From IMG/VR virus record IMGVR_UViG_3300025322_000089, positions 1-37,525 of that record: DNA of 37,525 bases. One strand, written 5' to 3'. Below, piece after piece: positions 1-37,525 of the stretch. Both the position numbers and the translations under genes were made by a program. The stretch's first letter is position 1. Each line of letters opens with the position of its first letter. The notes beneath the pieces were generated by a model. That model made no database searches. It saw only the letters and a program-made list of their open reading frames with translations, and was not told where the DNA came from. Source of the stretch: a virus.

Positions 1-12
1 TAGATTACTGAA

Positions 13-138
13 ATAACACCCTGATTTACTAAGAATGAAAAAGAAACAACACAAACATATTTGGAAATACGATGGTAGTTTTGTAAGAGTTTGTGAAGCA
101 CCAATCCCTACAATTGAAAGTTGTGGCAAAGAAGAATG
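13..138. repeat. Direct repeat, left copy
   Basis: These 126 bases recur exactly at 37400-37525, up to the window edge. The match starts at ATAACACCC, which precedes a small ORF, and covers the first 34 codons of that ORF. The 12 bases to the left (1-12) do not match 37388-37399, so the left border is real within this window, while the right border is cut by the window end. The repeat may mark a circular assembly, a terminal redundancy or a duplicated small-gene cassette. Confidence 0.95.
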
Positions 139-205
139 GATGACAATAAAGGGTTGGGCAGATTCTAAAGATGTGATAGAGGCTAGGGGTGAGGATAATA
201 AATAA
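35..205 (+). CDS. Small hypothetical protein, 56 aa
   Basis: An open frame from ATG to TAA encodes a basic, soluble-looking peptide starting MKKKQHKHIW, with two cysteines (C20, C30). No strong Shine-Dalgarno is present; AAGA lies just before ATG. The bases before it, ATAACACCC, also precede the next small gene at a similar distance, which suggests a shared leader or past duplication of the upstream region. Its first 104 bases are repeated at the right end of the window. No family is recognised; coding status rests on tight packing with its neighbours. Confidence 0.6.
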   Translation: MKKKQHKHIWKYDGSFVRVCEAPIPTIESCGKEEWMTIKGWADSKDVIEARGEDNK

Positions 206-226
206 CACCCAATAATTGATTAGGAT

Positions 227-376
227 ATGAATATATTTTTAGACATAGAAGCAACACAAAAACTAGCCTTTAAGCGTGGATATCAAAAGGGTTATAGGGC
301 AAAGCACGCAAGGTTATGGAAAATAATTAAAGAACTGGGGGCTGGAATCTTAGGGGAGCAAACAGGAAAGAAATGA
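227..376 (+). CDS. Small basic hypothetical protein, 49 aa
   Basis: ATG follows TTAGGAT, giving a weak AGGA ribosome site. The product, starting MNIFLDIEAT, is Lys/Arg/Gly-rich (FKRGYQKGYRAKHARLWK near residues 15-32) and has no membrane segment. The stop codon overlaps the ATG of the next micro-ORF as ATGA, suggesting translational coupling. The ATAACACCC element at 202-210 is shared with the upstream gene. Function unknown; a nucleic-acid binding role would fit the basic middle but is only a guess. Confidence 0.55.
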   Translation: MNIFLDIEATQKLAFKRGYQKGYRAKHARLWKIIKELGAGILGEQTGKK

Positions 377-435
377 TGTTTTTATTAGGTTTCTTTTTAG
401 GAGTAACGGCAACTATAATTTTGTATCAAAAGTAA
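373..435 (+). CDS. Possible 20-aa membrane microprotein
   Basis: ATGATG overlaps the stop of the previous gene. The peptide MMFLLGFFLGVTATIILYQK is one hydrophobic helix with a polar C-terminal end. Similar one-helix micro-ORFs coupled by ATGA occur near 34843 and 35849, which is the main reason for listing it. It could be a chance ORF. Confidence 0.35.
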   Translation: MMFLLGFFLGVTATIILYQK

Positions 436-447
436 ATGTAGTATAAT
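421..447 (+). promoter_or_regulatory. Promoter for terminase genes
   Basis: A perfect TATAAT at 442-447 ends 8 bases before the terS ATG (456). The best -35 is TTGTAT at 421-426 with a short 15-base spacer. Transcription would start within a base or two of the ATG, so the mRNA would be nearly leaderless; only a weak AGGG is present as ribosome site. Confidence 0.5.
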
Positions 448-455
448 ATTAGGGT

Positions 456-917
456 ATGCCCGATAAGATTTCAAAAAACCCAGTAGGTAGACCTCCTTTT
501 TATAAAACACCAGAAGATATGCAAATAATAATAGACGAGTATTTTCAATGGTGTGAAGACCGTGCCGTTAAGATCTGGGATGATACAAAGAAGACAGAGA
601 TAATGATAAGTTCTCCGGCACCTTATACAATGAGTGGACTTGCAAGACGATTGGGAATGAGTAGAAGAACACTGGTTGACTATGCAAATAAGGACGAATT
701 TCTGCTCACTATAAAAGAAGCCAGAAACAGAGTTGAAGAAGATGTTGAGAGTAGAATGAACGAAAAGCACACTTTCACACCTGGACTTATATTTAATGCA
801 AAGAATAACTTTGATTGGAAAGATAAGAACGAAACAGATATTACTTCACTAGGCGAAAAGATAGAAACGAATACGATAGTTTTTTCAGACTTTAAAAATG
901 ATTCAGAAAGTAAATGA
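456..917 (+). CDS. terS: Terminase small subunit
   Basis: 153 aa. This is the likely DNA-recognition part of the packaging motor. The N-terminal GRPPFYKTPEDM-like segment and the helix-turn-helix around TMSGLARRLGMSRRTLVDYA (residues about 58-77) are typical of phage small terminases, and the C-terminal FNAKNNFDWKDKNE segment is common in this group. It overlaps the large subunit gene by 20 bases, the usual terS-terL coupling. The start is set by the upstream TATAAT and absence of other in-frame starts nearby. Assignment rests on motif and position; the exact family was not checked. Confidence 0.85.
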   Translation: MPDKISKNPVGRPPFYKTPEDMQIIIDEYFQWCEDRAVKIWDDTKKTEIMISSPAPYTMSGLARRLGMSRRTLVDYANKDEFLLTIKEARNRVEEDVESRMNEKHTFTPGLIFNAKNNFDWKDKNETDITSLGEKIETNTIVFSDFKNDSESK

Positions 918-2157
918 AGTTTTTAGACCCTTATTCATAGAACATCCTAGGTATTTTATCCTTTTAGGGGGTCGTGGTGCCGGTCGTTCAACAGTCGCTT
1001 CACAATATGCAGTAGCCAAACTAATAGCCCCGGAATACTTCAGAGCAGCCACAATGCGTTATATTCTAGGCGACATCCGTAATTCAATTTATAGAGAGAT
1101 AACTGACAGAATAGACGAGGCGGGACTAACCAATAAAGTCAAGATAAACGAAAGCACAATGTCTTTGACTTATGGAGAGAATAGTATTAACGCCGTAGGG
1201 TTTAGGAAGTCTTCAGGTGACCAAAAGAGCAAGTTAAAGTCGTTAGCTAGTTACAACTGTGTGATAATTGAAGAAGCTGATGAGATACCGGAAGAAGACT
1301 TCATGCAGTTGGATGATTCACTTCGTACTGTTAAGGGGAATATTACAATAATTCTTTTACTTAATCCTCCGGCTAAGAACCACTGGATTATTAAAAGGTG
1401 GTTTGATTTGGAAAAGAGTGAACAGAAAGGGTTTTTTATACCCAAGTTAAAGTCAACAGCAACAGACTCAATGGCCATTGTCTCGGACTATCATTCTAAT
1501 GAAGTTAACATGGCTCCTGCATCTATTGCCCAATACGAAGCGTACAAAGAGACCAAGCCGGAACATTACTACAACATGATTAAAGGCTACGTTCCTGAAA
1601 CGGTACTTGGAAGGATTTATAATTTCATCGAAATAGATGATGTACCCCCCGAAGCCAGGCTTAGACGCAGGGGGCTTGATTATGGTTATTCAAATGACCC
1701 CACAGGAATAGTGGATGTTTACAGTTGGAACAATTCCTTTATTTGGGACGAAGTTTGTTACCGTAAAGGTATGAGTAACAAAGACATATCAGACGTTATT
1801 AAAATGAGAGAAGACGTTTTGTTAGTTCCAGACAGTGCAGAACCTAAGAGTAATGATGAACTAATTAGTTATGGTGTAAGTCTTGTGCCGTCTCAAAAGG
1901 GGCCAGGATCAGTTAATCAGGGCATACAATATGTTCAAGCACAGACAGTTTATTATACTAAAAGAAGCATCCACCTTAAAGAAGAGCAAGAGAATTATGC
2001 TTGGAGGATCGACAAGAAGACCGGAGAAACAATTAACACCCCAATAGATATGTATAATAATTTACTTGATGCTGGCAGATATGCCATGGAGAGTCTAAAG
2101 CCTTACGATGACGAAGTTCACTTACAAGACGAGTCTATACCATTAGCCACAATATGA
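898..2157 (+). CDS. terL: Terminase large subunit
   Basis: 419 aa ATPase/nuclease that pumps DNA into the prohead through the portal. A Walker A-like loop GGRGAGRST lies at residues 24-32, with Arg where Lys is usual. Walker B is CVIIEEADEI (about residues 120-129). The RNaseH-like nuclease domain begins near RGLDYGYSNDPTG (about residues 258-270), with later acidic residues around VPDSAEPKS. The length is normal for PBSX-type large terminases. It overlaps terS upstream and the glycosyltransferase downstream by 4 bases, so it is in one operon with both. Confidence 0.95.
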   Translation: MIQKVNEVFRPLFIEHPRYFILLGGRGAGRSTVASQYAVAKLIAPEYFRAATMRYILGDIRNSIYREITDRIDEAGLTNKVKINESTMSLTYGENSINAVGFRKSSGDQKSKLKSLASYNCVIIEEADEIPEEDFMQLDDSLRTVKGNITIILLLNPPAKNHWIIKRWFDLEKSEQKGFFIPKLKSTATDSMAIVSDYHSNEVNMAPASIAQYEAYKETKPEHYYNMIKGYVPETVLGRIYNFIEIDDVPPEARLRRRGLDYGYSNDPTGIVDVYSWNNSFIWDEVCYRKGMSNKDISDVIKMREDVLLVPDSAEPKSNDELISYGVSLVPSQKGPGSVNQGIQYVQAQTVYYTKRSIHLKEEQENYAWRIDKKTGETINTPIDMYNNLLDAGRYAMESLKPYDDEVHLQDESIPLATI

Positions 2158-2798
2158 TTTCATTCATTACCCCTACAACCGATAAAAAACAAGTTGAGAG
2201 ACTAAAGGCTTCACTAGAGGCTCTAGGAATGCCGTTTGAGTTAATTCCGATATATGGTGCCACTTCATTCTTCGATGCTTGGCGTAAAGGAGTGGCTAAA
2301 GCTAAAGGAGAATATATATGTTTTACTCACCAGGATACTCAATTCATAGGATTTCCCGACCCCGCTAAATACTTAAAAGGTAAAGTGGGAATGATAGGGA
2401 CTGCCGGCACGACAGTTCTACACAAAGACCAACCTTGGTGGTTTTCTCAAGAGAGATATTTAGGACACATATTATCAGGACAGATCTTCCACAAAGGAGA
2501 GAAGGGGAATGAATTAAGTGTATTCGGGCCATTTAGTGAGGTAGTTAGTTTAGACGGAGTGTGTTTGATAACCACAAAGAAGATATTAGAGGATGTGGGG
2601 ATACCGGACAAAGATTACGCCACCTGGGACTTCTACGACCACATCATATCGTTAGAATTCATTAAGAAGGGCTACAAGCTACTCACAGTGCCGATAGTCA
2701 TGGTTCACGACTCAAAAGGCGGAGACAAGAGACCAAACTTTTTTACAGACATGGAGAAGTTCAAAAAGGAGTATTTAGACAAAACATGGAGGCTGTAA
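2154..2798 (+). CDS. Glycosyltransferase, GT-A/family 2-like
   Basis: 214 aa. MISFITPT at the N-terminus, the acidic sugar-nucleotide site region ICFTHQDTQF (about residues 55-64), SLDGVCLITTKK and WDFYDHIISLEFIKKGYK follow the pattern of small GT2-fold glycosyltransferases that add sugars to glycans. It overlaps terL by 4 bases and the next small gene by 13, so it sits inside the packaging operon rather than the glycan cassette at 11.7-17.4 kb. It may decorate virion proteins or host glycans; substrate unknown. Confidence 0.75.
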   Translation: MISFITPTTDKKQVERLKASLEALGMPFELIPIYGATSFFDAWRKGVAKAKGEYICFTHQDTQFIGFPDPAKYLKGKVGMIGTAGTTVLHKDQPWWFSQERYLGHILSGQIFHKGEKGNELSVFGPFSEVVSLDGVCLITTKKILEDVGIPDKDYATWDFYDHIISLEFIKKGYKLLTVPIVMVHDSKGGDKRPNFFTDMEKFKKEYLDKTWRL

Positions 2799-2980
2799 AA
2801 CAAGAAATAAGTTCTCACAACACACAAGTCTATCTCGACATGGCTAGAGATATGCTGGACAAGAAAGATGGACTATATTCATTTGTTATTAGAGTAGATG
2901 GAAAGCATATAGTGGATTACGTTCAACTGGAATCATTCATGTATCAAGAACTAACCATAATAACCCATGAAAGGAGATGA
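2786..2980 (+). CDS. Hypothetical protein, 64 aa
   Basis: Begins inside the end of the glycosyltransferase and overlaps the next ORF by 14 bases. The product, MEAVKQEISS to IITHERR, has a predicted amphipathic N-terminal helix followed by a short beta-like segment (YSFVIRVDGKHIVDYVQLE). Small genes of this type are common between terL and portal in phages. No family recognised. Confidence 0.6.
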   Translation: MEAVKQEISSHNTQVYLDMARDMLDKKDGLYSFVIRVDGKHIVDYVQLESFMYQELTIITHERR

Positions 2981-3137
2981 AATAGTTAAATTATTCGGTG
3001 CGATAGACAAACAAGTTCAGGATCTTGAATACGGTACGATTAGTGGAAATATATTGATAAGTAAAGGTCTTCCGGTAACTAAGACCCTTAATTTGGTATT
3101 AAGTAAGAGAAAAAGGTACTCTGTGGACAAAAAATAG
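2967..3137 (+). CDS. Hypothetical protein, 56 aa
   Basis: ATG at 2967 opens a frame MKGDEIVKLF to KRKRYSVDKK, ending in a basic tail. A strong AAGGAG lies just inside the gene and would serve only a three-codon frame, so it is probably incidental. The mixed alpha/basic composition suggests a small nucleic-acid or virion-associated protein, but this is inference. It is the last gene before the first promoter-terminator cassette. Confidence 0.6.
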   Translation: MKGDEIVKLFGAIDKQVQDLEYGTISGNILISKGLPVTKTLNLVLSKRKRYSVDKK

Positions 3138-3144
3138 CAGTTAT

Positions 3145-3173
3145 TTGACAGAAGTGCTAACAAATGATATTTT
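3145..3173 (+). promoter_or_regulatory. Promoter A upstream of portal
   Basis: TTGACA (3145-3150), a 17-base spacer ending in TGA, then TATTTT (3168-3173): a sigma70 promoter with extended -10. Transcription should begin near 3180, about 25 bases before an intrinsic terminator. A small imperfect inverted repeat, ACGACATACGTATCGT (3190-3205), lies between. First of five like-built sites. Confidence 0.75.
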
Positions 3174-3205
3174 TATTTAGTTAGTCTTACGACATACGTA
3201 TCGTG

Positions 3206-3230
3206 GGCTCCCGAAAAGGGGGCCTTTTTT
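3206..3230 (+). terminator. Intrinsic terminator/attenuator A
   Basis: A 7-bp stem GGCTCCC/GGGGGCC (one G-U pair), loop GAAAA and six T residues. The portal ATG follows one base later. The only Shine-Dalgarno-like sequence for portal (AGGGGG) is in the 3' arm of this hairpin, so folding would both end transcription and hide the ribosome site. Confidence 0.8.
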
Positions 3231-3231
3231 C

Positions 3232-5139
3232 ATGTCAAAATTAAGAAACGACATATTAGATTTCGAGCAAAAGGCTGAGGACTATCTCCGTGTTAAAAGG
3301 CCACTATGGACTGAATACGAGAACATTCTTCATGGGTATTTGTCGGATGACATATCAGGCAAGACCAAGAGTCAGATGTTTGACCCCAAACTCCCCACAA
3401 TAGCACTAGATAGAAGCGCAAGAGTCATGGCTCAACTCCCTACAGGTAAAATTAAAGGCATTAGTAAGAATGATTTGGGTGGTGAGGCTTTAATGAACCT
3501 TATATTAGATAAATATGTCCTTCCTAACGCTAACGCTCAATTCGACTTCCTTACTAAAGCCAGGATGATGAACCTCTACTCAAATATATACGGAAACTTT
3601 TTTGCATTGGTAGATTGGCAAGCTAAAAGACCCGACGGATACACAGGGCCGGATATGTGGTTGATTTCGATGAGAAACATCCTCCCTCAGGTAGGAAGAG
3701 TGTCGGTTGAGGATAGCGACAAGATAGGTGTTAAAAGCTGGCAACCACTCAGTTATTTTGAAGGACTATCTAAGGCTAAAGGATACAAGAATATTGATAA
3801 GATCATTAAGGCACTCAAGGACAAAGCCGGTAGTAGAGGGCAAAGAGATCAAGACGAGAAGAGCGCCAGAGAGGAACACGACTATCCCGAAGAAGAAGCG
3901 GCTAAAAACTCCGGCAAGTTTAAGGTCATTTCACTATACGAGAAAGACCGTTGGATTGACTGGTGTGTGGATGCGGACATGGAGTTTAGAGATCAGGACA
4001 ACCCCCACGAGAACGGAGAGCTTCCAATAGTCAACAAATACTCTATCCCTCTCTTAGATGACTTCATGGGGATGGGTGACTTTGAAAGAGGTAAACCCAT
4101 GCAGTATGGAATTAACTCACTTTGGAACCTCTACTTAGATGCAGTTAAAGTGTCCATTTTCCCTCCGGTACTTATTAACGAAGACGCAGTAAGCGATCAA
4201 AGTTCAATTAAATGGGCTGCGGCTGCTAAATGGCTGATGAAAGGCCCCCAAGCCATGAACGGAGCTTCAACTCTTAACCTCTCTCCTCAAGGAATAGCCG
4301 AGTTCAACCAAGTTTACGGAGCCATGAACGCCTCCTTATTAAATATGTTCGGTACAACCGATACTACAAACACAAGAGAGAGTGATCCAGGCTTCGGTAA
4401 GACTCCTCAGGCTCTAAAGATGCAAGCCTCAAGAGAAAACGCCAGAGATACGGTAGATAGATTCTATACAGAAAGGTTTATGACCTCTGTAATGAAGAAG
4501 TTTGTGAACTTGATAAGTAAAAAGATGACCGGATCGGTAGCTGTAAGGATGTTTGGAGACGAAATTGACAAATTAAAGCAGACCTATCCTGAAATTGAAG
4601 GAATGTTTGATGAAAAGAGCGGTAAGTTGGAGATTCCCAAGAGCAAATTCGGTTCTACTCTCTACGATTATGAGATTGTTGAGGGTTCAACCTTCGCAGC
4701 CGACAAAGAAAAACAAAACCAATCTCTTATTAGCCTATTTGGATTGATGTCTAACGGCATTCAGATCAATCCACAAACGGGTGAGGCCGAAAGCCCACTA
4801 TTACTTCAGTTAAAGAAAGAAAAGAAACAATTTATGTTCGGAGAGTCTCTAACAAGGATCGTAAGCGCTTCCGGCATTCAAGATTGGGACAAGATCGTTG
4901 TAGACACAGAAGATGACATAGAAGGAAAGATGGCCGAAGACAGAGAAAAGTTAATGCAGGTTATTCAAGGCATGACATCTCAGAGTGTAAACCAAGTTCC
5001 CCCACAACCTCCACCTGTAGGCCCGGATGGTATGCCAGCACAACCACCCATGCCTCAAGGACTGCCACCACAGGGTGTGCCCCCTCAAGGGATGCCACAA
5101 GGTCAACCAATGCAAGGAGGAATGATTAATGGAAGATAA
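3232..5139 (+). CDS. Portal protein
   Basis: 635 aa, the usual size for large podovirus-type portals that form the dodecameric DNA channel at one capsid vertex. Features include an alpha/beta core, a stretch WNLYLDAVKVSIFPPVLIN typical of the portal stem/wing region, and a Pro/Gln/Gly/Met-rich tail (about residues 585-635, with repeated PPQGxP). Position after terL and before scaffold and capsid supports the call. Start is ATG directly after the T-tract of the upstream hairpin. The disordered tail may reach into the capsid or bind tail proteins. Confidence 0.85.
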   Translation: MSKLRNDILDFEQKAEDYLRVKRPLWTEYENILHGYLSDDISGKTKSQMFDPKLPTIALDRSARVMAQLPTGKIKGISKNDLGGEALMNLILDKYVLPNANAQFDFLTKARMMNLYSNIYGNFFALVDWQAKRPDGYTGPDMWLISMRNILPQVGRVSVEDSDKIGVKSWQPLSYFEGLSKAKGYKNIDKIIKALKDKAGSRGQRDQDEKSAREEHDYPEEEAAKNSGKFKVISLYEKDRWIDWCVDADMEFRDQDNPHENGELPIVNKYSIPLLDDFMGMGDFERGKPMQYGINSLWNLYLDAVKVSIFPPVLINEDAVSDQSSIKWAAAAKWLMKGPQAMNGASTLNLSPQGIAEFNQVYGAMNASLLNMFGTTDTTNTRESDPGFGKTPQALKMQASRENARDTVDRFYTERFMTSVMKKFVNLISKKMTGSVAVRMFGDEIDKLKQTYPEIEGMFDEKSGKLEIPKSKFGSTLYDYEIVEGSTFAADKEKQNQSLISLFGLMSNGIQINPQTGEAESPLLLQLKKEKKQFMFGESLTRIVSASGIQDWDKIVVDTEDDIEGKMAEDREKLMQVIQGMTSQSVNQVPPQPPPVGPDGMPAQPPMPQGLPPQGVPPQGMPQGQPMQGGMINGR

Positions 5140-5446
5140 AAGCGCAATAAAACCAAATTTCTATCAAGAGTTTACATCTAAGGTCGAAGAGATAGGTGAA
5201 GAAAAAGGCCTAACCGGAGATCAATCGGCCCTAGCATATATAACACACTTTAAAGGGTGGGAGCTAGGTAAAGCGTACAAAGTGAGGCTTGAAGAATATT
5301 TAGATCAATTAGTGAGTGAGGCGATGTCTCAAGGGTTGAGTATGGAAGAACTCGGACAAAGGACAATGGTCAAAGAGTTGGCAAAGTTTGTATTAAACAA
5401 CTTTGTCTCTAAATTCGATGCAGCAAGACGAGCAGAAGAACAATGA
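5129..5446 (+). CDS. Hypothetical head-operon protein, 105 aa
   Basis: A perfect AAGGAGG (5114-5120) lies 8 bases before ATG, making this one of the best ribosome sites in the window; it is inside the portal coding end, so the two are coupled. The protein is mainly helical and acidic, starting MEDKSAIKPN and ending in AARRAEEQ. No motif recognised. Place in the operon suggests a head-assembly or scaffold accessory role. Confidence 0.7.
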   Translation: MEDKSAIKPNFYQEFTSKVEEIGEEKGLTGDQSALAYITHFKGWELGKAYKVRLEEYLDQLVSEAMSQGLSMEELGQRTMVKELAKFVLNNFVSKFDAARRAEEQ

Positions 5447-5669
5447 AAAAGGGGAAGTTAAACCGATTGTCGAAGAAGCTGACTGGAGCAGGCCAGATTA
5501 CTCGTTTGAGCCTAAAGGTAATCATCTATGGAGGCAGTCTGGATATTATCTTATTTGCGGTTCGTGTGATCTCGAACACGCAATCTTTATTGGCAAAGAC
5601 AAAATCATGGTTGGTGAAGAAGGCGGACAAGCTGTTCTTAAAACTCGAAAAGAGTTAGGGATGACATAG
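5418..5669 (+). CDS. Small protein with CxxC motif, 83 aa
   Basis: ATG at 5418 is preferred over an in-frame TTG at 5403. The product reads MQQDEQKNNE, then a compact segment LWRQSGYYLICGSCDLEHAI with CGSC, then FIGKDKIMVG and LKTRKELG. It looks like a small beta-rich, possibly metal-binding domain. It overlaps the upstream gene by 29 bases. The family is not recognised with certainty; similar small proteins near portal genes are common in phages. Confidence 0.65.
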   Translation: MQQDEQKNNEKGEVKPIVEEADWSRPDYSFEPKGNHLWRQSGYYLICGSCDLEHAIFIGKDKIMVGEEGGQAVLKTRKELGMT

Positions 5670-5679
5670 AGGTTTTGGC

Positions 5680-5735
5680 GGTGGGTGTCTATATAACACC
5701 TACCACCAAGCTCTTTATGAGCTTTGTGTAAGCTC
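5680..5735 (+). promoter_or_regulatory. Leader with alternative hairpins before scaffold gene
   Basis: A 9-bp stem GGTGGGTGT (5680-5688)/ACACCTACC (5696-5704, one G-U) is followed by AAGCTC (5708-5713), GAGCTT (5719-5724) and AAGCTC (5730-5735). The central GAGCTT can pair with either side, both with 5-base loops, giving two mutually exclusive hairpins. No T-tract follows, so control of translation or processing is more likely than termination. Downstream AAGGAG (5753-5758) precedes a two-codon frame ATG-GGG-TGA at 5771. Confidence 0.55.
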
Positions 5736-5784
5736 TTGCCGACATATCGTGCAAGGAGTTCTTACTAGAGATGGGGTGAGAATA

Positions 5785-6549
5785 ATGAAACAAGAACCAA
5801 ATATAGATGAGGCGTTAAAAGCTGACGAAAGTCAAATCGATGTAGAATCGCCCGCTACAGAAGAATCCAAGGTAAGTACCGAGGAGTTACAACCGGAAAC
5901 AAAGAGTGAAGAAGTTGTAGCCGAATCGACGGAAGAAGCTACTCCTGAGGTATCACCCGAAGTTGAAGGTAGAAAAACAGCCGGTTCCCGTATTAGGGAA
6001 CTAGTTGATGAGAAAAAGACAGCAGAAGCCAAAGCTGAAGTAGCTGAGGCCAAAGCCGAGTCGTTGGCGGAACAGGTTAAAAGGATGACGGCGCAACAAC
6101 CCGTACCCTATCAACCTACCCCCGACTCCGGTGATGAACTGACTCTAGAGGAGGTATTGCGAAGAAGCGACGCACTTACGCAGATACGACTTGCTCAGCA
6201 AGAAAATATCCACCGTGTGCAAAACGAGGCCATTGAGGCCATAAAGGCATACCCCGAACTAGATCCGGATTCTGAGGTCTTTGACAAGGATTTATCCGAG
6301 TCAGTTTCTCAAGCAACACTAGCTAGTATTCAGTCTAACCCTACTGCTCCCGTAAGGAAGTTTGTAGATAGTCTGATGAAACCCTACAAAAAAGCTGTAG
6401 ACAAACAAGCGCAAGGTCAAGCGGATACGATAACTAAACAGGTATCCCAGCAAGCCATGAGACCTACGCAGGTTCAGGAACAAGAGAAACCGTTTTCTGA
6501 GCTTAGCATCGAGGAGATGAAGAAGAAACTTGGCGAGGTCTATCATTAA
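5785..6549 (+). CDS. Capsid scaffolding protein
   Basis: 254 aa from ATG 5785, chosen because GGGGTGAG (5773-5780) is just upstream; an in-frame GTG at 5749 would add 12 residues. The N-terminal 80 residues are strongly acidic and Glu/Ser/Thr-rich, the middle (about residues 65-105) is an Ala/Lys/Glu coiled coil (KKTAEAKAEVAEAKAE), and the C-terminal part ends with SIEEMKKKLGEVYH, a helical hook typical of scaffolds that bind the coat protein. Position directly before the coat gene matches. Scaffolds guide prohead assembly and leave before DNA fills the capsid. Confidence 0.8.
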   Translation: MKQEPNIDEALKADESQIDVESPATEESKVSTEELQPETKSEEVVAESTEEATPEVSPEVEGRKTAGSRIRELVDEKKTAEAKAEVAEAKAESLAEQVKRMTAQQPVPYQPTPDSGDELTLEEVLRRSDALTQIRLAQQENIHRVQNEAIEAIKAYPELDPDSEVFDKDLSESVSQATLASIQSNPTAPVRKFVDSLMKPYKKAVDKQAQGQADTITKQVSQQAMRPTQVQEQEKPFSELSIEEMKKKLGEVYH

Positions 6550-6608
6550 GAGAAACCCCGTTAAGAGATTGGCTTTACCTTACAGGTGTAGGGTGAATGT
6601 TTTAGTAG

Positions 6609-6673
6609 AAGGAGGTGAATATATCGTAATAATTTAGAGGAACTCAAAAGAGTCGTAGATTATTACAAACAAA
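6609..6673 (+). promoter_or_regulatory. Split ribosome-binding site of capsid gene
   Basis: A near-perfect AAGGAGGTG (6609-6617) has no usable start close by; the capsid ATG is 56 bases on. Between them GTAATAAT (6626-6633) pairs perfectly with ATTATTAC (6659-6666), with an inner ACTC-AAAA-GAGT hairpin. Folding would bring the Shine-Dalgarno to about 15 unpaired bases from ATG. An in-frame TAG at 6656 excludes an upstream start. Confidence 0.65.
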
Positions 6674-7591
6674 ATGGCAGAAGCATTAAACAGAACAACT
6701 GGTGATTTATCAACCGAAGTGATGACGTATTATGAGAAGATCTTTCTCAAAAGAGCAAAGGCAAGCATAGTATTGTCAGAAGGTGCGCAGAAGTCTACTC
6801 ATGGGAAAAACTCTGGAAAGAGCATTGTCTTTAACAGAAAGACTCCAATGAGTTTGGCGACCACAGCACTTTCGGAAGGTGCAAACCCAGCAGTGTCTTT
6901 GATGGAAGGTTCCGCAGTTTCATGTACTCTCGCTGAGTACGGAAATCGTGGGAAGATTTCTAAATTCTTGACCTTAGTGGGCATTGATAAAAACAATGCA
7001 GAGAATATAGAGGTTTTGGGTCAAAACATGGGTGAAACCATCGACAGACTCACGGGTAACGCTCTATCGGCAGGCTTTACAGCCGGCTTTGCGAATAGCA
7101 AAAAAGCGTCATCTATCAAAACATCAGACACACTGGACTTAACAGACGTTAGAACAGTCGTACAGAATCTTGAATCAGCAAAGGCTCAACGCTATCCAGA
7201 TGGATTTTACATCGGGAAAGTGCAACCGGTGTCTAAGACAGGACTTATGGCCGACTCTACATGGCTGGGAGTCAGACAGTACACAGATCCGAAAGATTTG
7301 TACAATGGTGAGATCGGAGAGGTTCATGGAGTTAGATTCTTGCTCTCGACAAACAAAATGTCGGCAGTTGGAACAGGCTCATCCTCAACCGTTACGACCT
7401 ACTACAACTTCATTCATGGTGCCGATTCATTCGGTGCTTATGATTTAGAAGGGGATCAACCAAAGTTATATATCGTTTCTGGCCCCGACTCTAACAACGT
7501 CACCGGAAGGTGGGTTGATATTGCATGGGCTGGTTCGTATGTAGCAAAGGTTCTTAACTCGACTTGGGGCTACAGCTTTAGGTCGGCTTAA
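6674..7591 (+). CDS. Major capsid protein, N4-gp56 family
   Basis: 305 aa HK97-fold coat protein that builds the icosahedral shell. Hallmarks of the N4-gp56 coat family are present in order: LSEGANPAVS (about 74-83), VSCTLAEYGNRGKISKFLTLVGID (E-loop/P-domain region), LGQNMGETIDRLTGNALSAG, the block around KDLYNGEIGEVHGVRFLLSTNK (about residues 211-232) and a C-terminal HGADSFGAYDLEG. Start is ATG 6674; no closer Shine-Dalgarno exists, and the strong one lies upstream of a hairpin. A second large hairpin follows the stop codon. Confidence 0.93.
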   Translation: MAEALNRTTGDLSTEVMTYYEKIFLKRAKASIVLSEGAQKSTHGKNSGKSIVFNRKTPMSLATTALSEGANPAVSLMEGSAVSCTLAEYGNRGKISKFLTLVGIDKNNAENIEVLGQNMGETIDRLTGNALSAGFTAGFANSKKASSIKTSDTLDLTDVRTVVQNLESAKAQRYPDGFYIGKVQPVSKTGLMADSTWLGVRQYTDPKDLYNGEIGEVHGVRFLLSTNKMSAVGTGSSSTVTTYYNFIHGADSFGAYDLEGDQPKLYIVSGPDSNNVTGRWVDIAWAGSYVAKVLNSTWGYSFRSA

Positions 7592-7593
7592 GT

Positions 7594-7638
7594 GTTTGTA
7601 TGAGTGGCAACTGCTCTTGGTTTCCACTCAAAACAAAC
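7594..7638 (+). promoter_or_regulatory. Hairpin after the capsid stop codon
   Basis: GTTTGT (7594-7599) and TGAGTGG (7601-7607) pair with CCACTCA (7624-7630) and ACAAAC (7633-7638): 13 bp with a small internal loop and a 16-base end loop. There is no T-run after it, so it is more likely an mRNA stabiliser or processing signal than a terminator. Confidence 0.6.
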
Positions 7639-7656
7639 AGGAAAGAGGTGATAAAT

Positions 7657-7794
7657 ATGATGACAGCAGTACAAATTGAAAGATTAGAAGAACTAAGGAA
7701 GATAGAAATGAAGACCGGAGCGGAGTCAGCAGAGTGGGAAAAACTTGAAGCCTTAGTAGAGCCAGTTGAGAAGGAGGTTAAAAAGAAAAAGTGA
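7657..7794 (+). CDS. Small charged protein, 45 aa
   Basis: ATGATG at 7657 follows GAAAGAGGTG (Shine-Dalgarno at 7641-7650), which decides the start over an in-frame upstream start at 7600. The peptide is helical and ends in a Lys-rich tail (VEKEVKKKK). It overlaps the next gene as GTGA. Such small helical proteins often sit between coat and head-completion genes; function unknown. Confidence 0.65.
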   Translation: MMTAVQIERLEELRKIEMKTGAESAEWEKLEALVEPVEKEVKKKK

Positions 7795-8159
7795 ACTACG
7801 GACTAGAAGTAACTAAATTAGTAGCCATACTTAAAGACTCTAACAAATTAGAGGAGGAAAAGTTGGTTGCAGAGAAAAGATTAAGAGAAATTAGGTATAT
7901 TGTAACCAAAGACAGGTATGGAGTGCCGGAGGACAGGGTGGAGGATGTGATGGAGTTAGAAAGAACAATAGACGACCCTCTTACGCCCGAACACTATCGA
8001 AAGTTGGCTAAAGAGAGTCTAAAGAAAATAGTCAACGAAACCTCGGCCATTAGATCTATGAGAAAGTCTTTAGTTAGAGAAATGAAAGCAGGACGAACAG
8101 GAAATGTTTTAGACATCAACGATTATGTAAATAAGCATAGTAAGTATAAAAATGAATGA
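7791..8159 (+). CDS. Helical hypothetical head/neck protein, 122 aa
   Basis: GTG start coupled to the previous stop, with AAGGAGG (7771-7777) upstream. The protein is almost all charged helix, from VAILKDSNKLEEEKLVAEKRL to REMKAGRTGNVLDINDYVNKH. Position after the coat protein suggests a head-completion or internal core role. No conserved family could be named. It overlaps the next gene by 8 bases. Confidence 0.7.
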   Translation: MNYGLEVTKLVAILKDSNKLEEEKLVAEKRLREIRYIVTKDRYGVPEDRVEDVMELERTIDDPLTPEHYRKLAKESLKKIVNETSAIRSMRKSLVREMKAGRTGNVLDINDYVNKHSKYKNE

Positions 8160-8568
8160 TACATCGACAACATTTAGGTCAGCACCGGAACCTGAACCCG
8201 TTGTGGCTGAAAACAAGGTAACCCCCAAGCCTGAGGTTAATACAACCCCATTGGTTGACCCACTTTTCACTATGTATGAGCAAGAAAATAAACTCCCCTT
8301 CACTGCGGACTATTTAGACATTAAGTTGACATGGGATGAGGCAGATATGGTTGAGGATGTACAAGTTATTGAAGACTATCTTAAAGGATTAGTTAAAAGC
8401 GGGGAAATGGGAGACACAATTAAGCAAGCCAAAGAAAAACTAAAGAACTTGGAGAAGTTTGCAGGTATCGACAAGATAGAATCACAAGCCCAAAGAATAA
8501 TTAAGCTATCGGAATTTGTTAAATACCTAAAAAGTTTAGAAACACGAAAACATGACAACGTTCTCTAA
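8152..8568 (+). CDS. Hypothetical structural-operon protein, 138 aa
   Basis: ATG overlaps the upstream gene by 8 bases and the downstream gene by 17. The N-terminal 40 residues are Pro/Thr/Glu-rich and probably disordered (PEPEPVVAENKVTPKPE); the rest is helical (YLDIKLTWDEADMVEDVQVIEDYLK and KQAKEKLKNLEKFAGIDKIES). Layout suggests a virion assembly factor or linker. No family recognised. Confidence 0.7.
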   Translation: MNDTSTTFRSAPEPEPVVAENKVTPKPEVNTTPLVDPLFTMYEQENKLPFTADYLDIKLTWDEADMVEDVQVIEDYLKGLVKSGEMGDTIKQAKEKLKNLEKFAGIDKIESQAQRIIKLSEFVKYLKSLETRKHDNVL

Positions 8569-8878
8569 AACCAGATACACACCCCAAGCGATGCAGAATT
8601 GGGGATTTGATGATACTTTTAAGGTTCCTACAGCAGAACCTCTAGGATATGACGGAGTGAATCTAACACGCAATCAAGCTGATGCTGTAGCTGTAAAGAT
8701 TACAGTTGTGGGATCGGTTACTTACCTAGCCATAGCCGCACCAGGTACACCTCAGGCAACGGCTAAGTGGCAAGTTAAAAAGATTGACGAAACGACAGGA
8801 ACGGTAATTACTTTTGCGAATGGGGACAGTAATTTCGACAACGTAGCAACTGATCTGACAGCCTTGACTTACTCATGA
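8552..8878 (+). CDS. Small beta-rich virion protein, 108 aa
   Basis: The order MTTFSKTRYTPQAMQ, then ITVVGSVTYLAIAAPGTPQATAKWQVKKID, ending ATDLTALTY resembles a widespread small phage structural protein that reads out an XWQVKKID-type strand motif and often lies near fibre or tail genes. All-beta composition suggests a decoration or tail-associated domain. Stop overlaps the ATG of the next small gene as ATGA. Role is inferred from place and fold type only. Confidence 0.7.
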   Translation: MTTFSKTRYTPQAMQNWGFDDTFKVPTAEPLGYDGVNLTRNQADAVAVKITVVGSVTYLAIAAPGTPQATAKWQVKKIDETTGTVITFANGDSNFDNVATDLTALTYS

Positions 8879-9039
8879 GAAAACCGACTTGTTCTATGTG
8901 TCAGGGAAAAGTTAAAGACAATATATTTATTTGGGTAGAGGATGAGCAGAAATTAGTACATAAAATGTGTAAAGATTTACAAAAGAATATTACTATACGC
9001 CTGGATGCAATAAAGATGGGTGTTCAAGGAAGGATGTGA
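8875..9039 (+). CDS. Small zinc-finger-like protein, 54 aa
   Basis: ATGA coupling with the gene before; ends 6 bases before the next ATG. Sequence MRKPTCSMCQGKVKDN has a CxxC pair (C6, C9) and a third cysteine in HKMCKDL, a possible metal site. The tight fit into the only gap between two structural genes supports coding. Function unknown. Confidence 0.6.
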   Translation: MRKPTCSMCQGKVKDNIFIWVEDEQKLVHKMCKDLQKNITIRLDAIKMGVQGRM

Positions 9040-9045
9040 TTTTAG

Positions 9046-9459
9046 ATGGCAAACGCAATTTACAACAGTTTTAAGAAGCAGATAATGAACGGAGACATGG
9101 ATCTCGATAATGATTCAGTTAAAGTGATGTTGGTCTATCAAGCCTACACACCAAACATTGATACTCACAAAAAGATCTCAGATGTTTCAGGCCAAATAAC
9201 CGGAACAGGTTATACAGCAGGTGGAAGAGCATTGTCAGGACTCTCAGTCTCACAAGATAACGGAGGAGACGAGGGTGTGTGGGATGGAGCAGATGTTATA
9301 TGGGCTTCGTCTTCACTTTCAGCGTATGGAGCAGTTCTATACGACACAACAGCCGCATCGGCTTTGATTTGTTACTTTGATTTTGGTTCATACCAAGTAA
9401 GTTCAAGTGGAACATTTACCGTGAGTTGGAACTCAGAGGGGATCATAAATTTGAATTAG
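9046..9459 (+). CDS. Virion structural protein, 137 aa (decoration or tail type)
   Basis: Starts MANAIYNSFKKQIMNGDMDL and contains DNDSVKVMLVYQAYTPNIDT, TGTGYTAGGRALSG, a DGADVIWASSSLSAYGAVLYD strand block and ends TVSWNSEGIINLN. This pattern is a common all-beta family in podoviruses and other marine and freshwater phages, usually annotated as structural. It is likely exposed on the capsid or tail. The last gene of the head block before an HNH insertion. Confidence 0.75.
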   Translation: MANAIYNSFKKQIMNGDMDLDNDSVKVMLVYQAYTPNIDTHKKISDVSGQITGTGYTAGGRALSGLSVSQDNGGDEGVWDGADVIWASSSLSAYGAVLYDTTAASALICYFDFGSYQVSSSGTFTVSWNSEGIINLN

Positions 9460-9469
9460 GTTGGTATAC

Positions 9470-9498
9470 TTGCACTAGGTTATAATTAAGTATATAAT
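9470..9498 (+). promoter_or_regulatory. Promoter of HNH gene
   Basis: TTGCAC (9470-9475), 17-base spacer, TATAAT (9493-9498). The HNH ATG is at 9507, 8 bases after the -10, so the mRNA would start at or next to the start codon. No Shine-Dalgarno is present. Confidence 0.75.
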
Positions 9499-9506
9499 AT
9501 GACCAA

Positions 9507-10049
9507 ATGACAAAGTATATAAAAGAAAAAGATTCCTTTGGACAATGGTGGCTCGTTAATAGAGTAACCGGATGGCACACTCGGCTCGTAGAGAGGGAAT
9601 GTAAATATTGTAGTAAAAAATATACAGTTGTTCCCTCTCGAATGAGTCAGGGTTTGTTTGGTAACTTTTGTTCCAAAAAATGTGCGGGAAAATACAATCC
9701 CGAAAGATATGGGATAAAAGGATACAAACATTACAACTGGAGTGGTGGAAAAATCAACTTTAAAGGATATAGAAAAGTGCACGTTCCAACACATCCGAAC
9801 GCTGTCGGTGGTAAATATGTTTTTGAGCACCGTTTAGTAATGGAGAAGGAACTAGGTAGATATTTACTACCTTGGGAAAAAATACACCATATAAATGGTA
9901 ATAAATCCGATAATAGAATTGAAAATCTAGAACTCTGGACAACGAGACATTTAGATGGAGTTAGAAGTAAAGATTTTAAAGTAAAGTGTCCTAGATGTAA
10001 GGAAGAAATAAACTACGACGAACTTCTTAAAATACTTAACTTCCAATAA
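9507..10049 (+). CDS. HNH homing endonuclease
   Basis: 180 aa. N-terminal zinc finger CKYCSKKY...FCSKKCAGKY (about residues 32-57), then an HNH_3-type nuclease core with FEHRLVMEKELGRYLLPWEKIHHINGNKSDNRIENLELW, where HHINGNKSDNR is the catalytic and metal-binding part, and a C-terminal second CPRC pair. It is a free-standing selfish endonuclease inserted between structural genes, with its own near-leaderless promoter. Close in design to the gene at 31875. It cuts DNA lacking the gene, favouring its spread; target unknown. Confidence 0.88.
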   Translation: MTKYIKEKDSFGQWWLVNRVTGWHTRLVERECKYCSKKYTVVPSRMSQGLFGNFCSKKCAGKYNPERYGIKGYKHYNWSGGKINFKGYRKVHVPTHPNAVGGKYVFEHRLVMEKELGRYLLPWEKIHHINGNKSDNRIENLELWTTRHLDGVRSKDFKVKCPRCKEEINYDELLKILNFQ

Positions 10050-10081
10050 CTCCGACCTTAACCAATGGTAAAGAATAACGA

Positions 10082-10130
10082 AAGGAGAGACAGACACGGG
10101 CTTTAACTAAGTCCGTGTTTGCGTGTATAA
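10082..10130 (+). promoter_or_regulatory. Hairpin between Shine-Dalgarno and start of fibre gene
   Basis: AAAGGAG lies at 10082-10088; ACACGGGC (10094-10101) pairs with GTCCGTGT (10111-10118, one G-U), loop of 9. The ATG is at 10131 with an in-frame TAA immediately before it (10128). Folding would bring the Shine-Dalgarno to roughly 17 unpaired bases from ATG, like the arrangement before the capsid gene. No T-run follows. Confidence 0.5.
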
Positions 10131-11594
10131 ATGGCCGTCGCATATAAAGGTGAGGGGAATGGTGTAACTACTGAAGCGAGTAGTGGAGACTTAAACCCAA
10201 CTTGTCCAGCGACGGTTGACGCTGGGGATGTTTTAATTGCCCATGTAGCTTATGAGGGCGTGGCGACTACCCCATCAACCCCCGCAGACTGGACTCTCTT
10301 AACAACCGATGGGTATGTGATGGGGGCAAACCTTTATAAGCATTGGATATTTGGAAAAATAGCTATTGGTGATGAAGATAGCGACGCAATATCTTTCGGC
10401 ACTCCTGCAGTTACCACAATGCGTACCGGAAGGATTTATAGCTTTAGTGGAAGAACCTCTGGAACGATTAGTCAAATTGTTCCTTCGGGTAGTTTTGCCC
10501 ACCAATATCATGCCACTGACCCAGCCTTTCCAACTGTAACCACAACAACTGTCGGTGCGTTAGCTGTTGCTTGTATTTTTCAGGCAGACGATAACGGATT
10601 GGTTAGTGCTACGGGTGAGTCAGGTGGAGATTGGACTGAGGCGGTTGCCGAATATGCCCAGAGTGCCACCACCCCAGACTCACAATTAGGACTTCAAACC
10701 TGCACCCCTACTGCTAACCCTGGGACTGTTACAGGAGGTACGATTTCAACAGCAAACGATCCCGTTGGAGTAATTGGATTTCAGATAATGCCCAATTCTG
10801 TTACCAATGTAACAGTAAACGCAGGAGTACAAACCTTAACAGGTAGTCAACCAGCAGCAACGGTTACAGTAACAGCCAACAAAACAGTTAGCCCTTCGGT
10901 ACAATCTAGTACGTTTTCTCAACCAGCCCCAACGATTACAGCCCTTAAAAGTGTTACAGTCTCCCCAGCCGTTCAGGGCGCAACCTTTAGTCAACAAAGT
11001 ATTCAGATTACAGTAGGGGACGGAGTAAGTGCAGGCATTCAATCAGCTACCTTTTCTCAAGTTAGTCCTACAATAACAACAACTAAGAACCCGACAGTAA
11101 GCCCGACAGTCCAATCGGCTACCTTTAGTACAGCTAGTCCGACAGTTACTGCAACGGCAGATAAAACAGTAAGTCCTAATGTTCAGTCTGGAACACTTAG
11201 TCAAATCAGCCCACAAGTTTTAACTGGAGCAGACGTTACAACCTCTCCTAGTGCTCAAAGTGCGACATTTAGCCAACCAACGGCAAATATAACAGCCACT
11301 GAGAGCGTAAGTGTAAGTCCCGATGTTCAAACACTTACTTTTACAAGTTTCTCTCCCGATGTCTCAATGGGCGGAGATAAGACAATAAGTGTAGGTGTAC
11401 AGAGTTTAATTGGAACACAACCATCACCAACGGTCGATACAGTAAGGTATGTTACTGTATCCCCGGGTGTTATCAGTTTAGTAAGTAGTCAACCTACACC
11501 GTCGATTTCTAGTGGTGGCGTAAGTAGATTGGTGATCAATACAAAAGGTAAAGTCTTCTATAAAATAAGCGAAAGCCTCATCCTAGCTCTTTAG
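10131..11594 (+). CDS. Fibre-like structural protein with repeats
   Basis: 487 aa. The first ~220 residues form a beta-rich domain (MAVAYKGEGNGVTTEASSGD ... GVIGFQIMPN), of a type found in phage appendages and bacterial surface proteins. It is followed by about ten repeats of 23-25 residues with core SPxVQSxTFSQxxPTIT, then a short tail VINTKGKVFYKISE. The Thr/Ser/Val-rich repeats suggest an extended beta stalk. Role in host attachment is inferred. It is the last structural gene before the glycan cassette. Confidence 0.7.
   Translation: MAVAYKGEGNGVTTEASSGDLNPTCPATVDAGDVLIAHVAYEGVATTPSTPADWTLLTTDGYVMGANLYKHWIFGKIAIGDEDSDAISFGTPAVTTMRTGRIYSFSGRTSGTISQIVPSGSFAHQYHATDPAFPTVTTTTVGALAVACIFQADDNGLVSATGESGGDWTEAVAEYAQSATTPDSQLGLQTCTPTANPGTVTGGTISTANDPVGVIGFQIMPNSVTNVTVNAGVQTLTGSQPAATVTVTANKTVSPSVQSSTFSQPAPTITALKSVTVSPAVQGATFSQQSIQITVGDGVSAGIQSATFSQVSPTITTTKNPTVSPTVQSATFSTASPTVTATADKTVSPNVQSGTLSQISPQVLTGADVTTSPSAQSATFSQPTANITATESVSVSPDVQTLTFTSFSPDVSMGGDKTISVGVQSLIGTQPSPTVDTVRYVTVSPGVISLVSSQPTPSISSGGVSRLVINTKGKVFYKISESLILAL
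10806..11520 (+). repeat. Ten degenerate 69-75-base repeats in fibre gene
   Basis: Each unit encodes V-[ST]-x-x-VQS-x-TFSQ-x-x-PT[IV]T. DNA copies have diverged, mostly at spacer residues, so these are old repeats kept for structure rather than a recent expansion. Confidence 0.7.
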
Positions 11595-11620
11595 ACCCTC
11601 TATATATCCTTGTCTGGTTG

Positions 11621-11629
11621 TGATATAAT
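11621..11629 (+). promoter_or_regulatory. Promoter B (extended -10) before glycan cassette
   Basis: TGTGATATAAT ends at 11629: perfect TATAAT (11624-11629) with TGA directly before it (11621-11623), as in promoters A, C, D and E. At the usual 17-base spacing no good -35 is seen (TATATA at 11601). Leader of about 40 bases before the terminator includes ACCT-GAT-AGGT. Confidence 0.6.
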
Positions 11630-11676
11630 GCGACCTGATAGGTTAATTTAAGGGTCTTGATCCATTTGTAGATCGG

Positions 11677-11707
11677 GCTCACGTCTGAAGGGACGTGGGC
11701 TTTTTTT
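11677..11707 (+). terminator. Intrinsic terminator/attenuator B
   Basis: 9-bp stem GCTCACGTC/GACGTGGGC (one G-U), loop TGAAGG, seven T. The ATG of the next gene follows at once (11708). An AAGG in the loop is the only Shine-Dalgarno-like sequence. Confidence 0.85.
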
Positions 11708-12301
11708 ATGCTTAAATACTGCACCAAAACAATCTCTCTTTCGGGGGATATAGCAAAAGAGAAAAACAAAGCTCTGCGTGAAATGCTTAAAACAGACAAA
11801 GATTACTTCTTTTTAGTCGAGGATAACTGCAAAGTCTTAGACGACCAAGTTTACGAGAAATTCATAGAAACTTCAGAAGCTACAGGTATTCATGCGTTAA
11901 TGTGGGCCAGAGGGGGAATAAATAAACGCATAGGATTCGATGAGGATAGATACATTCAATACTATACAGACTTTGTGTCTTCATTTTCAATGTTTACCCG
12001 TAAAGCGGTAGAAAAGGTAGGTTTCTTTGATGAGAAGATGCCCCCTAACACATGGCAAGAATTAGAGTACGCCAAAAGAATAGGGGATGTTGAATTAGGA
12101 ACTCCGTTTGGGCTATTCGCAGCTCCCAGAGGGGTTGACCAGTACTTCGAGATAACTACACCCAAAGATGAGTTTAAGAACCTCAAACAAATGGAAGAAG
12201 CGTTGCAGTATTGGGAAAGTAAGGATTTAGAGGACTTCCCGATTGACGTTAAAAGAAACAAAGAAGTGATGAGGGTTCAACCGATAACTGAAATGATCTA
12301 A
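11708..12301 (+). CDS. Glycosyltransferase-like protein, GT-A fold
   Basis: 197 aa. The segment DYFFLVEDNCKVLDDQVYEKF (about 31-51) with acidic EDN resembles the nucleotide-sugar metal site, and FSMFTRKAVEKVGFFDEKMPPNTWQELEYAKRIG (about 97-130) matches the acceptor-side pattern of GT2-type enzymes. It lacks the canonical N-terminal VSVVIPTYN strand and is short. It leads the glycan cassette directly behind terminator B. Sugar and acceptor unknown; a non-catalytic glycan-binding role is possible. Confidence 0.6.
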   Translation: MLKYCTKTISLSGDIAKEKNKALREMLKTDKDYFFLVEDNCKVLDDQVYEKFIETSEATGIHALMWARGGINKRIGFDEDRYIQYYTDFVSSFSMFTRKAVEKVGFFDEKMPPNTWQELEYAKRIGDVELGTPFGLFAAPRGVDQYFEITTPKDEFKNLKQMEEALQYWESKDLEDFPIDVKRNKEVMRVQPITEMI

Positions 12302-13503
12302 TGATAGAACGCTTAATGCAGATAGACCGCAGTATCACAGGAGACGGGGTTCGCAAGAGCCTAGACATCCTACGAGAGAAAGCAGACTTTGATATACACG
12401 AGATTCCTTCAGGAACTAAAGTGTTTGACTGGACGATTCCGCAAGAGTGGGTAATAAGAGATGCAGTGTTGTCAGACGAAACCGGTAAGGTGTGGGCTGA
12501 CTATAAAAAGGATTTTCTCCACGTTGTGTCCTACAGTGAGCCAATAGAGAAAAATATGGAATACGATGAGTTGAAACTTCATTTATACAAGAGTGATTTT
12601 GCTCACGGAATACCTTATAGAACTTCTTACTATAAAAAGGATTGGGGATTTTGCGTAGACGGAGACTCTTACAAGAATATGAACCCCAAACTTATGTATC
12701 ATGCCAGGATAGACTCGGAGTTTAAAGATGGTTCAATGACTTATGGAGAGAAAATTATAGAGGGTGATGAAGACGAATATATTATCTCAACGTATTGTTG
12801 CCACCCAAGCATGATTAACGATAACGTAGCCGGAATGGCATTGTGGGCTGATTTGCTCGCAAGTATGGGTAAAACGAAACATACTTATAGATTTATAATT
12901 GCCCCCGAAACAATAGGAATGATATCTTACTTAGCGACACACGATGTATCCAACGTCAGAGGTGCGGTTGTACTGAGTCATGTTGTGGGTACGATATCTG
13001 AACCAGTTGGTTTTAAACAATCCTTTTTGGGTAATTCATATATGGATAGGATAGCCCGACAGGCAACAGGCAAACAAGGCACTCCGTTTAGTGTAAGAGG
13101 TAGTGATGAAAGACAATTATCTTCTCCCGCATTTAGGATACCGACAATTATCTTAAATAAGGGCGGACTTTATGGTTCGTACTACCATACTTCATTAGAC
13201 AGAGAATACTTTAAAGTCGATTATCAGAAGACGCTTGAGAGTGCTAAAAGAATGATCGAGGCAATAGAAGGTGACAATGTTATCGAGAGCCTTAATCCGT
13301 CATGTGAACCCATGCTTTCCAAACGTGAACTATATCCGACACTCGGAGGAAACAACCAGAACGACAAGAGTACGGAGAATATACTTACAGTGATGTTCAA
13401 TTCGGGTAAGTCTCTATTAGACATTGCCGAGAGTACCGGTATATCGATGGGTGATTTAATCAAAACATCGGAGTTGCTTAAAAAGGAGGGTTTAATTAAG
13501 TGA
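12301..13503 (+). CDS. DUF4910/M28-like aminopeptidase-type hydrolase
   Basis: 400 aa, full length for the family. Key blocks are STYCCHPSMINDNVAGMALWADLL (about 161-184) with the His/Asp metal ligands, IIAPETIGMISYL (about 199-211), GSDERQLSSPAFRIPTIILNKGG and YYHTSLDREYF. The C-terminal ~50 residues form a winged helix (TVMFNSGKSLLDIAESTGIS...). These proteins are zinc-peptidase-like and in bacteria often lie in surface polysaccharide clusters, with no proven reaction. It overlaps the previous stop by one base and the formyltransferase by four. Confidence 0.8.
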   Translation: MIERLMQIDRSITGDGVRKSLDILREKADFDIHEIPSGTKVFDWTIPQEWVIRDAVLSDETGKVWADYKKDFLHVVSYSEPIEKNMEYDELKLHLYKSDFAHGIPYRTSYYKKDWGFCVDGDSYKNMNPKLMYHARIDSEFKDGSMTYGEKIIEGDEDEYIISTYCCHPSMINDNVAGMALWADLLASMGKTKHTYRFIIAPETIGMISYLATHDVSNVRGAVVLSHVVGTISEPVGFKQSFLGNSYMDRIARQATGKQGTPFSVRGSDERQLSSPAFRIPTIILNKGGLYGSYYHTSLDREYFKVDYQKTLESAKRMIEAIEGDNVIESLNPSCEPMLSKRELYPTLGGNNQNDKSTENILTVMFNSGKSLLDIAESTGISMGDLIKTSELLKKEGLIK

Positions 13504-14291
13504 GTGAGAGAATCGGCTGGGTGGGCGGAGATCAACCCAGACACCTTTACTATATAAACGAGATTGCTAAAGAGTTCCCCGTTATGGGTGGAATTATGCA
13601 GACCAGAGGAAATGCCGTTCCTACGATTGAAGCTAGCGCAGATGCTAAGGATAAGAGTAACTGGACAAGACACTTCTGGGATAGATTACAGGCCGAGGAG
13701 AAATACTTTGGTAAACAAGAAGATCCTAAGTTTCCGCTACTCAAGGTAAACAAAGAAGAACTCAACTCATTAAACAGCGTTGATTTCATGGAAAACATAA
13801 TGCCGGATATAGTTTTAGTATTTGGATCGGGAATGATTAGGGAACCTTTAATGTCGGCGCTTCCAAAAGACACAATTAACCTACACTTGGGCTTATCACC
13901 ACGTTACAGGGGTGCGGCTACTCTATTCTGGCCTTTTTATATGTTAGAACCAAATTGGGCGGGTACAACGTTTCATTACATCGTCGATACACCCGATGGA
14001 GGAGACATTATCCATCAAGTAACACCAAAACTAGACAAAGATGATGGGATACATGATGTTGCCTGTAAAAACGTGTTAGAATCGACTAAGGAAGCTTGTA
14101 GACTACTTAAAATGTACCCCGACTGGATAAAATACCCACAAAAGCCGGAGGGGGGAAAGAACTTCCTTGAAAGCGACTTCAAACCACAACATTTAAGAAT
14201 GATATATAATATTTACAACAACGATATTGTTAAAAGATATCTAAACGGTGAGATAAATAGTAAAGAACCGAAATTAAGGAGACAACCATGA
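13500..14291 (+). CDS. Sugar N-formyltransferase-like enzyme
   Basis: 263 aa. Formyl-transferase N-terminal fold: the active-site stretch INLHLGLSPRYRGAATLFWP carries the Asn and His of the N-x-H motif, and the Asp is in VDTPDGGDIIHQ. Expected reaction: transfer of formyl from N10-formyl-tetrahydrofolate to an amino sugar nucleotide. The methionyl-tRNA formyltransferase C-terminal tRNA-binding domain is missing, which favours a sugar substrate. GTG start overlaps the previous stop. It sits between the DUF4910 gene and CMP-sugar synthetase, consistent with building a modified amino sugar. Confidence 0.82.
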   Translation: MSERIGWVGGDQPRHLYYINEIAKEFPVMGGIMQTRGNAVPTIEASADAKDKSNWTRHFWDRLQAEEKYFGKQEDPKFPLLKVNKEELNSLNSVDFMENIMPDIVLVFGSGMIREPLMSALPKDTINLHLGLSPRYRGAATLFWPFYMLEPNWAGTTFHYIVDTPDGGDIIHQVTPKLDKDDGIHDVACKNVLESTKEACRLLKMYPDWIKYPQKPEGGKNFLESDFKPQHLRMIYNIYNNDIVKRYLNGEINSKEPKLRRQP

Positions 14292-14971
14292 AAACACTTG
14301 CGTTTATACCGGCGAGAGGGGGCTCCGTCAGGCTTCCAAGAAAAAATATCAAGGAGTTTTGTGGACAACCAATTATCTCGTATCCTATCCGTTATCTGAA
14401 AGAGCTAGGTATTACTCCGATTGTTTCTACTGAAGACGGGGAGATAGCCGAAGTAGCTAGAAAATATGGGGCTGAAGTAGATGATAGACCCGCACACTTA
14501 GCTGACGATAGGACGACCACTACGGAAGTACTCTTAGATTATATCCAACGTAATTGGATTGAACCTGAATACTGTTTAATGCTACACGCCACGGCGGTAT
14601 TTGCTACACCCAAACTCTTAAACGAAGCATTTGAGTTAATTAAACAAGGAAATGGGGTGTTCCCGATGGTTCAGTATGGCTATCCCCCCCAAAGGTCGGT
14701 TCACATAGACGATGGACTTGTCAAAATAGTTGATTACGAAGCCTACCACCACAACACTCAAGACTTCGAACCAAGATACCACGATGTGGGCCAATTTTAT
14801 TTATTAAAAACCGATGCACTTTTAAAAGAGAGGGTTTTGTTCCTTTCAAAGTCAATTCCTTTAATAGTTAAAGAGTCCGAGAGTCAGGATGTGGATTCCC
14901 CCGAAGATTGGAAGATGGCCGAACTTAAATATGAGATTATGATGGGCAGTGAGGGGAAGGAGAGGAAGTGA
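14288..14971 (+). CDS. CMP-nonulosonate (acylneuraminate-type) cytidylyltransferase
   Basis: 227 aa. The N-terminal IPARGGSVRLPRKNIKEFCG is the CTP-binding signature of NeuA/PseF enzymes, followed by PIISYPIRYL, STEDGEIAEVA, RPAHLADDRTTTTEV and ML[HD]ATAVFATP. It couples CMP to a sialic-, legionaminic- or pseudaminic-like acid; PseF-like wording fits best but the substrate cannot be told. SD AAGGAGA precedes ATG by a few bases. No nonulosonate synthase is present in the window, so the acid must come from the host. Confidence 0.88.
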   Translation: MKTLAFIPARGGSVRLPRKNIKEFCGQPIISYPIRYLKELGITPIVSTEDGEIAEVARKYGAEVDDRPAHLADDRTTTTEVLLDYIQRNWIEPEYCLMLHATAVFATPKLLNEAFELIKQGNGVFPMVQYGYPPQRSVHIDDGLVKIVDYEAYHHNTQDFEPRYHDVGQFYLLKTDALLKERVLFLSKSIPLIVKESESQDVDSPEDWKMAELKYEIMMGSEGKERK

Positions 14972-15864
14972 AAATAACATTATTTAACTTTAATGGTATT
15001 TTAGACGAGTTGGTTAATGAACTTCATAAAACAGGTGATCTAGTACAAGACTGGCACGAAGCCGACACGCTAGTTATGTGGCAGGATGTTATAGGGAACA
15101 TGGAAGAAATAGCAGTTCAGGCTAAGATGCTCGGCAAGCGTGTGATAGTAGCCGAACACGGACTTCTCTCTATAAACGATTATATTCCACCTCTTAATAG
15201 ACCTTTGATTGCGGATACGTTCATGGCTTGGGGTAATTGGACAAAAAGCTGGCTGGTAAAAGCGGGCATTCCTAAAGAAAAAGTTGTGGTTACGGGAACA
15301 CTTTTAACAAAAAAGATAATTCCAAGACGGGAACATAAAGACAAGCGTGTATTGTTTGCACCCAGACATTGGGATAGAGAACTTCAAGAGAATCTAGAAG
15401 TAGCCGCCGAACTTAAAGAATGTAAATATGACGTATTCAGCAAACTTTTGGAAGGCGAGAATAACCCTGCCGATTACCCTCGCCCTCTCTCAACTGACAG
15501 ACAGGGGCTAAACCACATAGATACTTGTTTCCACACCTTAAGTTGGGCGGACGTGGTTGTGGGGATAGGAGAGGGGACTTTCGGAGCTTTGACTCACTTA
15601 ATGGACATCCCCTATATTTCAGTTGATAACTGGACTCAAAAGGATCTATTAGGTAAGACTTACACAAGAGAAGAGTTTATAAGCCAAATCAGTCCCGCAG
15701 CTATTCAAGTCCCTTTAGAGTCGCTTAATAAACAAATAGAACTCTGTATCAAAGATCCCGACTTAAATAAAAAGGATCGTGAGTGGTTTAGAAAAGAATG
15801 TTTGAACTATCCAGGCGATCCGGTTAAAGAGATTCTAAAAACTATCTATGGAAAAGAAAATTGA
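14968..15864 (+). CDS. Glycosyl/glycerophosphotransferase-like protein, GT-B fold
   Basis: 298 aa, GTG start coupled to the previous stop. Features: AEHGLLSINDYIPP, FMAWGNWTKSWLVKAGIPKEKVVVTGTLL (about 89-117) and the C-terminal donor-site-like SWADVVVGIGEGTFGALTHLMDIPYISVD (about 191-219), the usual pattern of CDP-glycerol glycerophosphotransferase and related GT-B enzymes. It probably transfers a sugar or polyol phosphate from a CMP/CDP donor, which matches the CMP-sugar synthetase next to it. Substrate unknown. Confidence 0.7.
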   Translation: MKITLFNFNGILDELVNELHKTGDLVQDWHEADTLVMWQDVIGNMEEIAVQAKMLGKRVIVAEHGLLSINDYIPPLNRPLIADTFMAWGNWTKSWLVKAGIPKEKVVVTGTLLTKKIIPRREHKDKRVLFAPRHWDRELQENLEVAAELKECKYDVFSKLLEGENNPADYPRPLSTDRQGLNHIDTCFHTLSWADVVVGIGEGTFGALTHLMDIPYISVDNWTQKDLLGKTYTREEFISQISPAAIQVPLESLNKQIELCIKDPDLNKKDREWFRKECLNYPGDPVKEILKTIYGKEN

Positions 15865-16306
15865 AGTAAACCGAGCATTAAACGTAGGGTGTTCTGATAT
15901 AACTAGGTGGATTCCTAATACTGAGGGATTAGACAATATAGATCACGGACAAAAGTGGTTGTGTTCGGTATTTGACTTCAAGCCTCCTTATTTATACGAC
16001 GCAGTATTCGCCCATCATTTTGTAGAGCATTTCCAAGATACAGTAGCTTTGATGGAGCAATTAGGCTCGTTTCTGAAGATAGGTGGAGTGTTGGATATTC
16101 GAGTTCCCACTTTACCCCATCCCCACGCATTCTTAGATCCGACCCATGTTAAATACATCCCAGAACAGGCGGATGTGTTTTTCGGTTACTTTACAGACAA
16201 AGCATTCGGAGGACATTGTATGACCAAGTGTAAGTTTGAAATTATAGGAATGGACAGGGACAGATTCCCGTGGGAGTGCCACCTCACCCTCCGCAAGGTA
16301 TCATGA
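15848..16306 (+). CDS. SAM-dependent methyltransferase, short
   Basis: 152 aa. NVGCSDITRWI gives a glycine-poor motif I; VFAHHFVEHFQDTVALMEQL matches the post-motif HVLEHxxD pattern of Methyltransf_11 enzymes; GSFLKIGGVLDIRVP is motif III. The N-terminal part is shorter than usual. It overlaps the previous gene by 17 bases. Likely O- or N-methylates a sugar made by the cassette; target unproven. Confidence 0.75.
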   Translation: MEKKIEVNRALNVGCSDITRWIPNTEGLDNIDHGQKWLCSVFDFKPPYLYDAVFAHHFVEHFQDTVALMEQLGSFLKIGGVLDIRVPTLPHPHAFLDPTHVKYIPEQADVFFGYFTDKAFGGHCMTKCKFEIIGMDRDRFPWECHLTLRKVS

Positions 16307-17442
16307 AGAAAATAAAAGTATTAGGATCACTGACTAATTTCAAGTTAAAAACCAACCAAAGTACCGGTCAAGAAATTATGTATGTAGGTGGAGTTGATTA
16401 CGCTAGAACTATTAGCCCTCTAACCTACTTACCCAAGGATGAATTTGAGGTAGATATATCCTACGAGCTAGTAGGTGGAAAGACGAGTAAGTTTACGAAT
16501 ACCGAGGATCTGTCCAAATACTACGACATTATGTATTTCTCATACGCAGACTCGGTTAAGTTCTATCTTGAGTTAAGGGTGCAAGGGATGAAGTACGGAA
16601 TGAAAGTAGCTTTAGACTTAGACGATAATATCTGGGCGGTCGATCCCACACACCCTTATTACAAAGGGGATTATGAACCAGGTAGTGAGAAGCTATTTAA
16701 CAGAACTGCGATTATCTTAGACGCAGACTCCCTCACTACAACAAATCCTTTTCTAAAATACAAGATTGTAGAACACACCCAAAGACCGATTAAAGACATT
16801 ACCGTCCTTCCTAATTACGTTGACCTGACTAAGTATGATTTTAAGAAGATCCCACCTAAGGTTAAAACAGATGAAATAACCATAGGCTATATAGGAGGGG
16901 CCTCACATTATCCCGATGTAAACAAACCCGAATTCACTAAAGCTATGAGAATAATCATGGACAAGTACCCGCAAGTAAGATTCAAGACTACTTTCTATAT
17001 GCCACAACTCAAAGCCTTATTTGGGTACAAGTATAAGTACACCCTAGGAAGGTACAACGTATATAGGTTTATTGACGAAGTGTGGCCCAATATGGCTAGT
17101 GAGTGCGATATATATGTCGCACCTTTAACATGGAGCAATTACAGTCGTGCGAAGTCGTATATTAAATACTTAGAATACTCCGCAAGTAAAACACCTTGTA
17201 TTATGGAAAGGATCGACCCTTACAATGACGTTCTAGCCAACCATCCTGAAAGAGGGCTACTAGCTTCGAGTACCGAAGATTGGGTTAACCACCTTTCATA
17301 TTTAATAGAGAATCCGGATAAAGGCAAAGAGATGGCAGAGGAGGCGTATAAATATATTAAAGAGAATCACACCATGCAGGCCAATGTGGATAAGTACGCT
17401 AACTATTTTAGGGGAATACTTGACAACAAAAGTGAGAAATGA
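16303..17442 (+). CDS. Glycosyltransferase, group 1 (GT4-like)
   Basis: 379 aa from ATG 16303; an in-frame GTG at 16270 would run back over the methyltransferase. A GT-B enzyme: YDIMYFSYADSVKFYLELR and VALDLDDNIW in the N-terminal half, IGYIGGASHYPDV (about 189-201) opening the second half, and YVAPLTWSNYSRAKSYIKYLEYSASKTPCIM with the E of the EX7E-like donor site. Last gene of the cassette; its stop codon is part of the extended -10 of promoter C. Confidence 0.82.
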   Translation: MKKIKVLGSLTNFKLKTNQSTGQEIMYVGGVDYARTISPLTYLPKDEFEVDISYELVGGKTSKFTNTEDLSKYYDIMYFSYADSVKFYLELRVQGMKYGMKVALDLDDNIWAVDPTHPYYKGDYEPGSEKLFNRTAIILDADSLTTTNPFLKYKIVEHTQRPIKDITVLPNYVDLTKYDFKKIPPKVKTDEITIGYIGGASHYPDVNKPEFTKAMRIIMDKYPQVRFKTTFYMPQLKALFGYKYKYTLGRYNVYRFIDEVWPNMASECDIYVAPLTWSNYSRAKSYIKYLEYSASKTPCIMERIDPYNDVLANHPERGLLASSTEDWVNHLSYLIENPDKGKEMAEEAYKYIKENHTMQANVDKYANYFRGILDNKSEK

Positions 17443-17448
17443 TATATA
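17420..17448 (+). promoter_or_regulatory. Promoter C at end of glycan cassette
   Basis: TTGACA (17420-17425), 17-base spacer ending in TGA, TATATA (17443-17448). The TGA is also the stop codon of the glycosyltransferase gene. The transcript would start near 17455 and meet a terminator within 60 bases. Confidence 0.75.
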
Positions 17449-17467
17449 TTATTCATAGGCTAGTTTA

Positions 17468-17516
17468 GTGCGTATTTACGCACGGAGGGCCACCCGATTG
17501 TTTGGGTGGTTTTTTT
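17468..17516 (+). terminator. Leader hairpin plus intrinsic terminator C
   Basis: A perfect inverted repeat GTGCGTA-TT-TACGCAC (17468-17483) is followed by CCACCC (17490-17495)/GGGTGG (17504-17509) and seven T (17510-17516). Together with promoter C this could produce a short RNA of about 60 bases. The next + strand gene is 510 bases away. Confidence 0.85.
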
Positions 17517-17794
17517 ATTGGTTAAAACTTGTTGTTTAGTTGGAGTTCCGTAAAAACGAACTTACCTAATCGAGATGCGGCCGCAAATCGACCTTAAGGA
17601 ATTCCAACTAGATCGCAAGTCTAGAAGGCTACACCTGATAGTAGATGAGGTATCAGGCCGACCAAACGACCGACTTAATCTAAAAACGGAAACTTCAAGC
17701 GTAACGCTTAAGAATACGGAATAGAGAGAAGAGGGAAGTGAAGGGAGGATGGCTAGGTAAGCAGTTTGTAGACGGACTCCCCTGAGGCGAAGCC
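17517..17794. other. Structured gene-free region
   Basis: No convincing gene in 278 bases. Strong inverted repeats: AGTTGGAGTTCC (17538-17549) with GGAATTCCAACT (17598-17609), 12 bp plus one more, enclosing the 8-base palindrome GCGGCCGC (17577-17584); CCTGATA/TATCAGG (17634-17640/17651-17657); CTT-C-AAGCG-TAA-CGCTT-AAG (17693-17712); TGAGGC-GAA-GCCTCA (17783-17797). CTTACCT (17561-17567) could pair with AGGTAAG (17755-17761). A purine run covers about 17720-17750. Candidate structured RNA, origin or packaging site; no known class recognised. Confidence 0.6.
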
Positions 17795-18001
17795 TCAATG
17801 AGGAGAAGTGAGTTTGGATTTTAGATACCTTAAAAGGAATAAGAATAGAACGATATTAGGAATTATTACCACAAGAATAAACACCTTATTGGTATTAGCT
17901 CTGAAATTATCCGCAAATTCCATTCCCTGGTTAGCAAAGTAAAACCAAAGGTAGAATGCCAAACCAAGATAATAAAGACCGACTAAAAAGGCTTTAATCA
18001 T
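17795..18001 (-). CDS. Two-helix membrane protein (antisense gene)
   Basis: 68 aa, the only believable minus-strand gene. Two hydrophobic segments, about residues 4-24 (FLVGLYYLGLAFYLWFYFANQ, starting here) and 41-60, flank a polar loop with GMEFADNFRANTNK; the end is basic (RYLKSKLTSPH). A good promoter places its start site on the ATG, and a stable hairpin spans the stop codon. No ribosome site. A small gene with its own signals set between modules is typical of phage 'morons', for example superinfection-exclusion proteins; function here is only inferred. Confidence 0.6.
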   Translation of the reverse strand: MIKAFLVGLYYLGLAFYLWFYFANQGMEFADNFRANTNKVFILVVIIPNIVLFLFLLRYLKSKLTSPH

Positions 18002-18007
18002 AAGTTA

Positions 18008-18036
18008 ATTATAACACTATAAGTCAAATATGTCAC
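18008..18036 (-). promoter_or_regulatory. Minus-strand promoter of membrane gene
   Basis: On the minus strand: GTGACA (18036-18031), 17-base spacer ending in TGT, TATAAT (18013-18008). Six bases later comes the ATG (18001), so the predicted mRNA is leaderless. The -35 overlaps the ATG of the plus-strand gene at 18030. Confidence 0.7.
18018..18023 (+). promoter_or_regulatory. Possible -10 box for internal virion gene
   Basis: TATAAG lies 6 bases before ATG 18030, the same spacing as other near-leaderless starts here. The -35 region is poor. It overlaps the divergent minus-strand promoter, so the two would compete. Confidence 0.35.
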
Positions 18037-19253
18037 ATACAGGATCATGGGGAACACCAGATTTCGGAATAACCGAAAGGATTTCAGACCTACTCGGCTT
18101 TACTCGATATAGTTCGGGAGGGTCGGATTTGGTTATGGATCAGTATCAAAATCCAGCTACAGCAGATCTCAACAAAACGGGGACATATCAGATGAACCCT
18201 ACACAGCAACAGAGCTACCTTAATACCTACGCAAGCACCCCGCAAGTTTTAGGTGAAAACACCTCGAATCCTCCAGCAAATCCCGCCCCGACAAACACGG
18301 GTGCGTTCCCATCTGATCAATATAAAGGTTGGGATCCAGTTGCCGCACAGGCTGATTGGGAAGCCAAACAAAGAGAGGGTTCTTCTGGCCCTTCTTACGA
18401 AGACATTATGAGACAGCAAATCGAGGGTGGATATTCAAACTACTTCGGTGAATTGGATAATATGCTCAATACCAGCCTCCCAGGGCAGAAAACAGCCCAA
18501 GAAGGAATAGCTAACACTTCCTACAATACCAATGTAACAGATTTAGGACTTCAAAAAGATCAAAACCAAGCCGATCTTGATATTCAGGCAGGTAAGACCC
18601 AAACCAACCAAGTCAAGACCTTAAAAGACATTTCCTCAAACATTCGAAACTTGATGAATGCCGGAAATACCTATCTTGGATCAATGGGGGCTGGAGACTC
18701 TTCGGCAGTTAATCAATATGCTTACGGACTTACTAAACTAGGAAGCCAGCAAAGAGGAGATGTTCAAGCCCAAACAGCCTCAATATTAAGTGATATAGCC
18801 GACAGAGGTTCTAAATTAAACAATATCTATATGCAGGAGAAAAATAGACTCGCAGGTGAAAGAGATACAAGAATCGGTCAGATAGCCGATTGGTTTGCCT
18901 CAGCACAACAGCAATTACAAACAGCCAAAGCTCAGGGTCAACTATCTAAGTCTCAAGATTTACAGAGTCTTACAACCAATCTCTACCAGGCAGCCATCAC
19001 GAAACTTACAGCTATTCAGAATCAAACAGCTCAACGACAGGCATCCCTTGAGAGCTGGGCTATGAGTAACGCTACAAACTTGGCGCAACTCAAACAAAAC
19101 ATGGCAGGAATTGGAGCTTACACGGCCCCACAACAGCAATACGGGCAGATCACAGGAACGCCTCAGTTTGCTCCCGCAGGAACATCGACAGCTAAATTTG
19201 GTGGAACTAACGCCTCAGTAGAGGATGAGCTAAAGCGACTGGCTGGCTTATAG
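18030..19253 (+). CDS. Internal virion protein, coiled coil
   Basis: 407 aa, Gln/Ala/Asn/Ser-rich. N-terminal ~130 residues are low-complexity (Pro/Gln/Asn), then a long helical region (about 170-350) with heptad-like patterns such as IADWFASAQQQLQTAKAQGQ. The C-terminus is Gly/Thr/Gln-rich, ending VEDELKRLAGL. Such composition and the place before a very large protein fit ejection or core proteins released with the DNA. No Shine-Dalgarno; start chosen by the -10 spacing. Family not identified. Confidence 0.65.
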   Translation: MSHTGSWGTPDFGITERISDLLGFTRYSSGGSDLVMDQYQNPATADLNKTGTYQMNPTQQQSYLNTYASTPQVLGENTSNPPANPAPTNTGAFPSDQYKGWDPVAAQADWEAKQREGSSGPSYEDIMRQQIEGGYSNYFGELDNMLNTSLPGQKTAQEGIANTSYNTNVTDLGLQKDQNQADLDIQAGKTQTNQVKTLKDISSNIRNLMNAGNTYLGSMGAGDSSAVNQYAYGLTKLGSQQRGDVQAQTASILSDIADRGSKLNNIYMQEKNRLAGERDTRIGQIADWFASAQQQLQTAKAQGQLSKSQDLQSLTTNLYQAAITKLTAIQNQTAQRQASLESWAMSNATNLAQLKQNMAGIGAYTAPQQQYGQITGTPQFAPAGTSTAKFGGTNASVEDELKRLAGL

Positions 19254-19265
19254 GCCAGAACCAGT

Positions 19266-22200
19266 ATGACACTTAAAGACATCGCAGACGAATTAAAAAA
19301 GAGACTTCAACAGGGTGTACAGACTGTTGGTGGGACGGCTTTTAATTTAATTCCTCCTGTTAATGCATATAACTCAGTAAAAAAGGTGGTACAACACCCC
19401 TATTTTAATCCCACTTCCAATAACGGAAACAACTTTTGGGGAAATTTAGACAGAGCAACACCTGGTGGAATTGAGGGTGGTATCCAGAGAGTACAAAATG
19501 CAATTCCCCAATTACCAACAGCTTTCGGAAACTATCTAAGGTCGGGCGTGCAACAAATAACACCTCAACCTCTACAAAAATACATACAACCGATTGTCAA
19601 TGTCCCGATAGCTGGAGTTCAAGGTATGGCTGGTATGTTTACAAATTCATTTAGAACGGGTATGGGTAGTGCTAATAAGATGATAGATGCCGGAAATCTA
19701 ATTGGAACGGGTATTAAAACCAATGACAAGGGTAAGGTTGTACAAGGTCTGGCCAAAGCTGCCTATGGTATAGGAAATTTTGCTGCGGTGGCAAGTCCTC
19801 TGTACCAGGGTGCAAACTTTGTTGTCAATCAACCGCAAATTGCATCATCGGACACACTTAGACGAGTCGCTTCCGGTGTAACACAAGGAATGGGTGATAT
19901 CGAATCTCCCAATGTACCACAAAGGAATATAAAAATATTGGGTATGGAGTTTGATCCGTTAGTAACGGCAGGAAACATGATTGGATTTGTAAAGAATCCA
20001 ACTAATACAAAGATATTCGGAGAAACAACAAAATTACTAAATCTAACCAAAAATATGAGCAATTGGTTTAAGGTTGGATCTCTTGCAGCCAAAGGTGGAA
20101 TTGAGGGACTTTTAATGTCATTGGGAGATTTACCCGAAAAAGACAGAGAAAAGTATATAGCTCAAAATATAGCTTTTGGTTCCGCTTCTGAAATAGGATT
20201 TGCTGGTGCAAGTAAAGTGGTGGGGAATATATACGGAGCACTTAAACCATTTATCAAAGAAACTGGAGAAGCGACAATTAAATACACAAGAAATGCTTTG
20301 GGACAATTTGCCAAAATATTATCAGAATTAAAAGGAAAATTCCCAAGTGAAGTAAACATGAGCGGGAAAGATATAAAATTTAATGAAGTATCAGACTCAA
20401 AATATGAAAGAGGTTTTATAGACGTAGAAGAAATAGGAAAGTCACTAGGATTAGTGAAAGACCCGACACAACCAGTAAAACCCGTATCTGTACCACAAGA
20501 TATTATACCACAGAAAACATATAGTGCCGTCCCAACCGAAGCGGGTCTCAAGAAACTCAAACTACAACAAGAAAGAGCAGCTAAAATAACGGCAAATAAT
20601 GATTATAAAGAATGGCAAAAAACACTCTTTGCACAAGAGGGTGCAACAAGAACACCTTATATGCAGTCCAAGGCTAACGTAGAAGACATAGGCAAGTCTA
20701 TATCAAAAAATACTAAGGTTGGAGGCGTTGGTGCGGAAGACTTAAAAGATATTTCTGGATTCAAGGCTTACACAAGAGATGTTTATAGAAACTTCAAAGA
20801 AGTATATGGGAAGGGTTTTGAAAACATTAAAAGGGTTTTACTTGATCCGTTTGATCAGGCCAAAGGTAATTTATCAAGAAATTATGCAAATTGGTCAAAA
20901 AGAATAAACAAAGAAATTGAGATTGATTTGGGCATTAAAAAGGGAAGTAAGGAAAGTGCTGCAACTCAAATGTTTGGTGAGGATAAGCTAACCTATGAAG
21001 AAATAGTTCAACAGTTTGGACAAAAGAAGGCTGACAACATAGTTAAAGCTGATCAATGGTTTAGAAAAGAATACGACCAACTACTTGATGAAGTAAATGC
21101 CGTCATGAAGCGTATCTATCCAAACAATCCAGAAAAGCTGATACCAAAACGCCAAGACTACTACAGACACTTTAGAGAAATGAGCCGAGGAATATCTGGA
21201 CTACTAAACATATTTGATAGTCCAGCCAACATTAAGTCTTCGCTAGCTGGTACGAGTGAATTTACCAAACCCAAATCAAAGTGGCTGTCATTTGCTCAAA
21301 AGAGGTTGGGCGGACAAACGGACGTGGATGCGGTTGGTGGATTTATAGATTATGTTAAAGCCGCCGAGTACAGTAAAAACATTGATCCTTTTACGAGTAA
21401 GTTTGGAGCTTTGGCCGATGACTTAGCAAAACAGACAGAAGCTGATCCAAAACTAAATGGATTTATAGAATATCTACACGATTTTTCAAGAGATCTCGCA
21501 GGCAAAACCAACCCGGCAGATAGGTTTATCCAAAAAGTAATACCAGGGGGAAGAAAAGCTATGAGTGTAATAAATTGGCTAAACAATAGGGTAAAGGCCA
21601 ATGTTATTCTAGGTAATGCAAGTTCATCTTTGGCACAGATATTCAATGTACCACAGGGGATAGCAGACGCTGGACCTGGAAATTCAATTAAAGGTTTAGG
21701 TTATACTATTGCAAACATTTTCGATGAGGCAACGCCCATCAAAAAGTCAAACTTTATTACAGAGAGGTATGGGAGTGGTGCTTTCGACAGGTTTGATAGA
21801 GGAATGATAAATAATACCAGAAAGTTTGCAGCATGGATGGTCACGGTTTTAGATAATGTCGGAACTAAATACATTTGGAACTCAGAATACGCAAAAGCAC
21901 TCTCAAATAAAGTCCCGAACCCTATTAAGTTTGCAGATGATGCAACGAGAGGTATGGTTGCGGGTAGGGGCATAGGTGAAGTCCCTCTAATACAAAAGTC
22001 GAAGGTGTTTCAAATGGTGGCACCTTTCCAGTTAGAAGTTGCTAATTTATGGCACGTAATGGGTGATTGGGTAGGAGAAAAGCAATTCGGAAAACTTGCA
22101 ACATTCTTTGCCGCTTCTTATGTATTTAACAGGACAGCGGAAAAAATAAGAGGAAGCGATGTGTCTTTAGACCCGATCCAGGCGTCGATAGATGCCTACA

Positions 22201-23222
22201 ATGCCTACAAAGAAGAAGAAGACAAGAAAATAGGACTAATGAGGGCTGGAGGAAGGCTTGCGGGAGAAGTTATCTCAAATGTTCCACTTGGTCAATCTTT
22301 AGCTGCGGCTTATCCCGAATATGGAGCAAAGGTCGGTGATACTCAGTTGCCAACAAGAGAGCAGTTCTTCGGTAAAGGGGATCCGACAAGATTTGGTTCG
22401 GGACTCTTGGTTACCAAAGGCCTACAAGATCCGCTTTTCAAGATACTCCCTCCGTTTGCAGGTCAACAAATAAAAAGAAGTATTGAAGGTATTGGGGCAA
22501 CCGAAAAAGGATATAGCGAGTCGGCAACCGGCAAGGTCAGGTTCCCAACAGAACAAACACCGCTTAGAAACATACAGAGAGCGGTTTTTGGTCAATATTC
22601 AACACCCGAAGCTAGAGAGTATTTTGATACAAACACTTCAGTTCTAGGAGATAAACAGTCAGAAACTTATAAGAAGTTATTAAAGACTGATCCAGCCAAA
22701 GCTCAGCAATATTACGATTCTGTTTTGGAAGCTAGAAAAAAAGACAAACCGAAGACTACCAACACCAAGTCCAATGGGATTGAAGTAAACGCTGCCGAAA
22801 GTGGTGAATCAGTCAGTGGTGGAAATATAAGTTATGTAAAAGATGGTGAACTTATAGAAGTTGACCTCGACAAATCTTTTGAATACCCAACATTTGATAA
22901 ATCTACAGCTATTGGCAAAGAAGCCATATCGAGATACAAGTCTGGCATATCAACTCAAGTAAACAAGATATACGACGCTTACGAGGCAGGAGCCATCACT
23001 CAAGAAGTAGCAAGCGAAAAGATAAACGCACTTTCTATCGCTTACGACAAGACCAAGGCTCCCAAAAAAGCCAAGAAAGGTAAAAAGATAACCGTCAAGT
23101 TCACTAAATCCAAAGTCCCTACAATTACCCTTAAAAGGCGTGCCGCACCCAAATTACCAACTATTAAATTTAAGAAACCTAAAATAACCAAGTCAACGAT
23201 TAGGAGATACACTATCAAGTAA
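19266..23222 (+). CDS. Large internal virion/ejection protein
   Basis: 1318 aa, the largest protein. The first ~330 residues hold Gly/Ala-rich, weakly hydrophobic stretches (GIGNFAAVASPLYQGANFVV; GNMIGFV); the middle is a mainly helical region (about 480-1100), including WLSFAQKRLGGQTDVDAVGGF and a possibly membrane-active SVINWLNNRVKANVILGNAS. The last ~60 residues are extremely basic with repeated K-x-P-x-I-x-hydrophobic-K elements. Size, place and design match podovirus ejection proteins that form a conduit through the cell envelope. No enzymatic domain recognised. Confidence 0.65.
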   Translation: MTLKDIADELKKRLQQGVQTVGGTAFNLIPPVNAYNSVKKVVQHPYFNPTSNNGNNFWGNLDRATPGGIEGGIQRVQNAIPQLPTAFGNYLRSGVQQITPQPLQKYIQPIVNVPIAGVQGMAGMFTNSFRTGMGSANKMIDAGNLIGTGIKTNDKGKVVQGLAKAAYGIGNFAAVASPLYQGANFVVNQPQIASSDTLRRVASGVTQGMGDIESPNVPQRNIKILGMEFDPLVTAGNMIGFVKNPTNTKIFGETTKLLNLTKNMSNWFKVGSLAAKGGIEGLLMSLGDLPEKDREKYIAQNIAFGSASEIGFAGASKVVGNIYGALKPFIKETGEATIKYTRNALGQFAKILSELKGKFPSEVNMSGKDIKFNEVSDSKYERGFIDVEEIGKSLGLVKDPTQPVKPVSVPQDIIPQKTYSAVPTEAGLKKLKLQQERAAKITANNDYKEWQKTLFAQEGATRTPYMQSKANVEDIGKSISKNTKVGGVGAEDLKDISGFKAYTRDVYRNFKEVYGKGFENIKRVLLDPFDQAKGNLSRNYANWSKRINKEIEIDLGIKKGSKESAATQMFGEDKLTYEEIVQQFGQKKADNIVKADQWFRKEYDQLLDEVNAVMKRIYPNNPEKLIPKRQDYYRHFREMSRGISGLLNIFDSPANIKSSLAGTSEFTKPKSKWLSFAQKRLGGQTDVDAVGGFIDYVKAAEYSKNIDPFTSKFGALADDLAKQTEADPKLNGFIEYLHDFSRDLAGKTNPADRFIQKVIPGGRKAMSVINWLNNRVKANVILGNASSSLAQIFNVPQGIADAGPGNSIKGLGYTIANIFDEATPIKKSNFITERYGSGAFDRFDRGMINNTRKFAAWMVTVLDNVGTKYIWNSEYAKALSNKVPNPIKFADDATRGMVAGRGIGEVPLIQKSKVFQMVAPFQLEVANLWHVMGDWVGEKQFGKLATFFAASYVFNRTAEKIRGSDVSLDPIQASIDAYNAYKEEEDKKIGLMRAGGRLAGEVISNVPLGQSLAAAYPEYGAKVGDTQLPTREQFFGKGDPTRFGSGLLVTKGLQDPLFKILPPFAGQQIKRSIEGIGATEKGYSESATGKVRFPTEQTPLRNIQRAVFGQYSTPEAREYFDTNTSVLGDKQSETYKKLLKTDPAKAQQYYDSVLEARKKDKPKTTNTKSNGIEVNAAESGESVSGGNISYVKDGELIEVDLDKSFEYPTFDKSTAIGKEAISRYKSGISTQVNKIYDAYEAGAITQEVASEKINALSIAYDKTKAPKKAKKGKKITVKFTKSKVPTITLKRRAAPKLPTIKFKKPKITKSTIRRYTIK

Positions 23223-23266
23223 AACTGTAAATTATCGGAGATAGTTAGAAGTTTGCTCGGATAACT

Positions 23267-23295
23267 TTGACAATGTGTTTTAAAAATGATATAAG
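23267..23295 (+). promoter_or_regulatory. Promoter D upstream of tail adaptor
   Basis: TTGACA (23267-23272), 17-base spacer ending in TGA, TATAAG (23290-23295). The leader then carries CCCCA-TGTC-TGGGG (23311-23324) before terminator D. Confidence 0.8.
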
Positions 23296-23327
23296 GGAAT
23301 TGCTAGGTATCCCCATGTCTGGGGAGG

Positions 23328-23357
23328 AAGGCGCAATTTTCGAATTGCGTCTTTTTT
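23328..23357 (+). terminator. Intrinsic terminator/attenuator D
   Basis: 11-bp stem AAGGCGCAATT/AATTGCGTCTT with one G-U, closed by a TTCG tetraloop, with a six-T tract. The outer part AGGCGCA...TGCGTCTTTTTT is shared with terminator E, including the G-U pair. The adaptor ATG follows 12 bases after the T-tract. Confidence 0.88.
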
Positions 23358-23369
23358 ATTGGCTTGAAC

Positions 23370-24095
23370 ATGACAGAACAATCAATCATCAACAACGTCT
23401 TCTCACTTCTTGAAAAAGATAGTGATACGTGGGATACAACCGACTCAGAATACTTAACGGCACGATCCTTCCTTAATATGGGAGTCCAGAGGTGGGAACA
23501 CTTTGATAACACCACTTGGAGAGAATTGTGGACTGACCTAACAAGTGCTTCAACGGGGGATAAAACAGTATCCGCAGCCGTCTTTACTTACGATACACCT
23601 ACAGACTTTGTACGAGAAGGGGGATATGTAACTACTACCGACAGTGCGGGTGGGGTTACATTTTGGCACGTATTACCTAGTGAGGAAGTAGGAAAGTACG
23701 CCAATAGTACCGATAATTGGGTTTATTTCAAGGGTAACGCTAAAGCAGGGCATAGTTTACAGTTTAACCCTCTCTCTACTCCGACTACAGGAGGGACAAT
23801 AAACTATCCTTATTACAAGGCCGCTACCCAAAGTTCAGCCACAAGTACAGTTTTAGAACCAAGCGATCCTAATTTTCTTTGTTACTTCATAGCCGCACAC
23901 ATGAGCGAGTCTACAGACAGTATAGACGGAAACTTCTTTACTGTAGCCGAAGGGTTACTTAAACAGATGAAATCAGTTAATAACTCGGGCTTCTGGGGGG
24001 TTCCGTTTAATATCGAGAGTAGTTTAGATAATTTAGAAGGATTTGGCACAGGGGACATGGGTTTCGCAAGTTCAAGTAATCCAACAAATCGTTGA
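23370..24095 (+). CDS. Tail adaptor protein (gp11/tail-tube-A-like)
   Basis: 241 aa from ATG 23370 (an in-frame TTG at 23364 would add two residues). It starts MTEQSIINNVFSLLEKDSDT, with a helical N-terminal bundle including YLTARSFLNMGVQRWEHFDN, then a beta-rich central domain, and a C-terminal helical block FLCYFIAAHMSESTDSIDG. The order helix-beta-helix and the place before the nozzle gene fit podovirus adaptors that ring the portal. No Shine-Dalgarno; the start lies just past attenuator D. Confidence 0.7.
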   Translation: MTEQSIINNVFSLLEKDSDTWDTTDSEYLTARSFLNMGVQRWEHFDNTTWRELWTDLTSASTGDKTVSAAVFTYDTPTDFVREGGYVTTTDSAGGVTFWHVLPSEEVGKYANSTDNWVYFKGNAKAGHSLQFNPLSTPTTGGTINYPYYKAATQSSATSTVLEPSDPNFLCYFIAAHMSESTDSIDGNFFTVAEGLLKQMKSVNNSGFWGVPFNIESSLDNLEGFGTGDMGFASSSNPTNR

Positions 24096-24100
24096 TATGT

Positions 24101-24676
24101 ATGAAAGCCACACAAAGAACAAAGAAATGTCAGTTTTGTCAAAAGACAATTAAGTGTCCATACCGGATGGGCGTTGGCGTTTGGAATAGAAAAAAGTATT
24201 GCTCTATGGAGTGCTTCTATAAAGGTAGAACTCAAAAGGTTGGTTTAATTTGTCAGTATTGCCACAAGGAGTTTTTTGTTTTCAAATCATGGGCCAATTT
24301 GAGGAAAAGGTGTTCAAAAAGGTGTGAGTCATTAGATAAAAAAGGAAAACACTTTAGCCCCACAACGGAAATAAAAAAGGGGAACATTTCATGGAATAAA
24401 GGACTCGGAAACGGAACAGAGACAAAAAGAATGAGAGGGTCAAAAGAGTATGGCATTTGGAGGGCTGCGGTCTTCATGAGGGATGACCACACTTGTCAAA
24501 ACTGCGGACAGAAAGATGGAACACTTCACGCTGATCACATTAAATCATGGGCACTTTACCCCGAACTAAGGTTTGCCATAGATAACGGAAGGGTGCTTTG
24601 TGTCGAATGTCATAGGCAGACAGACAACTATGCAGGTAGGGGAATTAGAAAGGATGATTATATTTTTCATGATTAA
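24101..24676 (+). CDS. HNH endonuclease with two zinc fingers
   Basis: 191 aa from ATG 24101 (a TTG at 24092 overlaps the previous stop). Two N-terminal Cys4-like fingers: CQFCQKT...YCSMECFYKG and CQYCHKEF...RCSKRCESL, then a linker KGNISWNKGLGNGTE, and a classical HNH core RDDHTCQNCGQKDGTLHADH ... VLCVECHRQTDN. It separates adaptor and nozzle genes, which are normally adjacent, so it is an inserted homing-type endonuclease. Its last 8 bases overlap the nozzle start, restoring coupling. Confidence 0.88.
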   Translation: MKATQRTKKCQFCQKTIKCPYRMGVGVWNRKKYCSMECFYKGRTQKVGLICQYCHKEFFVFKSWANLRKRCSKRCESLDKKGKHFSPTTEIKKGNISWNKGLGNGTETKRMRGSKEYGIWRAAVFMRDDHTCQNCGQKDGTLHADHIKSWALYPELRFAIDNGRVLCVECHRQTDNYAGRGIRKDDYIFHD

Positions 24677-26627
24677 CCTTCCACAAAATAAGACAGGCAA
24701 TAAAAAGATTCATATAGAGCAGACCACTTACAAAGGAACCAACAAGCTCCTCAACGAGGCCAGGATAGGGTTGGACGAAGCTCTCACTAGTAAGAATTTA
24801 ATTTTGGTCGGCGATGGTCAGTGGAAGCCAAGATGGGGAACGGCTTATTACGGAGCCTCTCTTTCAGATACGATTGACGGAGCGGCAGAATACGTTAAAA
24901 GCGACGGTACTACAGAAATAATCGCAATCGCAGGTGGTGTGGCATATAAATCAACTGACGGGGGAGCGTGGAGTTCTATCTCAGGAGCCACCTTCACAGC
25001 AGATGTTCAGTGTTACTTCATGCAGATCACCGGATACCTTTATATAGCAAACGGTACAGACTCTCTAGCTAGATATAACGGGACGGTTCTTTCGACTTAT
25101 AACTCAATAAACGCTCCTACGGGTTTATCGGGGGTTAAATCAAGCACCCTTTCTGCGGGGTCTACTATCTATTATGCACAAGTTACCGCACTTAACGAAA
25201 TAGGTGAGACTACGGGTTCTACTGAGGCTTCGTGTGCGGTTAATGAAGCGAGAGACGCTTGGACAAGTGGAGATAAAATTACTTGGTCTTGGACGGCTCT
25301 TTCAAACGCCCAAAGGTATCAACTATATATCTCAGACGAAGAAGGAGATGAAACACTCCTAACTTCTACAACTGCGGCTTCGTTTGTAGATGATGGCTCA
25401 CTTGAACTTAATCCTTACGTCATTCCTCCGGAGGATAATACAACCAGTGCACCTAAGTTTAAGAGCATGTGTGTGTCGGGTAATAGAATTTGGGCCACCA
25501 ATAACGATGATGATATGTACAAAGTTTACTTCTCAGGTACGGGGCAGTTTATCGGAGTATTCTCGGACTTTTACGGAGGTGGGTGGATAAACCTTGAAAA
25601 AGGAGGCCGTGAGATCCCACAGGCGGTAGTTCATTATCAATCAGGCCAAGGTGAGGGGCGACTTACCACGCTTTGTAAAACCCCTGAAGGTAAAGGGGCG
25701 GTTTGGCAGATACAGATAACGAGTGCTACTGTAGGATCGACTACCTTCTCAGTCCCCTCAGCACAGAAGGTCGTAGGTTCGTTTGGTACAGAATCGCTTT
25801 TGGGAGTAGTCCAGACAACGAATGACATAATGTTCCCAAACAGGAGAGGTTGGTTTAATTTAGGGCCACGACAAAACTATTTCGGTATATTAAGAACGGA
25901 GGAGATAAGCGCAAAGATACGGCCTTATTGGAACTCCCTTGAAGGAAGCAAAATCCCTGGTATTTGCTCATACTTCTACGATGCTAAAGTATTTATCTCA
26001 GTTCCAACCTCAACAGCAGGGAATACGAGAATTATTATCCTAGACACCGAGAGGGGTTGCTGGATAGTTGAGTGGACAATCGGAGCTAAACAGTTCTTTG
26101 AGTCTACGGATACCAATGGAGATACTCATTTGCTCTACGTTCCTTTAACCGGAACCAAACTAATTAAAATAGCCGAGAATATTCAAGGGGATTTGGGAGT
26201 AGCTTTTACTACCGACTACACTTCAGGTCGTTATCCGTTAGACAAACTTTGGAAGGAATTTGCCCGTGTAGATAAGGTTTTTATTAAATTGGGTGCTCCA
26301 AGAGGTGTACTTAACTTCGAAGTCTCAGGAAGTGAGAAAAGAGGAGGGTTTAGAGGAATTACCTCGGCTACGATCTCACCGGAGTATTCATTGTCGGGTT
26401 TTGGATATGATCCGATGGGAAGTGTTCAACTAGGGGACAGCGCAGGGACAGTTTCACTATTTTCAGACTCGGCAGATATTAGGTATGTAGCCGTCAGAAA
26501 GAAGTTGAGAGACGTTCAATTCAGGCTCACTACTTCGACTATCGACTCAGACTACGTATTACTTGGAATTATTCTTGAAGGCAGACCGTTAAAGGTGAAT
26601 TCACCTCGTGCTTGGAAAGCGGTCTAA
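24669..26627 (+). CDS. Tail nozzle protein (tail-tube-B-like)
   Basis: 652 aa from ATG 24669; an earlier in-frame GTG at 24600 lies inside the HNH core and is unlikely. The opening MINLPQNKTGNKKIHIEQ, blade-like repeats (DGTTEIIAIAGGVAYKSTDGG; YLYIANGTDSLARYNG) and later strand-rich segments (IIILDTERGCWIVEW) fit the beta-propeller nozzle of podoviruses. An FN3-like insert appears around ITALNEIGETTGSTEAS. It closes the DNA exit and anchors fibres. AAAGGA lies about 13 bases upstream. Confidence 0.75.
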   Translation: MINLPQNKTGNKKIHIEQTTYKGTNKLLNEARIGLDEALTSKNLILVGDGQWKPRWGTAYYGASLSDTIDGAAEYVKSDGTTEIIAIAGGVAYKSTDGGAWSSISGATFTADVQCYFMQITGYLYIANGTDSLARYNGTVLSTYNSINAPTGLSGVKSSTLSAGSTIYYAQVTALNEIGETTGSTEASCAVNEARDAWTSGDKITWSWTALSNAQRYQLYISDEEGDETLLTSTTAASFVDDGSLELNPYVIPPEDNTTSAPKFKSMCVSGNRIWATNNDDDMYKVYFSGTGQFIGVFSDFYGGGWINLEKGGREIPQAVVHYQSGQGEGRLTTLCKTPEGKGAVWQIQITSATVGSTTFSVPSAQKVVGSFGTESLLGVVQTTNDIMFPNRRGWFNLGPRQNYFGILRTEEISAKIRPYWNSLEGSKIPGICSYFYDAKVFISVPTSTAGNTRIIILDTERGCWIVEWTIGAKQFFESTDTNGDTHLLYVPLTGTKLIKIAENIQGDLGVAFTTDYTSGRYPLDKLWKEFARVDKVFIKLGAPRGVLNFEVSGSEKRGGFRGITSATISPEYSLSGFGYDPMGSVQLGDSAGTVSLFSDSADIRYVAVRKKLRDVQFRLTTSTIDSDYVLLGIILEGRPLKVNSPRAWKAV

Positions 26628-26628
26628 A

Positions 26629-26657
26629 TTGACAAAGATAATGATAAATGATATACA
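26629..26657 (+). promoter_or_regulatory. Promoter E upstream of fibre genes
   Basis: TTGACA (26629-26634), 17-base spacer ending in TGA, TATACA (26652-26657). Begins one base after the nozzle stop codon. The leader then runs about 40 bases, with GGG...CCC pairing, to terminator E. Confidence 0.78.
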
Positions 26658-26696
26658 AAAGGGTCAGTAAGCCCGTTATCCGTAGTTTATGGACAG

Positions 26697-26722
26697 AGGC
26701 GCACAAGTTGTGCGTCTTTTTT
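26697..26722 (+). terminator. Intrinsic terminator/attenuator E
   Basis: 9-bp stem AGGCGCACA/TGTGCGTCT (one G-U), loop AGT, six T. Closely related to terminator D in its outer stem. The fibre GTG is 47 bases later; a 10-codon frame MFKHTIERIK starts at 26735 in between. Confidence 0.85.
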
Positions 26723-26769
26723 ATGGATTAAATATATGTTTAAACACACAATAGAAAGGATCAAATAAA

Positions 26770-27699
26770 GTGGCAGATTTGTTTAGGAAGTCCCAGTCAC
26801 TCTATTCCACAACTAGTAATTCGTTTGGTACAGGGACAGGAGAGACGATAACACTATCCTCTGTTGCCGGGGTTCCGACAGATACCGACTTGGTTTTGAC
26901 ATTCGACAGAGATGTTGCAGGTAAAATAGAAAGAATTTTAGGTCGGATCTCCGGATCTAACTTTGTTATTGAAGAAAGAGGAGTGGACGGAACCAGCGAC
27001 CAATCTCACACCTCTCCGACGGTTGAGTATATAGATAATGCCAGAGACCGTGACGACATTATAGACGGCATTTTGGTTGAACATGGTCAAACAGGTGCGC
27101 ACGATGCCACCAAAGTAGCCATGCTTGCAGGGGCACAGACAGTGACAGGTGCTAAAACGTTTGGAGCAGGACTTCTTAAGGCCACTTCTCCCCAGGTTAC
27201 CACAGGTATAAATGATTCTAGTGGAAACGAGCTTATTAAAGTAACAGCCGTGGGTTCAGCAGTAAACGAACTCACTATTTCAAATAATGCAACAGGTAGT
27301 GGCCCAATTATTTCAGCAACAGGGGGAGATACAAATATTGATATTAACCTAGTTCCCAAGGGAACCGGTGGGGTGAAGACCAAGAAAAGAGTTTTATCTG
27401 CTACAAACTACACCACAGACACAGGTACTTCACTTAATTGTGATAATTTAGATACTTTTATAGTTACAGCCCAAGCGGGAGCTTTAAAGTTTAATAATCC
27501 AACAGGTACTCCTACGGATGGCCAGACTTTATGGCTTGCGGTAACGGGAACTGGTGCAAGAGCTTTAACCTATGATACTCAATTTGAATCAAGTGCGGGT
27601 GCAACCCTTCCCACAACCACAGTGACAACGGCTCGTATTGATATTGCAGTTGTTTGGCGTGCGGATACTTCTAAATGGCATTGTGTGGGGGTAGCATAG
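26770..27699 (+). CDS. Tail fibre protein, proximal part
   Basis: 309 aa, GTG start with AAAGGA about 9 bases upstream. The first ~90 residues (FRKSQSLYSTTSNSFGTGTG, then EERGVDGTSDQSHTSPTVEY) resemble tail-attachment domains; GQTGAHDATKVAMLAGAQTVTGAKTFGAGLLKA is the VTGAKTF-type fibre motif that often precedes a shaft; the rest is beta-rich repeats such as NLVPKGTGGVKTKKR. It probably docks to the nozzle and carries the next protein. All-beta, Thr/Gly-rich composition agrees. Confidence 0.75.
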   Translation: MADLFRKSQSLYSTTSNSFGTGTGETITLSSVAGVPTDTDLVLTFDRDVAGKIERILGRISGSNFVIEERGVDGTSDQSHTSPTVEYIDNARDRDDIIDGILVEHGQTGAHDATKVAMLAGAQTVTGAKTFGAGLLKATSPQVTTGINDSSGNELIKVTAVGSAVNELTISNNATGSGPIISATGGDTNIDINLVPKGTGGVKTKKRVLSATNYTTDTGTSLNCDNLDTFIVTAQAGALKFNNPTGTPTDGQTLWLAVTGTGARALTYDTQFESSAGATLPTTTVTTARIDIAVVWRADTSKWHCVGVA

Positions 27700-27705
27700 A
27701 CAGAT

Positions 27706-28707
27706 ATGATAAGACCACTCTTTAAGAAATACCAAAGAGAATTGGTTGCTTTTGCCAATACTTCTTATGGCCGTGATTTTATCTCGCAATTTGGAGTTAA
27801 ATATAAAAACCCGATTGTTAAAATTACCCCAGATGGAATACACGAACAATTAGACAAAAACACATTTAGAGCAACTTTTCATTCTCGTTCTCCTTATGTA
27901 AAACACTTCGCCGATGTTTTAACTGCGGTAGATTGTTTACATGCAGATATGCCCGAAGTTTTACGTTCAATTACCCCAAAAGAAAGACCTTTTGTAATTC
28001 CTCACTTTATGGGAGAAACGAAACAACTTGAAAACAAACTTCCTTTAATTTATCTAGCTTCTCCTGCAACTTTCAATCCAGATGCACACCCAGAAAGCAC
28101 AAGTGTCGATGGTGAAATCAATAGAATCACAGATAGCGACTTTGCCACGATCAGATCAGGTGCTGGTACTTCGGTGGATGATACCCGTACTACTACTTAT
28201 GCTCAATTATCTTGTTCGGGTTCACCCAATGTCTACACTTCTAATAGTAGAGGGGTTAGTTTGTTTGATACATCTTCATTGGGTATCACTGTAATTATCA
28301 CTGCAGCAACTTTTTCGGGATACGGAAATTCAATAGGCGACTATTTAAGTCAAGGTTTTGGAATAGTTAGTTCCAACCCAACCTCAAATACAGGATTAGC
28401 CACAGGAGATTATGCAATTGCTAAATTTGGTTCAACAAGGTATGCAAACGACATAGCCCTTTCGGCATGGAATGCGAGCGGATACAACGACTGGACTTTT
28501 AATGCGGATGGTATAGCAAGCATTTCCAAAACGGGTATAAGCAAATATGGACATTTATTGAGTTGTGATATTGACAATTCAGCACCTACATGGTCTGGTA
28601 GTGTGTCCGCCTCGATTGTTTTTCGTTCATCTGATTACGGTTCCAATAAACCTAAATTAGTAGTGACTTATACCGTACCATCAGCAGGTTTCTTTGCAAT
28701 GTTATGA
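27706..28707 (+). CDS. Distal fibre/receptor-binding candidate
   Basis: 333 aa. An N-terminal charged domain of about 120 residues (MIRPLFKKYQRELVAFANTS ... HFMGETKQLE) is followed by a beta-rich C-terminal domain (about 140-333) with DDTRTTTYAQLSCSGSPNVY, GVSLFDTSSLG and KPKLVVTYTVPSAGFFAML; similar DNRLRE-like carbohydrate-binding or stalk domains occur in phage and bacterial surface proteins. Last virion gene before the lysis block, a usual site for receptor binders. Base use is more AT-rich than the gene before it, suggesting separate origin. Confidence 0.6.
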   Translation: MIRPLFKKYQRELVAFANTSYGRDFISQFGVKYKNPIVKITPDGIHEQLDKNTFRATFHSRSPYVKHFADVLTAVDCLHADMPEVLRSITPKERPFVIPHFMGETKQLENKLPLIYLASPATFNPDAHPESTSVDGEINRITDSDFATIRSGAGTSVDDTRTTTYAQLSCSGSPNVYTSNSRGVSLFDTSSLGITVIITAATFSGYGNSIGDYLSQGFGIVSSNPTSNTGLATGDYAIAKFGSTRYANDIALSAWNASGYNDWTFNADGIASISKTGISKYGHLLSCDIDNSAPTWSGSVSASIVFRSSDYGSNKPKLVVTYTVPSAGFFAML

Positions 28708-28967
28708 CACAACAAACAGAGATTATTGACTTTGTTAAAAAAACTACGGAAGCGATAACAGTCATCTCAGAGAGCACTAAACAACAGGCCATGGTAACAG
28801 GTAGAATAGTAGAGATGTTAAATACGCAAAATACTCTTAATGCCCAGGGGTTTGAAAGAGTTGATGGTAAAGTAGATGGGTTACAGACGATGTTTAAGTA
28901 TGTAATTATACCTTTGGTTGCAGGCGTACTAGGCTTAGTTGGAGTTAAGATGGTATTTAATCTATAA
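28704..28967 (+). CDS. Holin-like/membrane-anchored protein, 87 aa
   Basis: ATGA overlap with the fibre gene. A soluble, coiled N-terminal part (MTQQTEIIDFVKKTTEAITV ... GFERVDGKVDGLQTM) is followed by one C-terminal transmembrane helix (about 66-85, YVIIPLVAGVLGLVGVKMVF). This design resembles XhlA-type haemolysin/holin partners of endolysins. Place just before other membrane proteins and the M23 enzyme supports a lysis role. Confidence 0.65.
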   Translation: MTQQTEIIDFVKKTTEAITVISESTKQQAMVTGRIVEMLNTQNTLNAQGFERVDGKVDGLQTMFKYVIIPLVAGVLGLVGVKMVFNL

Positions 28968-28968
28968 T

Positions 28969-29364
28969 ATGGACACTTTAATGGAATACATACTCTTTAT
29001 CGGCTTCGGACTTTATGTCCTGACCTCACTCATGTTCCTTTATCTGTTTTTGAGAACGCTTAAAACCAAAGATGGGATTGGATTGGTTTTTCTTAAAACA
29101 CTAACCTTTGCGATATTTCTTGGTTCAGTAGTCATAGCAATCTCACGCTATCTTACTTTGTTTCACGGAGCAAATAGTAATATAGGTAGAGCAATCGCCA
29201 CAATAAATCCAATTACTTTATTAGGTGTTGGACTTTACCTTAACTACCTGTTTCACAAAAAATATAAAAAGGAAGATGATAGTAAAAACATTGCCCAAAC
29301 TAAAAGTGATGTCAAAGTAATTAAAAAAGACGTTAAGGAGATTAAAGAAGAAGTAACAAAATAA
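28969..29364 (+). CDS. Three-helix membrane protein, holin candidate
   Basis: 131 aa from ATG 28969 (a TTG at 28939 lies inside the previous gene). Three hydrophobic helices at about residues 6-27, 42-60 and 78-95, then a very charged C-terminal tail with repeated KKDVKEIKEEV heptads. The layout, three helices plus a charged cytoplasmic tail, fits class I holins, though the tail is long. Located directly before the endopeptidase. Confidence 0.6.
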   Translation: MDTLMEYILFIGFGLYVLTSLMFLYLFLRTLKTKDGIGLVFLKTLTFAIFLGSVVIAISRYLTLFHGANSNIGRAIATINPITLLGVGLYLNYLFHKKYKKEDDSKNIAQTKSDVKVIKKDVKEIKEEVTK

Positions 29365-29367
29365 AAC

Positions 29368-30048
29368 ATGCGTTATCCAGTAACAGCCGACGGTTCAAAG
29401 ATTTCTTTTGAAAAGGATTGGTACAATGCTCAAGGATTTGGAGCACAGACCTCTTACGGTTATCATGAAGGTGTAGACCTAAACCTTAAAACAGGTGGGG
29501 ATACGGACCTAGGACAAGAGATAAAAGCAATAGCCAACGGAAAGATAGTTTACTATCACTTTTCTTCCCACCCGACAACAGGATTTGGCCGACACCTCGT
29601 GTACCGCATTGAGGGAGCTTGGGGAACCAGATGGGTACATTGCTGCCATTTAGGGGATACGGGCTTTCTCAATGGCGTACAGGAGGTCACAGAGGGTCAA
29701 ATAATAGGTCGTCTCGGAAAAAGTGGTACTCCATATGCACATCTTCATTTTGCTATATTCAAAGTAGACCCTGTAGCTTTTGGGATAGACAATATCGCCA
29801 ATACTACAAGTGAATTAAATCAATACTGGGAAGACCCAATTGCTTTCATAAATACTTGGATGGCGGCACCAGTAACAGCCCCAATAAACGACCAGAGCAA
29901 ATATGACTTCGGTACACCATGGGGAACAATGGAGATGCAAGCTGTTAGAAGTACCATGAATGACCAAAAAGCACAGCTTGTTAATAAAGACAACGAAATT
30001 CAGCAAATAAAGACCAAGATACAAAATGCGAGAAATATCTTGGATTGA
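29368..30048 (+). CDS. M23-family endopeptidase (endolysin or tail lysin)
   Basis: 226 aa LytM-type zinc peptidase that cuts peptide cross-links of peptidoglycan. Zinc ligands: H33 and D37 in YHEGVD, and H127 in the HLHF motif (H125-F128); H91/H94 (VHCCH) supply the conserved histidine near the active site. Starts MRYPVTADGS with no signal peptide, so it needs a holin. After residue 175 the tail is helical (DKEIQQIKTKIQNARNILD-type), probably for oligomerisation or wall binding. The clearest lysis gene here. Confidence 0.88.
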   Translation: MRYPVTADGSKISFEKDWYNAQGFGAQTSYGYHEGVDLNLKTGGDTDLGQEIKAIANGKIVYYHFSSHPTTGFGRHLVYRIEGAWGTRWVHCCHLGDTGFLNGVQEVTEGQIIGRLGKSGTPYAHLHFAIFKVDPVAFGIDNIANTTSELNQYWEDPIAFINTWMAAPVTAPINDQSKYDFGTPWGTMEMQAVRSTMNDQKAQLVNKDNEIQQIKTKIQNARNILD

Positions 30049-30079
30049 GGTTACGCTTGCCCCTTAAAAGCAAGCAGTT

Positions 30080-30325
30080 ATGACAAAAAATGAACAGAGA
30101 AAACTGGCAGCTAAAATTCGGAGGTGGGATAGAGTTTCTAGTGAGGTAAACCCTGCATGGACTAAGTTTTGGAAAGAGGTTAAGAAGCTAATTAGAACGG
30201 AAAAAGAAAAAATGATGTATGGTAAAAAATCAAAAGACAAAATTGATAGATTTGCGTATGAGTTAGTTTGGTGGGGAAAATTGATTATTATTTTCTTGGC
30301 GTTTAGTTATTTGACAAGGGGGTGA
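30080..30325 (+). CDS. Small basic membrane protein, 81 aa
   Basis: Starts after a 6-bp hairpin GCTTGC/GCAAGC (30055-30075). The N-terminal 60 residues are highly basic and helical (RKLAAKIRRWDRVS, KKSKDKIDRF); the last ~20 form a transmembrane helix WWGKLIIIFLAFSYL. It may be a lysis accessory, spanin-like or an unrelated membrane protein. It overlaps an alternative GTG of the next gene; with the ATG chosen there, the gap is 5 bases. Confidence 0.6.
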   Translation: MTKNEQRKLAAKIRRWDRVSSEVNPAWTKFWKEVKKLIRTEKEKMMYGKKSKDKIDRFAYELVWWGKLIIIFLAFSYLTRG

Positions 30326-30330
30326 CTATT

Positions 30331-30570
30331 ATGGATTTAGCAATTTATGCAATGGCCGCTTTTGTTTTAATAGGACTTGTAAATGGTATCCAATTTGCTT
30401 TAGATAAGAATTGGAAATCATTTGTGTTCTTTATGACTGCCGTTATAGCTGGAACACTATTTGGATTCCTTAAATGGTTTGGACTTCCGAGTATGGAAAT
30501 AGGATTAGCCGTTGGACTTGCCAGTAGTGGAGTGTATAAAGCAGGACAACTTATAGGAGGGACCAAATGA
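30331..30570 (+). CDS. Holin candidate, 79 aa
   Basis: ATG 30331 is preferred to GTG 30322 because AGGGGGTGA lies 7 bases upstream. Hydrophobic segments at about residues 4-22, 31-48 and 56-70 (MAAFVLIGLVNGIQFAL; FVFFMTAVIAGTLFGFLKWF; IGLAVGLASSGVYKAG) with short polar turns give a classic small holin profile. It is the better of the two holin candidates by size and topology. Stop overlaps the next ATG. Confidence 0.65.
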   Translation: MDLAIYAMAAFVLIGLVNGIQFALDKNWKSFVFFMTAVIAGTLFGFLKWFGLPSMEIGLAVGLASSGVYKAGQLIGGTK

Positions 30571-30770
30571 CCGAAATCTACAATTCTGTTTTAGAAGACC
30601 AAGCCCGACAAGGGCTTCTTACTTTGTATGCTGAAGCACTTTCAACTAATAATCAAACCCTTGCAGGAATTTCGCTGGACAAACTTCAAGAACTAGATAG
30701 ACAAAAAGTAAAAGAAAAACTGACTGAAATAAGACTAGAGATAAATAATTTAGTTATCGAAAGAAGGTGA
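30567..30770 (+). CDS. Small coiled-coil protein, 67 aa
   Basis: ATGA-coupled to the holin candidate. All-helical, charged sequence with LDKLQELDRQKVKEKLTEIRLEINNL forming a coiled coil. No signal or membrane segment. May be an antiholin-like or assembly partner by place; no direct evidence. Confidence 0.6.
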   Translation: MTEIYNSVLEDQARQGLLTLYAEALSTNNQTLAGISLDKLQELDRQKVKEKLTEIRLEINNLVIERR

Positions 30771-30776
30771 GTCTAT

Positions 30777-30923
30777 ATGAAATTACTGCTCGGTTTTCTA
30801 ATTATAGAGGGGATTTTGTCTGTTTTGGGATTGGTATTTTTTATTTTCATAAATAAACATGGAGCCTTAACCAGCAAGGATGGCGAACAAAGGTGTCATT
30901 TACATAGGAGACAATATGCCTGA
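30777..30923 (+). CDS. Small membrane protein, 48 aa
   Basis: Good ribosome site AAGGTGAG ends 5-7 bases before ATG 30777. One strong transmembrane helix (LLLGFLIIEGILSVLGLVFF, residues 3-22) is followed by a polar tail with CHLH. It overlaps the metallophosphoesterase start by 44 bases in another frame. The clear Shine-Dalgarno and hydrophobic profile support coding. Confidence 0.5.
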   Translation: MKLLLGFLIIEGILSVLGLVFFIFINKHGALTSKDGEQRCHLHRRQYA

Positions 30924-31839
30924 AAGAGGAATCTTTTTACCAGACGGAAGTTTTGAATCTGACAAAGAAATCAGACGCAAATCAACAGACACTCCGATTA
31001 TGGAGACCCCCAAGACGTTCCCTAGAGATTTCAGTTATTGGTCTGATAGGTTTATTCACCGACAGACAGAATGGAAAGAGACTTCAGATGCAGAACTAGA
31101 CCACGTAAGTATTCAGTTTAAGGGAGATACAACCCTAAATTTTATAGGAGATGCACACACAGGTTCTCCTTTTACCCATTACGATAGGTTAGAAAAAGAA
31201 ATTAAGGCAATTGTTGAGACACCTAATTCGTATGTAATTTTAGTTGGAGACTTAATAGATGGGTTTTTCTTCAATCCGGCACAAATGGAGCAGATAGAAC
31301 AGGTGCCGGAACAGTATGCTTATATGAAATCGCTTGTAAGCCATTTGGCGATGAACAGAAAACTCTTAATAGCGTTTGGCGGAGACCATGACGGGTGGGC
31401 AAAAAAAATGGGAATTGACCCATATGCAATTATGAACAGCATGGGAGCTTACTATATGCAAGGTATAGGACACTTAACCGCAAAAGTAGACGACCAAGAG
31501 TATCGAATTACAGGTGGACATAGACTTAGGGGTTCATCTATTAGAGATAACACATGGGCCAGTAAAAGGGCTTCTCAGGAAATTCAAGGTGCAGACATTT
31601 ACTTCAACGCACACACCCACACCAAAGGACACTCAGAACAAACCGTAAACCAGTTTGGGGGAGTAGCGAGAATTGTACACCACATATCACTTGGCCCCTA
31701 TAAACCCACAGATGAATATGCACGAAAAATTGGTTATGCTCAACAAGATGTAGAATCAATGTATGGTTGTGCGGTTACATTAAAATCGGGCGGAAAAGAA
31801 ATCATTTATCACAACGACATATTAAAAGCCAATAGCTAG
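30880..31839 (+). CDS. Calcineurin-like metallophosphoesterase
   Basis: 319 aa. Two-metal phosphoesterase motifs in order: GDAHTG (DxH, about 90-95), VGDLIDG (GDxxD, about 121-127), GGDHDGW (GNHD variant with Asp for Asn), GGH (about 207) and NAHTHTKGH (GHTH-like, about 240). The N-terminal ~70 residues are an extra segment with an acidic, partly disordered start. It cleaves a phosphoester, in nucleic acid, nucleotide or glycan; substrate unknown. The Asp for Asn change in the third motif is unusual. Confidence 0.85.
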   Translation: MANKGVIYIGDNMPERGIFLPDGSFESDKEIRRKSTDTPIMETPKTFPRDFSYWSDRFIHRQTEWKETSDAELDHVSIQFKGDTTLNFIGDAHTGSPFTHYDRLEKEIKAIVETPNSYVILVGDLIDGFFFNPAQMEQIEQVPEQYAYMKSLVSHLAMNRKLLIAFGGDHDGWAKKMGIDPYAIMNSMGAYYMQGIGHLTAKVDDQEYRITGGHRLRGSSIRDNTWASKRASQEIQGADIYFNAHTHTKGHSEQTVNQFGGVARIVHHISLGPYKPTDEYARKIGYAQQDVESMYGCAVTLKSGGKEIIYHNDILKANS

Positions 31840-31868
31840 TTGCATTTAGTTTGGCTTGGGTGTATCAT
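31840..31868 (+). promoter_or_regulatory. Leaderless promoter of HNH gene
   Basis: TTGCAT (31840-31845), 17-base spacer, TATCAT (31863-31868), then 6 bases to ATG 31875. This spacing puts the transcription start on the start codon. It sets the gene start at 31875 rather than the in-frame TTG at 31851, which lies inside the promoter. Confidence 0.7.
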
Positions 31869-31874
31869 ATCTTC

Positions 31875-32372
31875 ATGGTATTTAATTGTGCCTTTTGTCA
31901 TAAAACATATAAAAGTAGAAATCGAAAATCTAAATTTTGTAGTCGATCTTGTTTGGGAAAAAGTAGAATCGGACCAAAAAACTCGTTTTTCGGTAAGAGA
32001 CACTCGGCAAAAGTAAAACAAATAATGAGCGAGATTAAGAAAGGAAAGACCAGTGGCGTATTGGGAATGCACTGGAAAATAAAAGATACTTCTAAAATGA
32101 TAGGAAGAACTCCGTGGAACAAAGGTTTGGGTGGCAAAATTATAAAACACGGATACTTCTTGATAAAGATGTCCCAACATCCATATGCAAATTCAATGGG
32201 TTATGTAAGAGAACATCGACTGGTTATGGAAAAGGAAACTGGAAGATATCTATTGGTGGGCGAGGTGGTTCATCATATCAATGGAAATAAACTAGACAAT
32301 CGACTTAAAAATCTTAAACTATATTCTTCTAACAAAGAACACGAGAACGTAGAACACCTTAAAAGAAAATAG
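31875..32372 (+). CDS. HNH homing endonuclease with NUMOD-like motif
   Basis: 165 aa. Zinc finger CAFCHKTY...FCSRSCLGKS (about 5-30), a NUMOD3-like helix NSFFGKRHSAKVKQIMSEIKK (about 36-56), a WNKGLGGK linker, then an HNH_3 core with EHRLVMEKETGRYLLVGEVVHHINGNKLDNR. The core is closely related to that of the gene at 9507 and the linker to that at 24101, so the three share parts. Free-standing mobile endonuclease with its own leaderless promoter, inserted after the phosphoesterase gene. Confidence 0.88.
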   Translation: MVFNCAFCHKTYKSRNRKSKFCSRSCLGKSRIGPKNSFFGKRHSAKVKQIMSEIKKGKTSGVLGMHWKIKDTSKMIGRTPWNKGLGGKIIKHGYFLIKMSQHPYANSMGYVREHRLVMEKETGRYLLVGEVVHHINGNKLDNRLKNLKLYSSNKEHENVEHLKRK

Positions 32373-32460
32373 CCCGACATCTTTCAATGCCGAGCTGTCT
32401 CCTGTCACTAAGTATAACACATGATACAGTTTGCTTCTAGTTTGTATGTTTAAGTGGTAG

Positions 32461-32488
32461 TTGATTGTTCAGTAAAACTCTTTACAAT
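32461..32488 (+). promoter_or_regulatory. Leaderless promoter of zinc-ribbon gene
   Basis: TTGATT (32461-32466), 16-base spacer, TACAAT (32483-32488), 6 bases to ATG 32495. No Shine-Dalgarno. Same geometry as the promoter at 31840. Confidence 0.65.
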
Positions 32489-32494
32489 TAAGAC

Positions 32495-32776
32495 ATGACA
32501 GATTCTCCAGCCTTTTCCGACATAACTCCCGAAGCAATTATAAATTGTGAAACCTGCGGAAAGAAAATATGGAAGTATTGGCACGTTGGTTTTAAGAAAG
32601 TGTTTCCGGAAATGACTCAGTGTGCTCCTTGTTTATTTGAAACCGAACTAAACCCCATTGAAGTCAGACACTTGTCTTCGTTAGAAATCGCACAAAGCAA
32701 AGTATTACTGGAACAATTAAAAGAAGACATGGACACAAGTAAAAAAACAGCCAAGGGGAACTTAAATAACGGGTGA
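32495..32776 (+). CDS. Zinc-ribbon protein, 93 aa
   Basis: A Cys4 metal site is formed by CETCGKK (C18, C21) and CAPC (about C42, C45) with an aromatic-rich middle (WKYWHVGFKKVF). The C-terminal half is a charged helix (SLEIAQSKVLLEQLKEDM). Likely a small nucleic-acid binding or adaptor protein made early from its own promoter; no family recognised. Confidence 0.65.
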   Translation: MTDSPAFSDITPEAIINCETCGKKIWKYWHVGFKKVFPEMTQCAPCLFETELNPIEVRHLSSLEIAQSKVLLEQLKEDMDTSKKTAKGNLNNG

Positions 32777-33062
32777 GGCTATAAATAATCTCGTTAAGAC
32801 ATTCTAAAACACCGAAGGGGTGGGGATGGAACAGAAACATAAGCCTTAGAACGATAGGAGGCCGTTTCTCCCGAAATGAAACAATTTTCGGCTGAAGCAA
32901 TCGTTTACATTAACCTAAGGGGGGAGGGGGGGAACGTGTTTCTTTCACCTTCAGGTGGTAGGGATATAAACACTATGAAACTAAGACACGAAACTCACAA
33001 AGACGGTGATACCTTTCTTACCTGATTAAAGACGCTAAAAAAGTATTAGAAAGAGGATACTA
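32777..33062 (+). other. Intergenic region with G-runs and a possible broken micro-gene
   Basis: No full gene. G-rich runs GGGGTGGGG (about 32818) and GGGGGGAGGGGGG (32920-32932) could form quadruplex-like structure. CCGAAA/TTTCGG pairing (about 32873-32891) and CACC-TTCA-GGTG (about 32948-32960) are possible hairpins. A 16-codon frame MKLRHETHKDGDTFLT starts at 32976; its continuation LIKDAKKVLERGY is in the -1 frame and ends at 33062, hinting at frameshift or decay. Confidence 0.4.
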
Positions 33063-33413
33063 ATGGATTTTATAGAAGTACCAATCGACAAAGCAATGTT
33101 CGTTTACAAAGATTTCCCTTGTGTTCGTATAAACGCCAAATACGTTAAACAAGCCGAAAGACAAGATAGAATGTTAAAGGTAACCTGTGAAGGACACACA
33201 CATTATATGACCGCAGAAGAATGCAAGAGTAAATGGAAGCGGAAGAAAGAAGTGTTTTTATTTGAAAATTCGCCAATGAGAATGTTCGAAGGTTTTGTCA
33301 TAGACAACGATCCGCCGGTAGAACACGAAATTAACATGGATAATTACCTCGACAATATGACCAAGTTAGGTGATGTATTTAGAAAGAAGATATTAAAAAA
33401 GGCCGGTATTTAA
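33063..33413 (+). CDS. Hypothetical protein, 116 aa
   Basis: AGAGGA lies 6 bases before ATG. The N-terminal half is beta-like (MDFIEVPIDKAMFVYKDFPC; RMLKVTCEGHTHYMTAEEC), the C-terminal half helical and basic at the end (FRKKILKKAGI). Three cysteines and CEGHTH might bind metal. No family recognised. Its last codons lie inside a strong hairpin. Confidence 0.65.
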   Translation: MDFIEVPIDKAMFVYKDFPCVRINAKYVKQAERQDRMLKVTCEGHTHYMTAEECKSKWKRKKEVFLFENSPMRMFEGFVIDNDPPVEHEINMDNYLDNMTKLGDVFRKKILKKAGI

Positions 33414-33440
33414 GTTCTGCGTTAAAGGACTGTACCGGCC
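33401..33440 (+). promoter_or_regulatory. Hairpin over stop codon
   Basis: GGCCGGTA (33401-33408) pairs with TACCGGCC (33433-33440), and inside it AGTTCT (33413-33418) with AGGACT (33426-33431, one G-U). The stop codon TAA (33411-33413) is within the structure. No T-tract follows, so it may stabilise or process mRNA or slow readthrough transcription. Confidence 0.55.
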
Positions 33441-33498
33441 CTTGGATATCTAGCACAAAGTATATCATTGGCAGTCAAGTCGGTCAAGTGCTACTAAA

Positions 33499-33696
33499 AT
33501 GAAAGATGAATTACTTAAAGGATTAGACTTTTGTTATAACAGGCCACCTTCTAAATGGGATCCGGCTTTCGTGTTTAGATTCAAAACCAAATTGCTTCCC
33601 AAAATAATCACCTTCATTAGTGGTTCCCCTGATTGGGTAGACCCCGATGCCGGGTTGGTTACGCCAGAGATTGCAAAAAAACTATTCAATGAATGA
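33499..33696 (+). CDS. Hypothetical protein, 65 aa
   Basis: Sequence MKDELLKGLDFCYNRPPSKW to GLVTPEIAKKLFNE; a mixed helix/aromatic small protein with no metal motif. It overlaps the next ATG by 8 bases. Its start lacks a clear Shine-Dalgarno. Possibly regulatory; unknown. Confidence 0.55.
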   Translation: MKDELLKGLDFCYNRPPSKWDPAFVFRFKTKLLPKIITFISGSPDWVDPDAGLVTPEIAKKLFNE

Positions 33697-33835
33697 AAAA
33701 CTAACCAAAGCCGAACTTACAAGGTATAAAACTAAATATTGTAAAGGTTGCGGTACAAGAATACCTTTTCCTACCGGACACCGCCTTTATTGTCTTAAAT
33801 GCCGCAAGGTTTATCCAAGCGATAACCAAGGCTAG
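33689..33835 (+). CDS. Small zinc-ribbon protein, 48 aa
   Basis: ATG 33689 overlaps the stop of the previous gene and is preferred to an upstream in-frame start at 33647. Two CxxC pairs, CKGC (residues 16-19) and CLKC (about 34-37), with YPSDNQG at the end, give a rubredoxin-like zinc ribbon. Probably nucleic-acid binding or structural; no clear family. Confidence 0.65.
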   Translation: MNEKLTKAELTRYKTKYCKGCGTRIPFPTGHRLYCLKCRKVYPSDNQG

Positions 33836-33847
33836 ACAACTTGCCTA

Positions 33848-33875
33848 TTGACAAACTTTAAATAGTCTTTATAAT
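33848..33875 (+). promoter_or_regulatory. Consensus leaderless promoter
   Basis: Perfect TTGACA (33848-33853), 16-base spacer and perfect TATAAT (33870-33875), 7 bases before ATG 33883. The best match to the sigma70 consensus in the window; likely early and strong. Confidence 0.85.
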
Positions 33876-33882
33876 ACTAATC

Positions 33883-34080
33883 ATGGGACACGCAACACAA
33901 GAAGAAACCACAAGAAACGAAGCGATTTACAACGACTTTAAAGCGGGTCTAAGTTATATAGAAATGGTACACAAATATCAATTAAGTTCACAAAGACTCT
34001 GGCAGATAGTTAAGAGAGAAGAAAATAGAGAAAGACTACAAGACGCTATGCCAAACTTGGATGCTGAAAAAATAACATGA
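33883..34080 (+). CDS. Small HTH DNA-binding protein, 65 aa
   Basis: Residues about 19-50 (DFKAGLSYIEMVHKYQLSSQ, then RLWQIVKREENR) form a helix-turn-helix like sigma region 4 or Trp-repressor-type domains: a helix, a turn at KYQLS, and a recognition helix SQRLWQIVKRE. The short flanks are charged. With a perfect promoter and near-leaderless mRNA it is the best candidate for a phage transcription regulator. Stop overlaps the next ATG as ATGA. Confidence 0.65.
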   Translation: MGHATQEETTRNEAIYNDFKAGLSYIEMVHKYQLSSQRLWQIVKREENRERLQDAMPNLDAEKIT

Positions 34081-34514
34081 AAGACCAAACAAACATTATC
34101 GGTGAAGCCCCGGCAAGTGCCACGCTAAGTGTAGTCACGCCAAAAGGATATAACACTTTATTCACTTTAAGAGAAATGTCCGGTGAGGTACTTTTAGCCA
34201 AGATAACCGCACTTGAAAACAAATTAGAAACTTTAGGCTACAAACCGCAATTGAGAGCCGTGTTTGGTGCCAAAAAGGAAATAGAATATGTAACCGGCAA
34301 ACTTTGTCCGGTAGATAGCGGCAAGTTAAAAATTATAGTAAGCAAGAAAGACGGTAAGACTTATTGGACTTGCGAAAACGGACACTATGACTTTACTACT
34401 AGGACGACAACCGGATGTAAATTTATATGTTCGCCTGAAAGTTATGAGAGTAGAGTAGCCGAATTGACACAACAAAAGATTGATGTAGATCCGATAGACG
34501 AATGGAAAGAATGA
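34077..34514 (+). CDS. Possible nucleic-acid-binding protein, 145 aa
   Basis: N-terminal TLSVVTPKGYNTLFTLREMSGEVLLAKITALENKL (about 17-51) is followed by LGYKPQL, and a C-terminal domain with cysteines at about 87, 109, 123 and 127 (KLCPVDSGKLKI; YWTCENGHYDF; TGCKFICSPE), a plausible Zn-binding fold. The segment order resembles small ssDNA-binding or recombination accessory proteins in some phages, but I cannot confirm this. Coupled to the HTH gene before and a small gene after. Confidence 0.6.
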   Translation: MKDQTNIIGEAPASATLSVVTPKGYNTLFTLREMSGEVLLAKITALENKLETLGYKPQLRAVFGAKKEIEYVTGKLCPVDSGKLKIIVSKKDGKTYWTCENGHYDFTTRTTTGCKFICSPESYESRVAELTQQKIDVDPIDEWKE

Positions 34515-34678
34515 AAAAACAAATCAAGGAAGCAATTAAAGATATATGGTCATTGGAATTGCCGGAACACCAAAAAGAAATGGCGGAGTCTTGGTTAAAG
34601 AGTTTTTATAGACAAGGCAAAATTGACGGACTCAAGTGGTGTATAGATAACAACAAAAAACATGATACAAGCATTTAA
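34511..34678 (+). CDS. Small helical protein, 55 aa
   Basis: ATGA-coupled to the upstream gene and overlapping the next by 17 bases. MKKQIKEAIKDIWSLELPEH to IDGLKWCIDNNKKHDTSI: amphipathic helices, no metal motif. Coding is supported by coupling and lack of gaps; function unknown. Confidence 0.6.
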   Translation: MKKQIKEAIKDIWSLELPEHQKEMAESWLKSFYRQGKIDGLKWCIDNNKKHDTSI

Positions 34679-34862
34679 AGAAAATCCGATTATAGTATGT
34701 AAGTGCGGCCGTAAGTTTAGAAAGTACGGAATAGATAGACACGGCAACAACCGGGAATACACACAATGTATGACTTGCTTTCAAGAAGACTTTGCCGAAC
34801 AAACAAGTAAATACAAAGAAGGATATGCAAGTCAAAAAGACTATGATGAATCGAACGAGTAA
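34662..34862 (+). CDS. Small zinc-finger protein, 66 aa
   Basis: Metal site from CKCGRKF (C13, C15) and CMTC (about C36, C39), then a charged helical tail (EQTSKYKEGYASQKDYDESNE). Related in style to the zinc-ribbon proteins at 32495 and 33689. Likely nucleic-acid binding. Start overlaps the previous gene by 17 bases. Confidence 0.65.
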   Translation: MIQAFKENPIIVCKCGRKFRKYGIDRHGNNREYTQCMTCFQEDFAEQTSKYKEGYASQKDYDESNE

Positions 34863-34950
34863 CTGGTTGAATGATAATTGGGATTTATTTAACTTTTTAT
34901 TTATTTGGATAGCTATTATAATTTTGCTCTTTGTAATTATAACTCGTTGA
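34843..34950 (+). CDS. Membrane microprotein, 35 aa
   Basis: ATGATG starts inside the end of the previous gene and runs to TGA at 34948. Polar N-terminus MMNRTSNWLNDNWD, then one strong transmembrane helix FLFIWIAIIILLFVIITR. It fills an otherwise gene-free gap and fits the pattern of coupled one-helix peptides nearby. The last codons overlap a possible -10 region. Confidence 0.5.
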   Translation: MMNRTSNWLNDNWDLFNFLFIWIAIIILLFVIITR

Positions 34951-34951
34951 T

Positions 34952-35046
34952 ATATAAGGCCAAAGCTAGTGTGGAGGACTCGCCCACTACTACACCTAGG
35001 CCTGGATAATTGTAACTGTGAGAGGTTTGATTATCCGGCCTTATAT
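34952..35046 (+). promoter_or_regulatory. Bistable RNA element over lysozyme-like gene start
   Basis: Fold 1: ATATAAGGCC (34952-34961) pairs with GGCCTTATAT (35037-35046), hiding the ATG (35045), around two hairpins: CTAGTGT/ACA-C-CTAG (34966-34972/34992-34999) and GGATAAT/ATTATCC (35004-35010/35030-35036). Fold 2: AGGCC-T-GGATAAT (34998-35010) pairs with ATTATCCGGCCT (35030-35041), freeing the first strand and ATG. Shine-Dalgarno-like GAGAGG (35020-35025) is in a loop. Looks like an RNA switch; ligand or class unknown. Confidence 0.55.
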
Positions 35047-35512
35047 GACAACAAGTACAATTATTAGAAACATATTCATAACCGTCATGATTTTAACTGC
35101 GGTAGTGGGATATGACATCCAACACGCACCCAAGACTCGTGTACTGGCCCAAGAAGCCCCTCAACTCGATACAACGACTCATATTACCTCTGAAGTAATA
35201 ACTGTAGGGGTAATACCGGTTCCCACAGATATTAAAGGCTATATAAGATATAAATTCGGAGCCGATGCCGAAGAAGCACTTAAACTACTTGAGTGTGAGA
35301 ATAAAACACTTAATCCCAATGCAAAAAATGATAATAGAATTTGGGGTGGGGTGGGGGTAGATAGAGGATACTGGCAAATAAATAATGTATATCACCCTCA
35401 CGTAAGCGATTGGTGTGCCACAGACGTTAAATGTTCAACTGATTACGCTTACCGGATGTTTGTTAATGACGGAATGAGTTTTGTCAGGTGGACTTGTGGT
35501 AAAAATATATAA
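35045..35512 (+). CDS. Secreted lysozyme/lytic-transglycosylase-like protein
   Basis: 155 aa from ATG 35045; GTG at 35018 in frame is less likely. The N-terminal ~37 residues are a signal sequence or anchor (NIFITVMILTAVVGYDI, later TRVLAQEA). The C-terminal domain has LLECENKTLNPNAKNDNRIWGG and VDRGYWQINNVYHPHVSDWC, the pattern of SLT/goose-lysozyme-like folds with the catalytic Glu in LECEN and the GYWQINN block. It cuts the glycan strand of peptidoglycan, which complements the M23 peptidase 6 kb away. Its start codon is controlled by the RNA element above. Confidence 0.75.
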   Translation: MTTSTIIRNIFITVMILTAVVGYDIQHAPKTRVLAQEAPQLDTTTHITSEVITVGVIPVPTDIKGYIRYKFGADAEEALKLLECENKTLNPNAKNDNRIWGGVGVDRGYWQINNVYHPHVSDWCATDVKCSTDYAYRMFVNDGMSFVRWTCGKNI

Positions 35513-35540
35513 ATATGAGTTACGAAGCAACAATAATTAA

Positions 35541-35852
35541 ATGATACCCGTACCTAAACCACTTAAACAAGTTAAATTGAGTAAGGTACAAATTTGGAAT
35601 AGAATACGAAAGCAACTTAAAAAGGATTTTGAAGCAAAAGGAATTACAACTTGCGAGCTTAACTTAGAAGGGTGTAAGCACGATAATTTTCTAGGATTTG
35701 CACATACAAAGAAACGCCGGGAAGTTACGGATTTAAGAAGGGTTGTACTCGCCTGCCAACCTTGCCATGAAAAGATAGAATTTTGTTGCACAAGGTGGAC
35801 CGGCAAACAAATGGAAGATTATTTAGAAGGGATTATAACCAACCGAAAATGA
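35541..35852 (+). CDS. Small HNH-like protein, 103 aa
   Basis: Preceded by a 9-codon frame MSYEATIIK (35515-35544) whose stop overlaps ATG. The core TTCELNLEGCKHDNFLGFAHTKKRR ... VVLACQPCHEKIEF has the two Cys pairs and AHTKKR His of compact HNH nucleases, but no N-terminal zinc finger. Unlike the other three HNH genes it is part of a coupled gene chain. May act in DNA processing or packaging rather than homing. Confidence 0.75.
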   Translation: MIPVPKPLKQVKLSKVQIWNRIRKQLKKDFEAKGITTCELNLEGCKHDNFLGFAHTKKRREVTDLRRVVLACQPCHEKIEFCCTRWTGKQMEDYLEGIITNRK

Positions 35853-35920
35853 CACCCCTGTTTATAATAATAATAGCAGTAGTAGTTTTACTTGTAGTTA
35901 TAATTGACAGACTAAAATGA
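35849..35920 (+). CDS. Membrane microprotein, 23 aa
   Basis: ATGA-coupled at both ends. MTPLFIIIIAVVVLLVVIID then RLK: one very hydrophobic helix with a basic end. Coupling and position support it, though length alone does not. Confidence 0.45.
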   Translation: MTPLFIIIIAVVVLLVVIIDRLK

Positions 35921-36072
35921 AAATACAAGATTACAAAATACATTTTAAGAAAGCCTTTGGTTATCCAGAATTAGTCGGTAAAACAATAGATGCAACTGAC
36001 GAGTTTGTTTACGAGGATAATGGGAAAATTAAACTGTATGGTGCCTTTGAAGGTGAGTTGAAACTTAAATGA
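35917..36072 (+). CDS. Small hypothetical protein, 51 aa
   Basis: ATGA-coupled with genes on both sides. MKIQDYKIHFKKAFGYPELV ... KIKLYGAFEGELKLK suggests a compact beta-rich protein. No motif. Supported by the continuous coupled chain 35541-36230. Confidence 0.55.
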   Translation: MKIQDYKIHFKKAFGYPELVGKTIDATDEFVYEDNGKIKLYGAFEGELKLK

Positions 36073-36230
36073 TACCTAAATTTCTCGGCTTCATACCATT
36101 CGCAATTTTCTCTGTAATAGTGCTTTATAATATAGCCACGGCCGAAGATGACCATGATGTAATAGCAATTTTCTTAGGATTTGTACTTATAATTACGTCA
36201 ATAGGGGGATTATTTTGGATTGTAAGTTGA
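36069..36230 (+). CDS. Two-helix membrane protein, 53 aa
   Basis: Two transmembrane segments (FLGFIPFAIFSVIVLYNIA, about 5-23, and VIAIFLGFVLIITSIGGLFW, about 31-50) joined by an acidic turn AEDDHD. End of the coupled chain. Small phage inner-membrane proteins of this type include holins and exclusion proteins; no decision possible. Confidence 0.55.
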   Translation: MIPKFLGFIPFAIFSVIVLYNIATAEDDHDVIAIFLGFVLIITSIGGLFWIVS

Positions 36231-36239
36231 GGATTTTGG

Positions 36240-36331
36240 GGTGCGGGTAATAGAAAATTATCAGGCCTGACGTAATTTACTGAGGGTTCCTGTGCAGGGC
36301 CGAAAGGCAACATTACAGGTTTACCCGCACC
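36240..36331 (+). ncRNA. Structured leader RNA of unknown class
   Basis: An 11-bp perfect outer stem GGTGCGGGTAA (36240-36250)/TTACCCGCACC (36321-36331) encloses AAATTA/TAATTT (36255-36260/36273-36278) whose loop holds the 10-base palindrome TCAGGCCTGA, and CCTGT/ACAGG (36289-36293/36315-36319) containing GCC-GAAA-GGC with a GNRA loop. A multi-helix junction in an otherwise gene-free gap, 40 bases before the repeat-protein gene. No T-tract. Could be a riboswitch-like leader, ribozyme or stable RNA. Confidence 0.6.
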
Positions 36332-36371
36332 ACTAAAGTCTTTAATAACGAAAGGATAAGAAATTATAAAA

Positions 36372-37238
36372 ATGTGTAAGGCTGTAAGTATTTTAATAAC
36401 CAAAAGTAAAAAAGTATATTGGAAAGGAGGAGTAGATTCTCACGATGAACTCCAGACTTTGTATGTCAAAAAAGACAAAGAGTTAAAAGATGATGTAATG
36501 CCTCCTGAAAACACTTTTGCAAGAATTGAAATCAACCCCAAAGATGGCAATTATCTTAACCCAAAACAAAAGTGGGTATTTAAGATTGACGAAGCGGTTA
36601 CACCCTCTTGGTTAGATAAAAGTTATGAGAAACCTTGTTATGACGCTTGTAAAAAGTGGCAGAAATTAGTTTATTCAAGAATCAATCTAAAAGAAGCAAT
36701 TAAACCCATCCATCCTTTTAGGATTAAACCTCCAAAGATAAGTACAAGACATCTTAAACTCTTGGCGAAGTGGGACTCGGTTGGGGACTCGGTTTGGGCC
36801 TCGGTTAGGGACTCGGTTGGGGACTCGGTTGGGGCCTCGGTTTGGGCCTCGGTTAGGGACTCGGTTGGGGCCTCGGTTAGGGACTCGGTTGGGGACTCGG
36901 TTTGGGACTCGGTTTGGGACTCGGTTTGGGCCTCGGTTAGGGACTCGGTTGGGGCCTCGGTTTGGGACTCGGTTAGGGCCTCGGTTAGGGACTCGGTTGG
37001 GGCCTCGGTTTGGGACTCGGTTAGGGCCTATAACGGCTCTCTATACAAAGGAATTAAGAAGTGGAAGTATTGTTCAAAGGTTAAAGAAAAAGGCTATCCA
37101 TTCAAATCCGCAGTCAAATTGTGGAAGATGGGGCTTGTGGGGACAACAGATGGAACTAATTGGTACTTACTGGGTGGCCCGAAAGCAAAAATTCTCTGGA
37201 AGGGAACAAAACAGGATTTAAAGAAGTATAGAGGATAA
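36372..37238 (+). CDS. Repeat protein with 21 four-residue units
   Basis: 288 aa. Residues 1-134 form a mixed, basic domain (MCKAVSILITKSKKVYWKGG; FARIEINPKDGNYLNPKQKWVFKID). Residues 135-218 are 21 units [DA]-S-V-[GWR], encoded by 12-base repeats. Residues 219-288 are a Lys/Trp-rich end (KKWKYCSKVKEKGYPFKSAV; LVGTTDGTNWYLLGG). AAAGGA lies 15 bases before ATG, far for a ribosome site. No known family named; the C-terminal region looks like a small folded domain. Strong candidate for a fast-changing surface or binding protein. Confidence 0.75.
   Translation: MCKAVSILITKSKKVYWKGGVDSHDELQTLYVKKDKELKDDVMPPENTFARIEINPKDGNYLNPKQKWVFKIDEAVTPSWLDKSYEKPCYDACKKWQKLVYSRINLKEAIKPIHPFRIKPPKISTRHLKLLAKWDSVGDSVWASVRDSVGDSVGASVWASVRDSVGASVRDSVGDSVWDSVWDSVWASVRDSVGASVWDSVRASVRDSVGASVWDSVRAYNGSLYKGIKKWKYCSKVKEKGYPFKSAVKLWKMGLVGTTDGTNWYLLGGPKAKILWKGTKQDLKKYRG
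36774..37025 (+). repeat. Tandem 12-base repeat array, 21 units
   Basis: All units read G-[A/C]-C-TCG-GTT-[G/T/A]-GG; only base 2 and base 10 vary, and each change alters an amino acid. Units ending Gly, Trp and Arg number seven each; all seven Gly units begin with Asp. The four-unit block ASVR-DSVG-ASVW-DSVR occurs twice in tandem (units 14-17, 18-21), a 48-base higher-order duplication. The period is a multiple of three, so length changes stay in frame. Confidence 0.97.
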
Positions 37239-37247
37239 GGAGAGAAA

Positions 37248-37403
37248 ATGAAAATACCAAAAGTAGTTAAATATAAAAAAGTAAAATATTGTGATTGTGC
37301 GTGGCAAGTAAATGAAACTTCACCTTTTTGGTTGGGAAAAGAAATACCAAAGTATTGTGCAAATTGTCTTAGACCTTATCATTATATACGCTTTGATGGA
37401 TAA
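37248..37403 (+). CDS. Small zinc-finger protein, 51 aa
   Basis: AAGGAG (37237-37242) is 5 bases before ATG. Cysteine pairs CDC (about 15-17) and CANC (about 37-40) suggest a metal-binding ribbon, with basic N-terminus MKIPKVVKYKKVKY. The last codon and stop lie in the start of the right-hand repeat. Similar in style to other zinc ribbons of this arm. Confidence 0.65.
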   Translation: MKIPKVVKYKKVKYCDCAWQVNETSPFWLGKEIPKYCANCLRPYHYIRFDG

Positions 37404-37525
37404 CACCCTGATTTACTAAGAATGAAAAAGAAACAACACAAACATATTTGGAAATACGATGGTAGTTTTGTAAGAGTTTGTGAAGCACCAATCCCTACAA
37501 TTGAAAGTTGTGGCAAAGAAGAATG
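37400..37525 (+). repeat. Direct repeat, right copy
   Basis: Identical to 13-138. It runs to the window edge, so its full length is not visible. It starts in the last codon of the gene at 37248, giving a different upstream flank from the left copy. Confidence 0.95.
37422..37525 (+). CDS. Partial second copy of 56-aa protein gene
   Basis: First 34 complete codons of the ORF at 35-205 repeated; cut by the window end. If the molecule is circular this is the same gene seen twice. Confidence 0.6.
   Translation, partial: MKKKQHKHIWKYDGSFVRVCEAPIPTIESCGKEE

What the first reader, a model, noticed from the sequence alone, without database searches (positions are those of the whole stretch)
36774..37025. 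Hyper-regular 12-base array encodes a combinatorial [DA]SV[GWR] repeat
Ten of 12 bases are invariant in 21 units; the only two variable bases are both amino-acid-changing, with no silent change anywhere. The third variable residue class is balanced (seven Gly, seven Trp, seven Arg). A tandem 48-base duplication at the 3' end shows recent expansion. Tandem repeats prone to slippage or recombination would change copy number in frame, giving a rapidly varying segment. Flanked by two conserved-looking domains and a structured leader RNA, it may be a phase- or antigen-variable virion or inhibitor protein. Function is unknown.
Basis: partly seen in the sequence, partly recalled or inferred. Interest (0 to 1): 0.85.

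Follow-up and report, generated by a model that had tools for sequence, protein, structure and literature searches.

The report
Fast-reshuffling four-residue phage repeat
A phage protein carries 21 near-identical four-amino-acid repeats in which only two amino acids per repeat vary; dozens of uncultivated phages share this design, and the order of repeats is rebuilt far faster than the rest of the gene, which looks like a protein surface kept variable by selection.

Summary
In detail: window 36774-37025 holds 21 in-frame 12-base units in a 288-aa ORF (36372-37238) of a terminally redundant (circular) ~37.4-kb tailed phage. Only bases 2 and 10 vary, and every change alters an amino acid. The same [x]SV[x] array lies in over 100 IMG/VR loci, in two profile-unrelated scaffolds (a linker-array-C-domain cassette under several N-domains; DUF6745 proteins) and in short third-type proteins. 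Across 75 distinct arrays, bases 2 and 10 are polymorphic in 96% and 99%; silent third bases in 13-20%. Silent states are uniform within arrays but differ between arrays. Arginine uses one codon per array in 62 of 66 arrays (5.8 expected), which argues against random mutagenesis of base 10; no reverse transcriptase was found. Unit order is lost even at 94% flank identity, and in one near-identical phage pair the array differs 40-130-fold more than the rest. Best reading: a coding minisatellite homogenised by recombination, with diversity at two residues per unit kept by selection. It works like PRDM9 or fungal HNWD repeats but belongs to neither. A binding role is inferred. Copy-number phase variation is not supported; virion location was not tested. 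Main caveat: short-read assemblies can misplace such repeats.

The parts
36372..37238 (+). ORF of 288 aa carrying the array (ATG to stop)
   Evidence: identical in contig 3300025312_000078
36372..36773 (+). N-terminal domain, residues 1-134, with invariant Met-Cys at 1-2; alpha/beta by AlphaFold2, no known family
36705..36773 (+). Linker PIHPFRIKPPKISTRHLKLLAKW just before the array; the only part shared with the DUF7666-type N-domains
   Evidence: hhalign probability 94% over 22 columns
36774..37025 (+). Array of 21 units G[A/C]C TCG GTT [G/T/A]GG = [DA]SV[GWR]
36930..36977 (+). First copy of the exact 48-bp tandem duplication (units 14-17)
36978..37025 (+). Second copy of the 48-bp duplication (units 18-21)
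37026..37238 (+). C-terminal domain AYxGSxF..WKY..YPF..LWxxGLV..; relatives in 104 viral stretches under several N-domains
36236..36371 (+). Structured leader upstream of the start codon (z -3.8); not seen in nine relatives, role unknown

Best explanation
The array is a coding minisatellite: a predicted helical repeat region between two folded domains of a phage protein of unknown function. SHOWN: (1) variation within arrays is concentrated at X1 (base 2: Asp/Ala, sometimes Gly/Val/Asn) and X4 (base 10, sometimes 11: Gly/Trp/Arg, sometimes Ser/Leu/Asp/Glu); (2) silent sites are nearly uniform within an array but differ between arrays; (3) each amino acid at X4 has as a rule one codon per array, so variation comes from copying a few unit types, not from repeated mutation; (4) unit order and number are remade much faster than the flanks diverge. 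INFERRED: recombination between units (gene conversion, unequal exchange) homogenises the units, while selection keeps X1 and X4 diverse, most likely because they form a binding surface that must keep changing against a variable partner such as a host or rival-phage protein. The partner and any activity are unknown.
For: 75 distinct arrays of 8 or more units: mean heterozygosity 0.43 (base 2) and 0.58 (base 10) against 0.03-0.04 at third bases 3, 6, 9 and 12. Sixty-two of 66 arrays with two or more Arg at X4 use one Arg codon (33 AGG, 22 CGG, 7 CGC; 5.8 expected if independent), although AGG and CGG differ only at base 10. Flank identity 65-94%: unit-order z between -1.9 and 1.4, against 3.7 and 7.9 at 100% flank identity. 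Near-identical phages L042/L083: 11 differences in the 204-bp array against 13 (4 outside one clustered patch) in 9.3 kb; Fisher P 7e-13; all 11 codon changes replace an amino acid, none silent, no length change. Related phages differ in the Arg codon of the whole array (CGG in L014, AGG in L020). DUF6745 proteins of a M. abscessus prophage ([DG]QL[WRG], about 46 units) and of N. farcinica NCTC 11134 ([DA]QV[GWRE]) vary the same two residues around other cores. AlphaFold2 gives helix for the array at low confidence (block pLDDT 36-81) and for a decayed homologous region at 61-87.
Against: No partner, no structure of the array, no functional assay. Most near-identical contig sets have identical arrays, so change is not seen every time. 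Most loci come from metagenome assemblies, and short-read assemblies scramble such repeats (PMC12222747); this could inflate array differences. Formal dN/dS is not valid on repeats evolving in concert (argued for Prdm9 in PMC3890296). A diverse composition may be needed for folding, not for recognition.
Confidence: 0.55

Rival explanations
1. Structural heteropolymer: the array is only a helical rod or spacer that needs some mix of Trp, Arg, Gly, Asp and Ala; order carries no information and nothing is recognised.
For: Pooled composition is near-even (G 211, W 254, R 248); copy number runs from about 3 to 48 with the same kinds of flanking domains; order is almost random; some relatives have decayed or tiny arrays (L247, L286).
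Against: Composition is over-dispersed among arrays (chi2/df 1.6 and 2.1), so there is no tight composition rule. Free residues alone would give silent sites at least as much variation as base 2, an A/C transversion; the opposite is seen.
Confidence: 0.27
2. Phase- or antigen-variable protein switched by slippage of the 12-nt repeat in copy number.
For: A 48-bp exact tandem duplication here and a 9-unit tandem block in L062; copy number differs between relatives.
Against: No copy-number difference in any near-identical contig set examined; 12 nt cannot change the frame; replacement without length change is what L042/L083 show.
Confidence: 0.08
3. Targeted mutagenesis of bases 2 and 10 (diversity-generating retroelement-like adenine mutagenesis or another site-directed mutator).
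For: The unit GACTCGGTTAGG has A exactly at bases 2 and 10, and these vary.
Against: No RVT_1 match in the window. Third-base A of the Ser codon is not mutated (40/41 in L032, 17/17 in L211, 18/18 in L212, 16/16 in L274). Random bases at position 10 would mix AGG and CGG; one of 66 arrays does so with these two codons.
Confidence: 0.02
4. Assembly artefact or DNA-level repeat (such as an iteron or protein-binding array) that happens to be open.
For: Tandem repeats are often misassembled (PMC6868369, PMC12222747).
Against: Four contigs carry one 20-unit array over kilobases, one of them split over two fetched pieces; arrays of the same design stand in GenBank phage and complete plasmid records. 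Ser is encoded by both TCN and AGY across arrays, so the protein, not the DNA, is conserved.
Confidence: 0.08

Closest known systems
PRDM9 zinc-finger array (coding minisatellite; PMC3890296)
   Same: Tandem coding units homogenised by recombination; variation concentrated in non-synonymous changes at a few contact residues per unit.
   Different: 28-codon C2H2 zinc-finger unit, eukaryotic DNA binding; here a 12-bp unit, no zinc finger, phage, target unknown.
Fungal HNWD NOD-like receptors and high-internal-conservation repeats (PMC12222747, PMC4986451)
   Same: Highly similar repeats in concerted evolution with a few hypervariable codons under diversifying selection; alleles differ by repeat combinations.
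   Different: 42-aa WD40 (or ANK, TPR) units of known fold in receptors with NOD and effector domains; here 4-aa units predicted helical and no effector domain recognised.
DUF6745 proteins (Pfam PF20530)
   Same: Several phage, prophage and bacterial members carry the same kind of array ([DA]SV[GWR], [DG]QL[WRG], [DA]QV[GWRE]) before the domain.
   Different: The window protein has no DUF6745 match; its C-domain is unrelated by hhalign (probability 0.1%). Some DUF6745 proteins (Microcystis phages, Streptomyces) have no array.
DUF7666 proteins (Pfam PF24703)
   Same: DUF7666 N-domains sit before the same linker, array and C-domain in related viral loci.
   Different: The window's own N-domain is not DUF7666 and matches that group only in the 22-residue linker.
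Dulem virus 35 protein XCD05138.1
   Same: Related N-domain (36% identity over 99 aa) followed by a regular repeat.
   Different: Its repeat is M[WR][EG][NS]SQ[VI]G[EKD], not [x]SV[x].

Membership tests
High-internal-conservation (HIC) repeats as defined in PMC4986451 | over 85% amino-acid identity between repeats over at least 100 aa | tested here: not met
   Array is 84 aa; mean unit identity about 71% in protein (two of four residues vary), about 90% in DNA, worked out from the counts
High-internal-conservation (HIC) repeats as defined in PMC4986451 | few hypervariable codons with homogenised rest (the mode of evolution) | tested here: met
PRDM9-type zinc-finger minisatellite | C2H2 zinc-finger unit | tested here: not met
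   Unit is [DA]SV[GWR]; no Pfam match
Diversity-generating retroelement target | reverse transcriptase in the element | tested here: not met
   RVT_1 absent from the window, which is a complete genome; control rings in 3 of 14 genomes
Diversity-generating retroelement target | changes at adenines of the template | tested here: not met
   Third-base A of Ser stays fixed in several arrays
Phase-variable contingency locus | repeat length change that shifts the frame or switches expression | tested here: not met
   12-nt unit, in frame; promoter effects not examined
Phase-variable contingency locus | copy number varying within a population | tested here: inconclusive
   No difference in near-identical contigs, but reads are not available
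DUF6745 (PF20530) | profile match above the gathering score | tested here: not met
   for the window protein; met for the L039 relative
DUF7666 (PF24703) | profile match above the gathering score | tested here: not met
   for the window protein; met for L080 (29.3 bits) and L307 (31.2 bits), cut-off 27
Known anti-phage defence proteins (PADLOC) | profile match | tested here: not met
   none for the window protein

The most novel reading that the evidence does not exclude
The array is a modular recognition code: each 4-residue unit presents one of about six side-chain pairs (Asp/Ala x Gly/Trp/Arg), and phages re-target the protein by recombining units, a minimal natural analogue of zinc-finger or TALE codes used by at least two unrelated protein scaffolds.
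Probability: 0.15. Interest if true: 0.9.

Novelty: new variant of a known kind. Interest (0 to 1): 0.62.

Why it matters
It is a widespread, almost unstudied repeat (no paper in the held library names DUF6745 or DUF7666; the window protein has no Pfam or NCBIfam match) in which concerted evolution and diversification can be separated inside 12 bases. If the variable residues bind something, these arrays mark a fast-evolving phage interaction surface, and the reduced alphabet makes its code directly testable. If they do not, they are a clean case of what maintains diversity in a repeat against homogenisation.

Tried and rejected
Rfam on the window and on the array region: no match. Foldseek of both AlphaFold2 models against PDB, and of the first against BFVD: no E <= 0.001; the two best BFVD hits (E 0.032) are unannotated phage proteins. 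Solved-structure search: only weak hits to serotonin transporters and a halogenase, judged spurious because of the Trp-rich profile. PADLOC and NCBIfam: nothing for the window protein. GenBank phages: N-domain in three distant records, C-domain and array none (BLAST's low-complexity filter is on, so absence of the array there is weak evidence). Diversity-generating retroelement: rejected. Neighbour analysis: no conserved neighbour. Common ancestry of the window C-domain with DUF6745: not supported.

Full report
Observation. The window holds one tandem array: 21 units of G[A/C]C-TCG-GTT-[G/T/A]GG at 36774-37025, encoding [DA]SV[GWR], in frame in the 288-aa ORF 36372-37238. Bases 2 and 10 are the only variable ones and every difference changes the amino acid. 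The last eight units are an exact 48-bp duplication (P about 0.02 against shuffled order). The window's last 126 bases repeat its bases 13-138, and contig 3300025312_000078 runs across that junction at 100% identity, so the record is a complete, terminally redundant or circular genome of about 37.4 kb. Terminase subunits, a portal-like protein and a major head protein identify a tailed phage. The matching contig has the same array, but may come from related sequencing data.

Relatives. An exact-core pattern finds 14 stretches in IMG/VR and a degenerate one 77. The N-domain profile finds 28 loci and the C-domain profile 104 stretches, of which 79 loci were kept. Nearly all carry the array, with about 3 to 48 units. 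The module that travels is a linker (PF..PP.I...HI.LLKxW), the array, and the C-domain; it sits behind MCxAFS-type, MCxFFS-type or DUF7666-type N-domains; the first and third of these share only the linker by hhalign. Unrelated to the C-domain by hhalign are DUF6745 proteins, which carry the same array between their N-terminal segment and the DUF6745 domain. A third context is short proteins, MTTEEKIL-array-EYAYDY, several per contig.

What varies. I compared 75 distinct arrays of at least 8 units. Mean heterozygosity is 0.43 at base 2, 0.58 at base 10, 0.14 at base 11 and 0.11 at base 1, and 0.03-0.04 at the third bases 3, 6, 9 and 12. Arrays fix their own silent states (Ser TCG, TCA, TCT, TCC or AGC; Val GTT, GTG or GTC). 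Free residues without selection would leave the four-fold sites at least as variable as base 2; they are not. The Arg codon test separates copying from mutation. AGG and CGG are synonymous and differ at the very base that varies. Of 66 arrays with two or more Arg at X4, 62 use a single Arg codon (33 AGG, 22 CGG, 7 CGC), against 5.8 expected if codons were drawn independently, and only one mixes AGG with CGG. So a few unit types are copied around; base 10 is not mutated repeatedly. There is no reverse transcriptase match, and adenines at silent sites stay put, so a diversity-generating retroelement is very unlikely.

How fast. Between relatives whose flanks are 65-94% identical, unit order is no more similar than shuffled (z -1.9 to 1.4), and copy number often differs (for example 13 against 17 units at 94%); at 100% flank identity z is 3.7 and 7.9. 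The near-identical contigs L042 and L083 differ at 11 of 204 array bases and 13 of 9,268 others, 9 of the latter in one patch; all 11 array codons change the amino acid, length is unchanged, and most new units already exist elsewhere in the array. L014 and L017 differ in the array by one Asp/Ala change and elsewhere only near a contig end. Other near-identical sets have identical arrays. The picture is bursts of unit replacement, not steady slippage. Caution: short-read assemblies of such repeats are unreliable (PMC12222747, PMC6868369).

Independent records. DUF6745 searches in GenBank phages and PLSDB plasmids found the same scheme with other cores: Mycobacterium prophage prophiGD102-1, about 46 units of G[A/G]C-CAG-CTC-[T/C/G]GG = [DG]QL[WRG]; Nocardia farcinica NCTC 11134, [DA]QV[GWRE], in one open frame in one record and interrupted by gaps in a 99.9% identical second record; phage cta39025, SSL[WGRE]. 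Microcystis phages and Streptomyces have DUF6745 without an array. The variable residues and their alphabet are therefore more conserved than the core between them.

Structure. AlphaFold2 on 25 relatives gives mostly confident N- and C-domains and a helical array at low confidence (pLDDT 36-81 by block). A homologue whose array has decayed into ordinary sequence gives helices there with pLDDT 61-87. No PDB or viral-model match reaches E 0.001.

Interpretation. The mode of evolution matches PRDM9 zinc fingers, where variation is mostly non-synonymous at the contact residues while the rest is homogenised (PMC3890296), and the HNWD receptors of Podospora (PMC12222747, PMC4986451). I infer the same logic: recombination homogenises, selection keeps X1 and X4 diverse, most likely as a changing binding surface. 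The strict HIC definition and the zinc-finger feature are not met, so this is 'works like', not 'is a'. The main rival is a helical heteropolymer whose composition matters and order does not. Copy-number phase variation, targeted mutagenesis and a DNA-level array are disfavoured for the reasons given. Virion location was not tested directly; neighbours of relatives include replication, recombination and some packaging genes.

Noticed in passing
window 1-37525: The last 126 bp repeat bases 13-138: a terminally redundant, complete ~37.4-kb tailed-phage genome; two HNH endonucleases (9507-10049, 31851-32372) and a glycosyltransferase-like ORF (11708-12301).
   Followed up: partly
window 36236-36371: Strong leader hairpin (z -3.8) directly upstream of the ORF, without Rfam match and without counterpart upstream of nine relatives.
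   Followed up: partly
L042 1574-1601 (against L083): Second local patch of differences (substitutions and a 3-bp indel) in a low-complexity Pro/Ala/Lys-rich ORF upstream of the array gene.
   Followed up: no
L046, L047, L050, L056, L069, L070, L072, L079, L084, L085: Very short proteins of the type MTTEEKIL-[NSVxDSVx]n-EYAYDY, several array stretches per contig (e.g. 3300042889_002648), often with Asn/Asp at X1.
   Followed up: no
L098, L101, L108, L117, L166, L167, L174, L181, L182: ASVGASVG runs (about 8-47 units) mostly in gut and rumen Clostridia genomes; X4 Gly fixed; possibly unrelated.
   Followed up: no
L325, L331: DUF6745 genes lie near STM4015 and STM4011/STM4012 family genes in Streptomyces and Deinococcus plasmids.
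   Followed up: no
L207 3001-3753: Dulem virus 35 protein joins a related N-domain to a different regular repeat, M[WR][EG][NS]SQ[VI]G[EKD].
   Followed up: partly
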